A stretch of 64,000 bases of DNA, taken from Anabaena sp. UHCC 0204 (GTDB lineage Bacteria; Cyanobacteriota; Cyanobacteriia; Cyanobacteriales; Nostocaceae). The first letter of the stretch is position 1. Every line of letters begins with the position of its first letter. The notes below the pieces were generated by a model. It had not been told where the DNA came from. It worked only from the letters and a program-made list of their open reading frames with translations, and ran no database searches. Shown here piece after piece: positions 1-64,000 of the stretch. Location of the stretch: assembly GCF_009711975.1 (NCBI RefSeq), contig NZ_VIKW01000026.1, positions 1-64,000 of the forward strand, written 5' to 3'. Made by a program: the position numbers and the translations under genes.

Positions 1-2361
1 GTTATCTTTTCCTAACTTTGCTTGAATTTTATCAATGAATTCTGCTAATTTACGCTTATTTTGGATATAAACTATAAATTGTTCAACTGCGGATTTTTGG
101 AGAAGATTTTGAATATCTTGAAAAATTTGCTCTTGGATTTTTTTCTCCAAGTTAGATTTATCGCGTAATTTGACTTTATCGGTAAACCTACAAGATTCAA
201 TAATAATTTGATAATTGATAGTTAGACTTTTCGCTGGATATGTATTGGTATTAATGATGATAGCAGGTAAATTTTTAAATGTGAAAGATTCCACTGACAG
301 AGGTTCAATGTTTGCTTCTGCTTTCCGAAAAAAGACTTTATTTGGTTCGGGAGTAGTATCTTCTAAATGTTGACGAATGACATTTTTATCAACTATAGAA
401 GCATCAGCAACAATAATTTTAGTATTGAAACCATTTTCGAGAGATGCTAATTTATATTCTCTCACTATTTTGTGAATTCCATCTAAAAATTCTACTCCTC
501 CTTCATCTCCAGTAATTTCATCTATCATAATAAATAGATGTTTGATACGACGAGAAATTTTTCGCATTTTCTCTGGGAAAACTGTATTCTCTGTTGTATT
601 ATATGCGTCACTAAATATTTTAGTGAGATGTTTTAAAGTATCCCCATAATCTGTTTTTTTCAATGACTGTGTGGAAGTAGTAGCAATAATTTGGTTATAT
701 TTTTCACAGCTAATGAGGTTATATAAACCTTCACAGATACTATTTAGAACTCCTTTGGTTTTTTGTCCTATATCTTGAAATGTATCATCAGTAATATGTT
801 TAAGTCTATCTTTGCGTCTAGCTTTTCTTTGAATATTTTCACTGTTGAGAAAATGAACTCCTCCTAAAGTAAAATCATCTTGATGTTGGTTTGATGTGTA
901 TGCGACTGAATATTTACCCCAGTTATCTTGAATTAAATGACTGTGGGAATTGATTGCAAAAATTCTGTTATCAACTAATTTTCCAGTTTCGTGATTTTTA
1001 AATTTCTCGATAATGTCAAGATTGACTTGTTTACGGGGACTAACGTAGAATAAAAGAAAACCATCATCTTTGTGTTGTGTGAGAAAATCCACGATAGCAG
1101 TAGTTTTTCCAATTCCCGGATTTCCAGTTAAGAAGATGTAGGTATTTTTGGAAAGGAGATATTGTTTAATTAGTTGATTATGTGCTTGTCGGAAGTTGGG
1201 ATTTCCGGTTAAATTCAAAGTAGAAATTAACTCTGGGGGTACGGTTGCGACAGAGTTGTAAAATTCTGTGATTTTTTCGGTGTAAGTTGGTAATATGTTG
1301 ATGGTATCTGGACTAATTTCTAAAAGTGAGTTAACAAATTCCTTTCCTTGATCAAAACTAGTACAAGCAGCACGTTTAATTCTATCGAGAACTTTGTGGC
1401 GTGCGTCGGTAATTTCTGCGGGACTGCTATCATATTTATAGATTTGATAACAGGTTTGGAAAATGTCGAGATCCTGTGCTGGAATAGAGATGGTATTGAA
1501 TGAGCGATCGCTATATCCAACTGCATTACATACCAACTGTGATATATCTGGAATCATCGTCGTTTTTTCCAGAAACTGACAAAAGCTATAAATATAACCA
1601 GCAGCTTGAATTAATTTCGCGCTTTCTTTATCCTTCAATTTAAAAGCTGTAAAATATTCCTTTAAACTTGGGGAAAAATCTAAACCTAAAGATTCGGTAT
1701 CAATTCGCAAACTAGAAAATACACTTTTAGAACGAATATAGTTAACATCTCGCATTAATAAGCGACGAATAATTTCTACATAATCAATATTTTCCATATC
1801 TTCGTCAGTGTGAATCGAAAATACTGACAAGTCAAGACATAAAACCCGATATTTGCGTTTATATTTCAATAAAATTAAACTATCAGCATTGAGAAAATCA
1901 CCTTTACCTTTATATGTATCAATATAATTTGCAGGATTTTCTAAATTTTTAAACTGGGAAAAAACATCTTTAAACCATTGTTGATGATTAACTTCATGAG
2001 TACCAATGCTGTTATCCCCATTAAAACAACATTGATAATATAAAATGTCTAAATGTCGAAATTTTGCTGGTTCATTACATCCAATAGAGTTGATATATTC
2101 CTGAAAGAAATTTAAACCACATAAAAACCCTTTCTGAACAAAAAATTGACACCAGGTATCAGCTATTTCTCTGTCTAGGTTGCTGATAACTTTCCTAACT
2201 ATGGTTTTTCTAATTTCCGAAAATTTGAGATGTTTAAGTTCATCATGGTATAAATTTCCAAAGCAATTTTTGATTTGGTTTTTGTGAATATAAGATAAAA
2301 TACCAATATTAAATCCTACTTCAAATAATCTTCCTAAATCATCTGCTATTTTTGCTGTCAT
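1..2361 (-). CDS. Large P-loop ATPase/helicase-like protein (5' part; runs off the left edge)
   Basis: An uninterrupted minus-strand frame runs from an ATG at 2361 to the window edge, giving 787 residues without a stop. An in-frame TGA lies a few codons upstream of this ATG, so the start is well placed. Residues 413-421 read GNPGIGKTT, a clear Walker A loop. LFIMIDE near residues 609-615 is a plausible Walker B. Near residue 765, QFIVYIQNKRKLAEFI resembles the start of a second RecA-like helicase domain, suggesting a superfamily 1/2 motor. The first ~400 residues have no domain I recognise. No membrane segment is seen. The gene lies 160 bp downstream of the phototaxis operon on the same strand, but repeats in the gap suggest a separate unit. 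Function is unknown; nucleic-acid or defence work is only inference. Confidence 0.75.
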   Translation of the reverse strand, partial: MTAKIADDLGRLFEVGFNIGILSYIHKNQIKNCFGNLYHDELKHLKFSEIRKTIVRKVISNLDREIADTWCQFFVQKGFLCGLNFFQEYINSIGCNEPAKFRHLDILYYQCCFNGDNSIGTHEVNHQQWFKDVFSQFKNLENPANYIDTYKGKGDFLNADSLILLKYKRKYRVLCLDLSVFSIHTDEDMENIDYVEIIRRLLMRDVNYIRSKSVFSSLRIDTESLGLDFSPSLKEYFTAFKLKDKESAKLIQAAGYIYSFCQFLEKTTMIPDISQLVCNAVGYSDRSFNTISIPAQDLDIFQTCYQIYKYDSSPAEITDARHKVLDRIKRAACTSFDQGKEFVNSLLEISPDTINILPTYTEKITEFYNSVATVPPELISTLNLTGNPNFRQAHNQLIKQYLLSKNTYIFLTGNPGIGKTTAIVDFLTQHKDDGFLLFYVSPRKQVNLDIIEKFKNHETGKLVDNRIFAINSHSHLIQDNWGKYSVAYTSNQHQDDFTLGGVHFLNSENIQRKARRKDRLKHITDDTFQDIGQKTKGVLNSICEGLYNLISCEKYNQIIATTSTQSLKKTDYGDTLKHLTKIFSDAYNTTENTVFPEKMRKISRRIKHLFIMIDEITGDEGGVEFLDGIHKIVREYKLASLENGFNTKIIVADASIVDKNVIRQHLEDTTPEPNKVFFRKAEANIEPLSVESFTFKNLPAIIINTNTYPAKSLTINYQIIIESCRFTDKVKLRDKSNLEKKIQEQIFQDIQNLLQKSAVEQFIVYIQNKRKLAEFIDKIQAKLGKDN

Positions 2362-2428
2362 ATTTTGGTTTGTTTCCGTTCACATACTTACAGCGATTTT
2401 CGGGTAAATGAATCACATTTTATATCTC

Positions 2429-2453
2429 ACGCAAAGGCGCAAAGACGCAAAGG
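2429..2453. repeat. Short dispersed repeat (GCAAAG-type)
   Basis: Three imperfect copies of a CGCAAAG unit stand in tandem in the spacer between the left-edge gene and the CheA-like gene. Such units are scattered through Nostocales spacers. No function is visible. Confidence 0.5.
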
Positions 2454-2518
2454 AAGAAAGGAATAGAAAAATTAGCGTGTGGTACAAATACATGAAAACT
2501 GCTGTAATTTGGAAATTT

Positions 2519-5500
2519 TTATTTACCTGCTGTTATTAATCCTTGAGTTGAATTTTCCTGATTTTTGTTAGCTAAACTATCAACAGTAGAGAGAAACTCA
2601 TGTTCTAAATAAGGTTTAGTTAAATAGGAATTTGCCCCTAATTCGTAAGCTAATTGACGATGTTTCTCCGCACTCCGAGAAGTGAGAACAACAACTGGTT
2701 TCTTAGCAAAATCTGGGTTTTGACGGATATGGCTTAATAATTCAAATCCGTTCATGCGCGGCATCTCTAAATCAGAAATAATTACTTCAATTTCTGGATG
2801 TAACTGCAATTGTTCTAAAGCTTCTACACCATTTTGGGCTTGTAATACTTGATAGCCAGATTTTTGCAAAGTCAAAGAAAGAGTTTGCCGCAAACTAATG
2901 GCATCATCTACTACTAAAATCACCTTTGGTAATTTGCTATTTCCTGACACATTAGCAGTTAGCTGTTTTTGGGTATTAATTGCTGGAGTAGATGTAGTAA
3001 TCAATGGTGTAGAGGTAATAGTTTCCTCTGACATTGGCAAAGCTTGTGGGGATGTCATAGGTAGTGACATGACATCCAATGTGGCTTGCATTTCTTTAGT
3101 ATCAATCAACAAAGTTCCATCAATAACTAAGATCAAGTTACCATTAGCTAAACTACTACAACCATAAACATATTTTGGTGGAGTCAGAGAATTTCCTAAT
3201 GGTCTAATTACTAATTCTTGTTCCCCAATAATTTGGTCAACTTCTACCCCTACCATTCCATGATGACGACGCAGTAAAATGATGGGATTTTTTACCATTC
3301 CTGCGTCTGAAGCATCGTGGATATTTTGCAGATTATTGGTACTCAGAACTGCGCCATTGTAATACATCAAACTCTCTAATTTTTGGAGGCTGACCATCAA
3401 TTCATCATCATCTGTGCGCCAATGTAAAAATTGTTTGCCTTCAAATTCTTTGATTTGTTGAGCAGAGGGAATAACTATTTTTTCAATACTATCTTGTAGT
3501 AAAGCATAAATAACGCCACCTGCCTGAACTAACATGAGTTTATCTGTAGTCATAGAAAAAGGAATTTTAAGGATAAATGTTGTTCCCTGATGCGGAGATG
3601 ATTGCACTGAAATTGAGCCGTTTAGTGATTGTAACTGGGTACGCACAATATCTAAACCCATACCGCGGCCTGAGATTTCACTGACTTTACCAGCGGTAGA
3701 AAATCCAGGAGCAAACATCATTTCTATTAGTTCAGATTCGCTGAGGTGATGAACATAATCTCCACTATGATCATCGGGAATCAGATTCAGTTCTATGGCT
3801 CTAGTCCGGACTTTTTCTAAGTTTAAACCTTGTCCATCATCATGGATTTCAATAACAGTTTGACTACCCTGATTATAGGCGCGAATTTCAATAATACCTT
3901 GGACTGGTTTACCTCTTTCTTGACGAAGTTCGGGAAGTTCAATACCATGATCAAAAGAGTTGCGTACTAGTTGTAAGAGAGGATCATACAGCTTTTCCGC
4001 GATCGCTTTATCAACTAGAACTTGTGTACCAGTAAGTTTTAATTCTACCTGTTTTCTATAAACGTTGGCTAGATTTTGCACCATTTGCGGGAAGCGACTC
4101 AGGATAGTTCCTAAAGGTAACATTCTCGCTTCTACCAAGTTATCTATAATATTCAGGGTTAAAGTCTGTTTTTTGTCACTGATTTGAGTAGCTTGTCTCA
4201 TCAACAATTCCAGAGATTCCGAAGTTTCTTGGATTTGCAGAGTTTCTTCCATTGCTGTGTGTAATGTCAATTGAAACTCTGAATATACATCCATTTCTAA
4301 AGAATCGAAATTTACTGTACTCACTGATTGAGTATTGTCAGATGTGACATTATTCCCTTGTAATGGTAAATCCCGTAATTGATATAAAGTTAGTTGGTGT
4401 TGGTTAAGTTGCTGGCTTAATCTATCAATTAGTTCTATAACTTGATCATCGTATAAAGTCCGTCTTTTTTGATAAATTAATAATTCACCTGTGAGGTAAT
4501 TAAGGCGTTGTAATCCTTCAACATCTACCCTCACAAAAGATGGTTGACGGGAGTTTTTATTAACAGTATCGGTTGTTTTCTCTTCTACTTGTTGATTAAT
4601 TTTTGTAGTCTCATCATCTGTGATCACCTCTTCACTGACTGCTGATAATGTCACACTTTCTAAATAACTATCATGATTAACAGCTTCGGCTGTTTCTATA
4701 ATTTGCGTGGTGACTATTTCCTCATTACTATCTGCAATAGTTTCTCCTCCCCATATTGATTCCAAGAGATTATTACTATCTTCAAGGAACAACGCAGGAG
4801 ATATTTCTTTGATAACTAGCAAATCTTGTAACTTAGGATGATCAAGCCATTTCTTTTCGGCTTCAGTGACTGGGGGGTAATTTTTATATTCTTTGCCTAA
4901 TTCGCGGATTTGCTGCCTTAATCTTTTGATAATAGGGATAGCACTGTTATTTTGCTCAATAGTGTATTGGAATTTAGCAATTGCGAGGATAATAATTAAA
5001 ATTACACCACGACGATAAAGAGATAAAGAGTGACTATCTTCTTCATTTTCTATAAAGAAAAGAAATTCTTCTAACCACCCTTCTAGATAATTTACAGGAG
5101 ATTTTTCACTAGGTGGAGGAATTAATAAAGAGAGATTTAGTTCTAACTCTGGTGTTTCTCTGTAGTGGTTAAACCAGCCAAAAATATAACGAATTACTTT
5201 TAAATAAAACTTGGCATTAGCTGGTTTTAAAGGTTCATTATTGCCATTACTAAGTGTGATTAAAAACTGATAAAAATTAGCAGTAAGATTAAAAAATGTC
5301 TCTGCAAAAGATTGGTGAATAGATGTAATAGACGGCTCATATTTGGGGACTGTAGCCAAGGAACTGGTTGTTGATACAGGAGAGGAATAATCGTCTGTAA
5401 TCTGTGCCAGTGCTTGTAATTCTGGAGATGGTGAACCTCCGGAACTGCGATCGCCTGCCAAAACATCTATTTGTGCTGCTTGTAAGTCAGATAAAGCAAT

Positions 5501-6184
5501 TTTAGCAATTTTGAATATCTGTTGAGGATTAGCATCTACAGCCGCCACAATTGTGCGTGCCAGTTTTTCCAATCCGGGGAGATTTAAAGATTCTGCCAAG
5601 CCGATAAATACTTCACTTTGAGAGTGTAATAATTCACAAAATTCAGCCCGATCTGGTGGATTATTAATAGCTTGATTCAGACTATCTAAACGTTGTTTTA
5701 CTCCGACTTCAAAAATAGATTTAACAATATCAAATCCTAATTCTTCTGATGTGGGAATATGAGTTTCCGCCCCAAAAGCATCACCTAATTTTTCTTGAAT
5801 TTGGGCAAATGCTGTAGTTGCTCGGTTCAAAAGTCCGTCAGCATTAATATTACTATTAGTAACTTCGGCTGTAACTGCTAATTGCAAGCATTCATAACCT
5901 TCAACTAATAGAGCTTGTAATTCCCCATCAATAACAACATTGGGACTATATAAAGCCTTAAATATATCTTCCAAAGAATGGGCAATTGTCATGATGGTAT
6001 CGAGTCCAACATTGGCTGCTCCACCCTTAATCGTGTGGGTTGCCCGCATTAAATTATGGACTTTAGCTGTACTAGAATTGTCAACTAAAGTAAATAAATC
6101 TTGTTCAATAGTTTGTAATAATTCGGGGGCTTCACCGAGGAAATAGGCATAGCCCTGTTCTCGAATTGCTGGATCTGTAATCAT
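2519..6184 (-). CDS. pixL: CheA-type hybrid histidine kinase with C-terminal receiver (PixL/TaxAY-like)
   Basis: This is the kinase of a chemotaxis-like system: it phosphorylates itself and passes phosphate to CheY partners. In order it has an N-terminal Hpt domain with the phospho-acceptor motif HTIKGGAANVG (about residue 50), a long linker, a dimerisation region, a HATPase domain (N-box LVRNSFDHGIE, G-box GRGMGLDIV), a CheW-like domain and a C-terminal CheY receiver with the DLEMP phosphorylation site. The frame opens at 6220, but those first 12 codons lie in a short tandem repeat. I therefore prefer the ATG at 6184, where Hpt homology begins (MITDPAIREQGYAYF). It is the last gene of the five-gene operon, 89 bp after the receptor. 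The layout matches PixL, PilL/HmpE and PtxE-type kinases; the cyanobacteriochrome receptor next door favours phototaxis. Confidence 0.88.
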   Translation of the reverse strand: MITDPAIREQGYAYFLGEAPELLQTIEQDLFTLVDNSSTAKVHNLMRATHTIKGGAANVGLDTIMTIAHSLEDIFKALYSPNVVIDGELQALLVEGYECLQLAVTAEVTNSNINADGLLNRATTAFAQIQEKLGDAFGAETHIPTSEELGFDIVKSIFEVGVKQRLDSLNQAINNPPDRAEFCELLHSQSEVFIGLAESLNLPGLEKLARTIVAAVDANPQQIFKIAKIALSDLQAAQIDVLAGDRSSGGSPSPELQALAQITDDYSSPVSTTSSLATVPKYEPSITSIHQSFAETFFNLTANFYQFLITLSNGNNEPLKPANAKFYLKVIRYIFGWFNHYRETPELELNLSLLIPPPSEKSPVNYLEGWLEEFLFFIENEEDSHSLSLYRRGVILIIILAIAKFQYTIEQNNSAIPIIKRLRQQIRELGKEYKNYPPVTEAEKKWLDHPKLQDLLVIKEISPALFLEDSNNLLESIWGGETIADSNEEIVTTQIIETAEAVNHDSYLESVTLSAVSEEVITDDETTKINQQVEEKTTDTVNKNSRQPSFVRVDVEGLQRLNYLTGELLIYQKRRTLYDDQVIELIDRLSQQLNQHQLTLYQLRDLPLQGNNVTSDNTQSVSTVNFDSLEMDVYSEFQLTLHTAMEETLQIQETSESLELLMRQATQISDKKQTLTLNIIDNLVEARMLPLGTILSRFPQMVQNLANVYRKQVELKLTGTQVLVDKAIAEKLYDPLLQLVRNSFDHGIELPELRQERGKPVQGIIEIRAYNQGSQTVIEIHDDGQGLNLEKVRTRAIELNLIPDDHSGDYVHHLSESELIEMMFAPGFSTAGKVSEISGRGMGLDIVRTQLQSLNGSISVQSSPHQGTTFILKIPFSMTTDKLMLVQAGGVIYALLQDSIEKIVIPSAQQIKEFEGKQFLHWRTDDDELMVSLQKLESLMYYNGAVLSTNNLQNIHDASDAGMVKNPIILLRRHHGMVGVEVDQIIGEQELVIRPLGNSLTPPKYVYGCSSLANGNLILVIDGTLLIDTKEMQATLDVMSLPMTSPQALPMSEETITSTPLITTSTPAINTQKQLTANVSGNSKLPKVILVVDDAISLRQTLSLTLQKSGYQVLQAQNGVEALEQLQLHPEIEVIISDLEMPRMNGFELLSHIRQNPDFAKKPVVVLTSRSAEKHRQLAYELGANSYLTKPYLEHEFLSTVDSLANKNQENSTQGLITAGK

Positions 6185-6201
6185 AATAATAATGGAAAAT
6201 T

Positions 6202-6273
6202 TACAATTGACAATGGACAACGAAGAATGGACAATTGATAATTGTCAATTATCAATTGTCAATTATCAATTAA
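6202..6273. repeat. Short tandem repeats between pixJ and pixL
   Basis: The gap between receptor and kinase consists of a CAACGAAGAATGG stretch followed by alternating CAATTGATAATT / CAATTATCAATTG units, which are self-complementary and could form a hairpin. Related TGACAATTG units recur near 63361-63413. This repeat creates a spurious early ATG for the kinase frame. Confidence 0.7.
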
Positions 6274-9200
6274 CTATTTGACCTTAAACTTACTAGCAGT
6301 TGCTAATAAATCCTGTGCCATTCCGGTTAAACTTTGGAAGACATTGGCAATTTCCTGCGATTCTCCAAAGGTTTTGTTAGCAATTTCTGCCACATCATTC
6401 ATAGATTTAGTGACTGTACCAGATTGCTGCATTTGTGTTTGGGTGGCTTCAGTAATGCGTTCAATCAATTGACTAATTTCCGCCGTTGCAGAAACGATCG
6501 CATTCAGGTTTTGGCGAGTGTCATTAACTAAATTTGTCCCTTCCACAACTTGCTGAATCCCTGTTTCCATAGCTACGGCCACTTCTCCAGTTTCTGCTTG
6601 AATCTCCTGGACTAATTTTTCAATTTCGATAGTTGCTGCTGCTGACTGACGAGATAAAGAACGGACTTCATCAGCTACCACTGCAAAGCCTTTACCATAT
6701 TCACCAGCCCTAGTTGCTTCAATAGCCGCATTCAGAGCGAGAACGTTGGTTTGAGTTGCAAAGCTACTAATCAAATTTACCACTTTGGAGATTTTTTGCG
6801 ATGACTCACTTAGACGTTTAATCTTTTTACTGGTTTGAGCTACGGTTTCTCGAATGGCTTGAATAGCATTAACTGTTTCATTCATGGCGGTATCACCAGA
6901 ATCTACAGTTTTATTGGCTTGTTGAACGGCTATCTGCACTAATTGGGCGTTGTTAACTACCGCTTGGGTAGAATTTACCATCTGTTGCAAATCACCCAAG
7001 GCTGTAGTGATTTCGTCAGATTGTTGTTTAGCTAAATGAGTCAATCCCACCAGTGAGGTACTGCTGTTAGTAGAGGTTTCGGCTACTTTTTGAGAAGATG
7101 ATTGCACCTGGAGAACGATTTGTTGTAGTGCTTGCAGAGTGCCGTTATAAGCGTCAGCAATAGTCCCTACTTCATCTTCTGTAATGGGGGCGCGAACCGT
7201 CAAATCCCCTTTGAGAGCGGGTTTAACAGCCATCAGCAGTTGAATAGAACGCTGTTGGAGTAATTCTTTAGCTGCTTTTTCTCTAGTAGCTGCTTCTGAT
7301 AGTTTAGCCGATTGGGTTTGTAACTGTTGCAAGAATTCCGTTTGTTGCAAAGCTAGTCCTAGTTGATCACCAATCCGCGCTAACAGGTTGGTTTCTGACT
7401 CTTCCCAATGACGGGTACTAGAGTTTTGATAAACTGCCAATAATCCCCAAAGTTTTTCACCGAAGAGAATGGGAACAATTGCATAGGCTCTGGCTTCAAA
7501 TCTTTCCAGAATTTCAATGTAGCAAGTATCAAAACTGGCTTCATAAATGTCACTGACTATTAACTTGTTACCTTTTTTATATTCACCGCCGTTCATTGCT
7601 TGTAAACAAGGGTCATCAAAGGCAGTTTTCAGTTCAGGTGTAACCAGTTTTATCCAACCTGTGGCTACTGATTCCGCGACGAAATTACCACCCCAATCAG
7701 ATGTAAATTTATAGACTGCGGCGCGATCGCATTTGAAGAGTTGACGGATATCCTGAGTTGTGGATTTGAAAATTTCTTCGATTCCAGAATTTAAGGATTG
7801 ACGAATTTGGTTAACTATCTTGGAAAAGGTTTTTTCCTGTTCAACTGTCTGGGCGATTTTTGCTGATTGTTGGCGTAATTTATCGAGATAATCAACTTGA
7901 GATTTAGCAAGGCTAAATTGTAAGCCTATTTGAATTAAAAAGTTAACTTCTGAAGATTGCCATTCCCTTGGTGCAGAGTTTTGATAAGCTGCTAATAAGC
8001 CCCATAATTTTTCTTCAAAGAAGATGGGAACGATCATGTAGGCTTTGACTTCTATCTGCTCTAAAATCTCGATATGACATTGAGCATGGCCGACTTGATA
8101 GATGTCATTAACTACGAAAGTTTCACCTTTGGCATATCTACCACCTTGGGTTTCTTGGAGGTGGCTATCTGGCCAAACCATTTGGAAGTCTGGTGTTACT
8201 ACTTTTGTCCAACCACTAGCCACTGATTCGGCGATAAATTTACCACTCCAATCAGATTCAAATTGATAGACTCCGACGCGATCGCATTTTAATGCTTGGC
8301 GCACTTCTTGGGTGGTAGTTTTAAAGATATCTTCCACACCGATAGCTTGACGAATCCGCCCAACTATTTTATTAACTGCTTTTTCTTGTTCGGCTACTTT
8401 CGCTAATTCGGCAGTTTGTTCTTGAATCTTTTGGATATAGTCAATTTGAGATTTTGCGAGGCTAAATTGTAAGCCTATTTGGGTCAAAAAGTTGATTTCT
8501 GAAGGTTGCCATTCCCTGGATGCAGAGTTTTGATAAGCTGCTAATAAGCCCCATAATTTTTCTTCAAAGAAGATGGGAACAATCATGTAGGCTTTAACTT
8601 CTATCTGCTCTAAAATTTCGATATGACATTGAGCATGGCCGACTTGATAGATGTCATTAACTGCAAAACTTTCACCTTTGGCATATCTACCACCTTGGGT
8701 TTCTTGGAGGTGGCTATCTGGCCAAACCATTTGGAAGTCTGGTGTAACTATTTTTGTCCAACCACTACCCACTGATTCAGCGATAAATTTACCACTCCAA
8801 TCAGATTCAAATTGATAGACTCCGACGCGATCGCATTTTAATGCTTGGCGCACTTCTTGGGTGGTATTTTTGAAGATTTCTTCGACATTTCCGGCTTGAC
8901 GAATGCGGTTAACAATCTTATTAACTGTTTTTTCTTGTTCGGCTACTTTCGCTAATTCTGCTGATTGTTCCTGGACTTTCTGCACATAATCAATTTGGGA
9001 TTTAGCTAGGCTAAATTGCAAAGCAATTTGATTCAAGAAGTTAACTTCTGAAGGTTTCCATTCTCGCGCTCCAGTATTTTGATATGCTCCTAATAAACCC
9101 CATAGTTTATCGCCAAAGAAGATGGGAATAATCACATAGGATTTAGCTTCAAATTGTTCCAAGATTTTAATATGACAATCAGCCAAACCTATTTTATATG

Positions 9201-11226
9201 TGTCATTAACCACAAAGGTTTCACCTTTGGCATATCTACCACCTTTGGTATCTTGTAAGTAGGTATCATCCAAAACGGTTTTAATATTTGGACCAACTAA
9301 TTGTGTCCAACCAACACCTACTGACTCAGAGACAAATTCGCCACCCCAATCTGCTGTAAATTGATATACAGCAACGCGATCGCATTGTAAAGCCGCCCGC
9401 ACTTCTTGGGTAGTGGTTCTGAATATCTCTTCTGTATCTAAGGATTGACGGATTCTATTGACAATCCTATTAATCGCTTTTTCTTGTTCTGCTCTTTGTG
9501 TGAGTTCTGTTAAATAATCTATCTGGGTTTTTGCTAAACTAAATTGCAGGGCTACTTGACTCAAGAAACTCACTTCTGATGTTTGCCATTCACGAGGATT
9601 ACTATTTTGATAAGCGGCTAATAATCCCCATAATTGATCACCAAAGAAAATCGGCACATTAATATAAGCTTTGGTTTCAAATTGTTCCAGCAATTCTAAA
9701 TAGCAAGGGGTAATATTAGCAGCATAGATATCATTAACTGCAATGGTTTCTCCCTTAGCAAATCGCGCTCCTTTGGTTTCTTGAAAAAATGTATCTTCAA
9801 CCAGTTCTTTCCGTTCAGTATTAACTAATCTTACCCAACCATGACTGACTGATTCAGCTACAAATTCTCCACTAAAATCAGGGTGAAATTTAAACACAGC
9901 GACGCGATCGCATTTCAAAACCTGACGCATTTCTTGGGTAGCAATCTTAAAGATTTCTCCCATATCTAAGGATTGTCGAATGCGACTAACTATCTTTGTT
10001 AATGCTTTTTCTTGTTTAGCTATTTGTCCTAATTGTTCTGTTTGTTTCTGTACTGTTCCTAGATATTCTCCTTGGGAAACAGCTACACCAAATTGTGAAC
10101 CAATTTGATTTAAAAAGCTAACTTCCCAATCTTGCCATTCCCGCGTTCCAGTATTTTGATAAGCTGCGAGTAAACCCCATAATTTTTCTCCAGAGAAGAT
10201 GGGAGAAATGATATAAGCTTTAGCTTCAAACTGTTCTAAAATATCAATATGACATTGAGCCAAACCGACTTTATAGGTGTCATTAACAACAAAGGTTTCT
10301 CCTTTGGCATATCTACCACCTTTGGTTTCTTGGAGGTGAGTATCTTCCCAGACCATTTTGTAACCTGGAGTTACCACTTTCACCCAATTATTACCAACTG
10401 ACTCAGATACAAATTGACCACTCCAATCATCATTAAAACGATAAACGCCGACGCGATCGCATTTCAATAATTGCCGAACTTCTTGAGTAGTGGTTTGAAA
10501 GATTTTTTCAACATCTGGCTGTTGTAAAATCTTAGTTATAACTTTCGCTGCTGATTGTTTAGCTAGAGAAGATTGTTGCAGTTCTCTTTGTAACTTAAAC
10601 CCCTGAACTCGGTAAGTAATTTCTGTGGCAATTTGTGATAACAGGGTAGTTTCTGTTTCTTGCCACTGTCGCGGTATGCCACAACTATGAATTACCAATA
10701 AACCCCAAACTTTACTATCAACAAAAATTGGTAAACTTAAACTAGCTCTGACTTGAAATTTTTCTAGTAGTTGCTTTTGGTAGGGAGTGACTTGAATTTG
10801 ATTGATATCGTCAATAATTACGGGTTCTGCATAATCTTGACTGGTATAAACACCAAACAAGATAGCAGCCAGACTTTCATTAATCGCAGGTGTCCAACCT
10901 GTGGCTCTAGATTCTGCTAAGACAGTACCGATATCATCTGTGGTAAATTGGTAGATCAGGACGCGATCGCCCACCAATTTATCTCTAACTTCTGCTACGG
11001 TGACGGATAATAACTTTTCCAAATCAGGAACTTGGCGCATTCTGGTTGTTATTTCCTGAAACCGCTGTCTCCAGATTTTAAATTCTTGGGCTATTAAAGT
11101 TTTACTCGATGAATCTTGATGATTACCGTTGGCTACATTGCCATTATCTTTTTTCTTTTCTTCGCTTTGTGCTGTAGTAAAAACATTTCCAGCATCTTCA
11201 TTTGGGTTTTGATATAAAGTCGTCAT
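6274..11226 (-). CDS. pixJ: Soluble methyl-accepting receptor with seven tandem cyanobacteriochrome-type GAF domains (PixJ/PtxD-like)
   Basis: This 1650-residue receptor would sense light and drive the neighbouring CheA kinase. It has seven tandem GAF domains, whose conserved CDR/GDR motif falls near residues 88, 256, 440, 615, 799, 982 and 1166. A HAMP-like segment (about 1370-1420) and a canonical MCP signalling hairpin (VLALNAAIEATRAGEYGKGF) follow. No membrane segment is seen. GAF2, 4, 5 and 6 carry Cys-His at the bilin attachment position (Cys325, 684, 867, 1050); GAF3 and 7 have Cys-Tyr (508, 1235); GAF1 has none. GAF2, 5 and 6 keep the Trp-x-Asp pair of red/green cyanobacteriochromes (VWED, VWPD). 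GAF7 also has DPCL at 1207, exactly 28 residues before Cys1235, as in dual-cysteine DXCF proteins. Known relatives are Anabaena PixJ and Nostoc punctiforme PtxD, a receptor without membrane segments and with seven bilin sites. Bilin binding here is inferred. Confidence 0.9.
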   Translation of the reverse strand: MTTLYQNPNEDAGNVFTTAQSEEKKKDNGNVANGNHQDSSSKTLIAQEFKIWRQRFQEITTRMRQVPDLEKLLSVTVAEVRDKLVGDRVLIYQFTTDDIGTVLAESRATGWTPAINESLAAILFGVYTSQDYAEPVIIDDINQIQVTPYQKQLLEKFQVRASLSLPIFVDSKVWGLLVIHSCGIPRQWQETETTLLSQIATEITYRVQGFKLQRELQQSSLAKQSAAKVITKILQQPDVEKIFQTTTQEVRQLLKCDRVGVYRFNDDWSGQFVSESVGNNWVKVVTPGYKMVWEDTHLQETKGGRYAKGETFVVNDTYKVGLAQCHIDILEQFEAKAYIISPIFSGEKLWGLLAAYQNTGTREWQDWEVSFLNQIGSQFGVAVSQGEYLGTVQKQTEQLGQIAKQEKALTKIVSRIRQSLDMGEIFKIATQEMRQVLKCDRVAVFKFHPDFSGEFVAESVSHGWVRLVNTERKELVEDTFFQETKGARFAKGETIAVNDIYAANITPCYLELLEQFETKAYINVPIFFGDQLWGLLAAYQNSNPREWQTSEVSFLSQVALQFSLAKTQIDYLTELTQRAEQEKAINRIVNRIRQSLDTEEIFRTTTQEVRAALQCDRVAVYQFTADWGGEFVSESVGVGWTQLVGPNIKTVLDDTYLQDTKGGRYAKGETFVVNDTYKIGLADCHIKILEQFEAKSYVIIPIFFGDKLWGLLGAYQNTGAREWKPSEVNFLNQIALQFSLAKSQIDYVQKVQEQSAELAKVAEQEKTVNKIVNRIRQAGNVEEIFKNTTQEVRQALKCDRVGVYQFESDWSGKFIAESVGSGWTKIVTPDFQMVWPDSHLQETQGGRYAKGESFAVNDIYQVGHAQCHIEILEQIEVKAYMIVPIFFEEKLWGLLAAYQNSASREWQPSEINFLTQIGLQFSLAKSQIDYIQKIQEQTAELAKVAEQEKAVNKIVGRIRQAIGVEDIFKTTTQEVRQALKCDRVGVYQFESDWSGKFIAESVASGWTKVVTPDFQMVWPDSHLQETQGGRYAKGETFVVNDIYQVGHAQCHIEILEQIEVKAYMIVPIFFEEKLWGLLAAYQNSAPREWQSSEVNFLIQIGLQFSLAKSQVDYLDKLRQQSAKIAQTVEQEKTFSKIVNQIRQSLNSGIEEIFKSTTQDIRQLFKCDRAAVYKFTSDWGGNFVAESVATGWIKLVTPELKTAFDDPCLQAMNGGEYKKGNKLIVSDIYEASFDTCYIEILERFEARAYAIVPILFGEKLWGLLAVYQNSSTRHWEESETNLLARIGDQLGLALQQTEFLQQLQTQSAKLSEAATREKAAKELLQQRSIQLLMAVKPALKGDLTVRAPITEDEVGTIADAYNGTLQALQQIVLQVQSSSQKVAETSTNSSTSLVGLTHLAKQQSDEITTALGDLQQMVNSTQAVVNNAQLVQIAVQQANKTVDSGDTAMNETVNAIQAIRETVAQTSKKIKRLSESSQKISKVVNLISSFATQTNVLALNAAIEATRAGEYGKGFAVVADEVRSLSRQSAAATIEIEKLVQEIQAETGEVAVAMETGIQQVVEGTNLVNDTRQNLNAIVSATAEISQLIERITEATQTQMQQSGTVTKSMNDVAEIANKTFGESQEIANVFQSLTGMAQDLLATASKFKVK
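7898..8884. repeat. Near-identical tandem repeat encoding GAF6 and GAF5 of the receptor
   Basis: Two units of roughly 440 bp (about 7898-8335 and 8447-8884), offset by 549 bp (183 codons), are almost identical at the DNA level. This includes synonymous positions over the stretch around the Cys-His codons. The other five GAFs are much more diverged from each other. This points to recent duplication or gene conversion inside pixJ. Confidence 0.8.
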
Positions 11227-11303
11227 GCTATGAACCTCAATAATTATAGTAGGTAACGAAAAACTGGATAAACATTCTCAACTCCTTCCTTCTTCCTTCC
11301 TCC

Positions 11304-11360
11304 TGACTGGACACTGAGCGAAGTCGATAGCGTAGCGTGGCGTTAGCCATAGTGCTGACT
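11304..11360. repeat. Dispersed repeat upstream of pixJ
   Basis: The pixI-pixJ gap holds a mix of GACACTGAGCGAAGTCGATAG and GCGTAGCGTGGCGTTAGCC units, a type common in Nostocales spacers. It is GC-richer than the neighbouring DNA. It is not evidently coding. Confidence 0.45.
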
Positions 11361-11366
11361 CCTTCT

Positions 11367-11840
11367 TCAATTATGTATTGTCCACATAGAAGTTTGCAGC
11401 ATTGCTGAAGCATCCAAATTGAAAATCATTTGTTCAGAATCATTAATAAAATAACCCTGTAAAAAAGGTGTCATTTCTGGATAGAATACCTCTCCTGAAG
11501 GTTGTTTCATTTGTTGGGTATCTAACCAATCAATATCTATGAGTTGACGAATTAATATTCCCAAATATTTTCCGTCATTTTCGAGAACTAAAGCCATCAT
11601 TTTCGACAAGAAATTTGATCCTTGTAAAAGTGGTGGATAACCTAGCATTTCTTCCAAATCAACCAACCACAACATTTCCCCCCGCCAATTATAAATTCCG
11701 ACAACACAATTAGGCATTTGTGGAACACCACATATTTCTGTGAGTGGTATTTGCACAACTTCTGTAATTTGTTCTAGGGGAATGACTGCGGTATCTCTTA
11801 CTCCTAAAGAAAAGCTTAAAAATTTCTGTTTGGTTTCCAA
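11367..11840 (-). CDS. pixI: CheW-like coupling protein (PixI-like)
   Basis: A 157-residue single-domain CheW protein. It couples the receptor to the CheA kinase at the signalling array. The visible CheW features are an N-terminal FLSFSLGVRDTAVIPL strand, the conserved VVGIYNWRGEMLWLVDL core and a C-terminal half ending in a hydrophobic strand. It lies between the CheY gene (72 bp away) and the receptor (140 bp away, with a repeat), all on the minus strand. The size is normal for PixI/PilI-type cyanobacterial CheW proteins. Assignment to the pix rather than pil/hmp set rests on the adjacent cyanobacteriochrome receptor. Confidence 0.88.
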   Translation of the reverse strand: METKQKFLSFSLGVRDTAVIPLEQITEVVQIPLTEICGVPQMPNCVVGIYNWRGEMLWLVDLEEMLGYPPLLQGSNFLSKMMALVLENDGKYLGILIRQLIDIDWLDTQQMKQPSGEVFYPEMTPFLQGYFINDSEQMIFNLDASAMLQTSMWTIHN

Positions 11841-11911
11841 AATTAATTTTCCTTTACCCTAGATAATTCTGCTTAGTCACTATAAATTAGTGACTAATGT
11901 GCAATCTATTT

Positions 11912-12274
11912 TTATTTAATCAATCCTTTCAAAGTCCGCATCAATTCTTCCTTATCTACTGGTTTAGCCAGATAAGCATCAGCGCCTAACATATTTCCCC
12001 ACATTTTATCAACATCACTGCTTTTAGTGGAGCAGAAGATTACAGGAATGTTACTAGTATCGGCATTATCTTTTAATTCCCGACAAATTTCATAGCCACT
12101 TTTATCAGGTAAGATCACATCTAGAACGATGATATCTGGTTTATTTTTAACTATTTTAGATTGTGCTTCTTCACTACTTTTCGCACATATTACAGCATAA
12201 CCTTCTTGCTGCAAGTAACGACTGATAATTTCCATATCAGTCAAGCCATCTTCCACTACTAATACCGTACTCAT
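11912..12274 (-). CDS. pixH: CheY-like single-domain response regulator (PixH-like)
   Basis: A 120-residue receiver domain with no output domain. Expected phosphorylation residues are present: the acidic pair in VVEDG, Asp52 in IIVLDVILP, the Ser/Thr strand PVIFCSTKSS, and Lys in YLAKPVD near residue 102. It would take phosphate from the CheA homologue and signal to the motility machinery, for cyanobacterial phototaxis usually type IV pili. It is second in the operon, 357 bp after the PatA-like gene. That gap is long enough for an internal promoter. Confidence 0.9.
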   Translation of the reverse strand: MSTVLVVEDGLTDMEIISRYLQQEGYAVICAKSSEEAQSKIVKNKPDIIVLDVILPDKSGYEICRELKDNADTSNIPVIFCSTKSSDVDKMWGNMLGADAYLAKPVDKEELMRTLKGLIK

Positions 12275-12631
12275 GATAACTACCTATTTAATTCTTTTAA
12301 GAAAGTTAACAAAAACAGATCAAATAAACACTTTTTGGCGCTTTATTTTATCTCACTTGATACATTGTATAGATATTCCTCCATCAAATCTACGTATTCA
12401 ACATAAATTAACATACCTAATCATTAAGTTTAGGTTTGATAAGTTCTGATTAAAAAAGGTTTCTAGTCGTAGCAAGAATCAAAGTTAATTGCAGATGACT
12501 TTGTTAATGTTAACACCATCTTACTATTATTATCTCCGTAAAAATTATGAACTTTTGGAGAGATTTATAAATATAAAAGTCCGTAGAACTTTACTATCCG
12601 GTATATTGCCTCTTTTAGAGAGGGATTGAGG
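12275..12631. other. 357-bp spacer between pixG and pixH
   Basis: An AT-rich stretch without a convincing gene on either strand. A weak CCTCT/AGAGG hairpin (12609-12623) lies just after the pixG stop. It may hold a second promoter for the downstream four genes, but I see no clear -10/-35 pair. Confidence 0.4.
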
Positions 12632-13840
12632 TTATAAATTCTGATCACTGGCAGTTTCTACATGAGATCCATTGTTATTATTTGATAGACCAGGTACGCG
12701 TATATATTTACGAACTACGTTCATGACTCGATCAGCAACTATGGGTTTAGAAATAAAGTCTGTAGAACCAACGACTTTAGCGCGAACTCTATCAACCAAG
12801 CCATCATTACCAGTTAAGATAATTACTGGTGTCTCCGCAAAAGCAGAAATTCTGCGTAATTGTGTACAGATTTCATAGCCGCTGGCTATGGGCATAATTA
12901 GGTCTAAGAAAATTAAGTCTGGTTTTTCTTGAATAATGATAGGTAAGGCTTGTACAGCGTCTTGGATTTTAATAAATCTCAATCCGTAACCGGTCATAAT
13001 TTCTTCTAAAATTTTACAAACCTGGGGGCTATCATCCACACAAGCTACTAAAGGGGGAATTTGATTTCTGGGTTGTTTAGAGGTAGAGTTAACATCGGTA
13101 ACTGTGAGAGGTAAATCAGGTACTTCTACTAATTCAATAATGCCTTTGAGGATATAGGGAAGTAAGGAACGAGCCACAGGCATAACATCCTGTTTCATTC
13201 TGACGGCTAACTCTCGTAAAGTAAATTTACCATTAATTAAACTCACGAAATTCCTGTATACGGATTGATTTACGAGTTGTTGTAGTTGTTCTGGTCGGCG
13301 CAGCACGGGTGCTAAATTAGGAGAAATATTTGCTAACCCAGCTTGTGACCAAATTGCCCATGCGTCTTGCATTTGCTTGATGGACATATCTGCACTGGTA
13401 AAGCTCATTGGCATTTCTAAGATGACTTGCTGACTGCGACTACAAGTAATGGAGCTAAAATCTAGCTCTTGAGCTAGGTCAAAAAATAGCTCTGCTATGG
13501 TACTTTCGACAATGGCGTGAATTTTTTCTCTTTGAATTTTCTGTCTTTTGTATAAAATATTTAGGAGATTATAATCCCAGTAGTCAATGGCGATATCTTC
13601 ATAACGACAACGCATTTTATCCAAATCAATACCAGAAGAATATTGAGCGATGTTTCTACGCCAACGACGGAAGGGATGATCACTACCTGTAGCCCAGACT
13701 ATTCTACCCAGCCGATAGTAGAAAACCCATTGTTTCCCTTTAGAACTTTTAATATTTAGTTGTCCGTTGTATTGTAACTGAGTACATTTTTTAAACTCAC
13801 TGAAGAGGTTTTGTGCTTCTATCACGTTTTGGTTGGTCAT
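12632..13840 (-). CDS. pixG: PatA-like response regulator (PixG-like)
   Basis: A 402-residue protein with an N-terminal PATAN/DUF4388-type region (about 1-240). It contains the WVFYYRLGRIVWATGS motif typical of PatA family proteins and a later helical segment (FTLRELAVRM). A C-terminal receiver follows (about 265-385), with VACVDDS, the phosphorylation site FLDLIMP and the KPI lysine motif. PatA-like proteins head the pixGHIJL, pilGHIJL and hmpABCDE clusters and influence pilus-dependent motility or cell pattern. It is the first gene of this operon and has a long 855-bp upstream spacer. Family assignment is firm; the pix label is by context. Confidence 0.87.
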   Translation of the reverse strand: MTNQNVIEAQNLFSEFKKCTQLQYNGQLNIKSSKGKQWVFYYRLGRIVWATGSDHPFRRWRRNIAQYSSGIDLDKMRCRYEDIAIDYWDYNLLNILYKRQKIQREKIHAIVESTIAELFFDLAQELDFSSITCSRSQQVILEMPMSFTSADMSIKQMQDAWAIWSQAGLANISPNLAPVLRRPEQLQQLVNQSVYRNFVSLINGKFTLRELAVRMKQDVMPVARSLLPYILKGIIELVEVPDLPLTVTDVNSTSKQPRNQIPPLVACVDDSPQVCKILEEIMTGYGLRFIKIQDAVQALPIIIQEKPDLIFLDLIMPIASGYEICTQLRRISAFAETPVIILTGNDGLVDRVRAKVVGSTDFISKPIVADRVMNVVRKYIRVPGLSNNNNGSHVETASDQNL

Positions 13841-14044
13841 AGTTTCCTTCTTGAGAATTTATTAATTAAGTAATTGATAAAAGCGGTGATATTCATACGT
13901 TCATTAGTAAACTAGCTAATGATTCGATGAGGGAATTAAATACAGTCGGCTCGTCTAAGCTCGCACTTTGGTCTATAATTTTCTTTGTAGTCAGGCTCTG
14001 GATAAGTATTAAAAGAATTTGATGCTTTAGAGCGGATGATAATC

Positions 14045-14074
14045 TGATTTAGTAAGTTTGCTTATACTAAATCA
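14045..14074. promoter_or_regulatory. Perfect 10-bp inverted repeat upstream of pixG
   Basis: TGATTTAGTA (14045-14054) and its exact complement TACTAAATCA (14065-14074) are separated by 10 nt, about 205 bp upstream of the pixG start. The symmetry and spacing suit a dimeric regulator site or a hairpin in a leader RNA. There is no T-run, so it is unlikely to be a terminator. Confidence 0.4.
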
Positions 14075-14616
14075 AGTATATTTTAACTGAAATAAGCTGT
14101 CCTATTTGATTCACCTGTAATATTATACTCTTGTTAACCTCAATTTATATCAGTAATAATCCTTATTTTAATTATTTTTACTATTCGTCCAAGTTGGTAA
14201 TTATTCTCTCTTGTACCTTTTCCTAGTAAGGAGTTTCCTGACTAGGATTGCAGGGCAAAATTAACAATTAACAGTTAAAAAACTAGATAATACAAGCTTT
14301 GTGTAAATCTTTAATGGTTGGTTTATTTACGCAATTGTGTACTAGCAACTTAGGTTATTAGTTATATTTCATTATGTACCTGATTCCATGTTTTCAATTA
14401 AGGATTTTTTGAATTTTACGAGTATTATGTTAATTTAGTCTTCTTCTTTCACAAAAAAATACACAAAATTAAATAGCAAAGTCAAGCATATTTCCTTTGT
14501 AATGTATAAATTTTTCCACTGCTCCCTACAAGTGTTCAGAATAAGACAATTACTTAGACTGCTAATGGCATAAATTGTTTCCGAGTTTCTGTAATTCTTT
14601 CTCGGTGACTCCTGGC

Positions 14617-14676
14617 TGGGCGCAGTGAATCTTAACTGGGCGCAGTGGATATTGACTGGGCGCAGGCCCTGCGCCC
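14617..14676. repeat. GGGCGCAG repeat ending in a perfect palindrome
   Basis: Three copies of TGGGCGCAG occur with a 20-bp period. The last (14658-14676) forms a hairpin with 9-bp arms, GGGCGCAGG/CCTGCGCCC, around one base. A diverged copy of the palindrome lies at 21901-21919. It is a dispersed repeat, just downstream of murQ, and could also stop transcription. Confidence 0.7.
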
Positions 14677-14695
14677 CTACCTCATGACTTTTGCC

Positions 14696-15622
14696 CTATT
14701 TAGAAGTTTCTTGGTTATGGGTGGTGACAGCCGCGCGGATATTACCTTGATGTGCGGCTAGTAGTTGCTTACCAGCTTCTGGATCTAGACCTGTCGAGTG
14801 GATTAATAGAGCCAATTTGACCCATTTACCGCTGCGTTCTAGTAAAAAACCTGCGGCTTCTCGACTTAAGCCGGTGAAGTCTTGTAAAATCCGCAGAGCG
14901 CGATCGCGTAACTTTTGATTAGTGACAGCGACATCAACCATGCGATTACCGTAGACCTTACCTAATTTGACCATTACCCCTGTAGAAAGGATATTGAGGA
15001 CTAATTTGGTAGCTGTACCAGCTTTGAGGCGTGTAGAACCAGCTAAAACTTCTGGACCTGTCAAGAGACGAATATCAATATCCGCCTCAAAACTGACTTG
15101 TTCACTGGGAACACAAGCAATAAAAATAGTCAGCGATCCACGTTGACGAGCGGCATTAATAGCACCGTGAACAAAAGGAGTTGTTCCCCCTGCGGTAATA
15201 CCGACGACTACATCTAGTTGAGTAATTTGACGTTGAGCGATCGCTGTTTCTCCATCTTCAGCCCGATCTTCTAAATCTTCGGAACTGCGGACTAATGCAC
15301 CAGCCCCCCCAGCAATAATTCCCTGTACCAATTCTGGAGGAGTACAGAAGGTGGGTGGACACTCGGCCGCATCTAATACTCCTAACCTGCCACTTGTTCC
15401 TGCACCCACATAAAATAAACGGCCACCTTGACTGAGCCTGTGGGCTGTACGATCAATAGCTGCTGCTAATTGAACTTTAGCTTCTGCGACTGCGGCTACA
15501 GCTTTTTGGTCTTCGCTATTAAATAACTCTACCAATTCTAGAGAGTTGAGTTGGTCTAAGTTGAGACTATGAGGATTGACTTGTTCGGTGAGTAGATGCC
15601 CGCGTTCCTGGAAATTTGTCAT
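14696..15622 (-). CDS. murQ: N-acetylmuramic acid 6-phosphate etherase
   Basis: MurQ cleaves the lactyl ether of N-acetylmuramate 6-phosphate to give N-acetylglucosamine 6-phosphate and D-lactate, in cytoplasmic cell-wall recycling. The 308-residue length is normal. The SIS sugar-phosphate isomerase fold is marked by GRLFYVGAGTSGRLGVLDAA followed by ECPPTF, the family signature that includes a catalytic glutamate, and by the later GITAGGTTPFV and GSTRLKAGTATK loops. The C-terminal helical region ends in the usual LLAAHQGNIRAA. No kinase or transporter partner is adjacent. It is preceded by a short spacer of GTCAGT repeats and DUF3110 on the same strand. Confidence 0.95.
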   Translation of the reverse strand: MTNFQERGHLLTEQVNPHSLNLDQLNSLELVELFNSEDQKAVAAVAEAKVQLAAAIDRTAHRLSQGGRLFYVGAGTSGRLGVLDAAECPPTFCTPPELVQGIIAGGAGALVRSSEDLEDRAEDGETAIAQRQITQLDVVVGITAGGTTPFVHGAINAARQRGSLTIFIACVPSEQVSFEADIDIRLLTGPEVLAGSTRLKAGTATKLVLNILSTGVMVKLGKVYGNRMVDVAVTNQKLRDRALRILQDFTGLSREAAGFLLERSGKWVKLALLIHSTGLDPEAGKQLLAAHQGNIRAAVTTHNQETSK

Positions 15623-15676
15623 GATCTTGTGTATCCTGTGTCAGTGGTCAGTAGTCAGTGATAACTAATGACAAAA

Positions 15677-16096
15677 TTACAATAACCCTTCCAGTTGGCG
15701 ACGAATGCTGTCTAAATCAGAATTAGCAATTTCTGGGACAGATGGACTGGGAGGAAATAAGTCTTCCTTAGTATCCTCTATTTCTGGTTCGGCTTGCCAA
15801 TCGGTTTGTTCGACGTTCGTTTCCGGGGGAATGACTAATTCACTGTTTTCGGGAACAAGTTCCCAAAAATAGCCAGTGCTTTCGCAAAATTCCTTGACAT
15901 CATCAGCATTCATCATCTCCACTGTGGGGATAGCGAAGTCTTGAGCTTCTAACATTAAAGCAAAACGGGTGGCATCGTCTTCTGACTCAAACATGAGGAT
16001 TTTATTGCCTTCTAACCCTTGAGCATTGCTAATCCGAATGCTGTGAATCCCCTCATTATCAGTACCAGCGTTAAAAATCAGTACAAAAACACGCAT
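15677..16096 (-). CDS. DUF3110 family protein
   Basis: A 139-residue protein conserved in cyanobacteria and plastids, of unknown function. The DUF3110 core covers about residues 1-95 (MRVFVLIFNAGTDNEGIHS, then the FESEDDATRFALMLEAQDF segment). An acidic Pro/Glu-rich tail ends in SIRRQLEGLL. It has no signal peptide or membrane segment, so it is predicted cytoplasmic. It is divergent from tamB across a 295-bp spacer that must hold both promoters, and lies upstream of murQ on the same strand. Confidence 0.85.
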   Translation of the reverse strand: MRVFVLIFNAGTDNEGIHSIRISNAQGLEGNKILMFESEDDATRFALMLEAQDFAIPTVEMMNADDVKEFCESTGYFWELVPENSELVIPPETNVEQTDWQAEPEIEDTKEDLFPPSPSVPEIANSDLDSIRRQLEGLL

Positions 16097-16391
16097 TATT
16101 CATCCTTTGATCGGTTCTCTAATTTATATTAAAGTTTTCGGCTGTTTATCCACGAAAGTTACAGATCATTTTTGTGCATTTGTAGAAACTCAGTGATGAA
16201 CCAAAAGATATAATTGGCAACTTTGCGAAAACTTAATCTGTAATTTTTGTTCCCAGACCGTTATACTCTAATAGTTAAACATAAAAGTCAAAATTAATTT
16301 ATATTCCCAGCCCCATAGATAAATCTCAGTATTGTATTGTGCCATTAGTTATTATTTTGCCAGGTATATGGTAGTTAAAGAGTGAAAACCT

Positions 16392-19300
16392 ATGTCTAAC
16401 TCTTCTAGTCAAAATTCTCGTTCCGTCAACTCTGGATTCAAACGCCTGTGGTTGATGATTTTCAGTCGCGGTGGTATGACTGTAGGTGCTTTGTTGCTGT
16501 TGGGAGTGATTGGTGGTATTTGGCGATTACGAAATTTTGTTTACCAGGAATTAGTACCATTAGCCAGCGAAAGTTTAACTACTACACTTAACCGTCCTGT
16601 AAAACTAGGTGCAGTTGAGTCTTTTTCACTGAATGGAGTAAAATTTGCTGCTTCAGAAATACCTGCTACACCCACAGATCCAGATAAAGCAAATATCAAA
16701 GCAGTAGAAGTGGGATTTGATCTGGGGAAGTTAGTTATTAACCGCAATCTTCAATTAGATGTAACTTTAGTTAACCCAGAGATTTATGTTCAACAGGATA
16801 ATCAAGGCAGTTGGTTAAGTACAACTATAGCGCCAGAAAAGGGTGGGGGACTGATCAAGACTGATTTGAATAGGTTGCGGTTTCGTAATGGTAATTTAGT
16901 GTTAGTCCCGAAAGGCAGTGGAGAGAAAAAAAATTCTGAACTTGTGCCTGTAGGATTTTCAGAGATTAATGGCACGGCTAAACTCCTCAATAAAAATAAA
17001 CGGATTAAATTAGATTTGGTGGGTAAGTCCGTAAGCGGGGGTGATATTTCCATAGCTGGAGATTTAATTCCTCAGAAGACTTTAGCAGGAGATTTTCGCT
17101 TGCGATCGCAAAACCTCCTTGCCGCAGATATTACCAAAATTGTTACTTTACCACTGAATTTACAAACAGGTAGAGTCAGTGGTGATTTGCAAATTAAGGT
17201 GACACCAAATCAAAAAACCTTATTATACGGTAATACTTCGATCACAGGGGTGACAGCACAAATCCCCAAAATCCCGCAACTATTAAACAATAGTCAGGGG
17301 AATCTTATTTTTGATGGACTGCTAATTACACTAGATAATATAGTTACCAGCTACGGAAAAATACCTGTTATAGCATCAGGAACGATTGATCAAGAAGCAG
17401 GATTTAATTTAAAAGGGCGTGTGAATGCGGTAAGTTTGGCCAATGCCCAATCAACCTTGAAAGTCAAGTTACCAGTACCTGTGAGTGGTATAGCTCAAGC
17501 CGATGTACAGATATTAGGAGATATTGCTCAACCAGTGCTATCGGGGACTGTGAGTAGCTTAAAAACTGCCCGGATTGATCAAGTTGATTTTCAGCAAGTT
17601 AGGAGTAAATTTCAGCTAATAAGTAGTAAATCGCTGTTGAGTATTACGGATATTTACGGAAAAACTACTTATGGGGGCGAAGTGAAAGGTGGGGGAACAA
17701 TTAAACTCGGTGAAGTACCCCAACTGAATTTTCAACTACAAGCCGCAAATATTCCTGGAGATGCGATCGCTCAAGTATATAATCTCAAAACAGGATTTCC
17801 CATTGGCCAGATGACAGCCACCGCAGAAATCAAAGGTGTGGCTGATGATACCCGAACTGTAGTAAAATGGCAAGCGCCTCAAGCCAAATACCCCGCCACG
17901 GGTGCAACTATTATTAATCCTGACCAAACAGTTTCTTTCCGTGATATCCTTGCAGACTTTGGTGGTGGTGTGGTCAGGGGTAGTGGGACTTATGCTAATG
18001 GGCGTTGGCAAGCTTTAGCTCAAGCTAGTAAGATCAAATTAACGTCTTTGGTTGACCAAAAACAACAGGAAAATATTTCTCTAGCTGGGTCAGAATTTAA
18101 TGGTCGTCTACGTTTATCAGGAAGTTCCTCACCATTTGCCATCGAAACAATTATTCCTGAAAATGCCAATGTGAATATTGCTGGTGGTAACGTTAATATT
18201 TCCCAAATCCAGTTACGAAATCAAAATTTTACAGCCCTGTTAGTCGGTAAAGGTTTACGTCTTAGCAAAATATTAAAACAAGCTAACCCGGTTTTAAATA
18301 ATCCCCTGGCTGGTAATTTCATGATTGCCGGTAATCTGGAAAATTTTAACCTGCAAACCTTCACAGGGCTGGGTGAAGCTGTTCTCTCTGTGGGTGGGGG
18401 AACAATTAAAGCCGCCAATATTCAAGTTGCCCAAGGTCGCTATCAGACGAAAATTCAAGCTGATAATGTACCTTTGACAAAGTTAGCCTCTGTACCTCCG
18501 GAATTGTCGGGTATTTTGGCTGGTCAGTTGCAAGTAGCAGGTTCTGTAGAGTCATTCCAACCGGAAACTATTCAAGGCTTGGGTGAAGGTAGGTTAAGGC
18601 TGCCTAGTGGTCTAGTTACAGCTTCTTATATTCAATTGAATAAGGGTAATTATCAAGCATTAGTGGCTACTTCCGGGTTACAATTAAGTCGCTTCAACAA
18701 GCAGTTGAGAGGACAGTTAGGTGGAAAATTACAAGTAGCCGGAAATTTGGCTGCTACTAAATTAGCAGATATAGCTGCTGTTGGTCAGGTCAGATTTAGT
18801 AAGGGTTTGCAAGGTATGGATTCACCTCTGCAAGCAAATATTGGTTGGAATGGCGAGAAGTTGACTATTGATAGTTCTAATAACCCTAATTTTCAAGCTA
18901 AAGGTTATGTATTAGCCAATGCCCAAACTACAGGAATCCCCGAATTTACGGAATTGAATCTGAATGTCCAGGCTAAAAATTATAGTCTTCAACAGTTGCC
19001 CGTGAATATCCCTAATATGGTAGATATTGCTGGTAATTTAGATTTTAATGGCCAGTTGACAGGAAAACCCACAGCACCAAATATTATTGGTAAATTGGGA
19101 TTAAGAGATTTAAAAGTACAGGAATTTGCTTTTGAGCCATTGTTAACTGGTAACATTAATTCTGTATCAGGACAAGGGTTAAGTTTAGATATTACCGGAC
19201 AAAGCGATCGCATAGCAGTTAACCTAGATGGTAAAAACAGTCCCCAATCCTTTCTAGTCCAGTGGCAACAAGCCTTATTATCAGGTGTAGCCAAAGGGGT

Positions 19301-21839
19301 TGATTGGCAGATGGATTTGGCTAATTTTCCCTTACAAGCATTAAATATAGCCTTACCGGAGAATACGCCTTTAAGTCCGGGGAGAGTGACAGGATTATTA
19401 ACAGGAGACTTGCAACTTAATTTGCAGACATTAGCCACAGCCGGGAAGATAGCCATTGACAACCCAGAACTTGGTCGTATTAAAGGCGATCGCTTTACAA
19501 CCCAATTCAGCTACAATAACGATACAGCCCTCCTCAACAATAGCGAATTTCTCAAAGGTGACAGCAAATATACCTTTGATGTCAACATTAAACAAGCAAC
19601 ACAAAAACCACAACTGCAAGCGAATATCAACATTGAGAAAGGCAATATTCAAGATGTTCTCGCAGCAGCCCAAATATTTGAATTGGGAGATCTACAACGT
19701 GGTTTGACAGCACCTAGCTACGGCACATCTGCGGACTTGACCACCAACTCCCAAGGATTACCAAATCAGTCTTTATTCAACCAAATTCAGCGGTTAGCAG
19801 AGATTGATATCCTCCTAGCTAATCAAGAACAAGAACGAATAGATGGTAAACCAATTCCAGATTTAATAGACTTAAAGGGAATTTTTAATGGTGATATTGC
19901 TATTAATACCGCCACAGCCGACGAACCAAGCATAACATTTAACCTCGAAGGCAAAAACTTTACCTGGGGTAAACCAACAGAAGTCGGTCGTTTTTATCGC
20001 GCCGAAGAAGTTATAGCTAAAGGTAGTTTTGAACAAGGAATTTTCCGGTTACAACCTTTACGAATTCAATCCCAAGAAAAGCTAATTGCTTTTACAGGTA
20101 ATCTTGGTGGTAAAGAACAATCAGGTCAATTAAAAGTCAAAAATTTCCCGATTCAGCTAGTCAGAAATTTAGTAAAATTACCAGAAGGAATTGCAGGTAA
20201 ACTAAATGCTACCGCAGCTTTAGCAGGTAGTATTAACAATCCTCAAGCTAGAGGAGAATTAAACATTACAGAAGGGACAATTTATCAAAAACCAGTCGAA
20301 TCAGCTACTGCTAGTTTCAGCTATTCTAATGGACGTTTGAATTTTGGGAGTAATGTCTTAGGAGTAGGAAAAGAACCCGCAAATATTACTGGTAGTATTC
20401 CCTATCAATTACCCTTTGCTGCTGGAAATTCAGGAGATGATCAAATTACTCTAGATGTACAAGTTAAAAATGAAGGTTTAACACTTTTAAATCTCTTCAC
20501 TAATGAGATAGCTTTTGAGAATGGAGAAGGAGAATTAAACTTAAAAGTTGAGGGAACTAAAGAAAAACCTTTAGTTCAAGGTATTGCTTCTCTGAATGAT
20601 GCTACCTTTAGCGCCCAAGCTTTACCAGGAAAGTTAACAAATGTGACTGGTAGCGCCAAATTTGATTTAACCCGTATCTTTGTAGAAAGTCTCGAAGGTA
20701 GATTTAGTGATGGTAAAATTGAGGCTGTTGGTGAACTACCTATTTTTACTGCTCGAAATATTAAACTAGATAATCCGCTAACTGTAAATTTAGAACAATT
20801 AGCTTTAAATCTCAAGGGATTATATCAAGGAGGTGCTAGTGGTAATTTAGAAATTACTGGTTCTTTGATTCGACCAATAATTGGCGGGAATATAGAATTA
20901 TTTGATGGTCAAGTATTATTGTCAGACTCTCAGGATGTAGATTCAGGAAATAACAAATCTAACTTATCAACTACTCAAATTGACAATCAAAATCAAGCAA
21001 ACACAGAAAATAAAATTACTAGGTTAAATAATTTAGAACTGAAACTTGGTAAAAATGTGCAAATTGCTAGACCACCAGTTTTCGAGTTCCAAACTTCTGG
21101 AAATTTAATTGTGAATGGTTCTTTAACTGACCCTATTCCAGAAGGAACTATTAAGTTAACTAAAGGTGGCGTGAATTTGTTCACTACCCAATTAAATTTA
21201 GCCCGTGGTCATGAACACACTGCGACTTTTAGTAGCCGTCAACCCCGTGATCCTAATTTGGATATTCGGCTATTTGCGAAGATTCTAGATGTGGTTCAAA
21301 ATAGCGACCTCAGCAGACAAGGTTCTTCCGGTTTATCAGGTTTAGAATCAGTCCGAGTAGAAGCAAGTATTGATGGTTTAGCCAGTCAAATTAATGATAA
21401 TTTGGAACTCAAAAGTAATCCCTCCCGTTCAGAAACACAAATTGTCACTTTATTAGGAGGTGGGTTTGTTGATACTCAAGGCCGTGGTGATAGTACCCTG
21501 GGTTTAATTAATATTGCCGGTTCGGCTGTTTTCAGAAATTTCCAAGGTGCATTTAATCAAATTGGTGATACTATTGGTTTAAGTGAATTGAGAATATTTC
21601 CCACAGTTCTTTCGGAAAGACCTGAAGCAGGAAGAAATAACTCATCTTTAGAATTAGCGTTAGAAGCAGGAATTGATATTTCTCCGAAAATTTCTATTTC
21701 TACTATTAAAATCTTGACTGCGGGTGATCCTTTGCAATGGGGTCTTAATTACCGAATAAACAATGAATTCCGTCTTCGTTCTTCTACTAATTTAACTGAT
21801 GATAGTCGGGCTGTACTTGAGTTTGAACGGAGATTTTGA
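16392..21839 (+). CDS. tamB: TamB/DUF490-type envelope assembly protein
   Basis: An 1815-residue protein of the TamB/TIC236 family, which spans the periplasm and links the inner membrane to Omp85 proteins or bulk lipid transport. The N-terminus has one membrane anchor (about residues 25-45, MTVGALLLLGVIGG). A very long run of beta-strand repeats follows (GNLQVAGS..., GQLKVKNFP...), then the diagnostic C-terminal DUF490 domain. That domain includes LLGGGFVDTQGRGD and ends in a beta-strand with terminal Phe (AVLEFERRF), as in outer-membrane partners. Length is typical for cyanobacterial members. No omp85/tamA is adjacent. It is monocistronic by spacing. Confidence 0.92.
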   Translation: MSNSSSQNSRSVNSGFKRLWLMIFSRGGMTVGALLLLGVIGGIWRLRNFVYQELVPLASESLTTTLNRPVKLGAVESFSLNGVKFAASEIPATPTDPDKANIKAVEVGFDLGKLVINRNLQLDVTLVNPEIYVQQDNQGSWLSTTIAPEKGGGLIKTDLNRLRFRNGNLVLVPKGSGEKKNSELVPVGFSEINGTAKLLNKNKRIKLDLVGKSVSGGDISIAGDLIPQKTLAGDFRLRSQNLLAADITKIVTLPLNLQTGRVSGDLQIKVTPNQKTLLYGNTSITGVTAQIPKIPQLLNNSQGNLIFDGLLITLDNIVTSYGKIPVIASGTIDQEAGFNLKGRVNAVSLANAQSTLKVKLPVPVSGIAQADVQILGDIAQPVLSGTVSSLKTARIDQVDFQQVRSKFQLISSKSLLSITDIYGKTTYGGEVKGGGTIKLGEVPQLNFQLQAANIPGDAIAQVYNLKTGFPIGQMTATAEIKGVADDTRTVVKWQAPQAKYPATGATIINPDQTVSFRDILADFGGGVVRGSGTYANGRWQALAQASKIKLTSLVDQKQQENISLAGSEFNGRLRLSGSSSPFAIETIIPENANVNIAGGNVNISQIQLRNQNFTALLVGKGLRLSKILKQANPVLNNPLAGNFMIAGNLENFNLQTFTGLGEAVLSVGGGTIKAANIQVAQGRYQTKIQADNVPLTKLASVPPELSGILAGQLQVAGSVESFQPETIQGLGEGRLRLPSGLVTASYIQLNKGNYQALVATSGLQLSRFNKQLRGQLGGKLQVAGNLAATKLADIAAVGQVRFSKGLQGMDSPLQANIGWNGEKLTIDSSNNPNFQAKGYVLANAQTTGIPEFTELNLNVQAKNYSLQQLPVNIPNMVDIAGNLDFNGQLTGKPTAPNIIGKLGLRDLKVQEFAFEPLLTGNINSVSGQGLSLDITGQSDRIAVNLDGKNSPQSFLVQWQQALLSGVAKGVDWQMDLANFPLQALNIALPENTPLSPGRVTGLLTGDLQLNLQTLATAGKIAIDNPELGRIKGDRFTTQFSYNNDTALLNNSEFLKGDSKYTFDVNIKQATQKPQLQANINIEKGNIQDVLAAAQIFELGDLQRGLTAPSYGTSADLTTNSQGLPNQSLFNQIQRLAEIDILLANQEQERIDGKPIPDLIDLKGIFNGDIAINTATADEPSITFNLEGKNFTWGKPTEVGRFYRAEEVIAKGSFEQGIFRLQPLRIQSQEKLIAFTGNLGGKEQSGQLKVKNFPIQLVRNLVKLPEGIAGKLNATAALAGSINNPQARGELNITEGTIYQKPVESATASFSYSNGRLNFGSNVLGVGKEPANITGSIPYQLPFAAGNSGDDQITLDVQVKNEGLTLLNLFTNEIAFENGEGELNLKVEGTKEKPLVQGIASLNDATFSAQALPGKLTNVTGSAKFDLTRIFVESLEGRFSDGKIEAVGELPIFTARNIKLDNPLTVNLEQLALNLKGLYQGGASGNLEITGSLIRPIIGGNIELFDGQVLLSDSQDVDSGNNKSNLSTTQIDNQNQANTENKITRLNNLELKLGKNVQIARPPVFEFQTSGNLIVNGSLTDPIPEGTIKLTKGGVNLFTTQLNLARGHEHTATFSSRQPRDPNLDIRLFAKILDVVQNSDLSRQGSSGLSGLESVRVEASIDGLASQINDNLELKSNPSRSETQIVTLLGGGFVDTQGRGDSTLGLINIAGSAVFRNFQGAFNQIGDTIGLSELRIFPTVLSERPEAGRNNSSLELALEAGIDISPKISISTIKILTAGDPLQWGLNYRINNEFRLRSSTNLTDDSRAVLEFERRF

Positions 21840-21900
21840 AGAAGTCAGTTGTCACCCAGATTCGAGACTATTCTGATCTTCTTCCTCCTGACTCCTGAAT

Positions 21901-21919
21901 GGGCGCAGGCCCTGCGTCC
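21901..21919. repeat. Second GGGCGCAGG palindrome
   Basis: A copy of the 14658-14676 palindrome with one arm change (CCTGCGTCC). It lies between the convergent tamB and sbcD genes and is followed by CTACCTCCTGAC as in the first copy. It could act as a bidirectional transcription stop. Confidence 0.65.
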
Positions 21920-21939
21920 CTACCTCCTGACTTCTAGCC

Positions 21940-23196
21940 CTAATTTTTAATTCTTCCCTGTGGTACTAGCAAAATTTCTTGATCATCTGTTAATAAAGTC
22001 TGTGCTGCTTCTAACATAGAAGGGGCGATATCTTTTAAGTCTTCCCGATTATTTAAGTAAGTTTTCAAAGCTTCCATGGGGTCAATACTGCTACTGGCCG
22101 TTAATTCAGGAATGCGGGGTTTTGCTAATTGACTAACTAGTTCGGCTTGAATTGTGTAAGTGTGCGCTATGCTTAAAGCTTGGTGAAGGGAAGAATTATC
22201 AATTACATCTAACTGTTCTGACCGCAATTTGTAAATTAGTCGGACGACATTATCTTGAATATCATATTTAGCGATCGCTTTCAATAATGCTGTTTGCGGA
22301 TCATCTTTCTTAGATAAATCTACTTCAATAGTCCGAAATACGCGCACAGGTAAGGGACAAAATTCCCAATTTACTTTCCCTTTTTCCAACTCAATCATTA
22401 CATAACCTTTGTCTTCTTTCTCTTCACTAAAATCTACCCGTTCAATACTTCCAGGATAAATCACTGGTGGGTCATTGGATTTATTGAGATTTTGGTGTTT
22501 ATGAACATGACCTAAAGCTACATAATCAAAACATGGTCGAGTTAACAAAGATAAAGGTAAAGTAAAACCCTTACCCACTGCTAATAAACGTTCTGCCCCT
22601 AAAGTGGCATTATCAGCCATTAAATGGGCTAAAAGCACCGTTGGTATAGTGGGGTCAAGGCGGCGAATTTCCCCTTCTATCACCACTTCTAAACGGTCTG
22701 TTAGCAGTTGATTAACTTCCGCCAAAGATGAACCCTGAGTTTCTTGACGAGTCATTAAAGTGGAACGAGTTAACCAAGGAAGAGTAATTATTTGTATATC
22801 TCCGTTCCGAGTGGAAATGCGGTGAGTCGTTAAAGTGTCACCAACTACAAATCCTGGTACGCCCAAAGTCCGGTAAATATTTAAACTTGCACCGCCTAAA
22901 CCTTGGGAATGTTGGTCATGATTTCCCACTAATAAGACGGTGGGGATATCTGCATCTACTAAACGGCGGAATTGATTAGCAAAAGCTTCTTGGACATAAG
23001 GTGCAGGTGTGGCATTCGGAAAAGCATCACCACCAAATAAAACTAAATCTACATTATCAAGTAGCGCCCGGTCAATACACAAAGATAATGTTTTAACAAA
23101 ATCTTCTAACCGTGTATTTAATCCTGTGGCTGAATTAATTCGTCCGTGGCAAAAACCGCTACCAATATGGATATCTGAAAGGTGGAGGATTTTCAT
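21940..23196 (-). CDS. sbcD: SbcD/Mre11-type DNA double-strand-break repair nuclease
   Basis: A 418-residue metallophosphoesterase of the SbcD/Mre11 family, which with SbcC trims DNA ends and hairpins. Metal-binding motifs appear in order: LSDIHIG at the N-terminus, FGGDAFPN, VGNHDQHSQG, LLAHLM, and GHVHKHQ near residue 235. The C-terminal capping region is present but poorly conserved. No sbcC follows within the window, so the partner must be elsewhere. The start ATG at 23196 gives the standard MKILHLSDIHIG opening. Confidence 0.9.
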   Translation of the reverse strand: MKILHLSDIHIGSGFCHGRINSATGLNTRLEDFVKTLSLCIDRALLDNVDLVLFGGDAFPNATPAPYVQEAFANQFRRLVDADIPTVLLVGNHDQHSQGLGGASLNIYRTLGVPGFVVGDTLTTHRISTRNGDIQIITLPWLTRSTLMTRQETQGSSLAEVNQLLTDRLEVVIEGEIRRLDPTIPTVLLAHLMADNATLGAERLLAVGKGFTLPLSLLTRPCFDYVALGHVHKHQNLNKSNDPPVIYPGSIERVDFSEEKEDKGYVMIELEKGKVNWEFCPLPVRVFRTIEVDLSKKDDPQTALLKAIAKYDIQDNVVRLIYKLRSEQLDVIDNSSLHQALSIAHTYTIQAELVSQLAKPRIPELTASSSIDPMEALKTYLNNREDLKDIAPSMLEAAQTLLTDDQEILLVPQGRIKN

Positions 23197-23482
23197 AATT
23201 TTTCAGTGCTTATTAGTCATTATAACATCCTGAAAATCCCAACTTCCCAACAAACAATCACATCCTATAAATCCTCATGACATATTCTATCTTTTTTATT
23301 GAACCACGAAGAAGCGAAGGACACGAAGGTAAGAGGTTACAAAGATACTCTATATGGGTAGTTTAATCCTGTAAATCCTGATTCAGACAGAAAAATTCTG
23401 AATTTTGAATTACCGAAATTTGTCCTAATTCAGACAATATTGTGCTAAAATATAAGTTGTAAAAAATCATATTTTCAAAATT

Positions 23483-23767
23483 ATGATCTTACAAACATGG
23501 CAACAATCTCATTCTCAAGAATTACAACAAGTTACCGAAACATTAGCAAAAATAACTCAACTTCCAGCAGAAGCAGTTAAACCTCATCTTGATGCAATGC
23601 TAGAACAATTAGTTAAAACTACAAAACTTCCGTTTTATCAAACAGTTTCCGATGAAGAATGGATTACAGCACTAAATGAATGGAGTTCTAGTCATACAAA
23701 AAATACACCTATTTTATCTGACTACGCTGTAAGTCGAGCAGGTATTTATGAAGAAGAGGAAATATAG
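23483..23767 (+). CDS. Putative antitoxin of a PIN-type pair
   Basis: A 94-residue acidic, helical protein (MILQTWQQSHSQEL...). Its stop codon TAG shares its last G with the GTG start of the following PIN gene, a coupling typical of toxin-antitoxin pairs. It has no recognisable DNA-binding domain, so the antitoxin role is inferred from position, size and overlap. The cell would use it to neutralise the PIN ribonuclease. Confidence 0.7.
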   Translation: MILQTWQQSHSQELQQVTETLAKITQLPAEAVKPHLDAMLEQLVKTTKLPFYQTVSDEEWITALNEWSSSHTKNTPILSDYAVSRAGIYEEEEI

Positions 23768-24213
23768 TGGCATATTTAATTGATACTAATATCATTTTGA
23801 TAATAGCACAACCACATCATCCAATGTGTGCTGAATCTTTAAATGCCCTTGCTACACTCCGAAGAAAACAAGAAACTTGTTATTTAACACATCAAAATTT
23901 AGTAGAATTTTGGCGTAGTGCTACTCGTCCTGTAGAAAAAAATGGCTTAGGATTGAGTTTAATTGCAGCAGAAGCAGAACTACAAAAATTAGAAAATTTC
24001 TTTCCTATATTACCAGATATACCGGAAATTTATCAGCATTGGAAACAGATTGTAATGGAATACGGTGTGATGGGTGTCAATGTTCATGATGCAAGATTAG
24101 TAGCAGTTATGTTTGCTAATCAAATAACTCACCTTCTTACTTTCAATATGAGTGACTTTAAACGCTATGAAAATAAAATTACCCCAGTACATCCAAATAC
24201 TTTATTAATCTGA
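23767..24213 (+). CDS. PIN-domain (VapC-like) ribonuclease toxin
   Basis: A 148-residue PIN protein. The acidic active-site residues are visible: Asp in LIDTNIIL at the N-terminus, Glu in THQNLVEFWR, Asp in NVHDARLVA and Asp in LLTFNMSDFKRY. VapC-type PIN proteins cleave tRNA or rRNA and are held inactive by a cognate partner. It starts at GTG overlapping the upstream stop by one base. No frameshift is seen and all four acidic positions are present, so it looks intact. Confidence 0.87.
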   Translation: MAYLIDTNIILIIAQPHHPMCAESLNALATLRRKQETCYLTHQNLVEFWRSATRPVEKNGLGLSLIAAEAELQKLENFFPILPDIPEIYQHWKQIVMEYGVMGVNVHDARLVAVMFANQITHLLTFNMSDFKRYENKITPVHPNTLLI

Positions 24214-24277
24214 TGAATATCAATAAGTAGGTGGACTTTTCTTCACATACCTTTAAATTTTTCTGTTCACAAAAAAG

Positions 24278-24308
24278 GTGCGTTACGCGATCGCTAACAC
24301 ACCCTACT
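24278..24308. repeat. Dispersed repeat with embedded HIP1
   Basis: GGTGCGTTACGCGATCGC followed by TAACACACCCTAC, a unit widespread in cyanobacterial spacers. It lies between the convergent PIN toxin and cysH genes. Confidence 0.55.
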
Positions 24309-24315
24309 TTGAGAA

Positions 24316-25020
24316 TTAAATGTGAATTCCACACTCGGTTTTTTCGCTTCCGCGCCAACGTCCAGCGCGTTCGTCTTCACCGTCGGCTACTTTGGTGGTA
24401 ATGGGTTCGTCACCAATACTAGGATAACCTTCGTCATGGAGAGGATTGTAAATTACTTTATGTTCGGCTACATACGCCCAGCTTTGTTTGCGGGTCCAAG
24501 TAGCTAGGGGGTTAATTTTTAATCTTCCCTTACCATCTAATTCAAATACGGGCATAGTAGCACGAGTAACGGCTTGATCACGACGGCGGCCTGTAATCCA
24601 AGCAACGGTGTTGAGTTCGTCTAAACCCCTCAGCAGTGGTTCGATTTTGGTAATGTCGTGGAATTTAGCAATATCTGTATCCCAAAGGGCTTCGCCGAAT
24701 TTAGCAGCGAAGGCTTCACGGCTATTGACATCTGGTGTTTTATAGGTTTGTAAATCTAGGTTATAGATTTCTTTGACTTTAGCAACCAATTCTAGGGTTT
24801 GGGGGAAGTGATAGAGAGTATCAAGGAAAATTACAGGGGTGGGATGCTCAAGTATGGTATAGAGGATATGTGTCAAGATAATGTCATCAACATTAAAGGC
24901 GCTAGTTTGTACCAGTCCTGTGGGAATATTCTGAACAGACCAGGCTAAGATTTCTGTAGGGCTTGCGGTTTCAAATTGTTGATTTAGTGCTGCTAAGTCA
25001 AATGTGGTAGAAGCTGTCAT
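24316..25020 (-). CDS. cysH: Phosphoadenylyl-sulfate (PAPS) reductase
   Basis: CysH reduces PAPS to sulfite with thioredoxin in assimilatory sulfate reduction, in the cytoplasm. The 234-residue protein has the adenylyl-sulfate binding signature (VIFLDTLYHFPQT), the conserved ITGRRRDQA loop, and the catalytic C-terminal cysteine in KTECGIHI. The paired-cysteine motifs that hold an iron-sulfur cluster in APS reductases are absent, so PAPS is the likely substrate. It is divergent from psb32. Confidence 0.93.
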   Translation of the reverse strand: MTASTTFDLAALNQQFETASPTEILAWSVQNIPTGLVQTSAFNVDDIILTHILYTILEHPTPVIFLDTLYHFPQTLELVAKVKEIYNLDLQTYKTPDVNSREAFAAKFGEALWDTDIAKFHDITKIEPLLRGLDELNTVAWITGRRRDQAVTRATMPVFELDGKGRLKINPLATWTRKQSWAYVAEHKVIYNPLHDEGYPSIGDEPITTKVADGEDERAGRWRGSEKTECGIHI

Positions 25021-25131
25021 GATATTTCTCTAAACAAAGATTTTTTACCTTTTATTAAATTTAATATTATCGTATCCAGGTACATATCCCGCCTGACTTA
25101 ACCAGAAGCAAAAGCAGTTGAGGTGAAAAAA

Positions 25132-25164
25132 CACCTGTTTCCTGTCACTTATTTCCTGTCACCT
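25132..25164. repeat. CTGTCAC heptamer repeat between cysH and psb32
   Basis: Three spaced copies of CCTGTCAC, the reverse complement of the GTGACAG unit that makes arrays at 36508, 42724 and 43047. It lies in the divergent promoter gap. Confidence 0.6.
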
Positions 25165-25209
25165 AATTGTGTACTATTTTAATTGCAAGTCTGTTTAAGG
25201 ATTCATCCC

Positions 25210-25950
25210 ATGCAACAGTTACTGAAGCAATTATTTAGTAATCAAAAATACGTTACTCGTCTAATTTTACCAGTATTGGTAATGATAATGGCGACTTCGC
25301 TGTTTGTCTTACCTGCTGCTGCTACTGGTGTATACGAAATACCCAGTCTCACAGCAGATACTTGGATTTTAGATCAAGGTGATGTGATTAGCCGATTGAA
25401 TGAAGGTCAGATTAGCAAGACTTTCAAGGATTTGGCGCAGGAAACTGGTAATGAAGCCAGAATTGTGACTATTCGCCGCCTTGACTATGGGGAAACACCG
25501 GAAAGTTTTGCGAAAGGACTATTTAGTAAATGGTTTCCGACGGCAGAAGCACAAGCTAATCAAGTATTGTTACTAGTAGATACTGTTACTAATGGAACTG
25601 CTTTGGTTAGTGGTAATCAAGTCAAATCTCTATTGACTGATTCTATTGCTCAAAGTGTGGCGGAAGAAACATTGGGTACAGCGTTGCGTGATGGTAATAA
25701 ATATAACCAAGGTTTTTTAGATGTGAGCGATCGCTTGGTTGCTGTTTTGTCTGGTAAACCAGATCCAGGTCCACCAGAAATCATAGAAACTGTCAAGGTG
25801 GAAGGAACTTTCACAAAAGCCGAAGAAACTGATCAAGGTAATGCAACTGCTTGGGTTGTAGGGCTGTTAATTGCAGCTACTGTCATTCCCATGGCAACAT
25901 ATTATCTTTACCAAGTGTTTCAACCTTCAACTCCAGAATCTGGGGAGTAG
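25210..25950 (+). CDS. psb32: TPM-domain protein, Psb32/TLP18.3-like
   Basis: A 246-residue membrane protein of the TPM (YgcG/TLP18.3) family. In cyanobacteria the Psb32 member, like plant TLP18.3, is linked to photosystem II repair. It has an N-terminal signal segment (LPVLVMIMATSLFVLPAAA), a TPM domain (about 40-190, with DQGDVISRLNEGQ and ARIVTIRRLDYG) and a C-terminal membrane helix (WVVGLLIAATVIPMATYYLY). An upstream TTG at 25183 is open, but the ATG at 25210 has AAGG about 10 nt before it and begins directly before the signal peptide. The stop is followed at once by a G-rich repeat array. Confidence 0.8.
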   Translation: MQQLLKQLFSNQKYVTRLILPVLVMIMATSLFVLPAAATGVYEIPSLTADTWILDQGDVISRLNEGQISKTFKDLAQETGNEARIVTIRRLDYGETPESFAKGLFSKWFPTAEAQANQVLLLVDTVTNGTALVSGNQVKSLLTDSIAQSVAEETLGTALRDGNKYNQGFLDVSDRLVAVLSGKPDPGPPEIIETVKVEGTFTKAEETDQGNATAWVVGLLIAATVIPMATYYLYQVFQPSTPESGE

Positions 25951-26175
25951 GGGGAAGGGGGCAGAGGGGCAGGGGAGCAGGGGAGCAGAGGAGCAGAGGA
26001 GCAGAGGAGCAGAGGAGCAGGGGGGCAGGGGAGCAGGGGGGCAGGGGAGCAGGGGGGCAGAGGAGCAGGGGGGCAGGGGAGCAGGGGGGCAGAGGAGCAG
26101 GGGAAGTAGGGGAAGTAGGGGAGAAAAATATTTGCAACGGACAACGGACAACGAACAACGGACAACGGACAAAAA
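25951..26175. repeat. Composite repeat: octamer GCAGRGGR array plus GGACAAC array
   Basis: About 18 copies of an 8-bp purine-rich unit (GCAGGGGA, GCAGAGGA, GCAGGGGG variants) are followed by AGTAGGGGA units, a GAAAAATATTTGCAAC junction, and five GGACAAC-like heptamers. It fills the gap between psb32 and the convergent sensor kinase. Because 8 is not a multiple of 3, long false reading frames appear on both strands. The same element order recurs at 36508-36617 and, less exactly, at 42724-42905. Confidence 0.9.
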
Positions 26176-26182
26176 GACTTTC

Positions 26183-29100
26183 TCAGCAATCCCTATTTAA
26201 AAATGCTTGAATTTGGTTGACAAATTCTACTAATTCTGTTAACAATGCGGATGCACCTGCACAAGTTTGTTTTTTACTCAGTTGTTCCAATTTAGCTGCG
26301 GCATTTTGCATGGTTGTTGCACCAATATTAGCACTAGAACCTTTAATATAATGAGCTTCCCAGGCAATTTTCTGAAAGTCGTTGGCGATAATTGCGGCTT
26401 TGATTTCTTCTAAATGAGATTGGGTATTTTCTGTAAACATTTTTAATAGTTCAAACTCAAATTCTGGGTTATTTTCAGAAAGTTGATGTAGATATTCCCA
26501 GTCAATTGGTATGTCAAAATTACTGTGATTGACTGGAGAATTTGTTACTTCAGAAATATTTATTTCTTGTTGTGTAAGTATTTTGTGACTCCAATTTTCT
26601 AACATTGCAGCTAATTTATCTTTAACTACTGGTTTACTTAAATAGTCATCCATACCCGCATCTAAACACCGTCTTTGGTCTTCCTTCATGGCATTAGCTG
26701 TAATTGCAATAACTACAGGTTGGCGATGTTTAGGAAAAGAACTAAGGGGACGAAGCCGAATTGCTTTAGTGGTTTCCAAACCATCAAGAATTGGCATTTG
26801 ACAATCCATGAAAATTAAATCGTAGGAAATTTGATCTAATAACTGTAATACTTCTTGTCCATTAGCTACTATATCCGCTTGATATCCTAGACTATATAGT
26901 TGTTTGAGAAAAACTTTTTGATTAACTAAATTATCTTCTGCCAAAAGTAATTTTAATTTAGATTTATTCTCTTTAGTGGTTTTTTCGCCTAATAATTTAA
27001 TAGATTTATGCTCAATTTTATAAGGTTGAGGCATATCTGATTTTGATTGCTTCGCTAAGATATTCATAATTGTATCCAGCAGCCGGGAAGGCTTGACAGG
27101 TTTAACTAAATAACTAGTGAAGCCTATATTTAATGCTCGTTTTACTTCATCTCTTTGATTAGTAGAAGTCAACATAATTAAAGGGGTATGAGCGATCGCT
27201 GGATTACCCTTAATTTGTACTCCCAATGTCATGCCATCTACATCAGGCATTTGCATATCAATGACGGCGATATCATAGGGAATTTGTGCTTCTACAGCGG
27301 CTGTTAAGGCTGCCAATCCAGCAATTGCCGAATCAGCTTCATCTACCTGCATTCCCCAACGGGTAGCTTGGTGGTGGAGAATTTTTCGATTGGTAGCATT
27401 GTCATCTACTACTAATAAGCGTCGTTGACTGAGAAGATGATAATCTTGATTTTGAGAAACAGATTCAGGTTGTTTAGTAAAAGGTAATTCAAACCAAAAA
27501 TTAGAGCCTTTACCAATTTGACTGTTAATGCCTATTTCTCCTCCCATTAATGTTACTAATTGTTGACAAATTGCTAATCCCAAACCTGTACCACCATATT
27601 TACGGGTAATAGAAGCATCAACTTGAGAGAATGGTTGAAAGAGTTTATTTTGATCTTCAGGAGTAATTCCAATTCCTGTATCTATCACAGCAAAATTAAT
27701 GGTAGCGGCATGATAGTTTTCTGAGGTTAATTCTACACTGATAATTACTTCGCCTGTGGTGGTAAATTTGATAGCATTACCCATTAAATTCATTAAAATT
27801 TGGCGAAGACGACTAGCATCTCCTTGGAGTTGTGTAGGAATATTAGCAGGAATTAAGGCGGCTATTTCTAATCCTTTATGATGAGCTTGGGGTGCTAACA
27901 ATTCTAAAATTTCTTCAATGCAAGTAGATAGATCAAAATCTAGAGTTTCCAGGAGCATTTCTCCAGCTTCTAGTTTAGATAAATCCAAAATCTCGTTAAT
28001 TAGACATAGCAGAGCATCACCACTAACACGAATTGTTTCTACAAAATCTTGTTGTTCGGGGTTGAGGGGAGTTTCTAATAGTAAGCCTGTCATTCCCAAA
28101 ACGGCATTCATGGGAGTACGAATTTCATGACTCATATTCGCCAGAAAACTACTTTTGGCTTGAGAAGCTAACTCGGCTTGATGTCGAGCTATTTCTAGTT
28201 CTTGACGTTGATGAGTTTCGGCTTCTAGTAGTTTAGCTTGAGCTAAAGCAATACCTATTTGATCCGCAAGCGATCGCAATAATTCTGTTTCCCAACTATT
28301 CCAATGACGGGGTTGAGTACACTGGTGAGCAATCAACAATCCCCAAAATTGATCTTTCAGAAAAATGGGAATCACAAGGTTAGCTTTGACTTGAAATCTT
28401 TCTAATAGTTGCCGATGACAAGGTTGGATGTTAGCTGTTTCTATATCATTAATGCTGGTAATCCATCCTTGACGATATTTATGGACGTGTTTTTCTATAA
28501 AACAAGAATCAATAATATTCTCTCCTATGACGACAGGGATACCAGGAATTAATGCTTCTTTTCGTGCTGTTAAAGATTCATTGGCTTCTAATTCTAAGAT
28601 CAGGACACGATCAGCTTTTAGTAATTTTTGAACTTCAGTAACACTGGTGTTGAGGATGTCATCAATTTGTAAAGATTCGCGGATTTTGAGGGTGATATCG
28701 GCTAGTAGTTGCGATCGCAAATTTTGCAGATTTAGTTCTTCTTCTGCCTGTTTTCGCTTAATAAATTGACCAACTTGGTTGCCAATAGACATCATTACTT
28801 GCAGCAAATCTGTATTTTCTGGCTGAATACTTTTAGTAAAGAAAACCATCACACCAATGTTTGTATTCCCACTACGAATGGGAAAACCAAAAGCTGTATG
28901 CAATCCTATTTGAGCAGCAATATCTATCCGCAGAAAATTCTGATCATTACAAACATTAGTTAGCCATACAGGTTCAAAGTTAGACCAAATCCGTCCAGGT
29001 AATCCAACTCCTGGAGCAAACGTTATTTGTCTAGTTATTTCTTCTAACTGTTTCAGTTCTGAAGATGCTTCACACCACATATCTAGATAACGAAGAACAT

Positions 29101-31159
29101 TGTTAGATTTGTCTATAATCCAAATTTCTCCCCAATCCCAGTTCAAATTTTGACAAATTACTTTTAAGATGCGATGGGTGGCATTTTGAATATTTCTAGC
29201 TCCTGCTAAAGAACCGGTTACAGCATACTGTAAACTGAGATATTGTTCAGCTTGTTTGCGTTCACTAATATCACGAAAAACACAAATTAGTCCTCTAGAT
29301 TCGAGCAATGTCAAAGAAAGTTCTTGAGTAAATGTACTACCATCTTTTCTTTTAGCTATTGTTTCACCATGCCAATAACCATTTTCTCTCAATACGGGAA
29401 AAATCTGGTCATTGAACCATGTAATATCTTCTTGATTTTTAAAATGTTCCCACTTTTGATCTAGAATTTCGGAGGCATTACTATATCCAAATATATTTAT
29501 ATAAGAGCTATTTACATAAATATATTTACCATCAGCATCAAGGATACCAATGCCATCATTTGCTGCTTCTATTGCTGTGATTTGTTGTTGGAGGGAAGCT
29601 TCAGACTGCTTGCGTTCAGTAATATCTATGCCTGTGCTAACAATGTATTCTATTTTATTTTCGTGATCTAGAAGAGGAGTATATGACCAAATAATTAATC
29701 TTTGTTTTCCGTCTTTGGTAATCCATTGAGTTTCGTATTCTTTTTGTCCTTTACCTAATATTAATTGCTGGAACATAGCTGAACTTGATTGTTTATCCTT
29801 CTCAGCTAAAAATACATTCCAAAAACAGCTACCTAACACTTCATCAAAGCTGTAACCTGTGGTTTGCTCACAGGCTCGATTAAAGCGGACAATTTGCCCT
29901 TGAGAATCGAGAACCATGACTAAAACGTTGGCTGTATCCAGAACGCTGGTAATAAAGTTGCGTTCTTGTTTGAGAGATTTTTCTGCCCATTTACGTTCAG
30001 TAATTTCTCTGTATATTAGGTAATAAATTATCATAAAAATAATTACACACAATCCAATCGCGATCGCTAATGCGAAAACCATATTGTGTGTATTATTGGT
30101 TAATTGTCTAGACTGCTGTTGAAATAGTTCTTTTTGTTGTTTATTAAATTCATGGATATATTCATATATATTGTTATGAGGATTTTTTTTCTGATTAGCT
30201 ACAAAACTCTGCAATGCTATTTCCGCACTCTTGTTTTGGCGTAAATCAATAATTTCTTGAATTTTATATATTTTTACTGTTATCTGTTTTTCAATATTGG
30301 CAATTTTTTCCTGTGATTTTGGTTCGGATGAACTTATTTTTTTTAATACTTTAAGTTCTTGATCAATTTTATTAACTGCATTTTGATACTTTTGTAAATG
30401 AAGCTGTTCTCCTGTCAAGATATAATTCTTATGTTCATTTCCAGCAGACTGAAGATAGAATATAAGTTCTTTTTGAGAATTTATTATCTCTAAAGTTTGT
30501 TTTTGCTGATTATATATATTTATAAATCCTTGAATATTTTGATAAGAAAATATCCCAATCATCAGCAGAATGGATGATGTTAAACCAAAGTAACCGCCAA
30601 TTTTGACTAAAAATTTGCGGTTGACTTTTTCTTGTTGTTGACGTTCTTTATTTACCAGCAGTAAGGAATCTAAATTGCGGCGCATTTCCAACTGCTTCAT
30701 TACTTGACGGCTTAATATATGCAATGCGTCCAACTGTTGATTTGTCAGTTCTCTTGGCACATTATCAATTACACACAGCGTTCCTAAAGCGTAACCTTCG
30801 GCATTAATTAAAGGTACACCTGCATAAAACCGGATATTAGGCTCGGATGTTACTAGGGTATTATTAGCAAATCTGGGATCAAGAGAAGCATTAGGAACAA
30901 TAAAAATATCTTTTTGGCCAATAGCATGATTACAAAAGGCAATTTCACGAGGCGTTTCTGAAGTTGTTAACCCAATTTTAGACTTAAACCACTGACGATT
31001 TGTATCAATCAAAGTTACTAAGGCTATAGGAGTTTCACAAATATAAGCAGCTAAACGAGTTAGCTCATCAAAAGCAACTTCAGGTGGAGTATCAAGAATC
31101 TTGTACTGCAAAAGTGCGTCTATTCTTGCGGCTTCATCATTAGACAATGATCCTTTCAT
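26183..31159 (-). CDS. Hybrid histidine kinase with DXCF-type cyanobacteriochrome GAF
   Basis: A 1658-residue membrane sensor kinase. In order: GAF (1-175), membrane helix (about 190-210), CHASE3-like extracytoplasmic region, second helix (about 360-382), two PAS/PAC domains (about 395-645), GAF (655-810), a second-type GAF (825-980), HisKA ([14 protein letters not shown], His near 1010), HATPase, two receivers (VIDMQMP, FMDCQMP) and an Hpt domain ([12 protein letters not shown], near 1603). The third GAF has DSCF at Cys886 and [10 protein letters not shown] at Cys914. The 28-residue spacing equals that of dual-cysteine DXCF cyanobacteriochromes such as TePixJ (Cys494/Cys522). It is thus a likely violet/blue-type light sensor with a full phosphorelay. 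The target is unknown; the final partner is not adjacent. Confidence 0.88.
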
Positions 31160-31566
31160 ATTATAATTTTGTTGTTATTTAAAGTGATAGAATTGTAGTA
31201 AATTAAAAATAATGCCAATCACAGGCTACATCAACAAAATTGATATTGTGTAAATCTTTTGTGAAATTGGGACTAATTGGTTTATTTCCGCTGTGATGTA
31301 CTCTTTATTCTTAAATCTTTGGTGTCATCTTGAGAATAATTAGTAATATTATTTAATGCTTTTTAAGCACAATTTACAGTTTATATTGTTTATTTCTAAC
31401 TAATTGTCAATAATTTCCATTTATTGACAATTAATAAAAAGTTATTAAATCCTGAAACTATGGTCAATCAACACTTGCAGACTATTTTCTTCCGTTGAAC
31501 TCAGGTATTAGCTTTTAACCAGATGTCCACACTCACCCTGAGAGGGGAGTGTGTGGTGTACGTCAT
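31160..31566. other. 407-bp spacer between the sensor kinase and cphA
   Basis: AT-rich, with no credible gene. It must contain the sensor kinase promoter and the cphA 3' end. A CCACACTC...GAGTGTGTGG imperfect hairpin near 31527-31556 lies just after the cphA stop and may end that transcript, although no strong T-run follows. Confidence 0.4.
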
Positions 31567-34266
31567 CTAAATTAGCGTATTCATCACAGAAGAAGGTGCT
31601 ACCCCATTTTGCGAATCATTGGTATTTAAGTTTTGTGGTTGTATCTCCTCATCAATTACACCACGTAGCTTAATTAACTTGATAGCTCGGTTGACACTTT
31701 CTGGCAAAATTACCACCAAACTTCCATCAGGAGCCATGTCTAAGGCTTTGTTGATAGCTTGGGTTTCATCCAAGACAGATTCATAACGACTATTAGGTTG
31801 ACCTTGGGTGATGCCTGTAGTAATCAAATCAGAAGCTGAACCACGGGGTCGGCCTCTAGTATCATCATCTTCTTTAACAATGATGTAGTCAAAGATATCT
31901 GCTGCTAACTTACCTAGCATGATAAAATCTTCGTCACGGCGATCGCCCGGACCACCAACTACACCAATGCGTTGTCCTGTAGTCCAATTGCGGACAAATG
32001 ATCCCAAAGCCTCGTAACTAGCAGCATTATGGGCATAATCTACCAAAGCATGGTATTTACCCAAATTAAACAAATTCATTCGTCCTGGTGTTTGACTTAC
32101 AGAAGCACGAAAACTCCTTAAACCGGAGCGAATTTGTTCAATGGTGACATTCTCTACAAACGCAGCCAAACTAGCAGCTAAAGCATTAGCAATCATAAAT
32201 GGCGCTCTTGCACCCATTGTCAAGGGAATATTTTCGGCTCTTTCGATCCGGTGTGTCCAATCACCTTTGACAATTGAGAGATAACCATGTTCATAAACTG
32301 CTGCCACTCCTCCCTTCTGGATATGCTTTCTTACCAGTTCTGAGTCGGGGTTCATAGTAAAGTAAGCAATATTAGCCTTAGTTTTCTCTGCCATAGCAGC
32401 AACGCGATGATCATCGGCATTGAGAACGGCATAACCATCAGGGAATACAGCTTCTGCAACTACACTTTTGAGATGAGCTAATTGTTCAATGGTATCTATA
32501 TCGCCGATGCCCAGATGGTCAGCAGATACATTTAATACCACACCTACATTAGCATTTTCAAATCCCAGCCCAGAGCGAAGAATACCACCACGTGCCGATT
32601 CTAATACTGCTACTTCTACAGTCGGATCTTGGAGGATAACATGGGCGCTTTGTGGACCAGTATTATCTCCTGCTTCTACTAAGTAATCACCAATATAAGT
32701 ACCGTCTGTAGTCGTATATCCAACCACCTTTCCTGTCTGCTTGTAAATGTGAGCTAACAATCGGGTAGTAGTGGTTTTGCCATTTGTGCCTGTGACTGAG
32801 AGGATAGGAATCCGGCTGGCTTGTTCGTTGGGGAATAGCATATCCATGACTGCGCCGGCGACATTACGGGGAATGCCAATGCTGGGGGCGACGTGCATTC
32901 GGAAACCGGGTGCAGCGTTGACTTCAACAATGACACCATCTAGTTCCCGTAAAGGGCGGCTAATATCCGAAGTCACAATATCTATTCCCGCCACATCTAA
33001 ACCGATGATTCTGACTACCCTTTGAGCTAACCAAAGGTTTTCTGGGTGAATTTCGTCTGTGCGATCTACGGCACTACCACCTGTGCTGAGGTTAGCTGTG
33101 GCTCGGAGATAGCACATTTCCCCTTGGGGTGGCACACTATTGATTGTGTACCCTTGTCTCTCTAGTAGCTGGTAGCTGTTACGATCTAGTTCAATCTTTG
33201 TGAGAACATTATCATGACCGTCACCACGATTGGGGTCTTGGTTTGTTTCTTCAATTAGTTCTGCAATAGTAGATTTACCATTACCTACGACATGGGCAGG
33301 AATGCGTTCTGCTACGGCTACTACCTTGCCATTTACAACCAATACTCTATGGTCACGGCCAACATAATATCGTTCGACAATGATTGAGCGAGAAACTTGT
33401 CTAGCCATCTCATAAGCGGCTTCTGCGTCTTCCCATTTTGTGATATCAATGGTGATACCCCGGCCATGATTACCATCTAATGGTTTAATCACGATGGGAT
33501 AACCACCGACATATTCAATGGCTTCTTCCAAATCATCAAAGAAATTGATGACTGTACCTCTAGGAACTGGTACACCATTGGCATCTAGAATCCGTTTCGT
33601 GGCTTCTTTATCACAAGCTAGTTCAACGCCCAGAATGCCTGTGTTATGGGTCATTGTGGCCTGAATCCGTTTTTGATGGACACCATAGCCCAACTGAATC
33701 AGAAACCTAGCTGGTAAGGGCATCCAAGGAATACCTTTTTTTTCGGCTTCTTTAATGATTGCTTCTGTTGAAGGACCCAGAGAAGCATCACGCCAAAAGT
33801 CTTTTAGGTCTTGGATATCTTGCTCTAATTCGGCTTTGGGATAACGACCACGGTCAATAATACTTTGACATAGCCTAACTGCTGCACGTCCCGCATAGCG
33901 ACCCGCTTCTTCATTTAGGTACTCGATTACTACCTGAAATATTCCAGGTGTGGCAGTTTCACGGGTGCGACCGAAACCTACGTGCATTCCTGCTAATTCC
34001 TGGAGTTCCAAGGCTACGTGTTCTACTATATGGCCCATCATAGTGCCTTCTCGCACCCGCATTAGAAAACCACCACGACAACCAGGGGAGCAATAGTGAC
34101 CCTCCAAACTTGGCAGCGCCTCTACTAATCCTTCATAAAAGCCAGGTATTTCATTTGAGGGCGTTTCGGCAAGGTTTTCCAGATCGAGGCGCATAACGAT
34201 CAGCTTGTGGCGTCGAATGCTCCAGTAGTTTGGACCGCGTAAGGTTTGGATCTTGAGGATTCTCAT
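31567..34266 (-). CDS. cphA: Cyanophycin synthetase
   Basis: CphA makes cyanophycin, a poly-aspartate backbone with arginine side chains, as a cytoplasmic nitrogen store, using ATP for each addition. The 899-residue protein has an N-terminal domain beginning MRILKIQTLRGPNYWSIRR and an ATP-grasp domain in the middle (YPIVIKPLDGNHGRG, VEVNAAPGFRMHV). A C-terminal Mur-ligase domain follows, with the P-loop VTGTNGKTTTTRL and the GGPGDRRDED segment. The frame is open from 34296, but I chose the ATG at 34266 because family members start at MRILKIQ. It lies 173 bp downstream of cphB on the same strand, the usual order in Anabaena. Confidence 0.96.
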   Translation of the reverse strand: MRILKIQTLRGPNYWSIRRHKLIVMRLDLENLAETPSNEIPGFYEGLVEALPSLEGHYCSPGCRGGFLMRVREGTMMGHIVEHVALELQELAGMHVGFGRTRETATPGIFQVVIEYLNEEAGRYAGRAAVRLCQSIIDRGRYPKAELEQDIQDLKDFWRDASLGPSTEAIIKEAEKKGIPWMPLPARFLIQLGYGVHQKRIQATMTHNTGILGVELACDKEATKRILDANGVPVPRGTVINFFDDLEEAIEYVGGYPIVIKPLDGNHGRGITIDITKWEDAEAAYEMARQVSRSIIVERYYVGRDHRVLVVNGKVVAVAERIPAHVVGNGKSTIAELIEETNQDPNRGDGHDNVLTKIELDRNSYQLLERQGYTINSVPPQGEMCYLRATANLSTGGSAVDRTDEIHPENLWLAQRVVRIIGLDVAGIDIVTSDISRPLRELDGVIVEVNAAPGFRMHVAPSIGIPRNVAGAVMDMLFPNEQASRIPILSVTGTNGKTTTTRLLAHIYKQTGKVVGYTTTDGTYIGDYLVEAGDNTGPQSAHVILQDPTVEVAVLESARGGILRSGLGFENANVGVVLNVSADHLGIGDIDTIEQLAHLKSVVAEAVFPDGYAVLNADDHRVAAMAEKTKANIAYFTMNPDSELVRKHIQKGGVAAVYEHGYLSIVKGDWTHRIERAENIPLTMGARAPFMIANALAASLAAFVENVTIEQIRSGLRSFRASVSQTPGRMNLFNLGKYHALVDYAHNAASYEALGSFVRNWTTGQRIGVVGGPGDRRDEDFIMLGKLAADIFDYIIVKEDDDTRGRPRGSASDLITTGITQGQPNSRYESVLDETQAINKALDMAPDGSLVVILPESVNRAIKLIKLRGVIDEEIQPQNLNTNDSQNGVAPSSVMNTLI

Positions 34267-34326
34267 GGGAATAGGTAGATGGAGATTCGGAACCAAAATT
34301 CTAGTTTCTTACTGAAATTGACCGCC

Positions 34327-34358
34327 AAACTGTTCTAGGTGAACAGTTTTTTCTTTTT
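34327..34358 (+). terminator. Plus-strand terminator-like hairpin between cphB and cphA
   Basis: Perfect 9-bp arms AAACTGTTC/GAACAGTTT with a 5-nt loop are followed on the plus strand by a run of T with one C. That is a textbook intrinsic terminator, but it is antisense to both flanking genes. It could block antisense transcription or act as an RNA structure in the cphB-cphA message. Confidence 0.6.
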
Positions 34359-34439
34359 GGATAGTATTTGGCTAAAATTTTTGGGTAAGAAGAAATTAAA
34401 GCGCGGTCAAATCAGTGTAACCTGAGATACTCTATACCG

Positions 34440-35303
34440 TCAGCTAGAGATGCGATGCACAGCAGGTAAAACAGTACGTTGGTAAAGATGGAAACGATCT
34501 CCGTAACTGAGGATATGTAGTCGTAAATTATGTACGGTCAAGGGTTCATTAGCACTAACGCTGGGTTCGTTGGTATGGGTAAGTTCTGTAGGGTCAACAA
34601 TAGTGACGCTGCCTTTGCCCATAACTTGTAGCCAACCATCCCGTTCAAATACAGCACAAGTATCTTCGTCAATACCAATGCCTAATCGATCAGGGTGTGC
34701 AGCGATCGCACTAACAAGTCGCCCCATCCGATTGCGGTTATGGAAATGTTGATCAACTACAACTTCAGGAATAAATCCCAAGCCTGTGGCCATATCTACT
34801 AGAGAACGATTAGGTGTTTCTCCAGAGCCGCCGCCGGCGATCATGTGATGTCCCATTACCGCTGCTCCAGCACTTGTTCCTGCTAAAGTCAGTTGTCCGG
34901 CTCTTACCCGTTGGCGGATAATTTCCATGGCTGGTGTGTCGGATAGGACTCCACAAAGGCGCAGTTGGTCTCCTCCTGTCAAGAAGACACCGCTACAGGC
35001 TTCGAGGGATGCTTTAATCTCAGGATTTTCGCATTGTTCCCGTTCACGAATGTCTAAAATTTCAACCTTTTCCGCACCCATTTCTTCAAAAATGCGAATA
35101 TACCTACCACCAATAATGGCAGGCTCGCGGGAGGCTGATGGAATTATTGTAATATACGCCTTGTTACCACCAGCACGAACAAAAAAAGTTCTCAGAATTT
35201 CTCGTCCATGAACTTTATCTTCTGCGCCTCCGATAACCAGAACGGCGGTTTTAGTTGCTTGGGGTGTCCTCATTTCCAGCGATTTAACTTCTAACTGCGG
35301 CAT
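34440..35303 (-). CDS. cphB: Cyanophycinase
   Basis: CphB is a serine peptidase (S51) that splits cyanophycin into beta-Asp-Arg dipeptides in the cytoplasm. The 287-residue protein shows IGGAEDKVHGREIL near the N-terminus, FLTGGDQLRLCG, the nucleophile elbow AGTSAGAAVMGHH and DQHFHNRNRMGRL. The frame is open from 35330; the ATG at 35303 (MPQLEVKSLEM) fits family length better. It is upstream of cphA on the same strand and probably partly co-transcribed with it. Confidence 0.95.
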   Translation of the reverse strand: MPQLEVKSLEMRTPQATKTAVLVIGGAEDKVHGREILRTFFVRAGGNKAYITIIPSASREPAIIGGRYIRIFEEMGAEKVEILDIREREQCENPEIKASLEACSGVFLTGGDQLRLCGVLSDTPAMEIIRQRVRAGQLTLAGTSAGAAVMGHHMIAGGGSGETPNRSLVDMATGLGFIPEVVVDQHFHNRNRMGRLVSAIAAHPDRLGIGIDEDTCAVFERDGWLQVMGKGSVTIVDPTELTHTNEPSVSANEPLTVHNLRLHILSYGDRFHLYQRTVLPAVHRISS

Positions 35304-35818
35304 TATGTTTCTGCTTGAGGGAGTCAACAACTTCAGGTTAATTAAACAAGGTTTTCTACTTGTTAATTTTTGCCCTTTGCTTGGTGTGAGAAGACACTGC
35401 TTTAAGGTTAAGATGCCTCAATTGTGTCTTTCTCATAGCCAGCGCCTTATTTTTTACCTATCCACTTTTCTAGGGAGCTTTCATAGTGCTAGGGTAAATA
35501 TAATTCCCTTTTAGACTTAGGGTTTAGCCTGTCTTGACACTTTTACTTCTGGGGCTAGCTGGATGCATCCTTTGAAGTTGTTAACTCTGGTGGGATTATT
35601 AATTTAAATTTAGTGGTGACAATATTTAAACATAAATTAAGTAATTAGAAAAACTTTTGATCTCTCTAAAGAACTAGAAGTTTTGGTACTTTTAGATACT
35701 ATTGGCAGATTTTTGCGCTATTTTTAGTGGTTTCATGGCTTACGCCACGGGGCGCTATCAGTTATTGTGTTTGCTAGGTATCTACCCTTAAAATTAGTTC
35801 TATCGAATACGAATTACT
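35304..35818. other. Divergent spacer between cphB and trmD
   Basis: About 515 bp with no convincing gene on either strand. It must carry promoters for cphB and trmD. I looked for a GTA-N8-TAC NtcA site and did not find a clean one. Confidence 0.4.
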
Positions 35819-36529
35819 GTGCGTTTTGATATAGTTACACTTTTTCCTGACTGTTTTACGTCAATTCTCAATTCTGGTTTATTGGGTAAGGCCTTAGCTA
35901 AACAGATTGCTCAAGTACATCTGATTAACCCCAGAGACTTTACCACCGACAAGCACCACAAGGTAGATGACGAACCCTATGGTGGTGGTGTAGGAATGCT
36001 GATGAAACCAGAACCGATCTTTGCCGCTGTGGAGTCTTTGCCGATTATACCCCGTCGAGATGTGATTTTGATGAGTCCCCAAGGACAAACGATTAACCAG
36101 CCCTTGCTGCGCGAATTAGCCACAAATTACGACCAATTAATTGTCATCTGTGGTCATTATGAAGGGGTAGATGACAGAGTTCTAAATTTAGTGACTCGGG
36201 AAATATCTTTGGGCGATTTTATCCTCACTGGAGGAGAAATTCCCTCTATGGCTTTGATTAACGGTGTGGTACGTCTCCTCCCCGGAACTGTGGGAAAGGA
36301 AGAATCTCTGAAAACGGAAAGTTTTGAAGAAGGTTTATTAGATTTTCCTCAATACACCCGTCCTGCTAATTTTCGCGGTTGGCAAGTTCCAGATGTGCTA
36401 CTAAGTGGTAATCATGCAGCGATCGCTCGTTGGCGCTGTCAACAACAAATAGAGCGCACAGCTTTCCGTCGTCCCGATTTGCTGAAAAAATGGCAAGAGG
36501 AGAGGGAACAGGTGACAGGTGACAGGTGA
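35819..36529 (+). CDS. trmD: tRNA (guanine37-N1)-methyltransferase
   Basis: TrmD methylates G37 next to the anticodon, using S-adenosylmethionine, and prevents frameshifting. The 236-residue protein begins at GTG with the standard MRFDIVTLFPDCF opening. It has the knot-forming binding region (VICGHYEGVDDRVL, ISLGDFILTGGE, VRLLPGTVG) and a C-terminal helical domain. The last few codons (EQVTGDR) come from the GTGACAG repeat array that starts at 36508, so the C-terminus was defined by repeat invasion. ispF follows 90 bp downstream. Confidence 0.95.
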   Translation: MRFDIVTLFPDCFTSILNSGLLGKALAKQIAQVHLINPRDFTTDKHHKVDDEPYGGGVGMLMKPEPIFAAVESLPIIPRRDVILMSPQGQTINQPLLRELATNYDQLIVICGHYEGVDDRVLNLVTREISLGDFILTGGEIPSMALINGVVRLLPGTVGKEESLKTESFEEGLLDFPQYTRPANFRGWQVPDVLLSGNHAAIARWRCQQQIERTAFRRPDLLKKWQEEREQVTGDR

Positions 36530-36617
36530 CAGGTGACAGGGAGCAGGGGAGCAGGGGAGTAGGGGAGGAAAATATTCTTTTGCAACTGACAACGGACAAC
36601 TAACAACTAACAACTAA
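36508..36617. repeat. Composite repeat at the 3' end of trmD
   Basis: Four GGTGACA heptamers, then GCAGGGGA octamers, a GGAGGAAAATATTC junction, TTGCAAC, and finally ACAAC-type heptamers. The order is the same as at 25951-26175. It overlaps the end of trmD and fills the gap to ispF. Confidence 0.88.
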
Positions 36618-36619
36618 CT

Positions 36620-37102
36620 ATGAACATCAGAATTGGTAACGGGTACGATATTCACAGATTGGTGAGCGATCGCAATTTAATTCTAGGCGGTATTCACATT
36701 CCCCATGAACTCGGTTTGTTAGGACATAGTGATGCTGATGTTCTCACACACGCCATCATGGACGCAATGCTCGGCGCGTTATCATTAGGTGATATTGGCC
36801 ATTATTTCCCCCCGACAGATCCCCAATGGGCTGGGGCTGATAGTCTTGTACTATTAGAGCAAGTCCATCAGCTAATTCGGGATCAAGGTTGGAAAATTGG
36901 CAATATTGATTCTGTTGTTGTTGCAGAACGTCCAAAATTAAAACCCCATATTTCTAAAATGCGGGATAAATTAGCAGCAGTTTTAGAAGTAGAACCCAAT
37001 CAAATTGGTGTCAAAGCTACTACTAATGAAAAATTGGGTCCCACTGGCAGAGAAGAAGGGATTTGTGCTTATGCTGTAGTTTTGTTGGTGGGGAGTTATT
37101 AG
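36620..37102 (+). CDS. ispF: 2-C-methyl-D-erythritol 2,4-cyclodiphosphate synthase
   Basis: IspF makes the cyclodiphosphate of methylerythritol in the MEP pathway, which supplies isoprenoids for carotenoids, chlorophyll tails and quinones. The 160-residue length is normal. Zn-binding residues are in GNGYDIHRL (Asp and His) and in [17 protein letters not shown]. The conserved [17 protein letters not shown] signature is at the C-terminus. It follows trmD on the same strand, separated only by the repeat array. Confidence 0.96.
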
Positions 37103-37136
37103 TTAAATTATTTACTGAACTAGAGGAAACAAAGAT

Positions 37137-37613
37137 ATGTCTATCAAATTTTCTGATAATATTCCACAATATGTCCCTTTTCGGAACAGGAATGAAAATA
37201 TTGTTTTATTTTTTGAAACAAAAGCCGAAAAACTAAACACTATTTTCAGACAGAATGCTATTTCTCAATTGAAAACACACTACTTGCAGAATATTAAACA
37301 GGATATCACAAAAGATATTCCTTTCGGTATGTTAGTTGATTTGGAAGAAATTAACATTTTCTCATTGACAGAAGAGCAAAATATCAAAAATTCAATATCG
37401 TTGAAAACAAATGATATACTCAGCACCTATGATCCGGAATTTAGTCACAAAAGAATATTTAATTTTCATCTAGAAACTCTTGTTCAATCTTGGCTCAGAG
37501 ATTTAGCATATCATTGGAATTTGGATAGTCCACCGGCATATGATGAAATAGCCAAAATTGGTTTGTTGTCATTAATAGAAGGAGAAGAACATACTTACAT
37601 AATCAGAAATTGA
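37137..37613 (+). CDS. Partner protein of an ETN-type PIN module
   Basis: A 158-residue protein I cannot assign to a named family. Residues near 22-30 (NIVLFFETKA) look like a strand with the E-x-K of PD-(D/E)XK nuclease folds. Then come FGMLVDLEEINIF and a C-terminal block, LVQSWLRDLAYHW followed by PPAYDEIAKIGLLSLI. That block is shared with the protein at 57425-57868. It lies 50 bp upstream of a PIN gene, and its paralogue overlaps a PIN remnant, so the two genes form a module. An antitoxin-like or nuclease role is inference only. Confidence 0.7.
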   Translation: MSIKFSDNIPQYVPFRNRNENIVLFFETKAEKLNTIFRQNAISQLKTHYLQNIKQDITKDIPFGMLVDLEEINIFSLTEEQNIKNSISLKTNDILSTYDPEFSHKRIFNFHLETLVQSWLRDLAYHWNLDSPPAYDEIAKIGLLSLIEGEEHTYIIRN

Positions 37614-37663
37614 GTAACATATTTACACTTACATACTTTTGATTAGGTTATTAGGAAAATTCA

Positions 37664-38296
37664 GTGCTTATACTATACATAGAGACTAATATTATCATGG
37701 CTGTCGCCAAAGGAAGAGACTTAGAAGCAGAAAAGTTACTGCGTGATTCTCATCCATCAATACGTATAGTCATACCTGCTATTTGTTATATTGAAGCCAT
37801 TAATACATACAGGAAGGTTAAGGAATATCAATTAAAATTCCAAGCAGAAATGGATAAACAACTTAACGAATCAATACGTGATCAAACATCTATTCATGCT
37901 AAATCTTTTTCTCGGCATTTACAAAAAGCATCAATTGAAAACACACTATTATTAAATGATATCCAAAACCGTTTCTCGGAAATCATAAATTTACTAATTG
38001 AAAGTGCAGAAAATATAAATTTTAATGGCAGCATAATTAAGACAATTTCAGAGCAAGTTTTCCTGGAGAAAGAAACATTATTTATAAAGAATGATCTGAT
38101 GGATAACTTGATTTTACAAAGTATTCTTGATCATGCAGATCAGCATCCTAATGAGCGAAAAGTATTCCTAAGTGGTAATACTAAGGACTTTGGGAAAAAG
38201 AATGAGAATGTGACACAAATTTTAAATAGTGCAGGTGTACAATACTTTAGCAATACCAAGGATTTTCTAGGTTGGTTAGAGTCTCAATCATCATAA
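37664..38296 (+). CDS. PIN-domain protein with Glu in motif I
   Basis: A 210-residue protein, longer than usual VapC toxins. It starts at GTG with AGGA upstream. The N-terminus LILYIETNIIMAVAKGRD is PIN-like, but Glu replaces the usual Asp in the first acidic motif. Other candidate acidic residues are Glu in ICYIEAIN, Asp in KNDLMDNLIL and Asp in SGNTKDFG. A long helical insert (about 50-135) separates them. The remnant at 57288-57428 shares the YLETN-IMA-AKGR start, so Glu in motif I is a feature of this family rather than a mutation. Probable RNase; substrate unknown. Confidence 0.75.
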   Translation: MLILYIETNIIMAVAKGRDLEAEKLLRDSHPSIRIVIPAICYIEAINTYRKVKEYQLKFQAEMDKQLNESIRDQTSIHAKSFSRHLQKASIENTLLLNDIQNRFSEIINLLIESAENINFNGSIIKTISEQVFLEKETLFIKNDLMDNLILQSILDHADQHPNERKVFLSGNTKDFGKKNENVTQILNSAGVQYFSNTKDFLGWLESQSS

Positions 38297-38321
38297 TTTA
38301 ATTATTTTAGGTCAATAGATT

Positions 38322-40106
38322 ATGACATTTATTAAAAATCTTCTCAATCACACAAAACGCTTTTTCTTAATTATCACACTCCTGTCATTTACAGGGATTT
38401 CAATTACTGGCTGTAACCTCTCTCAATTTAAAACTAATGCAACTCAAGTACCGCAATTAGTAAATAGCATTCTTAGTGATCCTAAAACCTTTAACTATGC
38501 TCTCAGTTCTGAATCTCCCAATATTTTTGGTTATACTTATGAAGGATTAATTAACCAAAATCCTATTACGGGTAAATTAGAACCAGCTTTAGCTGAATCA
38601 TGGCAGGTTTCTGATGATAAATCAAAGATTATTTTTACCATGCGTGAGGGGTTAAAATGGTCTGATGGAAAACCACTGACTGTAGATGATGTGGTATTTA
38701 CATATAACAATGTTTATTTGAATGAAGCTATACCAACAGATATTAGAGATATATTGAGAATTGGTAAAAGTCGCAAATTTCCTAATGTCAAAAAACTAGA
38801 TCAGCGTCGAGTTGAATTTAGTGTACCAGAGCCTTTTAGACCTTTTTTACAAAATGCTAGTGCAGCTATTTTACCAGCCCATGCACTCAGAAAATCAATA
38901 GAAACTAAAGACCAAGATGGGAAACCAGAGTTTTTATCAAAATGGGGTGTTGATACTCCACCAGCAGAAATTGTTGTCAACGGACCTTACAAACTAGAAA
39001 GGTATGATACGAGCCAACGGATAATTTTTCGCCGTAATCCCTATTATTGGCGTAAAGATGATCAGGGTAATTCTCAACCCTATATTGAACGAATTATTTG
39101 GCAAATTGTCGAATCAACAGATACTTCCTTATTGCAATTTCGTTCTGGTGGATTAGATTCGGTAGGTGTTTCACCTGATTACTTTTCTTTGTTAAAAGTA
39201 CAAGAGAAACAGGGAAATTTTCAAATCTATAATGGTGGTCCTAGTGCTACTACAAGTTTTATTTCTTTAAATTTGAATAAAGGTAAAAGAGATGGTAAGC
39301 CACTTGTTGATCCTGTGAAATCTCGTTGGTTCAATACTGTAGAATTCCGCCAAGCGGTAGCTTATGCTATTGATAGACAAACGATGATCAATAATACCTT
39401 TCGTGGTTTAGGACAACCGCAGAATTCACCAATCTCTGTCCAAAGTCCATACTATCTTACACCAGAAAAAGGATTAAAAGTTTATAACTATAACGTAGAA
39501 AAAGCTAAGGAATTATTAATTAAGGCTGGGTTTAAATATAATTCTCGAAATTTACTAGAAGATCAGCAAGGAAACCAAGTCAGATTTACTTTACTGACAA
39601 ATGCTGGTAATAAAATTCGGGAGTCAATGGGTTCGCAAATTAAACAAGATTTGAGTAAAATTGGTATTCAAGTGGATTTTACTCCTTTGGCCTGGAATAC
39701 CTTTATAGACAAGTTATCTAATACTTTAGATTGGGATGCTTGTTTAATAGGTTTAACGGGTGGATTAGAACCAAATGATGGGGCTAATGTTTGGTCTCCT
39801 GATGGGGGATTACATATGTTTAATCAAAAGCCTCAAGCAGGACAAAAGCCAATCCAAGGAAGAGAAGTTGCTGATTGGGAGGTGAAAATTCATGAACTTT
39901 ATATTCAAGGCGCACAGGAATTTGATGATGGGAAAGTGAAGGAAATTTATGCAGAAAGTCAAAAATTAACACAGGAGTATTTACCATTTATTTACTTGGT
40001 TAATTCCTATTCTCTATCTGCAATCAGAAATCGTTTTCAAGGAATCCAATATTCTGCTCTTGGTGGTGCTTTTTGGAATATTCATGAAATAAAAGTGATA
40101 AAGTAG
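38322..40106 (+). CDS. ABC transporter substrate-binding lipoprotein, family 5 (oligopeptide/nickel type)
   Basis: A 594-residue extracytoplasmic solute-binding lipoprotein of the DppA/OppA class. It has a signal peptide (FFLIITLLSFTGISI) with lipobox ITGC. The family core includes EGLINQNPITGKLEPALAES, MREGLKWSDGKPLTVDDVVF and FRQAVAYAIDRQTM. No permease or ATPase genes are adjacent, so it works with a transporter encoded elsewhere. It lies 25 bp after the PIN gene, which may be incidental. Substrate, probably peptides, cannot be read from sequence. Confidence 0.9.
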   Translation: MTFIKNLLNHTKRFFLIITLLSFTGISITGCNLSQFKTNATQVPQLVNSILSDPKTFNYALSSESPNIFGYTYEGLINQNPITGKLEPALAESWQVSDDKSKIIFTMREGLKWSDGKPLTVDDVVFTYNNVYLNEAIPTDIRDILRIGKSRKFPNVKKLDQRRVEFSVPEPFRPFLQNASAAILPAHALRKSIETKDQDGKPEFLSKWGVDTPPAEIVVNGPYKLERYDTSQRIIFRRNPYYWRKDDQGNSQPYIERIIWQIVESTDTSLLQFRSGGLDSVGVSPDYFSLLKVQEKQGNFQIYNGGPSATTSFISLNLNKGKRDGKPLVDPVKSRWFNTVEFRQAVAYAIDRQTMINNTFRGLGQPQNSPISVQSPYYLTPEKGLKVYNYNVEKAKELLIKAGFKYNSRNLLEDQQGNQVRFTLLTNAGNKIRESMGSQIKQDLSKIGIQVDFTPLAWNTFIDKLSNTLDWDACLIGLTGGLEPNDGANVWSPDGGLHMFNQKPQAGQKPIQGREVADWEVKIHELYIQGAQEFDDGKVKEIYAESQKLTQEYLPFIYLVNSYSLSAIRNRFQGIQYSALGGAFWNIHEIKVIK

Positions 40107-40140
40107 GTGATAATTAATATTTGTCAGTTATTAAATTGCT

Positions 40141-40926
40141 GTGACTCAACCTGAAACTTTGCGATCGCTCTTAGAATCGGTCGCTAATGGTAAAATTACC
40201 CCAGAGATAGCATTCGACTCACTCAAAGATTTAGCTTATGAATCTGTAGGTGAGTTCGCAAAAATAGACAATCATCGTCAATTAAGAACAGGTTTCCCGG
40301 AAGTAATTTGGGGACCGGGTAAAACACCTGATCAAATTTCTCAAATTATGGAAGTAATGCGTCACCGTACTTCTGTGGTTATGGCTACCCGCATTGAACC
40401 ACAAGTATATTCTGCATTACAAAAAAAAGTTAGAGGTATCCAATATTACGAACAAGCGCGAATTTGTGCGATCGTTCCCTCTGTGATTGAAGTCAGATTT
40501 CCTGGCAAAATTGGCATTCTTTCGGCTGGTACGGCGGATTTAGCTGTTGCGGAAGAAGCCGCTGTCACTGCTGAACTTTCTGGTTTCTCTGTACAGCGTC
40601 TTTGGGATGTAGGTGTGGCGGGAATTCACCGTTTACTGAGTAACCGTCACCTATTAGCATCATCATCAGTTTTAATTGTCGTCGCGGGTATGGAAGGGGC
40701 TTTACCTAGTGTGGTGGCGGGTTTAACAGACTGTCCAGTAATTGCTGTTCCTACCAGTATTGGTTATGGTGCAAGTTTTTCCGGTTTAGCGCCTTTATTG
40801 ACAATGCTCAATTCTTGTGCTGCTGGTATAGGTGTTGTAAATATAGATAATGGCTTTGGTGCGGCGGTTTTAGCAGGACAAATTTTACGAACTTCAGAAA
40901 AATTACGCTTGGCAGCAGAAACATAG
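40141..40926 (+). CDS. larB: LarB-type nickel-pincer cofactor carboxylase
   Basis: LarB carboxylates and hydrolyses nicotinate adenine dinucleotide, the first step of nickel-pincer nucleotide synthesis; its C-terminal half resembles PurE. The 261-residue protein starts at GTG and shows RTGFPEVIWGPGKTPDQI, then GILSAGTADLAVAEEAA, and VVAGMEGALPSVVAGL, which marks the AIR-carboxylase-like domain. larC and larE are not nearby. It is 34 bp downstream of the lipoprotein gene, perhaps co-transcribed. Confidence 0.9.
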   Translation: MTQPETLRSLLESVANGKITPEIAFDSLKDLAYESVGEFAKIDNHRQLRTGFPEVIWGPGKTPDQISQIMEVMRHRTSVVMATRIEPQVYSALQKKVRGIQYYEQARICAIVPSVIEVRFPGKIGILSAGTADLAVAEEAAVTAELSGFSVQRLWDVGVAGIHRLLSNRHLLASSSVLIVVAGMEGALPSVVAGLTDCPVIAVPTSIGYGASFSGLAPLLTMLNSCAAGIGVVNIDNGFGAAVLAGQILRTSEKLRLAAET

Positions 40927-41027
40927 TAAACTAAAAGAGTAAAGAATAAGTAGAATCGCGGTAACTTTATATTTGATTAGTTACTTCAACTCTTTCCTAC
41001 AGGTTATAAACTTTTGGTAACAGCATT

Positions 41028-41240
41028 ATGGAATATTGGAATGATTCACTATTGCCAACACTAGGAAACTTACACGAACATCTCACTTTTCTTGCTAATT
41101 ACAGTAATATTAAAGACCCGGACATTTTAGCTCAAATGCAAGGTGCTTGGAATCACTTTGTCAAAACTGGACAAATTTGGGCTATGTTTATTGGTGTAGT
41201 AGTCGGTTATTTGTTCAAAAGTTTAACTAGTTACGGTTAA
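41028..41240 (+). CDS. Small protein with C-terminal membrane helix
   Basis: A 70-residue protein with a soluble N-terminal half and one C-terminal membrane segment (IWAMFIGVVVGYLF). I do not recognise a named family, but composition and codon use look like a real cyanobacterial gene. It lies between larB and argH on the same strand with about 100-bp spacers. Confidence 0.65.
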   Translation: MEYWNDSLLPTLGNLHEHLTFLANYSNIKDPDILAQMQGAWNHFVKTGQIWAMFIGVVVGYLFKSLTSYG

Positions 41241-41324
41241 AGTAATTTTAGATTTTAGATTTTGGATTGATCAGGATTCAAAATCTAACATCTAGAAAGA
41301 ATTTCTTCCTTTCCCTTCAGATTT

Positions 41325-42713
41325 ATGACCGAAAAACAAACTTGGAGTCAGCGGTTTGAATCCGCGCTGCATCCGGCGATCGCTCGTTTTAATGCTAGTA
41401 TCAGTTTTGACATTGAACTCATCGAATATGACATTACTGGTTCTCAAGCCCATGCCAAAATGCTGGCTCACACGGGGATAATTTCCCATGCAGAAGGGGA
41501 AGCTCTATTCTCAGGTTTAGAACAAGTTCGTCAAGAATATCGTCAAGGACAATTTCAGCCCGGTATTGATGCCGAAGATGTCCATTTTGCCGTAGAAAAA
41601 CGCCTGACGGAAATTGTCGGGGATGTAGGTAAAAAGCTCCATACAGCCCGTTCTCGCAATGACCAAGTAGGGACTGATACGAGATTGTATCTCCGCGATC
41701 AAATTCACCAAATTCGGCAACTATTACGAGATTTTCAAACAGTTTTAGTTGATATCGCTGAAAAAAATGTCGAAACCTTAATTCCTGGTTATACCCACCT
41801 CCAACGCGCCCAACCACTGAGTTTAGCCCACCATTTACTGGCGTACTTTCAGATGGCACAACGGGATTGGGAACGCTTGGCAGATGTTTATAGCCGAGTG
41901 AATATCTCTCCCTTGGGTTGTGGTGCTTTAGCGGGGACAACTTTTCCTATTGACCGCCACTATACAGCCAAATTATTGGATTTTGATCATGTTTATGCTA
42001 ACAGTTTGGATGGAGTGAGCGATCGCGACTTTGCTATAGAATTCCTCTGTGCTGCTAGTATAATCATGGTTCACCTCAGCCGTCTTTCCGAAGAAGTCAT
42101 TCTGTGGGCATCAGAAGAATTTCGCTTTGTCACCCTCAAAGATAGCTGTGCCACTGGTTCTAGCATTATGCCCCAAAAGAAAAACCCTGACGTACCAGAA
42201 TTAGTTCGAGGCAAAACAGGGCGAGTCTTTGGTCATCTCCAGGCTATGTTAGTGATTATGAAGGGTTTACCCCTGGCTTATAACAAAGACCTCCAAGAAG
42301 ATAAAGAAGGCATATTTGACAGCGTAAATACAGTCAAAGCCTGTTTAGAAGCAATGACAATTTTGCTACAAGAAGGTTTAGAATTTCGTCACCAGCGATT
42401 AGCAACAGCGGTTACAGAAGACTTTGCTAACGCTACAGATGTCGCAGATTATCTCGCCGCGCGGGGTGTACCCTTCCGAGAAGCTTATAACATTGTGGGC
42501 AAAGTCGTCAAAACCAGTATTGCTGCTGGTAAACTGCTTAAAGATTTGCAGCTAGAAGAGTGGCAACAAATCCATCCTGCATTTGCCGCTGATATTTATG
42601 AAGCAATTTCCCCTCGTCAAGTAGTTGCAGCCCGCAACAGCTATGGAGGTACAGGTTTTGTACAAGTCAGACAAGCTATTATCAACGCCCGTACTCAACT
42701 CGGTGTGAGTTAA
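41325..42713 (+). CDS. argH: Argininosuccinate lyase
   Basis: ArgH splits argininosuccinate to arginine and fumarate, the last step of arginine synthesis. That links it to cyanophycin, which needs arginine. The 462-residue protein has the family landmarks [36 protein letters not shown] and the fumarase/aspartase signature [15 protein letters not shown]. Length and ends are standard. The stop is followed by a composite repeat array. Confidence 0.97.
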
Positions 42714-42723
42714 TTTCCAAATT

Positions 42724-42905
42724 CAGGGGGAAGGTGACAGGTGACAGAGAAGAGACAGGGGAGCAGGGGGAAGGTGACAGGTTACAGGTGACAGGTGACA
42801 GAGAAGAGACAGGGAAGCAGGGGGAAGGGAGCAGGGGGAAAATAAATACTATGTATTCCCAATGACAACTGACAACTGACAACTGACAACTGACAACTGA
42901 CAACT
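42724..42905. repeat. Composite repeat array 3' of argH
   Basis: Two rounds of GGTGACAG, AGAGAAGAGACAGG and GCAGGGGGAA units, then GGAAAATAAATAC, and six TGACAAC heptamers. The order is purine-rich block, AT junction, then ACAAC heptamers, as at 25951 and 36508, but with an internal duplication of about 70 bp. It is noncoding. Confidence 0.88.
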
Positions 42906-42916
42906 CAAAACAAATA

Positions 42917-42938
42917 AGGGTGTACTCATGTACACCCT
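42917..42938 (-). terminator. Intrinsic terminator for the small basic protein gene
   Basis: Perfect 9-bp arms AGGGTGTAC/GTACACCCT with a 4-nt loop. Read on the minus strand it is followed by TTATTTGTTTT, a fair U-run. It lies about 145 bp after the 43083 stop. Confidence 0.6.
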
Positions 42939-43046
42939 AAAAATTCAAAATATGAAAGGATAAAATTTAACCAGATATAGCTATGGGCAAGGCGGTTAGG
43001 ACATCAACTAATCCTAGAACTTAGACAATAAAAGGCTTATAGCACT

Positions 43047-43077
43047 GTCACCTGTCACCTGTTCCCTGTCACCTGCT
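43047..43077. repeat. Short GTGACAG array (minus-strand sense)
   Basis: Three to four CTGTCAC copies on the plus strand, that is GTGACAG on the minus strand, directly after the stop of the minus-strand basic protein gene. The orientation relative to the upstream gene is the same as at argH and trmD. Confidence 0.7.
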
Positions 43078-43082
43078 ATACA

Positions 43083-43256
43083 TTAATCAGCAGCGTCCAT
43101 TGCTGCTGCCCCTGTTGATTCTTCCTCTTCACTCTTGGGCGGTCTTTGTTGGAATCGTCTGCCCATTCTACCTGTAGTAGTCCGTTTACGAAACTTTCTG
43201 GCGTAAGCCTGGTTTCGTAGCGCCTTCTCTTTTTTCGGGTTACGGCGCTTTGCCAT
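43083..43256 (-). CDS. Small, very basic conserved protein
   Basis: A 57-residue protein beginning MAKRRNPKKEKALRNQAYAR, with a basic N-terminal two thirds and an acidic/Ala-rich tail ending MDAAD. The frame is open from 43280, but the ATG at 43256 has a GAGGTGA ribosome-binding site just upstream. Composition suggests RNA or ribosome binding, but it is not S21, L32 or L34. I believe it is a conserved cyanobacterial protein of unknown function. Confidence 0.75.
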   Translation of the reverse strand: MAKRRNPKKEKALRNQAYARKFRKRTTTGRMGRRFQQRPPKSEEEESTGAAAMDAAD

Positions 43257-43799
43257 ATTCACCTCATGAATAAACAACAAAAAATTGGCATCTAGGCATT
43301 ACTTAGGCCATATCAGCTACCGATGTTATTGATATACTTTTCTAGCCTAGTGCAGCAATCAATACACTTGAAACAGCATACCATTATATCTTACGAAAAA
43401 GCTTATTGTCAAACTAAATTTGGGCTGATCATGGGTATTACTCCCTATTGTCTGTTATTTTTCTTACATATAAGCCATATATTTGATAAGTTTAGACAAT
43501 TACGAAAAATGTCCTGAATCAATCTCAGTATCTGGGTATTTATAATTGATGGTCATGGATATAATGTTATTTAAATATCCATATAAACTGCTTTCGATAC
43601 TAATAATGCAGTTATTTAAAGCAAATGGTAAAATTAGGTTATTCTAGGAATATTTCTAGGGTAATCAACTAAATCACACATATTTGTATAAATAAAAACT
43701 TGATTATAATTTTGGTAATTGAGACTATACAAGTATTAGTAAAATCTAGAATACAATAAAGCAATTTGAAACTTGAACATTCTTGCTTTTTTTAAGCCA
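43257..43799. other. Spacer of about 540 bp, AT-rich
   Basis: This stretch separates the basic protein gene from the NUDIX gene in divergent orientation. A 64-codon plus-strand frame at 43323 has no family features and poor codon use. No repeat, RNA gene or clear promoter is recognised. Confidence 0.4.
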
Positions 43800-44267
43800 A
43801 TGATTCAGTCCACTCGTAGCTTATGGCACTTTGGACAAACGGTATTGGGTATTATATTTCGCCATCCCATTACTGGTACAAGTATTATCCCCATTTTACC
43901 TGATGGCCAGATTGTGTTAATTAGAAGGAAGGATGATGGTCTTTGGTCATTGCCTGGTGGTATGGTGGACTGGGGAGAAGATGTTCCTCATGCAGTTGGT
44001 CGGGAATTGATGGAGGAAACAGGGCTAGAATTAGTCCAAATTCGCCGTTTAGTCGGAGTTTATTCTTCACCAAACCGTGATCCCCGCATTCACTCCATTT
44101 GTATTACTGTTGAAGCCGAAGTCCAAGGAGAAATGGTTATTAAAGATCCTTTAGAAGTCATAGAAATTCAAGCTTTCCCCCCGGTTTCTTTACCGAAACC
44201 AGATATGTCTCATGATCATTGTCGTCAGTTACAAGACTATTTGAATGGATTAACTACACTTGCATAA
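43800..44267 (+). CDS. NUDIX hydrolase
   Basis: A 155-residue NUDIX family protein that should hydrolyse a nucleoside diphosphate linked to another group. The complete Nudix box is visible: GGMVDWGEDVPHAVG followed by RELMEETGL, with all Gly/Glu positions. The substrate is not evident. The frame also opens at a TTG (43773); the ATG at 43800 is preferred, but neither has a good ribosome-binding site. Confidence 0.87.
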   Translation: MIQSTRSLWHFGQTVLGIIFRHPITGTSIIPILPDGQIVLIRRKDDGLWSLPGGMVDWGEDVPHAVGRELMEETGLELVQIRRLVGVYSSPNRDPRIHSICITVEAEVQGEMVIKDPLEVIEIQAFPPVSLPKPDMSHDHCRQLQDYLNGLTTLA

Positions 44268-44361
44268 AAGATGAAGATTTAAGATTTTGGGTTTTTAAAT
44301 TAAATCCAAAATCTATAATTGGGAATTGCCAAACTTGGATAAGTAAATTAGTAAATTTAAG

Positions 44362-45171
44362 ATGAATATATTATTTCGCAACTCCCGCAGAAAACTTTCT
44401 CAAGGGGTATTGTTTTGGCGTGAGGTTGGTTCAGGAATACCCACAGTTTTTCTACATGGTGCATGGAATGATGGTAGTGAATGGGTATCAATAATGGAAA
44501 TAATGGCGCAAAATAACCATTGTTTTGCACCAGATTTATTAGGTTTTGGTGAATCAGCACATCCTAATGTTCACTATTCCATAGATTTGCAAGTAGAATG
44601 TTTATCCCATTTTCTAGAAGCTTTAAAATTAGAAAAAGTTTATTTAGTGGGTAATTCTTTAGGCGCTTGGATTGCTGCTAGTTATGCTTTAAAATATCCA
44701 GAGCAAATCTATGGTTTGATATTGTTAGCGCCTGAAGGTGTAACAGCAGAAGGACAAGAAGAATATTGGCAAAAAAGACGGCGCTTATTTAATGTTTCTC
44801 CCTTAATAATTAAGTTTTTACGTTTTATTCGTCCCTTAATTAAATTGATTGGTTGGGAAGAAAAAATTGCTGCTGATTTAGATTTAAGAAAAACATTGTT
44901 GCAATACTCTACCGCTTGTCAGTTACTCTTTAATCGTAAGCAACCAGAAATAGAAGCGGAATTACTGGAAAAAAACTTACCTGAAATTAAAGTTCCCTGT
45001 TTAATTTTACAAGGTGGTGAAGATGATGCGATCGCTATATCAAGAAGTAATACTTATGCTCGACTAATTCCTAATATTCAGTTAAAGATGATTGCTCATG
45101 GAGAAAGTAATTTACCTGAATCTTGTGCTGGAGTTGTCGCTGAAGCTATTGGGGATTTCATTAATCAATAG
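44362..45171 (+). CDS. Alpha/beta hydrolase
   Basis: A 269-residue alpha/beta-hydrolase fold protein. It has the oxyanion region VFLHGAWNDGSEW, the nucleophile elbow GNSLGAWIA (Ser), a probable acid in LQGGEDDAIA and a catalytic His in IAHGESNLPE. There is no signal peptide, so it is cytoplasmic. Substrate is unknown. It is followed by a good terminator. Confidence 0.87.
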   Translation: MNILFRNSRRKLSQGVLFWREVGSGIPTVFLHGAWNDGSEWVSIMEIMAQNNHCFAPDLLGFGESAHPNVHYSIDLQVECLSHFLEALKLEKVYLVGNSLGAWIAASYALKYPEQIYGLILLAPEGVTAEGQEEYWQKRRRLFNVSPLIIKFLRFIRPLIKLIGWEEKIAADLDLRKTLLQYSTACQLLFNRKQPEIEAELLEKNLPEIKVPCLILQGGEDDAIAISRSNTYARLIPNIQLKMIAHGESNLPESCAGVVAEAIGDFINQ

Positions 45172-45187
45172 GGAATTTGCTAGAGTT

Positions 45188-45220
45188 ATATCCCTGAGTT
45201 CTCTAATCAATCAGGGATAT
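45188..45220 (+). terminator. Terminator after the alpha/beta hydrolase gene
   Basis: Perfect 10-bp arms ATATCCCTGA/TCAGGGATAT with a 13-nt loop, then TGTTATTTG. It starts 17 bp after the stop codon. Confidence 0.65.
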
Positions 45221-45276
45221 TGTTATTTGCGAATATAGCGATTTCTATCTCTGTCAGGTACAGGAAGGAAAGAATT

Positions 45277-45318
45277 AACCGCAGATAGAAGATGATGGAC
45301 GCGGATAAACGCAGATAA
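45277..45318. repeat. Dispersed repeat (CGCGGATAAACGCAGATA type)
   Basis: An ACCGCAGATAGAAGATG unit followed by GACGCGGATAAACGCAGATA, a well-known cyanobacterial spacer repeat. It lies between the convergent hydrolase and protease genes. Confidence 0.55.
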
Positions 45319-45330
45319 ATTTGCTATCTT

Positions 45331-46683
45331 TTAAAACAGAGTATCAAATGGTTCATAATCATATTCTTCTAGAATCTCATTAAAGAGTTCTGTTGCTCTA
45401 TCGTTATCAAGTTCTAAATCTTGTGCTAACTGAGACCAATATTCATATTCTTCATCACTAAAACATTCATCAGCAAGAGCAAATTCTACAGACATTTGGA
45501 AAGTTTCTTCGGCTGCATCTTCGGCTAGAATAATTTGCACTGCCGCATTATAAAGCAGTTCAAATCCTCCAATTTCTATGAGATTATTGATTTTCTCTTC
45601 TAGTAGTTCAGTATCAATTTCATAAGTTTCATAAAGTCCTGCTAATAATTCGGACTCTTCATCAGATAAGCCATCTACAGCCGCACCATATAAACAAATA
45701 ACTGCAATGGATTCAACAAGAGTTAAATAGCAATTATCTGTTTCTTCTTCATCTTCTTCTTCATAAAATTCTTCATCAAAATCTTCATCTTCTTCAACCC
45801 AAATATCCGCAGTTAAATCAAATTCAGTCGTCCCTTTAATTTTCCAGCATTCAAAACATAATTCGGGGTTAGTCATATACTCATAGGGAATATAGCAATA
45901 CCCGTCTTCTCCCCACTCTTCTCCCCATGAGTTACGAACAATAAAAACTTCCGCGCTATCTTTATAACCTACGCAAAGCATAGCGTGTTTACCATGTTCT
46001 TCTCTGCCTGAATCACTGTTTAAATCTGGCATTGGTACTCTTCCTTTGGCAGTCACTTGATCAAAAGACTTAAACAAAGTGAGTCCAAAAACAAAAGGAT
46101 AACCTTCTGCTAAACAATGTTTCATGGCATAAAGATCAATAGGAACTTCTTCTGGTGTTTCCCATTGAAAATCAGGAACATTTAGAAGTTCGGTAGCCTC
46201 GTTATAGGCATGAAAAATAGGTTTAATATTAACATTTTTAACTTTACCGCTATCTGTCACTTCATAAGACCAGGTTGATTCATGACAAATGCCTTTTTCT
46301 TGCAAGCTCATTAATGCTAAAGTAATGCTACTTCCTTGGTCTTGAATTTTTGTTTGACCAAAGTATTCTAGTCCTAGTAATCGGGCATTGTAATAGACAA
46401 AAAGACGACTAAAATCAATCTCTTGTCCAACACGATTCATGATATACTCGTATCCTCCCACAACTGCATTTGCTGTACAACTGTTAGCACCTGCTTGATT
46501 TTCTACAGGAGTCATAAAGGGACGGAGATCAACCTGTGGTGGTAATTCTGCTTCTGTAAATCGCTCAGTCTCATAGACGTGAGAACCGGGGATTTCTTGC
46601 TGGGAAGCACTACAACCGCTCAATGCTTTCCATAAACCTGTATTTCGATCTACGACATAAGATAATACAGCTTTTTTAGACAT
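45331..46683 (-). CDS. Papain-like (C1) cysteine protease fused to a TerB-like domain
   Basis: A 450-residue protein. Residues about 50-285 form a C1 peptidase domain: catalytic Cys in NQAGANSCTANA, His in HGKHAMLCVGY and Asn in VRNSWGEEWGEDGYCYI. A strongly acidic linker (about 295-320) leads to a C-terminal all-helical acidic domain. Its pattern (SIAVICLYGAAVDGLSDEE, later EFALADECFSDEEYEYW) fits a TerB/tellurite-resistance-like fold. No signal peptide or long inhibitory propeptide is seen, so it may act in the cytoplasm. The function is unknown. TerB domains often bind metal and appear in stress or conflict systems. Confidence 0.82.
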   Translation of the reverse strand: MSKKAVLSYVVDRNTGLWKALSGCSASQQEIPGSHVYETERFTEAELPPQVDLRPFMTPVENQAGANSCTANAVVGGYEYIMNRVGQEIDFSRLFVYYNARLLGLEYFGQTKIQDQGSSITLALMSLQEKGICHESTWSYEVTDSGKVKNVNIKPIFHAYNEATELLNVPDFQWETPEEVPIDLYAMKHCLAEGYPFVFGLTLFKSFDQVTAKGRVPMPDLNSDSGREEHGKHAMLCVGYKDSAEVFIVRNSWGEEWGEDGYCYIPYEYMTNPELCFECWKIKGTTEFDLTADIWVEEDEDFDEEFYEEEDEEETDNCYLTLVESIAVICLYGAAVDGLSDEESELLAGLYETYEIDTELLEEKINNLIEIGGFELLYNAAVQIILAEDAAEETFQMSVEFALADECFSDEEYEYWSQLAQDLELDNDRATELFNEILEEYDYEPFDTLF

Positions 46684-46784
46684 AAAATTTTATGGGGGTT
46701 ATCCACAGGTGATAAAGTATAAAAATTATAAAATATGTCTTCAGACAGATGTAACAATTTTAGAATTACTCAATTATTCTTAAT

Positions 46785-46809
46785 ACCCCTTCTAAAGTAG
46801 GGAAGGGGT
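46785..46809 (-). terminator. Hairpin after the lumenal pentapeptide gene
   Basis: Arms ACCCCTTC/GAAGGGGT with a 9-nt loop, a few bases beyond the stop of the minus-strand gene at 46818. The following minus-strand sequence is AT-rich but has no strong T-run. Confidence 0.5.
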
Positions 46810-46817
46810 TAAGGTTT

Positions 46818-47324
46818 TTACTTACATTTGAGAGATTGGCGAGTATCTACACCTGTTTTAGAATTAATCCCACTGGCATTAATACAGAGCTTTTTTACCT
46901 GTACCATGTCTAATATCGCATCAGTAAAATCAGCATTAGTAATATCAACGTTATCAAAAACCGAACGCAACATCATTGCGTCGGTAAATATTGCGTCACT
47001 TAAATCAGCGTCTTTGAATTTTGTTAAATAGGCAATGCCTTGACTAAAATCTACACCGTGTAAATTAGCAGTATCCAACAAAGTACCGTTAAATACAGCA
47101 CCACGCAAATCAGCATTGCTAAAGTTGGTATTCTCTAATTTCACACTCGTAAACTCAGTTCCAATTAAACTTTGACCAGAAAAGTCATTACCTGCGACTC
47201 CCTGGTTCATAATGGAACTGGTGACATTAGAAGAACTTGCCGCTTGGGCTGAGAAAGGAAACACAAACAGCACTAAGGCTAAAATCACACTCGCCAATAT
47301 TGGTTGATACTTCATAATCTTCAC
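46818..47324 (-). CDS. Exported pentapeptide-repeat protein
   Basis: A 168-residue protein with an N-terminal signal peptide (ILASVILALVLFVFPFSAQAA) and about 15 pentapeptide repeats of A(D/N)LXX type (NFSNADLRGAVFNGTLLDTA). These form a right-handed quadrilateral helix. A short C-terminal tail with two cysteines ends LKCK. It resembles thylakoid-lumen pentapeptide proteins of unknown function. Confidence 0.85.
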   Translation of the reverse strand: MKIMKYQPILASVILALVLFVFPFSAQAASSSNVTSSIMNQGVAGNDFSGQSLIGTEFTSVKLENTNFSNADLRGAVFNGTLLDTANLHGVDFSQGIAYLTKFKDADLSDAIFTDAMMLRSVFDNVDITNADFTDAILDMVQVKKLCINASGINSKTGVDTRQSLKCK

Positions 47325-47484
47325 TTAATAAATCTCAACAATTCCACTATTAATAATTTAACCGCAGGAAGGAGTTATAAATAATTCTCTGCTAAATTAG
47401 AAGCTATCCCGTAGGATGAATAGAAGTTGAAGTGCGATCGCTTCCCTCGTCGTCAGCATCGCCCATAAATATAAATAACCATCT

Positions 47485-48669
47485 GTGGCTAATCAAAAAA
47501 ATATTACCCCGTCGGCAGTCCCGCATGAGGAAAACCCCCAAAACCTCACCGCATCCCAATCTCTAGCGCGAACCCCCCTATATCAAATAGGTATAGAACT
47601 CAAAGCCAAATTTACCAGCTTTGGTGGTTGGGAAATGCCCATACAATATGGCAGTATTACCCAAGAACACCATGCTGTTAGAAACACTGCGGGGATGTTT
47701 GATATTTCCCACATGGGCAAATTTACCCTCCAAGGTAAAAATCTAATTTCTCAACTTGAGTATTTAGTTCCTTCGGATTTGAGTCGTTTACAACCTGGAC
47801 AGGCACAATATACAGTATTACTAAATCCTCAAGGCGGAATTATTGACGACATCATTATTTACTACCAAGGCACAGACAGCACTGATAGCCAAAAGGTAGT
47901 AATTATCGTCAATGCTGCAACTATTGATAAAGACAAAATATGGATATTGGCACATCTTGATCCTGATGTAGTTCACTTCCAAGACCTTTCACGGGATAAG
48001 ATATTAATTGCTGTTCAAGGTCCAACAGCTACTAATCATCTCCAATCCTTAGTCACAGCAGACTTAACTCCCATTAAGGCTTTTGGACATTTAGAAACCA
48101 CCATTTTTGGTAAACACGCATTTCTGGCACGTACAGGTTATACCGGAGAAGATGGCTTTGAGGTGATGGTAGATTCTACTGTGGGGATAGATTTGTGGCA
48201 AAGTTTATATAATGTTGGTGTTGTTCCATGTGGGCTTGGTTGTAGAGATACTCTACGTTTAGAAGCTGCAATGGCACTTTATGGACAAGATATAGACGAT
48301 ACTACTACTCCTCTAGAAGCTGGTTTAGGTTGGCTGTTACATTTAGATACCAAAGGTGATTTTATGGGGCGGGAAGTTTTAATACAGCAAAAAGCCCAAG
48401 GAGTGCAGCGTAAACTGGTAGGTTTACAAACACAAGGACGGAATATTCCCCGCCACGGCTACTCCGTATTATCATCAAATCAAGTTGTGGGAGAAGTAAC
48501 AAGTGGTACTCTCTCACCTACACTTGGTTATCCCATAGCCTTAGCTTACGTTCCCATTCAGTTAGCAACCCTTAAACAGCAGCTAGAAGTGGAAATTCGC
48601 GGCAAATCTTACCCCGCCACAGTGGTGAAACGCCCATTTTATCGTGCAAAGAATCGTGTTACTAACTGA
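47485..48669 (+). CDS. gcvT: Aminomethyltransferase (glycine cleavage T-protein)
   Basis: GcvT transfers the aminomethyl carbon from lipoyl-GcvH to tetrahydrofolate, as part of glycine cleavage and photorespiratory glycine use. The 394-residue protein starts at GTG and has a roughly 30-residue N-terminal extension before the usual TPLYQIGIELKAKFTSFGGWEMP. It shows the core GMFDISHMGKF, TGYTGEDGFEV and CGLGCRDTLRLEA signatures. gcvH follows 80 bp downstream. gcvP is not next, unlike the Anabaena arrangement I remember. Confidence 0.95.
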   Translation: MANQKNITPSAVPHEENPQNLTASQSLARTPLYQIGIELKAKFTSFGGWEMPIQYGSITQEHHAVRNTAGMFDISHMGKFTLQGKNLISQLEYLVPSDLSRLQPGQAQYTVLLNPQGGIIDDIIIYYQGTDSTDSQKVVIIVNAATIDKDKIWILAHLDPDVVHFQDLSRDKILIAVQGPTATNHLQSLVTADLTPIKAFGHLETTIFGKHAFLARTGYTGEDGFEVMVDSTVGIDLWQSLYNVGVVPCGLGCRDTLRLEAAMALYGQDIDDTTTPLEAGLGWLLHLDTKGDFMGREVLIQQKAQGVQRKLVGLQTQGRNIPRHGYSVLSSNQVVGEVTSGTLSPTLGYPIALAYVPIQLATLKQQLEVEIRGKSYPATVVKRPFYRAKNRVTN

Positions 48670-48749
48670 TAACCTTTGCGATTTTTGAGGAATAATGTGT
48701 TTTAGGTTACTCTTGTAACACTATTTTTTAACGTGGAAGAGGAAGTGAT

Positions 48750-49139
48750 ATGTCTTTTGAATATCCCCAGGATTTGAGATACTTAGATTCTCATGAATAT
48801 GTTCGTCTAGATGGCGACATTGGTACTATTGGTATTTCCGAATTTGCTATTGATCAATTAGGTGATATTGTCTTTTTAGAACTACCAGAGATGGGTGATG
48901 CTATTGAGTTAGGAGAAAGATTTGGTACAATTGAATCAGTAAAAGCCGTAGAAGAACTGAATTCACCAGTTACTGGTACTGTTATAGAACGGAATGAAAT
49001 GTTAATTAACGATCCTGAACAAGTAGCTGATGATCCTTATGGTGAAGGTTGGTTTATTAAAGTCCGTGTTAATGATCCTGGTGAAATTGAGGAAGCTATG
49101 ACAGCAGATGAATATCGGGCTTTGGTAGAAGGGGAGTAA
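48750..49139 (+). CDS. gcvH: Glycine cleavage system H protein
   Basis: The lipoyl carrier of the glycine cleavage complex, 129 residues. The lipoylated lysine is in [16 protein letters not shown]. Length and the N-terminal [16 protein letters not shown] are typical. A GGAAGAGGAAG ribosome-binding stretch precedes the ATG. Downstream there is a hairpin and then accessory DNA rather than gcvP. Confidence 0.95.
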
Positions 49140-49169
49140 ATAATTTAACATTCATATTCTCAATAACTT

Positions 49170-49194
49170 AGAGGTGTTCCATTGGAACATCTCT
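49170..49194 (+). repeat. Diverged copy of the AGACGTTCCA palindrome, possible gcvH terminator
   Basis: Arms AGAGGTGTTCCA/TGGAACATCTCT pair with one G-U and a 1-nt centre, 30 bp after gcvH. It is related to the perfect palindrome at 52626-52655. It could act as a transcription stop. Confidence 0.55.
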
Positions 49195-49309
49195 ATGGAA
49201 AAGAGTATATTCTGATCCTAGTAGCGATCGCCCTCAGCAGACAATTAGTATTGTGTTTTGATTATGACCAGATTTTCCTGGACTCTTGGCAATATCGGCA
49301 TTATGCGAT

Positions 49310-49555
49310 TCATTCGAGGTTGGGGTAAGAGAAACGAACCGCTCCAGGCGCAGAGGACACGGAGAGAAGAGAGGAAGACTCAGATAGATTCATCAAAACT
49401 CCTTCTTGTGGTAGCCAATCTACATCTAAAGCCCCTTTATCAAAGTGATCATCATGAATTTCAATAGTGATACCTGCTGTGCGAAGTGTTTCGGGAATAG
49501 ATTTTTTACCTAAGCATCTATCTATGAAAAATGTAATTGATTGGGGTTGGGTCAT
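49310..49555 (-). pseudogene. Truncated PIN-like toxin of the VapC45/DUF5615 type
   Basis: The first ~50 residues (SITFFIDRCLGKKSIPETLR, then IEIHDDHFDKGALDVDWLPQ) match the start of VapC45-like PIN proteins. The usual continuation with a WVVLTKD strand and the second half of the domain is missing. The frame instead runs into a CGCAGAGGACACGGAGAGA dispersed repeat and ends after 81 residues. The ATG overlaps the antitoxin stop as ATGA. The toxin should be inactive. Confidence 0.75.
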
Positions 49556-50253
49556 GCAGCATTAGGTAATTCACAACGAATAGCTTCTACAATTGTTACT
49601 GAATCGCAGTCATAATCATCGCATAAATCCTCAATAGAATCACCGGCTTTCAATCGTTCTGCCAAAATACTGGTAGCAATTCCGGTATCAGCAATTACAA
49701 GACGACCAAAAGCAATCCGAGGATCAATAACAACAATACGAGGGTTATTTTCTTCGTGAGAGCGAGTGAAAGGATAGAGTTTAATTGCTAATCCAGTATC
49801 ATCTGGTTCAATACGTTGAAGATGAGCATTTAAAGCCTCTTTTAAATCTGTTTGTCCAGCTTTAGAAGCATTAATTAAAGAACCGTATCTTTCAATAAAT
49901 AAATCAACACCATCAGTTCGGAATTTTTCACGCGCTAGGGGGTGCGGTAGTTGAAAATGCTCATCAATGTAGTCAAGAGCTTTTCTGACATTATCTAGTT
50001 GAATTTTATGATGTTGACGAATTGCTCTTAAAACATGAACTTCAACTAAATTAGTAAATGAAAGTAACGTTGGTTTAAAGTCCTTTGTAGCAATAACTGG
50101 TTTAAAGAAAGTCGCACCATTAATAGTGGGATAATTTCTACCCACTGTCCAAGAGCGAATTGTTCCTGCTGGAATACGGAGATACTTAGCTGCATCTCTA
50201 ATAGAGTAGGAAGGAATATCTCTTGGATCAGTTTTTCCATAAAGTTGCATCAT
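49552..50253 (-). CDS. DUF433-type (VapB45-like) antitoxin
   Basis: A 233-residue protein with an N-terminal MerR-like winged-helix region (YSIRDAAKYLRIPAGTIRSW) and a C-terminal DUF433 domain (DPRIAFGRLVIADTGIATS, DYDCDSVTIVEAIR). Proteins of this layout pair with VapC45-type PIN toxins in mycobacteria and cyanobacteria. It is intact and directly upstream of the truncated toxin, with a 4-bp overlap. It may now be an orphan regulator. Confidence 0.83.
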   Translation of the reverse strand: MMQLYGKTDPRDIPSYSIRDAAKYLRIPAGTIRSWTVGRNYPTINGATFFKPVIATKDFKPTLLSFTNLVEVHVLRAIRQHHKIQLDNVRKALDYIDEHFQLPHPLAREKFRTDGVDLFIERYGSLINASKAGQTDLKEALNAHLQRIEPDDTGLAIKLYPFTRSHEENNPRIVVIDPRIAFGRLVIADTGIATSILAERLKAGDSIEDLCDDYDCDSVTIVEAIRCELPNAA

Positions 50254-50330
50254 TTTATGTACCTACCAGAGACGTTTATTTTTAATTATTAGCTATATTC
50301 AGGGGTTTAGCATCGCTAAACCCAAGCTGT

Positions 50331-50492
50331 TCAACTTCCTGACTGTCTCAACAAATAGTCTAAAACTCTGTCAATCCGTTCTAGTGCTGCATTAGTTGTC
50401 AATTGAAACTCCTGAAACTGCAATTTCTGCTCTTCATAGTTCCGATCAAGTTTTAACATTAATACTTCTAATCTTTCAGTTCTTACCTTTGT
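50331..50492 (-). pseudogene. In-frame coiled-coil segment after the stop of the 50493 gene
   Basis: Reading on through the TAA at 50493-50495 in the same frame gives about 53 more codons of heptad-rich sequence (RTERLEVLMLKLDRNYEEQ, ending RIDRVLDYLLRQSGS) before TGA at 50331. The ending is like C-termini of small cyanobacterial coiled-coil proteins. Either a stop mutation cut a longer protein, or this is the tail of a lost neighbour copy. Confidence 0.5.
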
Positions 50493-50846
50493 TTACTCTA
50501 TCTCACTACCTGCTTTGTTAAATAGGCGCTGAGTATGAAAGATAAACTCATCTACTCTACTTGATAATTGGTCAACTCGCATTCCTAGTTGGTCAAGTTG
50601 TGTCTGGGTGCGGTCTTGTTTCATACCCAAATCATCAACCCGCATTCCTAACTCATCCAGCATAATTTGAGTGCGGTCTTGTTTTGCACCTAACTCATCC
50701 AGCATGATTTGAGTGCGGTCTTGTTTTATACCTAACTCATCAATCCGCCGATTGGCTGACTCAGCATAGGTAGCGGCTGAGATTAGTAGTTGACGGATGG
50801 TAGCAAATTCACTTTCTACGCGGTCAAGTCTTTGCTCTGTAGTCAT
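50493..50846 (-). CDS. Repetitive coiled-coil protein
   Basis: A 117-residue, almost wholly coiled-coil protein. It starts MTTEQRLDRVESEF and contains near-identical 14-residue repeats (DELGIKQDRTQIML, DELGAKQDRTQIML), encoded by about 42-bp DNA repeats. The function is unknown. Such proteins are numerous in filamentous cyanobacteria. It overlaps the upstream ribbon-helix-helix-like gene by 4 bp (ATGA), so the two are translationally coupled. Confidence 0.72.
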   Translation of the reverse strand: MTTEQRLDRVESEFATIRQLLISAATYAESANRRIDELGIKQDRTQIMLDELGAKQDRTQIMLDELGMRVDDLGMKQDRTQTQLDQLGMRVDQLSSRVDEFIFHTQRLFNKAGSEIE

Positions 50847-51079
50847 GTTAGTTCTTTTTGTTTTTGGTGTTGGCGCTTCGCGATCGCATCACTGACAAGT
50901 ATTTTTACCATTTGGCTCATCGAGCGTTTTTCGTTTTTCGCTTCTGTTGATATTTCTGCATAAAGCTTTAAATCATCTTCATCAGTGAAATATATGTTTA
51001 GTCTTTTTCCTTCAGGCATAATGGCAATGCTTAGTATTTCTATACTTTCATTTTCTCTTGATTTTCCTATTTTTGTCAT
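50843..51079 (-). CDS. Small ribbon-helix-helix-like protein
   Basis: A 78-residue protein. KRLNIYFTDEDDLKLYAEIS followed by KRSMSQMVKILVSDAIA looks like the strand-helix-helix of MetJ/Arc-type DNA binders, as found in antitoxins. It is coupled to the coiled-coil gene by an ATGA overlap. No toxin-like fold is seen in the partner. A regulatory role is inferred. Confidence 0.65.
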   Translation of the reverse strand: MTKIGKSRENESIEILSIAIMPEGKRLNIYFTDEDDLKLYAEISTEAKNEKRSMSQMVKILVSDAIAKRQHQKQKELT

Positions 51080-51200
51080 ATAGTGTTGGATGGTGCTATT
51101 GTAACACTACAATTAGTCATTAGGCAATATTGCTATCAATACCTGTATTTTAGCGTTAGGCATTGTTTTATACTATTGCAATAGTATTCAATGGTGCATT

Positions 51201-52583
51201 ATGGACGCTGAAGAACTTTTAGAAAAATACGCCGCTGGGGAACGCCAGTTTCATTCTGTAAATCTGAGAGGGGTGAATCTTATAGGTGCAAATTTGAGTG
51301 GAATAGACTTCACAAGTGCAGATTTAACAGGGGTAGATTTGAATGATGCAAATTTGAGTAAAGCAAATCTTAGAAATACAAATCTCACTAGGGCATCTCT
51401 GATAAATGCTAATTTAAGTGAGTTGGTAAATAGTTCGGGGATGAATTTAACCTGGGCAGACCTGAGTGGTGCTAATTTGAGTAAAGCAGATATAAGTAGT
51501 GCTAATTTTAGTAATGCTAACCTCGACAATTTAAACTTGAGGGAAGCAACTGTAAATAGTGCTAATTTTAGTAATGCTAACTTGGATAATGCCAATTTGA
51601 GCAAAGCAAAGTTAGATAGTGCTAATTTTAGTAACGCGCACTTGGATAGTGCTAACTTGAGAGATGCCATTCTACAAAATACAAATTTCACTGAAGCCTC
51701 TTTGATAGATGCAAACCTTGCCAGAACTAACCTCAGTTCTGCTAATTTTAGTGAAGCTAATTTGACAGATTGCGATTTGAGTCAAGCAATAAATCTCACT
51801 AATATCGCGCTCAAAAATACGAATTGTCTACGAGCAAAGATTCGGGGTGTTAATTTATCACAGAAAAATTTATCAGGTATGAATTTTTCTGAAGCTGATT
51901 TGGGTGCGGCAAACCTCAATGGTGTAAATTTCCAAAAAACTTGTCTGAAAGGTATAAATTTAGGGAAAGCCGAACTACAAAGAGTAAATTTGATTAGAGC
52001 AAATCTGGACAATGCAAATCTCAAAAAAGCAGATTTAACCGGCGCGAATATTTACGGTGCAACCTTTGAAAATGCTGACCTCACAGGTGCGATAATGCCA
52101 GATGGAGAAGTTTATCAAACATCTACAGATTTAGAATTCGGTAAACCAGAAACACCATTAGCAAAAGAGCCAAAAGAGATAAATATTATGACTCGTAAAG
52201 TAATCCGCACCGATAAAGCACCTGCACCAGTTGGACCATATAATCAAGCAATTCTCGCTTCTGGGCAAATGTTGTTTGTAGCTGGACAAATTGCCATAGA
52301 TCCTCGTTTAGGTGATGTTGTCTATACCGAAGATGTTGTCAAGCAAACTGAACAAGTAATGAGAAATCTTGAAGCTATCCTGACAGAAGCAGGGGCTACA
52401 TTTAAAGATGTGGTAAAAACTGGTGTATTTTTAGCTGATATGAATGATTTCGCCGCTGTAAATGCGGTTTATGCAAAATATTTTTCCGAAGATACCGCCC
52501 CAGCGCGTGCTTGTGTGGAGGTTTCTCGTTTACCTAAAAATGTGTTGGTAGAGATTGAGTGTATCGCAGTGATTGGTGGTTAA
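51201..52583 (+). CDS. Pentapeptide-repeat protein fused to a RidA domain
   Basis: A 460-residue open frame. Residues about 15-305 are a long pentapeptide-repeat helix (ANLSGIDFTSADLTGVDLND). After a short linker, residues 330-460 are a complete RidA/YjgF enamine-imine deaminase (VIRTDKAPAPVGPYNQAI, with the conserved Arg in TAPARACVEVSRLP). RidA hydrolyses reactive 2-aminoacrylate. An ATG at 52188 marks the normal RidA start but has only a weak AGAGAT upstream. Free RidA from internal initiation is therefore possible alongside the fusion. No stop separates the two parts. Confidence 0.82.
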   Translation: MDAEELLEKYAAGERQFHSVNLRGVNLIGANLSGIDFTSADLTGVDLNDANLSKANLRNTNLTRASLINANLSELVNSSGMNLTWADLSGANLSKADISSANFSNANLDNLNLREATVNSANFSNANLDNANLSKAKLDSANFSNAHLDSANLRDAILQNTNFTEASLIDANLARTNLSSANFSEANLTDCDLSQAINLTNIALKNTNCLRAKIRGVNLSQKNLSGMNFSEADLGAANLNGVNFQKTCLKGINLGKAELQRVNLIRANLDNANLKKADLTGANIYGATFENADLTGAIMPDGEVYQTSTDLEFGKPETPLAKEPKEINIMTRKVIRTDKAPAPVGPYNQAILASGQMLFVAGQIAIDPRLGDVVYTEDVVKQTEQVMRNLEAILTEAGATFKDVVKTGVFLADMNDFAAVNAVYAKYFSEDTAPARACVEVSRLPKNVLVEIECIAVIGG

Positions 52584-52625
52584 ATAGACACCTGGTAAAA
52601 TTCAATATTCGTCATTCATAACCCT

Positions 52626-52655
52626 TGTAGAGACGTTCCATGGAACGTCTCTACA
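52626..52655. repeat. Perfect 30-bp palindrome (GAGACGTTCCA type)
   Basis: TGTAGAGACGTTCCA is followed directly by its exact reverse complement. This dispersed Nostocales repeat sits between the convergent RidA-fusion and Uma2 genes and could form a strong hairpin. A diverged copy is at 49170. Confidence 0.85.
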
Positions 52656-52727
52656 TTCTTTGTTAGAAATGTCTATTGATAATTTCCTAATTTTCTGGTT
52701 CAATACCTAATGCTTTTAATTGGGCTG

Positions 52728-53417
52728 CTAATTTGTCAGCACGCTGTTTTCTTTTTCTATCTCTTGTTGTTTTTGTTCTACTAACTCTGAACTCCACAAC
52801 AACAAATTTCCCTGTTTATCCCACCACCTTAACCATTTACCAGTTAGGTTTTCTCTTGTCCCTTCCCACACTCCCAAGTAAAGGTTCATTTCCTCTATCC
52901 AGTAAAGTTGGTTTTCGTGAGGATTTTGCAAAGTGTACAAACCTGTATTAGAGTTTAGCTGGTAAAATTCTAAACTACCGCTATCTGGTTCAAAAATGGC
53001 GTAATTGGATACTTTTAAGATTTTTTCATAAAAAAACCATTTTCCAGGCGGATAAGTTGGTTTAATAGAATATTCTGTTCCGTCTGTATCAGAAATAAAT
53101 TCCATAACGATAACCGGAATATCTCCCTGTAGTTGGGGTGTATAACTACGAAAGACTTCTTTTTTAGTTGCCCAAATTTCCGGTATATAAGCCCAATCAG
53201 GTTCTTTCACAACAATTTTGCCATTTACGGTGGCACAGATACCGTAGTTAGTCGGTGTGAGGCAATTGGGGGAAAGTTTACCTGCTAGTTGGAGGCTTTC
53301 AGTCAATGCTGCGGCTTGGGCTGGTTGGTAGATATTGTCCACTGGATCATCTGGGAGGATGTAATCATCAGGTAGTTTTTCCCAAGTGATTTGGTAGTCT
53401 TGGGTAGCAATGATCAT
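52728..53417 (-). CDS. Uma2-family (DUF820) nuclease-like protein with frameshifted C-terminus
   Basis: A 229-residue Uma2/DUF820 protein, a PD-(D/E)XK-like family greatly expanded in cyanobacteria, of unknown role. Core features include the N-terminal ITWEKLPDDYILPDDPVDN and EPDWAYIPEIWA with VIVMEFISDTDG further on. The frame ends KENSVLTN, but another frame from about 52757 encodes the family's usual tail (RKQRADKLAAQLKALGIEPE) and stops at 52687. One base has probably been lost near 52747-52757 in an A-rich run. The catalytic core is unaffected. Confidence 0.82.
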   Translation of the reverse strand: MIIATQDYQITWEKLPDDYILPDDPVDNIYQPAQAAALTESLQLAGKLSPNCLTPTNYGICATVNGKIVVKEPDWAYIPEIWATKKEVFRSYTPQLQGDIPVIVMEFISDTDGTEYSIKPTYPPGKWFFYEKILKVSNYAIFEPDSGSLEFYQLNSNTGLYTLQNPHENQLYWIEEMNLYLGVWEGTRENLTGKWLRWWDKQGNLLLWSSELVEQKQQEIEKENSVLTN

Positions 53418-53515
53418 GATGGGTTTTCCTGTATTCAGGTTGTAAATTCTAGTTTAACTAGTTATTGAAATTAATTCTTTCAATGTACTCGAACTTTGAG
53501 AATAAATAAGTCTGA

Positions 53516-54868
53516 TTACTGATGATAAATTCTTAGATATTCTCTAAAAACAGCAGAGAGAGTATATGATTTTTGATCACTTTCTAATTTTGTTAATAGA
53601 AATCTTCTTGTTAGTGATTGTAACCCGTTAATTATATCCATTGATGACAATGATAAAGACTGTTTTATCTCATCTCTAGATATAGGTTGATTATGTTGAC
53701 TTATTTTTAATAATATCTCTTTTTCAAGATCAGATAATCTCATCCATATTGAATCAAACAGAGATTTGAAGTCTTCTGTTAATATCAAATTATTTTCTTT
53801 GATAAATTCTGAAACTTCTCCCTGAAATACTTCTTTAATTAAGATGCTGATATACTGTAAATATTTAGGATGACTTTCATATAAGTTAATCAAGTCTAAC
53901 CAATTTTCTTCATTTTTTAATCCTTGATTTTTTAATATTTCTGTAGCTGCATTATTTAATCCTGATAGTTCTAAGGAATGAATTGGGTAAAGTTCACTAT
54001 CTAATGATATCATTTCTTGGCATTTTTCTTGACTGATCAGAATTAAACAACTTTGATGTTCAATTTCTGTGATCATTTGTAAGAAGGTTTTATAATCTTG
54101 ATGTTCAGGTTTATATTGTCCTGCAAATTGACAATTAACAAAGATATTTTCTAGATCATCTAAAATAATTAAGCATTTTTTATTTTTAAGAATATTAAAT
54201 AATTGCTTTAATTTATTATCTATAGTTTCTTTAGCTTCTTGTTTGCAAACATTCAATAAATCATCAATAAGTAAATCCAGAGATTTAGGAAATTTTAAAC
54301 TTCTCCAAATAATTACTTCAAATTGTTGAAGATTTAGATCAACAAATCTTTTTACAAGGGTAGTTTTACCAATTCCAGATAATCCTAAAACAGAGATTAA
54401 ATGAGTGTTTTGATTTAATATCCCATTAGATAAATAATCTAAATCTTTTTTTCTTCCGTAAAAACGATTAATTTTAGGTGCTAAAGTTAAATCATGGTAA
54501 GAGGATTTAGATTCTTCTGTATTATTATTCTGTTCTTGATGATTTAATTTTTGATGATTAGAGTAACAATTAATATTATTATTATTTCCAAAGCTAACAA
54601 TTTTAGAACAATTTTTAACTCTTTCTAAAGTCCAACAAAAATTAGATTTATTAATATCTTCTCCTAAACCTTCAGACAAAATTTTAAATAAATTCCTACT
54701 TTCATCACCAATATAACCTTCATCATAATCATAAATATTGGCAATTTGCTTATAAGTTTTGCCATTAAATAGTTCCTCAATTATCTTTTGTTGGAGATCA
54801 TCCAAATGTTTATCAGTTTTGGTAAATACTAAATTATCTACAAATTGTAAAATTTCTGTAACAGTCAT
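53516..54868 (-). CDS. Short STAND NTPase (NB-ARC) with N-terminal vMAP-like helix-turn-helix
   Basis: A 450-residue protein. Residues 1-90 (VFTKTDKHLDDLQQKIIEEL, GKTYKQIANIYDYDEGYI) match the helical domain found at the N-terminus of cyanobacterial STAND proteins. An Asn-rich linker follows, then an NB-ARC ATPase with Walker A GLSGIGKTTL (about 163), Walker B CLIILDDLENIF and a winged helix near the end. The usual C-terminal WD40 or TPR sensor is missing; it stops at YLRIYHQ. It is divergent from the methyltransferase gene across 152 bp. It might be a signal switch or defence component; truncation is also possible. Confidence 0.82.
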   Translation of the reverse strand: MTVTEILQFVDNLVFTKTDKHLDDLQQKIIEELFNGKTYKQIANIYDYDEGYIGDESRNLFKILSEGLGEDINKSNFCWTLERVKNCSKIVSFGNNNNINCYSNHQKLNHQEQNNNTEESKSSYHDLTLAPKINRFYGRKKDLDYLSNGILNQNTHLISVLGLSGIGKTTLVKRFVDLNLQQFEVIIWRSLKFPKSLDLLIDDLLNVCKQEAKETIDNKLKQLFNILKNKKCLIILDDLENIFVNCQFAGQYKPEHQDYKTFLQMITEIEHQSCLILISQEKCQEMISLDSELYPIHSLELSGLNNAATEILKNQGLKNEENWLDLINLYESHPKYLQYISILIKEVFQGEVSEFIKENNLILTEDFKSLFDSIWMRLSDLEKEILLKISQHNQPISRDEIKQSLSLSSMDIINGLQSLTRRFLLTKLESDQKSYTLSAVFREYLRIYHQ

Positions 54869-55020
54869 AAAAGTTAGATGAGTTAATAGTTTTAGCCATT
54901 ATAACTCAATCTGGAAACAGATTATCAGGTATTATCAGGTATTTTCTTCATACTTTTTAATAAAATATCAGGGAATATCCCATATTTTCTGACATGACAA
55001 AAAAGTAATTTGGTATAAAA

Positions 55021-56553
55021 ATGATTAATAAGGGTTTATTTAAGCAAAGTAATTTGACAAAAATAATGGTTAATCAACTTTATTATGGTGATAATTTAGA
55101 AGTTTTAAGACGTTATATAAAAGATGAGTCTGTTGACTTATGTTATATTGATCCTCCTTTTAATTCCAAACGAAATTATAATCAAATTTATAATAATATT
55201 GGTTCAGAAGATAAAGCGCAAGCACAAGCATTTATTGATACTTGGGAATGGGATGATCACGCTATTCATGGAATAGATGAAATTATTACTAATTATCATG
55301 GTTTATTCACTCAGCAATGTATTGCTTTAATTTCAGGTTTAAGTAATGTTTTAGGAAAGGGAAGTTTACTTGCTTATTTAGTGAGTATGACTTTAAGAAT
55401 AACAGAAATTCATCGAGTTTTAAAACCTACAGGAAGTTTTTATCTACATTGTGATCCTACTTCTAGTCACTATTTAAAGTTAATATTAGATGCTGTCTTT
55501 TGTTCTCAGGGTGGAGATTTTTTAAATGAACTTATTTGGTGTTATCGTGGTGGAGGTTCTCCTAAAAAGGATTTTGGTAGACGACATGATGTAATTTTTA
55601 GATATTCAAAAACAAAAGATTACATTTTCAACGCAGATAAAATTAGGATACCCTATCAAGCGGAAGGAATTGGACGAACTGATGATGCAATGTGGGGAAA
55701 ACATAAAGGTACTAATAAAGTCTATAAACCTCATCCTCTTGGAAAAATACCTGAAGACTGGTGGTTAATTAATATATTAAATGCTAATGATCCAGAACGT
55801 TTAGGTTATCCAACACAGAAACCAGAATCATTATTAGAAAGAATAATTAAAGCAAGTTCTAATGAAAATGATGTAATATTAGATGCTTATTGTGGATGTG
55901 GTACAACTGTTGCAGTTTGCCAAAAATTAGACCGACAATGGATAGGGATTGATATTACTTATCAAAGCATAAGTTTAATTTTAAAAAGATTAGAAGACAG
56001 CTTTGGTAAAGGAGTTTTAGATATTATCAAACTTCATGGTATTCCTAAAGATATAGAAAGTGCAAAAGCATTAGCGAATAAAGCAGATGATCGCACTCGT
56101 AAAGAATTTGAAAAATGGGCAATATTAACTTATACTAATAATCGATCCAGAATTAACACTAAAAAAGGTGCAGATAAAGGTGTAGATGGAATTGGTTCAT
56201 TTTATGGTGATAAAGGTGAACCAGAAAAGGTAATTTTTCAAGTGAAGTCAGGTAAAGTCAAATCGGGAGACATCCGAGATTTACTAGGAACAATGACGCT
56301 AGAAAATGCCAGTATAGCTATATTTATAACCTTAGAAAATCCTACTAAAGATATGATTAAAACAGCAAAATCTGCTGGATTTTATCAAAACAAACATTAT
56401 AGTAATTATAGTTGTGATAAAATACAGATTGTGACCATTGAAGATATTATTGAAAACAAACAAAAATTAAATATTCCCTTAATTAATGAAGTTCTTAAAA
56501 GTGCAGAAAAACACAAAGAAGTGAAAGTTAATCAAATAGAATTAGATATTTGA
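55021..56553 (+). CDS. Beta-class DNA methyltransferase fused to an Mrr-like nuclease domain
   Basis: A 510-residue protein. Motif IV (YIDPPFNSKRNYN, about residue 44) comes before motif I (DAYCGCGTT, about 288), the order of beta-class N6-adenine/N4-cytosine methyltransferases such as type III Mod. Residues about 350-480 add a restriction-endonuclease-like domain with KGVDGIG and FQVKSGKVKSGDI, the Asp...Gln-x-Lys pattern of Mrr nucleases. It may therefore both mark and cut DNA, but I see no target-recognition partner or separate Res helicase. ATG at 55021 is used; MVNQLYYGDN at 55066 is a credible alternative start. The STAND gene is divergent. Confidence 0.85.
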   Translation: MINKGLFKQSNLTKIMVNQLYYGDNLEVLRRYIKDESVDLCYIDPPFNSKRNYNQIYNNIGSEDKAQAQAFIDTWEWDDHAIHGIDEIITNYHGLFTQQCIALISGLSNVLGKGSLLAYLVSMTLRITEIHRVLKPTGSFYLHCDPTSSHYLKLILDAVFCSQGGDFLNELIWCYRGGGSPKKDFGRRHDVIFRYSKTKDYIFNADKIRIPYQAEGIGRTDDAMWGKHKGTNKVYKPHPLGKIPEDWWLINILNANDPERLGYPTQKPESLLERIIKASSNENDVILDAYCGCGTTVAVCQKLDRQWIGIDITYQSISLILKRLEDSFGKGVLDIIKLHGIPKDIESAKALANKADDRTRKEFEKWAILTYTNNRSRINTKKGADKGVDGIGSFYGDKGEPEKVIFQVKSGKVKSGDIRDLLGTMTLENASIAIFITLENPTKDMIKTAKSAGFYQNKHYSNYSCDKIQIVTIEDIIENKQKLNIPLINEVLKSAEKHKEVKVNQIELDI

Positions 56554-56566
56554 TAACTTTTAGTAG

Positions 56567-56592
56567 GTTGGGTTTCCTTGCGTCAACCCAAC
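56567..56592. repeat. Inverted GTTGGGTT repeat
   Basis: GTTGGGTT and AACCCAAC, 10 nt apart, just after the methyltransferase stop and convergent to relE. It is a common cyanobacterial spacer element that may stop transcription. Confidence 0.6.
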
Positions 56593-56621
56593 ATTTATGA
56601 TATTTCTCTTATTGGCATTTT

Positions 56622-56963
56622 TCATTCATCTCTATAAAACTCGTCTAAAATAGAATTAATCTCATAATCAGTAATATCTTCTTGTTCAGATTTACTGTAA
56701 ATTGTTAACAATAAAATGCTGGTTTCCGATTCAAGTAAATAAATTACCCGATAACCAGCACTTTTACCTTTTTGAAGATTACTATTTTTGACTCTAGCTT
56801 TATAAATATAAATATCTTCATCAAAACCAGTTAACCTATCTCCTAATAAATTTCCTTTTTGCAATTCTGTAATGAAAGACTGAGTATCAGAACGAATATT
56901 TCGGTATTTTTTAGCTAAATTTTTTAAATTTTTCTGATATTCAGGAGTTAAATCAATCTTCAT
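56622..56963 (-). CDS. RelE/ParE-superfamily toxin
   Basis: A 113-residue RelE-fold protein (MKIDLTPEYQKNLKNLAKKY, KARVKNSNLQKGKSAGYRVI, LLLTIYSKSEQEDI). Members cleave mRNA at the ribosome or inhibit gyrase; which applies here cannot be told. The frame opens at 56987, overlapping the antitoxin by 14 bp. I prefer the ATG at 56963, just after the antitoxin stop, because family members begin MKIDxTPE. It looks intact. Confidence 0.83.
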   Translation of the reverse strand: MKIDLTPEYQKNLKNLAKKYRNIRSDTQSFITELQKGNLLGDRLTGFDEDIYIYKARVKNSNLQKGKSAGYRVIYLLESETSILLLTIYSKSEQEDITDYEINSILDEFYRDE

Positions 56964-56973
56964 TAAGAAAGAA

Positions 56974-57210
56974 TTATTCTGCATCAATTCCTTCCCACAT
57001 TTGTTCTAAAGGTATTCTTTTTCCGGCTTTTGCTTCTTGCAATGATATTTTTAAACTCTCTTTTATTTCCTCAATTGGAGTATCATCAAAATCATCCGCT
57101 TCTGGTAAAAGAATAATTACCTTGACAGTATTAAAATTATCAATCTCTAAAGGATAATCTAAGGTTAATTGTCCTTCTTGTATTTTTCCAGTAACTTCTA
57201 AGGCTTTCAT
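56974..57210 (-). CDS. Antitoxin of the RelE-type pair
   Basis: A 78-residue acidic protein with an AbrB-like or DUF2281-like N-terminus (MKALEVTGKIQEGQLTLDYP, VKVIILLPEAD) and a helical C-terminus (EEIKESLKISLQEAKAGKRI) that would wrap the toxin. It lies directly upstream of the RelE-like gene. Its upstream region abuts a PIN gene stump, suggesting this pair was inserted there. Confidence 0.8.
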   Translation of the reverse strand: MKALEVTGKIQEGQLTLDYPLEIDNFNTVKVIILLPEADDFDDTPIEEIKESLKISLQEAKAGKRIPLEQMWEGIDAE

Positions 57211-57287
57211 AGTTTCTAGCTGCTTTTTGTTTAACTAATTTTGATACAGAAGATATTTATATTAAATTTTACTATATCATTCTATAA

Positions 57288-57428
57288 TCAGATGAAAATT
57301 ATATTCAAGTTCATCATTATGACAAATTTTAAATTGTCTGAAGAATGATAGACAAAATCTTCTAATTCTTTGTTTCTTCCTTTAGCAATTGCCATAATTG
57401 AATTAGTTTCTAAATAAATAATAATCAT
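57288..57428 (-). pseudogene. Stump of an ETN-type PIN gene
   Basis: A 46-codon frame starts at an ATG overlapping the upstream stop as ATGA. Its first ~22 residues (MIIIYLETNSIMAIAKGRNK) match the N-terminus of the intact PIN protein at 37664. Homology is then lost and a TGA ends it. The body of the gene is missing, replaced by AT-rich DNA and the RelE-type pair. Confidence 0.75.
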
Positions 57429-57868
57429 AATAGTTCTAACTCCTCTGTAGTGCAATCAAACAAAAGAGTAAATAAGCCAATTTCCTTCATTTCCTCAATG
57501 TAAGGAGGATTTTCACTTTTCCAATGATAAGCTAAATCTCTTAACCAAGATTGAATTAAAGTTATTAAGGTAGATTGATAGATTATTCCTTCGATACTTT
57601 TTGGATTATAATACCCTAGAACCTTTTTCGTGTCCAATCTTGCTACTTCTTCAAAAGTCGGACTCTTAAAGATTCTCATGACATGAGAATTAACGAGCAT
57701 TAAAAAAGGAATATGCTGGTATTGTTCCATTTTTAAGATTTTCAGATCCGGGGAAGAATACATAGCGGAAAATCTCACATCTATGATCAAAATAGATTTA
57801 TCATCTTTATCTTTAGCAACTATTGAAGGATAAAAATCAATTATGGTTGGAGGTTGTATTTTTAACAT
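57425..57868 (-). CDS. Second copy of the PIN-module partner protein
   Basis: A 147-residue protein related to that at 37137. The C-terminal block LIQSWLRDLAYHWKSENPP plus a GLFTLL strand is nearly the same, and the middle (HIPFLMLVNSHVMRIF) aligns. The possible nuclease strand reads ILIIDVRF, with D-x-R in place of E-x-K. It is intact, while its overlapping PIN partner is a stump, so it survives the partner's loss. The function is not known. Confidence 0.7.
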   Translation of the reverse strand: MLKIQPPTIIDFYPSIVAKDKDDKSILIIDVRFSAMYSSPDLKILKMEQYQHIPFLMLVNSHVMRIFKSPTFEEVARLDTKKVLGYYNPKSIEGIIYQSTLITLIQSWLRDLAYHWKSENPPYIEEMKEIGLFTLLFDCTTEELELL

Positions 57869-58001
57869 GATATTTTACCTCTTAATTAACCAGCACTTAT
57901 ATTTTTTATTATAACTAAAATTCTTAACTTATAATTACATTAATTGATGATAGCCTAATTATTTATAATTCACTATTACACAAATAAAAATTTATAACTT
58001 A

Positions 58002-58029
58002 AACCCCTCTCCACTACTGGAAAGGGGTT
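58002..58029 (-). terminator. Terminator after ndhJ
   Basis: AACCCCT/AGGGGTT arms with an additional inner TCC/GGA pairing, 36 bp past the ndhJ stop on the minus strand. It is followed by an AT-rich stretch with short T-runs. Confidence 0.5.
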
Positions 58030-58064
58030 AATTCTCACTGCTGAAAATTCAATTTCAGCAATAC

Positions 58065-58592
58065 TTAATAAGCGTCTTGTAACTCATAGAAATCAGGCGA
58101 GATGTAATCCTTACGCAAAGGCCAACCTACCCAATCTTCGGGCATCAAAATCCGCTTCAAGTTAGGATGACCTTCATAGATGATGCCATACATATCATAG
58201 CTTTCCCGTTCTTGCCAGTCTGCTGTTTTCCAAATCCAGTAAACTGAAGGGACAGAAGGATTTTCTCTGGGTAAAAACACTTTGACTCTGATTTCTTCAG
58301 GACGGTCAGCATTATCACTGACTTTTAGTAAATGATAGACACTTACCAAATCTTCTCCTGGACCTAAGTCAATACCTCCCTGAAATTGGAGATAATTAAA
58401 CCCATAAGCATACAAAGCTGTAGAAATAGGAAGTAGGAAATCTGCTGCTACCTTAATTATTTCTACTCCGTTAGCATCAAGTTCTAAAAACTCATGGTCA
58501 AAGCCATTTTCCGCTAACCATTGGGAAACTTTACCGGCTTGGACTAAAGATGTTTCCTCGACGGGAACTGGTTTAGATTCTTCTTCAGCCAC
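58065..58592 (-). CDS. ndhJ: NAD(P)H dehydrogenase-like complex subunit J
   Basis: NdhJ is a hydrophilic subunit of the thylakoid NDH-1 complex, used in respiration, cyclic electron flow and CO2 uptake. The 175-residue protein has the NuoC-like 30-kDa signature ([20 protein letters not shown]) and ends with the conserved [20 protein letters not shown] and [12 protein letters not shown]. It is the third gene of ndhC-ndhK-ndhJ and overlaps ndhK by 8 bp. Confidence 0.97.
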
Positions 58593-59322
58593 GCGCTTGT
58601 TCCTCCTTCTGTGTCTTTGCTGTCAACAATGCTGGGGGTACAGCCATACCGATCGCTTCTGTCAATTCTTTAGGAGGATTGAAACGGGTATCTGACTGCA
58701 TATACTTACCAGTTAAGATTTCGGGAACTGGCTTCATATTATGAGTTGTACTGTAGTAGCGGTGGATTTGCTTGATGTTATCCCGCTCTTGCATAGAGTC
58801 GTTGGCGATTTTTTTCCGCAGTTTAATGATTGCGTCAATAATCGCTTCCGGACGAGGAGGACAACCAGGTAAATAAACATCTACAGGAATCAGCTTATCA
58901 ACTCCGCGGACTGCGGTTGGGGAGTCAACGCTAAACATCCCACCAGTGATTGTACAAGCACCCATGGCAATGACATACTTGGGTTCGGGCATTTGTTCAT
59001 AAAGACGCACCAATTGAGGGGCCATCTTCATGGTAATTGTCCCCGCAGTGATGATTAAATCAGCCTGGCGGGGGCTACAACGAGGAATTAACCCAAAACG
59101 GTCAAAGTCAAAGCGAGAGCCAATTAAAGCCGCAAATTCGATAAAGCAGCAAGCTGTACCAAATAATAGAGGCCACAAACTAGAAAGCCGCGCCCAGTTG
59201 TAGAGGTCATCAACGGTGGTTAAAATTACGTTTTCTGACAATCCGTGGGTGACTGTCGGACGCTGCATGGGGTTGATGATTTGTTCTGTTTCCTGGGTAG
59301 TGATATTAGAATTTAAGACCAT
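58585..59322 (-). CDS. ndhK: NAD(P)H dehydrogenase-like complex subunit K
   Basis: NdhK carries the terminal N2 [4Fe-4S] cluster of NDH-1. The 245-residue protein has the paired cysteines in [12 protein letters not shown], another in [11 protein letters not shown] and the final one in [11 protein letters not shown]. It overlaps ndhC by 10 bp and ndhJ by 8 bp, showing tight translational coupling. A C-terminal extension after residue ~185 is usual for cyanobacterial NdhK. Confidence 0.97.
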
Positions 59323-59675
59323 TCCAAAGCTCCTTTACGCCATGCGTAAACTAAGGCGATGATGAGAATCGAAATAAAGATGAGGGCTTCAATAAATGCC
59401 AATAAACCCAGACGGTTAAAAGCAACTGCCCAAGGATACAAAAATACTGTCTCTACGTCAAAAACCACGAAGACTAGAGCAAACATATAGTAGCGAATGT
59501 TGAATTGAATCCAAGCTCCGCCAATGGGTTCTAGTCCGCATTCGTAGGTAGTGCGTCTCTCTAGACTGTTACCACTGGGTCTGAGGATTTTTGAGGCTGA
59601 CAGTGCTAGGGCTGGAACTAGGCTACACAAAATGAAAAAGCCTAGAAGGTACTCGTAACCGCTAAGAACAAACAC
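59313..59675 (-). CDS. ndhC: NAD(P)H dehydrogenase-like complex subunit 3
   Basis: NdhC is a 120-residue membrane subunit with three helices (about 8-28, 64-84, 90-110). It includes [20 protein letters not shown] and [16 protein letters not shown], the family signature. It is first in the ndhCKJ operon. The promoter should lie in the spacer of about 290 bp upstream. Confidence 0.97.
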
Positions 59676-59966
59676 AATGGTTTTCTACCGCTAATGGTGT
59701 AAGGGAATCAGTTATGAGTGAACAGTGAATAATTATCAGCTTAATTACTTGCTAATTTTTCACTAAGCTATAGACAATATTCACTGTTTGCTGTTCACTG
59801 AATATATGGATAATGTTCTTTTTATATTATATCTTTAAGGCTGTTCTGAAATCGTGGAAATAGACACACTGAGCGGTAGTGTGTGGGTTTTATCCTTGAT
59901 TATTTTGATTTTGGATTGCTTTTACACCTTTAATCTCGATAGTTCGCGTCAAATTCTCATCTTTGC

Positions 59967-60929
59967 CTATTGGGAAATATTAGGTTTCTTCAGACCTATT
60001 TTTTCAGCAATACTTCTGAGTGTATCTTTAGGATACCAAATCATAAAGATACCGCCCCTGTTAAATACTACCAAATTCCAGATATAGCCAAAACCTGGGA
60101 ACTGCCTCAGTATTGACAATTCAGATAAGACATAACGACGATTTTTTCTGGGGTAGTTGGGAGGATTGTCTTCTGTGCGAAGTTGTTCTGGTAGTGATAG
60201 CCAATGACCGGCTATTTTCCCAGGTTCAAAAAATTTAGCCTGTACAGATAATCCCATTAATCGGTCAGCAGTCCAAAAAGGAACATATTTCAATGGACCG
60301 AATATAGTGAAGGTAGGAACAATACCTTTGAGTGTTTCTTGTACTAATTCATTTTTCCAGACTTTTTTGTCAAAGTTTTCTTGATGTGGTCCTCTATGAT
60401 CTTTACGTCCTCTAAAAAGTGCCAGAAAGTCGGGTTTATTATCTAAAGGAATAATGGGAATTTCTCGCATTGTATATTCCTTTTCTTCCTGAGAGTAATT
60501 TTTCTCGCTGTTTGGTTTTCTGATTTCGATATCTTTAATATTATTCAAACAACCCCAGGGCTTATCAACTGGTAGTTTTCCAAAGGGAAATTCTACTTGT
60601 TTTAATCTAAAAAAATAGCTGTCAGGAAAGTTACTAAAATAATCTTCGGCTATGGCCACAATATGAGGATGAATATACTCATCACAGTTTATGGAGAGAA
60701 CATATTCACCGGATGCGTTCAATAAGGCTGTTACTCTTTGAATCAATTCTCCTTGTAAAGGACTTCTGATTTGACAAAGACGAGGCTCAGTAATGGGTAT
60801 GAAAGGGACATTAGGCGGATAAACTAAAATAAATTCGGTGTTACCTTGGATTTTTAACAGTTCTTGTAGCCAGGAATGTTCAACACCACCCCTCATGGGG
60901 ATAATGATCGAAAGCTTGGGTTTTGTCAT
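59967..60929 (-). CDS. Glycosyltransferase family 2-like protein
   Basis: A 320-residue protein with the GT-A opening KLSIIIPMRGGVEHSW and a possible metal/nucleotide-sugar motif in VLSINCDEYIHPH. Later segments (FRGRKDHRGPHQENF, GKIAGHWLSLPE) have no assigned role. It has no membrane anchor. The sugar and acceptor are unknown. It stands alone between ndhC and rubA. Confidence 0.75.
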   Translation of the reverse strand: MTKPKLSIIIPMRGGVEHSWLQELLKIQGNTEFILVYPPNVPFIPITEPRLCQIRSPLQGELIQRVTALLNASGEYVLSINCDEYIHPHIVAIAEDYFSNFPDSYFFRLKQVEFPFGKLPVDKPWGCLNNIKDIEIRKPNSEKNYSQEEKEYTMREIPIIPLDNKPDFLALFRGRKDHRGPHQENFDKKVWKNELVQETLKGIVPTFTIFGPLKYVPFWTADRLMGLSVQAKFFEPGKIAGHWLSLPEQLRTEDNPPNYPRKNRRYVLSELSILRQFPGFGYIWNLVVFNRGGIFMIWYPKDTLRSIAEKIGLKKPNISQ

Positions 60930-61250
60930 AAATTTGCCATTTCATTTAATACTGATTATGCAGATTTTTTTTGTATAATTCTTTGCTTGACACCGATATC
61001 TAACCATAATAGCTATTTCATGTCAAGATATGCAGAATTTTTGGAAATGATCCTCAGTTCCCAGACGTGAAGCGTAAGTTAACTAACTTAAAATTCCTAA
61101 AAAGCTTGTATAATATGCCTTTTAAATTTTGAAGTTTAAATTTTGAATTCTACCAGGCGTAACTTTGTGATTAGTGATAGAAAAGTCTAACAATTATGTC
61201 ATAATTTGTAACGTATATTTAATAATTCCCCACTGGGAGATCACGAGATT
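60930..61250. other. 321-bp divergent spacer before rubA
   Basis: No gene is seen. It holds the promoters for the glycosyltransferase and the rubA-ycf48-psbEFLJ cluster. AT-rich, with no clear operator. Confidence 0.4.
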
Positions 61251-61595
61251 ATGAGTGAACAAGCCGAACAAGCTGTTGAGACTCCAGTGTTAGACCGCTA
61301 TGAGTGTCGCTCTTGTGGTTATGTTTATGAACCTGAAAAGGGAGATGACAAGAGTGATATTCCCGCAGGAACGCTTTTCGCAGACCTACCCACAAATTGG
61401 CGCTGTCCAGTTTGTATAGCGAAGAAAACTGTTTTTGCGAATATTGGACCAGCGGGTACAGCATCGGGTTTCAAGGAAAACTTAGGTTACGGTTTAGGTG
61501 TTAATACGCTGACACCAACTCAAAAGAACATTTTGATTTTTGGGGCTTTAGCTCTGGGATTCTTGTTTTTTATTAGTCTTTATGGACTACAGTAA
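61251..61595 (+). CDS. rubA: Membrane-anchored rubredoxin
   Basis: RubA is a thylakoid rubredoxin needed for photosystem assembly. The 114-residue protein has an iron-binding domain with Cys pairs in YECRSCGYVYEP and WRCPVCIAKK, and a C-terminal membrane helix (NILIFGALALGFLFFISLYG). It heads the conserved rubA-ycf48-psbEFLJ cluster, as in other cyanobacteria. Confidence 0.96.
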   Translation: MSEQAEQAVETPVLDRYECRSCGYVYEPEKGDDKSDIPAGTLFADLPTNWRCPVCIAKKTVFANIGPAGTASGFKENLGYGLGVNTLTPTQKNILIFGALALGFLFFISLYGLQ

Positions 61596-61664
61596 AAACC
61601 GCTATCTTTATTTACCGCAATTCGCCAAAAATCTACCAAATTTAGGAAAACCTCAGTAATATTG

Positions 61665-62690
61665 ATGCAATCAATTGTGAAAAAGTGGCAAGGATTTTTT
61701 GCCGCATTGATAGTAGCCATAGCCTGTATAGGATGTAGTAATGTTGCTTCTATTAGCTACAATCCCTGGCAGGTAATTAATGTGCCAACAGACGCGAAGT
61801 TACTCGATATTGGCTTTGCTGATAACTCCCAACATGGTTATTTAGTGGGTAGTAATGCCACTCTTTTAGAAACTAATGATGGTGGTGAGACTTGGCAACC
61901 ATTAAAATTAGAATTGGATGATCCCAGATACCGTTTTAACTCTGTTAGTTTTTCTGGTCAGGAAGGCTGGATTGTGGGAGAACCTTCTCTGCTACTCCAT
62001 ACTACTGATGAAGGACGGTCTTGGTCACGAATCGCTTTAAGCGAAAAGTTACCTGGTAGCCCAATTGCGATTACAGCAATAGCTGAGAATACAGCAGAAA
62101 TGGCTACGGATGTGGGAGCTATTTACCAGACTACAGATGGTGGTCAAAACTGGAAAGCTAGTTTGGAAGCGGCGGTTGGTGTTGTTCGGAACATTGAGCG
62201 ATCGCCTGATGGTAAGTATATCGCTGTTTCGGCTAAGGGTAGTTTTTACTCGACTTGGCAACCTGGACAAAATGCTTGGGAACCTCATAACCGCAATAGT
62301 TCCCGTCGCTTAGAAAATATGGGTTTTGCTAAGGATGGACAAATGTGGTTATTAGCACGAGGTGGCCAAGTTCAGTTTAGCGATCCTACTAACGCCGAAG
62401 AGTGGTTAGAGGTAGAATATCCAGAGTTAGCCACAAGTTGGGGTTTACTAGATTTAGCTTATCGAACACCCGATGAAATCTGGGTCGGTGGTGGTAGCGG
62501 TAATTTACTCCGCAGTATTGATGGTGGTAAAACCTGGGAAAAAGATCGTGATGTAGAAAAGGTTGCGGCTAATTTCTACAAAATTGTGTTTTTTAATCCC
62601 AATCAAGGTTTTATAATCGGCGATCGCGGTGTTTTGCTAAAATATAACCCCAAAGTACAAGAAACAGCAGCACTATCGAAAGCGGCGTAA
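61665..62690 (+). CDS. ycf48: Photosystem II assembly factor Ycf48
   Basis: Ycf48 (plant HCF136) is a seven-bladed beta-propeller that helps insert D1 and supports PSII repair in the lumen. The 341-residue protein has a signal peptide ending in a lipobox (IVAIACIGCSNV) and repeated blade motifs (ETNDGGETWQPL, HTTDEGRSWSRI, SIDGGKTWEKD). A TTG one codon upstream is open; the ATG at 61665 is chosen. It lies between rubA and psbE. Confidence 0.97.
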   Translation: MQSIVKKWQGFFAALIVAIACIGCSNVASISYNPWQVINVPTDAKLLDIGFADNSQHGYLVGSNATLLETNDGGETWQPLKLELDDPRYRFNSVSFSGQEGWIVGEPSLLLHTTDEGRSWSRIALSEKLPGSPIAITAIAENTAEMATDVGAIYQTTDGGQNWKASLEAAVGVVRNIERSPDGKYIAVSAKGSFYSTWQPGQNAWEPHNRNSSRRLENMGFAKDGQMWLLARGGQVQFSDPTNAEEWLEVEYPELATSWGLLDLAYRTPDEIWVGGGSGNLLRSIDGGKTWEKDRDVEKVAANFYKIVFFNPNQGFIIGDRGVLLKYNPKVQETAALSKAA

Positions 62691-62725
62691 TTACACCCAA
62701 TCATGGATGTATTATGAGAAGAAAG

Positions 62726-62753
62726 TTGCAAGTTGTTACTCTTGTCTTATCTT
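62726..62753 (+). promoter_or_regulatory. Possible sigma70-type promoter for psbEFLJ
   Basis: TTGCAA and TATCTT, 16 bp apart, about 50 bp before psbE. Fair match to -35/-10 boxes only. Confidence 0.35.
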
Positions 62754-62803
62754 TGTAGGATAATAAACTCAATAATACTCTTTAACAAGGTAGTGAAATA
62801 AAA

Positions 62804-63052
62804 ATGGCAGGTACCACTGGAGAACGTCCGTTTTCAGACATTGTCACCAGTATTCGTTACTGGGTAATTCACAGCATCACCATCCCCGCTTTGTTTGTGG
62901 CTGGTTGGTTATTTGTCAGCACTGGTCTGGCTTATGATGTATTTGGCACACCCCGTCCTAATGAGTATTTTACTCAAGTTCGTCAAGAAGTGCCAATTGT
63001 GAGCAATCGTTTTGACGCAAAAAACCAAGTAAAAACATTTATTGGAAAGTAA
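62804..63052 (+). CDS. psbE: Cytochrome b559 alpha subunit
   Basis: PsbE with PsbF binds the haem of cytochrome b559 in the photosystem II core. The 82-residue protein has the haem-ligand His in [14 protein letters not shown] within a single membrane helix, followed by the lumenal domain ([11 protein letters not shown]). First gene of psbEFLJ. Confidence 0.98.
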
Positions 63053-63061
63053 TTTGACATC

Positions 63062-63199
63062 ATGACTAGCGGTAATAACATCAATCAACCAGTTACCTAT
63101 CCCATTTTTACAGTCAGATGGATCGCGGTTCATACCTTAGCTGTCCCTACTGTATTCTTTTTGGGCGCGATCGCCTCAATGCAGTTTATTCAACGCTAG
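63062..63199 (+). CDS. psbF: Cytochrome b559 beta subunit
   Basis: A 45-residue protein with one membrane helix and the haem-ligand His in [16 protein letters not shown], ending ASMQFIQR. It starts 9 bp after psbE. A HIP1 octamer lies within the coding sequence. Confidence 0.97.
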
Positions 63200-63208
63200 G
63201 AGTTAATC

Positions 63209-63328
63209 ATGGAAAGAACGCCTAATCCTAATCAACAACCGGTTGAATTAAACCGTACCTCTCTTTACCTGGGACTTCTATTAGTCTTCGTTCTAGGAAT
63301 TCTATTTTCCAGTTACTTCTTTAACTAA
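63209..63328 (+). CDS. psbL: Photosystem II protein L
   Basis: A 39-residue single-helix subunit ([20 protein letters not shown], ending SYFFN) at the PSII dimer interface. It begins 9 bp after psbF with AGGAG upstream of the ATG. Confidence 0.97.
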
Positions 63329-63360
63329 CTGGGCTTTTTAACGTCAGTTGCTGGTTAGCT

Positions 63361-63413
63361 AATAATTGACAATTGATAATTGACAATTGACAACTGATGA
63401 CTAACGACTAACA
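63361..63413. repeat. Short TGACAATTG/TGATAATTG repeats between psbL and psbJ
   Basis: Tandem AATTGACAATTGATAATTGA units and CTAACGACTAAC lie inside the psbEFLJ operon. They enlarge the psbL-psbJ gap to 119 bp, far more than the other gaps. Confidence 0.7.
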
Positions 63414-63447
63414 AATCTGTTGATTTATTTTTAAGGGAGGAGAAACT

Positions 63448-63567
63448 GTGTCAGGAAGTGGAAGAATTCCCCTGTGGGTCGTCGCTACGATTGCAGGTTT
63501 AGGTGTAATCACTGTTGTAGGTATTTTCTTTTATGGAGCTTACGCAGGAGTTGGTTCTTCAATGTAA
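63448..63567 (+). CDS. psbJ: Photosystem II protein J
   Basis: A 39-residue single-helix PSII subunit ([20 protein letters not shown]) that affects electron flow around the plastoquinone site. It starts at GTG after a strong AAGGGAGGAG ribosome-binding site. Last gene of the operon. Confidence 0.97.
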
Positions 63568-63662
63568 TGCGACTGGAAGAGGAAAGTAATTAGAATTACA
63601 AAAGACTTGATTTTTGCTTAATCATTGATTGATTCTGAACTCCGTCTTCAAAAATCTACATA

Positions 63663-63695
63663 AAAACCGCCTATCTCAAAAAGATGGGCGGTTTT
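63663..63695. terminator. Bidirectional terminator between psbJ and psaI
   Basis: AAAACCGCC/GGCGGTTTT arms with an inner ATCT/AGAT pairing make a stem of about 13 bp with A and T tracts on both sides. This suits both convergent genes. Confidence 0.85.
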
Positions 63696-63754
63696 GTTGT
63701 TCATAACATAGGTAACTGGTGAGAAAACTAAGTAACCAATTACCCAGAGCTTAA

Positions 63755-63895
63755 TTAAGCAATATCTTCGCGTTCAATGTATGAAAATAAAAACGCGAAA
63801 ATTACTGCTGGTAAAACTAAGCCAGTAAAGGGAACAAGAATAGAAGGTAAAAAGGAAGAGTAAGCCAAGATAGTAGGCAAAAATGAACTAGACAT
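63755..63895 (-). CDS. psaI: Photosystem I subunit VIII
   Basis: A 46-residue single-helix PSI protein (MSSSFLPTILAYSSFLPSIL, ending FSYIEREDIA). The N-terminal AFLP-like and C-terminal YIERED patterns are diagnostic. PsaI helps PsaL in the PSI trimer/tetramer region. psaL may lie upstream beyond the right edge. Confidence 0.93.
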   Translation of the reverse strand: MSSSFLPTILAYSSFLPSILVPFTGLVLPAVIFAFLFSYIEREDIA

Positions 63896-64000
63896 GATGA
63901 TAAAGTCCTGTAAAGTCTTACTACAATTCAAATTGAGCTTACTGCAAAATCTTACCTAATTTGCTAAATTCTTAAGATTTTTAACACAGCTTCATCAGAA

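Follow-up and report, generated by a model that had tools for sequence, protein, structure and literature searches.

A seven-GAF photoreceptor of the PixJ type with a candidate two-cysteine domain beside its signalling region in a Dolichospermum-type cyanobacterium

A receptor gene with seven GAF domains in Anabaena sp. UHCC 0204 raises the question of whether its product is a counterpart of PtxD, the seven-GAF receptor of Nostoc punctiforme, or an enlarged PixJ, and which colours its domains could sense. We examined the gene within a window of 64,000 nucleotides (contig NZ_VIKW01000026.1, positions 1 to 64,000 of the forward strand), which is the whole stretch of DNA that was analysed. The gene is a single intact, unbroken reading frame on the minus strand. 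In Pfam its product matches GAF in seven stretches (E 1.3e-158) and MCPsignal in one (E 5.4e-40), and no membrane stretch was seen, the highest 19-residue Kyte-Doolittle mean being 1.52. The seven-GAF, soluble receptor described in the original prediction is thereby borne out. We read this protein as the PixJ of a Dolichospermum-type cyanobacterium, a host type that forms blooms, encoded in a pix (tax1-like) operon and enlarged to seven GAFs; taken together with the whole of the working proposed below, we give this reading a probability of roughly 0.72. The sequence itself shows that the protein is kin to PixJ, that it is encoded in such an operon, and that it has six canonical cysteines and a second cysteine in GAF7.

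Five genes on the minus strand encode, in this order, a DUF4388-receiver protein, CheY, CheW, the receptor and a CheA with a receiver, so that the receptor gene comes fourth (Table 1). We take the DUF4388 domain to be PATAN-type. Gene order and Pfam matches agree with the five-gene pix-type operon that had been predicted, and no listed NCBIfam model reached its cut-off for the five operon proteins (among the best 25 where more matched). The internal ATG at 6184 is a likelier start for CheA than the TTG at 6220, because homologues in the genus align from residue 11 (six) or residue 5 (one). Duplicated che genes are reportedly described for the ptx cluster in one paper; the contrast with ptx that the original prediction drew from them could not be confirmed. 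The gene order of the operon is not diagnostic of a PixJ type, because a PtxD-type region in our set, L076, has the same five genes in the same order in the stretch covered, its contig ending below its CheA. Directly upstream of PtxD, gas vesicle genes are cotranscribed with it, according to a passage in PMC6495340; at this operon, the adjacent upstream gene encodes a SIS/GKRP-like protein and gas vesicle genes were not found in that place. Promoter-like matches between 2200 and 14700 numbered 38 against 39.8 expected, which is chance level.

Table 1. Features of the receptor gene and its operon, with positions in the window.
Feature	Position	Strand	Remark
CheA-type kinase with receiver (PixL type)	2519..6184	-	ORF opens at 6220 (TTG)
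pixJ-type receptor gene, 7 GAF + MCP signalling domain, 1650 aa	6274..11226	-	
MCP signalling domain	6382..6927	-	Pfam
GAF7, FDDPCL + Cys1235-Tyr, candidate two-cysteine (DXCF-like), adjoins MCP, groups with NpR6012g4	7291..7839	-	
Cys1207 codon (candidate second Cys of GAF7)	7606..7608	-	
GAF6, WPDSHL + Cys1050-His, predicted red/green, GAF5 duplicate	7846..8388	-	
GAF5, WPDSHL + Cys867-His, predicted red/green, GAF6 duplicate	8395..8937	-	
GAF4, LDDTYL + Cys684-His, Leu for Trp	8944..9486	-	
GAF3, VEDTFF + Cys508-Tyr, atypical	9484..10014	-	
GAF2, WEDTHL + Cys325-His, predicted red/green, groups with AnPixJg2	10021..10563	-	
GAF1, Tyr-Gln at bilin site, no Cys	10555..11073	-	residues and structure model
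CheW (PixI type), TTG start	11367..11840	-	
CheY (PixH type)	11912..12274	-	
DUF4388 + receiver protein (PixG type)	12632..13840	-	

To place the receptor, we compared a set of 46 proteins made up of that of the window and those of 45 of 47 regions, which had been chosen from sequence matches rather than sampled at random; the two remaining regions, L101 and L102, were left out for having no frame that passed both the MCP and the GAF filter. Four named relatives were found: Dolichospermum sp. UHCC 0259, whose best segment has 91% identity (residues 1-1650), Dolichospermum sp. LEGE 00240, Anabaena sp. UHCC 0187 and a bin of an uncultured cyanobacterium. It is these relatives that point to Dolichospermum as the genus of the host. 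The tree of the C-terminal signalling (MCP) region, built on all 46 proteins, places the receptor in an eight-row genus clade (100/99), then in a 14-row clade (100/97) and then in a 29-row fork (93/82) together with four-GAF PixJ proteins. Trees of the GAF domains comprised 99 rows in the first instance, 65 with a red/green outgroup, 66 with two DXCF rows and 65 with eleven DXCF rows; GAF1 was omitted throughout, and where a GAF with an insert gave split matches, these were joined by script. In the 99-row tree and both 65-row trees, GAF2 falls beside AnPixJg2 and GAF7 beside NpR6012g4; one four-GAF PixJ in the set has a fourth GAF with 95% identity to NpR6012g4.

The canonical cysteine is present in GAF2 to GAF7, at all six residues that had been predicted (Table 1). 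Trp-x-Asp is found in GAF2, GAF5 and GAF6, which are the three domains expected to keep this pair; GAF3, GAF4 and GAF7 have Val, Leu and Phe instead of the Trp. The replacement of Cys-His by Cys-Tyr in GAF3 and GAF7 could also be confirmed. A WXDXXL motif together with the canonical Cys-His, which serves as a test for XRG GAFs, is found in GAF2, GAF5 and GAF6 and is incomplete in GAF3, GAF4 and GAF7, although the tree still places all three of these among XRG domains. Measured against 19 pocket positions of AnPixJg2, our own choice, 17 are common to GAF2 and 18 each to GAF5 and GAF6. From these residues we infer that GAF2, GAF5 and GAF6 would bind phycocyanobilin and switch between red and green. 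One bilin reductase match in the genome could supply the chromophore. The Trp at this position binds ring A and stacks against ring D. GAF4, which has no such Trp, is likely to have a blue-shifted dark state, because two Trp-less domains with Cys in its place have yellow or orange dark states in the account given in part of PMC11284453. GAF3 would also bind bilin, with colours that are not foretellable from its Val at the Trp289 equivalent, its Phe at the Tyr302 equivalent and its Cys-Tyr.

Cys-Tyr does not bar bilin binding, because NpF2164g5 carries it, as read from a primer in PMC7504144, a source that also has its BV4 variant binding biliverdin. The residue after the Cys is unchanged in BV4, judging from a comparison of two AnPixJg2 chains, and Cys-Tyr is also present in GAF5 of L076. 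With miRFP670nano, into which H87Y was introduced and which binds biliverdin (a passage in PMC6336887), NpF2164g5 led us to discard the equation of Cys-Tyr with the loss of bilin. GAF1 was said to have lost its cysteine, which is correct insofar as none is there. It does not reflect a recent loss, since 45 of 46 first-GAF rows are without Cys, the one exception (L103) being a partial first match in a 787-aa frame; GAF1 is therefore probably an old first domain that is free of bilin. Its structure was modelled with good confidence (mean pLDDT 88.9), and the fold resembles CBCR/phytochrome GAFs. As the other six GAFs fit bilin-binding CBCR domains of mixed types, several colours could be integrated in one receptor, in keeping with the original prediction, and a single protein may compare them.

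GAF7 differs from the other domains in its candidate second cysteine. Cys1207, which the original prediction had not listed, occupies the second-Cys column of DXCF domains, and the Phe that follows this Cys in the DXCF motif is absent, with Leu in its stead. GAF7 has both cysteines whichever descent holds, and it is a candidate two-cysteine sensor. Each of the 14 rows of the receptor's clade has the pair of DPCL and Cys-Tyr in its last GAF, as against none of the 15 remaining rows in the 29-row fork; among those 15, three have Cys-Tyr without a second Cys, and L096 has a true DXCF last GAF (VDHCF, with Cys-His). A fold search with the structure model of GAF7 returned a CBCR-type GAF, with 3w2z as the best match (TM 0.70 by query length). 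With pLDDT < 50 at domain residues 47-85 and 103-112, that is, in the pocket, the model is too poor there for judging the two cysteines. We expect the bilin of GAF7 to be linked to Cys1235 as well as Cys1207, with a blue/violet dark state in which Cys1207 would form an adduct to C10 and from which light would produce a longer-wavelength form; the second Cys probably shifts the domain towards blue. A productive two-Cys photocycle is not assured, because Leu stands for Phe and Tyr for His. For XRG-lineage domains that have regained the DXCF Cys, isomerisation to phycoviolobilin and reversible ligation are described in a passage of PMC11284453 citing Rockwell et al. 2017.

PtxD reportedly has no membrane domains. 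One alternative is that the receptor, in which no membrane stretch was seen either, might be the PtxD of this lineage, its essential phototaxis receptor. The original prediction had likened the layout to PtxD, and the seven GAFs do match, as do the six candidate bilin sites that part of PMC5812497 reports for PtxD; moreover, no other matched MCP of the genome has bilin-Cys GAFs, so PtxD's role could be filled by this protein. This likeness does not extend to kinship beyond the family. L076 can be called PtxD-type because two residues of NpF2164, the insert Cys546 of GAF3 (given in a passage of PMC5240096) and Leu962 of GAF5 (likewise in PMC7504144), both fit it at a single offset of 12. In the MCP tree, a 36-row group that contains the receptor (100/99) excludes L076 along with nine others, and a tree uniting the genus clade with L076 is rejected (p-AU 0.0079), to be read with caution given that L076 is a long branch. 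The receptor also has none of the long insert-Cys GAFs, its GAFs 2-7 measuring 177-183 aa versus 210 aa for GAF2 and 205 aa for GAF3 of L076. A single clade of the nine seven-GAF rows is rejected as well (p-AU 4.7e-07), and seven GAFs arose more than once. On the MCP split and the AU test we reject PtxD orthology, and we consider a PtxD role by descent highly improbable as against an enlarged PixJ.

Two further alternatives concern single domains of this PixJ. The second Cys of GAF7 seems to be a regained DXCF-position Cys in a domain derived from an NpR6012g4-like red/green GAF; it might instead be an ancestral DXCF Cys, or one taken from a DXCF domain. When eleven DXCF rows were included and the motif columns removed, the DXCF and red/green lineages split at 100/100 and the DPCL rows nested inside the last-GAF clade with NpR6012g4 (100/99), yet the alternative joining DPCL to DXCF rows was not rejected (p-AU 0.215). 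The tree with the red/green outgroup also nests the DPCL rows among red/green domains, with L083_g4 (99/88), whereas that with only two DXCF outgroup rows joins them to DXCF (97/77, not starred), although here a clade of 15 last GAFs without the DXCF rows was not rejected either (p-AU 0.366). The true DXCF last GAF of L096, a near relative, would fit DXCF descent; against it, the best PDB match of GAF7 is NpR6012g4 (1.2e-70) and TePixJ is much weaker (2.5e-22). We find DXCF descent unlikely on this evidence and prefer a Cys regained within the red/green lineage. It could also be that only some GAFs, such as GAF2, GAF5 and GAF6, are chromophorylated and that GAF3, GAF4 and GAF7 are decaying spacer copies, much as Synechocystis PixJ1 binds bilin in only one of its two GAFs (according to a passage in PMC5812497). 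However, these three domains keep the canonical Cys and the equivalents of Asp291 and Tyr352, the LDD type of GAF4 recurs as the third GAF in 4/8 four-GAF PixJ rows, and a DPCL/Cys-Tyr pair in 14/14 last GAFs would not be expected from decay; Cys-Tyr itself is known from NpF2164g5 (the primer in PMC7504144). Decay of these domains thus appears doubtful, and we continue to treat all six as candidate bilin binders.

The length of the GAF array varies even within the genus. The receptor was found in 8 of 16 genomes, with seven GAFs in three, six in two and five in three, and neither a receptor nor a CheA orthologue was found in the other eight (genomes 93-100% complete). The notion that pixJ tracks pilB across the genus was rejected, as a long PilB-type match (frame 668-682 aa) is present in 7/8 genomes with pixJ and 6/8 without. 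The PixJ-type fork has eight four-GAF rows, in which GAF1 is followed by a Trp type and then by LDD (four rows) or Trp (four rows), and the last GAF is of the Trp type in seven and has Cys in one (L099). The order in the receptor after GAF1 is Trp (GAF2), Cys-Tyr (GAF3), LDD (GAF4), Trp twice (GAF5 and GAF6) and DPCL (GAF7). L068 and L069, from sister genera, have seven GAFs too, with a Trp-type domain in place of the Cys-Tyr type. A minimum of 21 changes of GAF count is required on the 46-row tree.

Over 501 bp, the DNA of GAF5 and GAF6 of the receptor shows 92% identity, and this likeness is patchy: among 60-bp blocks, the six after the first reach 95-97% and the end blocks 75% and 65%, with a longest identical run of 87 bp. 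The same two domains of L039 share an identical run of 227 bp at 86.7% overall, with end blocks of 73% and 62%. Over the same six blocks, equal-numbered GAF5 or GAF6 domains of the three seven-GAF genomes are 72-93% identical (six comparisons), and GAF6 of L040 and GAF5 of L041, from different genomes, also reach 97% in the central blocks. Runs as long arose under random placement in 0/2000 trials for the receptor and 0/2000 for L039, and at rates of 0.001 for L040, 0.15 for L068 and 0.0015 for L069, in a test that ignores constraint and serves as a guide only. The patchy likeness is likely to have come from gene conversion or unequal crossing-over. Tandem copying, the loss of domains and gene conversion between adjacent GAFs would then alter the length of the array.

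The working chain is likely to lead from light through the GAFs, the MCP region and CheA to the pili, by analogy with PixJ1/tax1 of Synechocystis as presented in part of PMC5812497. We envisage the GAFs stacked as one soluble rod, so that their joint states would set the MCP tip. The tip would tune CheA activity via CheW, and phosphate from CheA would pass to CheY and PATAN-CheY and thereby bias type IV pilus motility. The genome contains pilB/pilT-type matches as well as three matches to CheR, none of them within the operon. Four MCPs were matched in the genome, and the receptor alone has bilin-Cys GAFs; of the other three, two are without GAF, and the third has just one, whose site reads Ser-Tyr. 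As the only such MCP matched, the receptor may carry the whole task in this genome. The biological role is the weakest step of the proposed working. Campbell et al. 2015 are said to have found that phototaxis in N. punctiforme needs the ptx cluster and not the NpR6012-type cluster. The PixJ of Phormidium lacuna is a negative regulator of photophobotaxis, and one tested Dolichospermum responded to light slowly and irregularly, only after 6-7 days, both according to passages in PMC13383048.

With somewhat less than even confidence, we suggest a wider meaning, namely that the PixJ palette of Dolichospermum and its sister genera has been retuned by the copying, deleting and gene-converting of GAFs (five, six and seven within one genus), while the MCP-proximal GAF turned from red/green to two-cysteine blue inside the red/green lineage. 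If this is true, the receptor's output would be motility decisions referenced to blue, which a stack of red/green sensors of variable size would modulate, and the receptor would have converged on SyPixJ1 and TePixJ in its output domain and on PtxD in its number of GAFs. PixJ proteins with four, five, six and seven GAFs, related in their MCP ends and encoded in the same operon, form a natural series in which the role of each added sensor can be asked. The second Cys in the output-proximal GAF offers a testable case of two-Cys photochemistry re-arising among red/green sensors, and the arrays supply several small candidate bilin domains for optogenetics.

Judged by its kinship and residues, the receptor is a seven-GAF form of a known PixJ type with a candidate two-cysteine GAF next to the MCP region. 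Published descriptions give PixJ one to five GAFs (a passage in PMC13383048) and PtxD seven (another in PMC5812497), and queries of the open-licence literature, not worded in exactly these terms, found no seven-GAF PixJ with a two-Cys output-proximal GAF. PtxD (NpF2164) resembles the receptor in its seven GAFs, MCP output and che-type gene cluster; it differs in its MCP clade and GAF lineages, the PtxD-type row having long insert-Cys GAFs and the receptor none, and the receptor has its second Cys at the DXCF position. AnPixJ of Anabaena/Nostoc PCC 7120 and NpR6012 of N. punctiforme have four GAFs each. To these two the receptor is linked by GAF2, which is close to AnPixJg2, by its last GAF, which is close to NpR6012g4, and by an MCP clade and operon order shared with four-GAF loci near these references. 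Unlike them, it has seven GAFs, with an extra Cys-Tyr GAF3 and a doubled GAF5/GAF6, and its last GAF no longer has the Trp and the His but has acquired a second Cys (DPCL). XRG GAFs with a regained DXCF Cys, as described in part of PMC11284453, share with GAF7 a second Cys at the DXCF position, which in GAF7 most likely arose inside the red/green lineage; GAF7 has DPCL rather than DXCF, plus Cys-Tyr. SyPixJ1 and TePixJ, the blue/green PixJ proteins, share with the receptor the PixJ family and a two-Cys GAF adjoining the MCP region. Their two-Cys GAFs belong to the DXCF lineage, whereas GAF7 of the receptor groups with red/green domains, and the likeness between them would therefore be convergent.

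Each of the seven GAF domains of the pixJ-type receptor holds one HIP1 palindrome (GCGATCGC), and in every one of these domains the palindrome covers the same Cys/Gly-Asp-Arg codons. Its density in the receptor gene is 1.41 per kb, as compared to 0.51 per kb elsewhere in the window. By string count, the palindrome was present at 116 of 140 equivalent GAF sites in the other 28 proteins of the PixJ-type fork of the MCP-region tree, and at 14 of 78 such sites in the remaining proteins, outside that fork. The window also encodes a GAF-containing hybrid histidine kinase, part of which showed 34% identity to the receptor GAFs over the matching stretch.

Palindromes in the receptor gene and a further GAF protein of the window
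Feature	Position	Strand	Details
GCGATCGC palindromes (n = 7)	7723, 8278, 8827, 9376, 9904, 10453, 10963		receptor gene
Hybrid histidine kinase	26183-31159	(-)	1658 aa; CHASE3, PAS, three GAFs, two receivers, Hpt

Within the pix operon, the 53-nt gap between the receptor and CheA reading frames contains an AT-rich hairpin of 14 pairs (6230-6260). The CheY and PATAN-type genes lie 357 nt apart (12275-12631), a large gap for an operon, and a second promoter could be located there.

Genome searches found no long PilB-type match in the pixJ-bearing genome G005 and no T2SSE family matches in genomes G002 and G007. Given these results, type IV pili may have been lost in some genomes.

Two other seven-GAF MCP proteins, L077 (genome G085) and L078 (G110), have true DXCF last domains (VDHCF). 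In the MCP tree they stand apart from the other proteins, paired with each other (support 100/100), and so constitute an additional seven-GAF receptor type. The PixJ-type protein L096 likewise ends in a true DXCF domain, GAF5, which suggests that last GAFs can be replaced. In the four-GAF PixJ protein L099, the last domain (GAF4, 8745-9287) combines Cys-Tyr with a Cys at the Trp position (CEDTHL). This sequence corresponds to the CXDXXL motif, which PMC11284453 associates with green/teal cycles.
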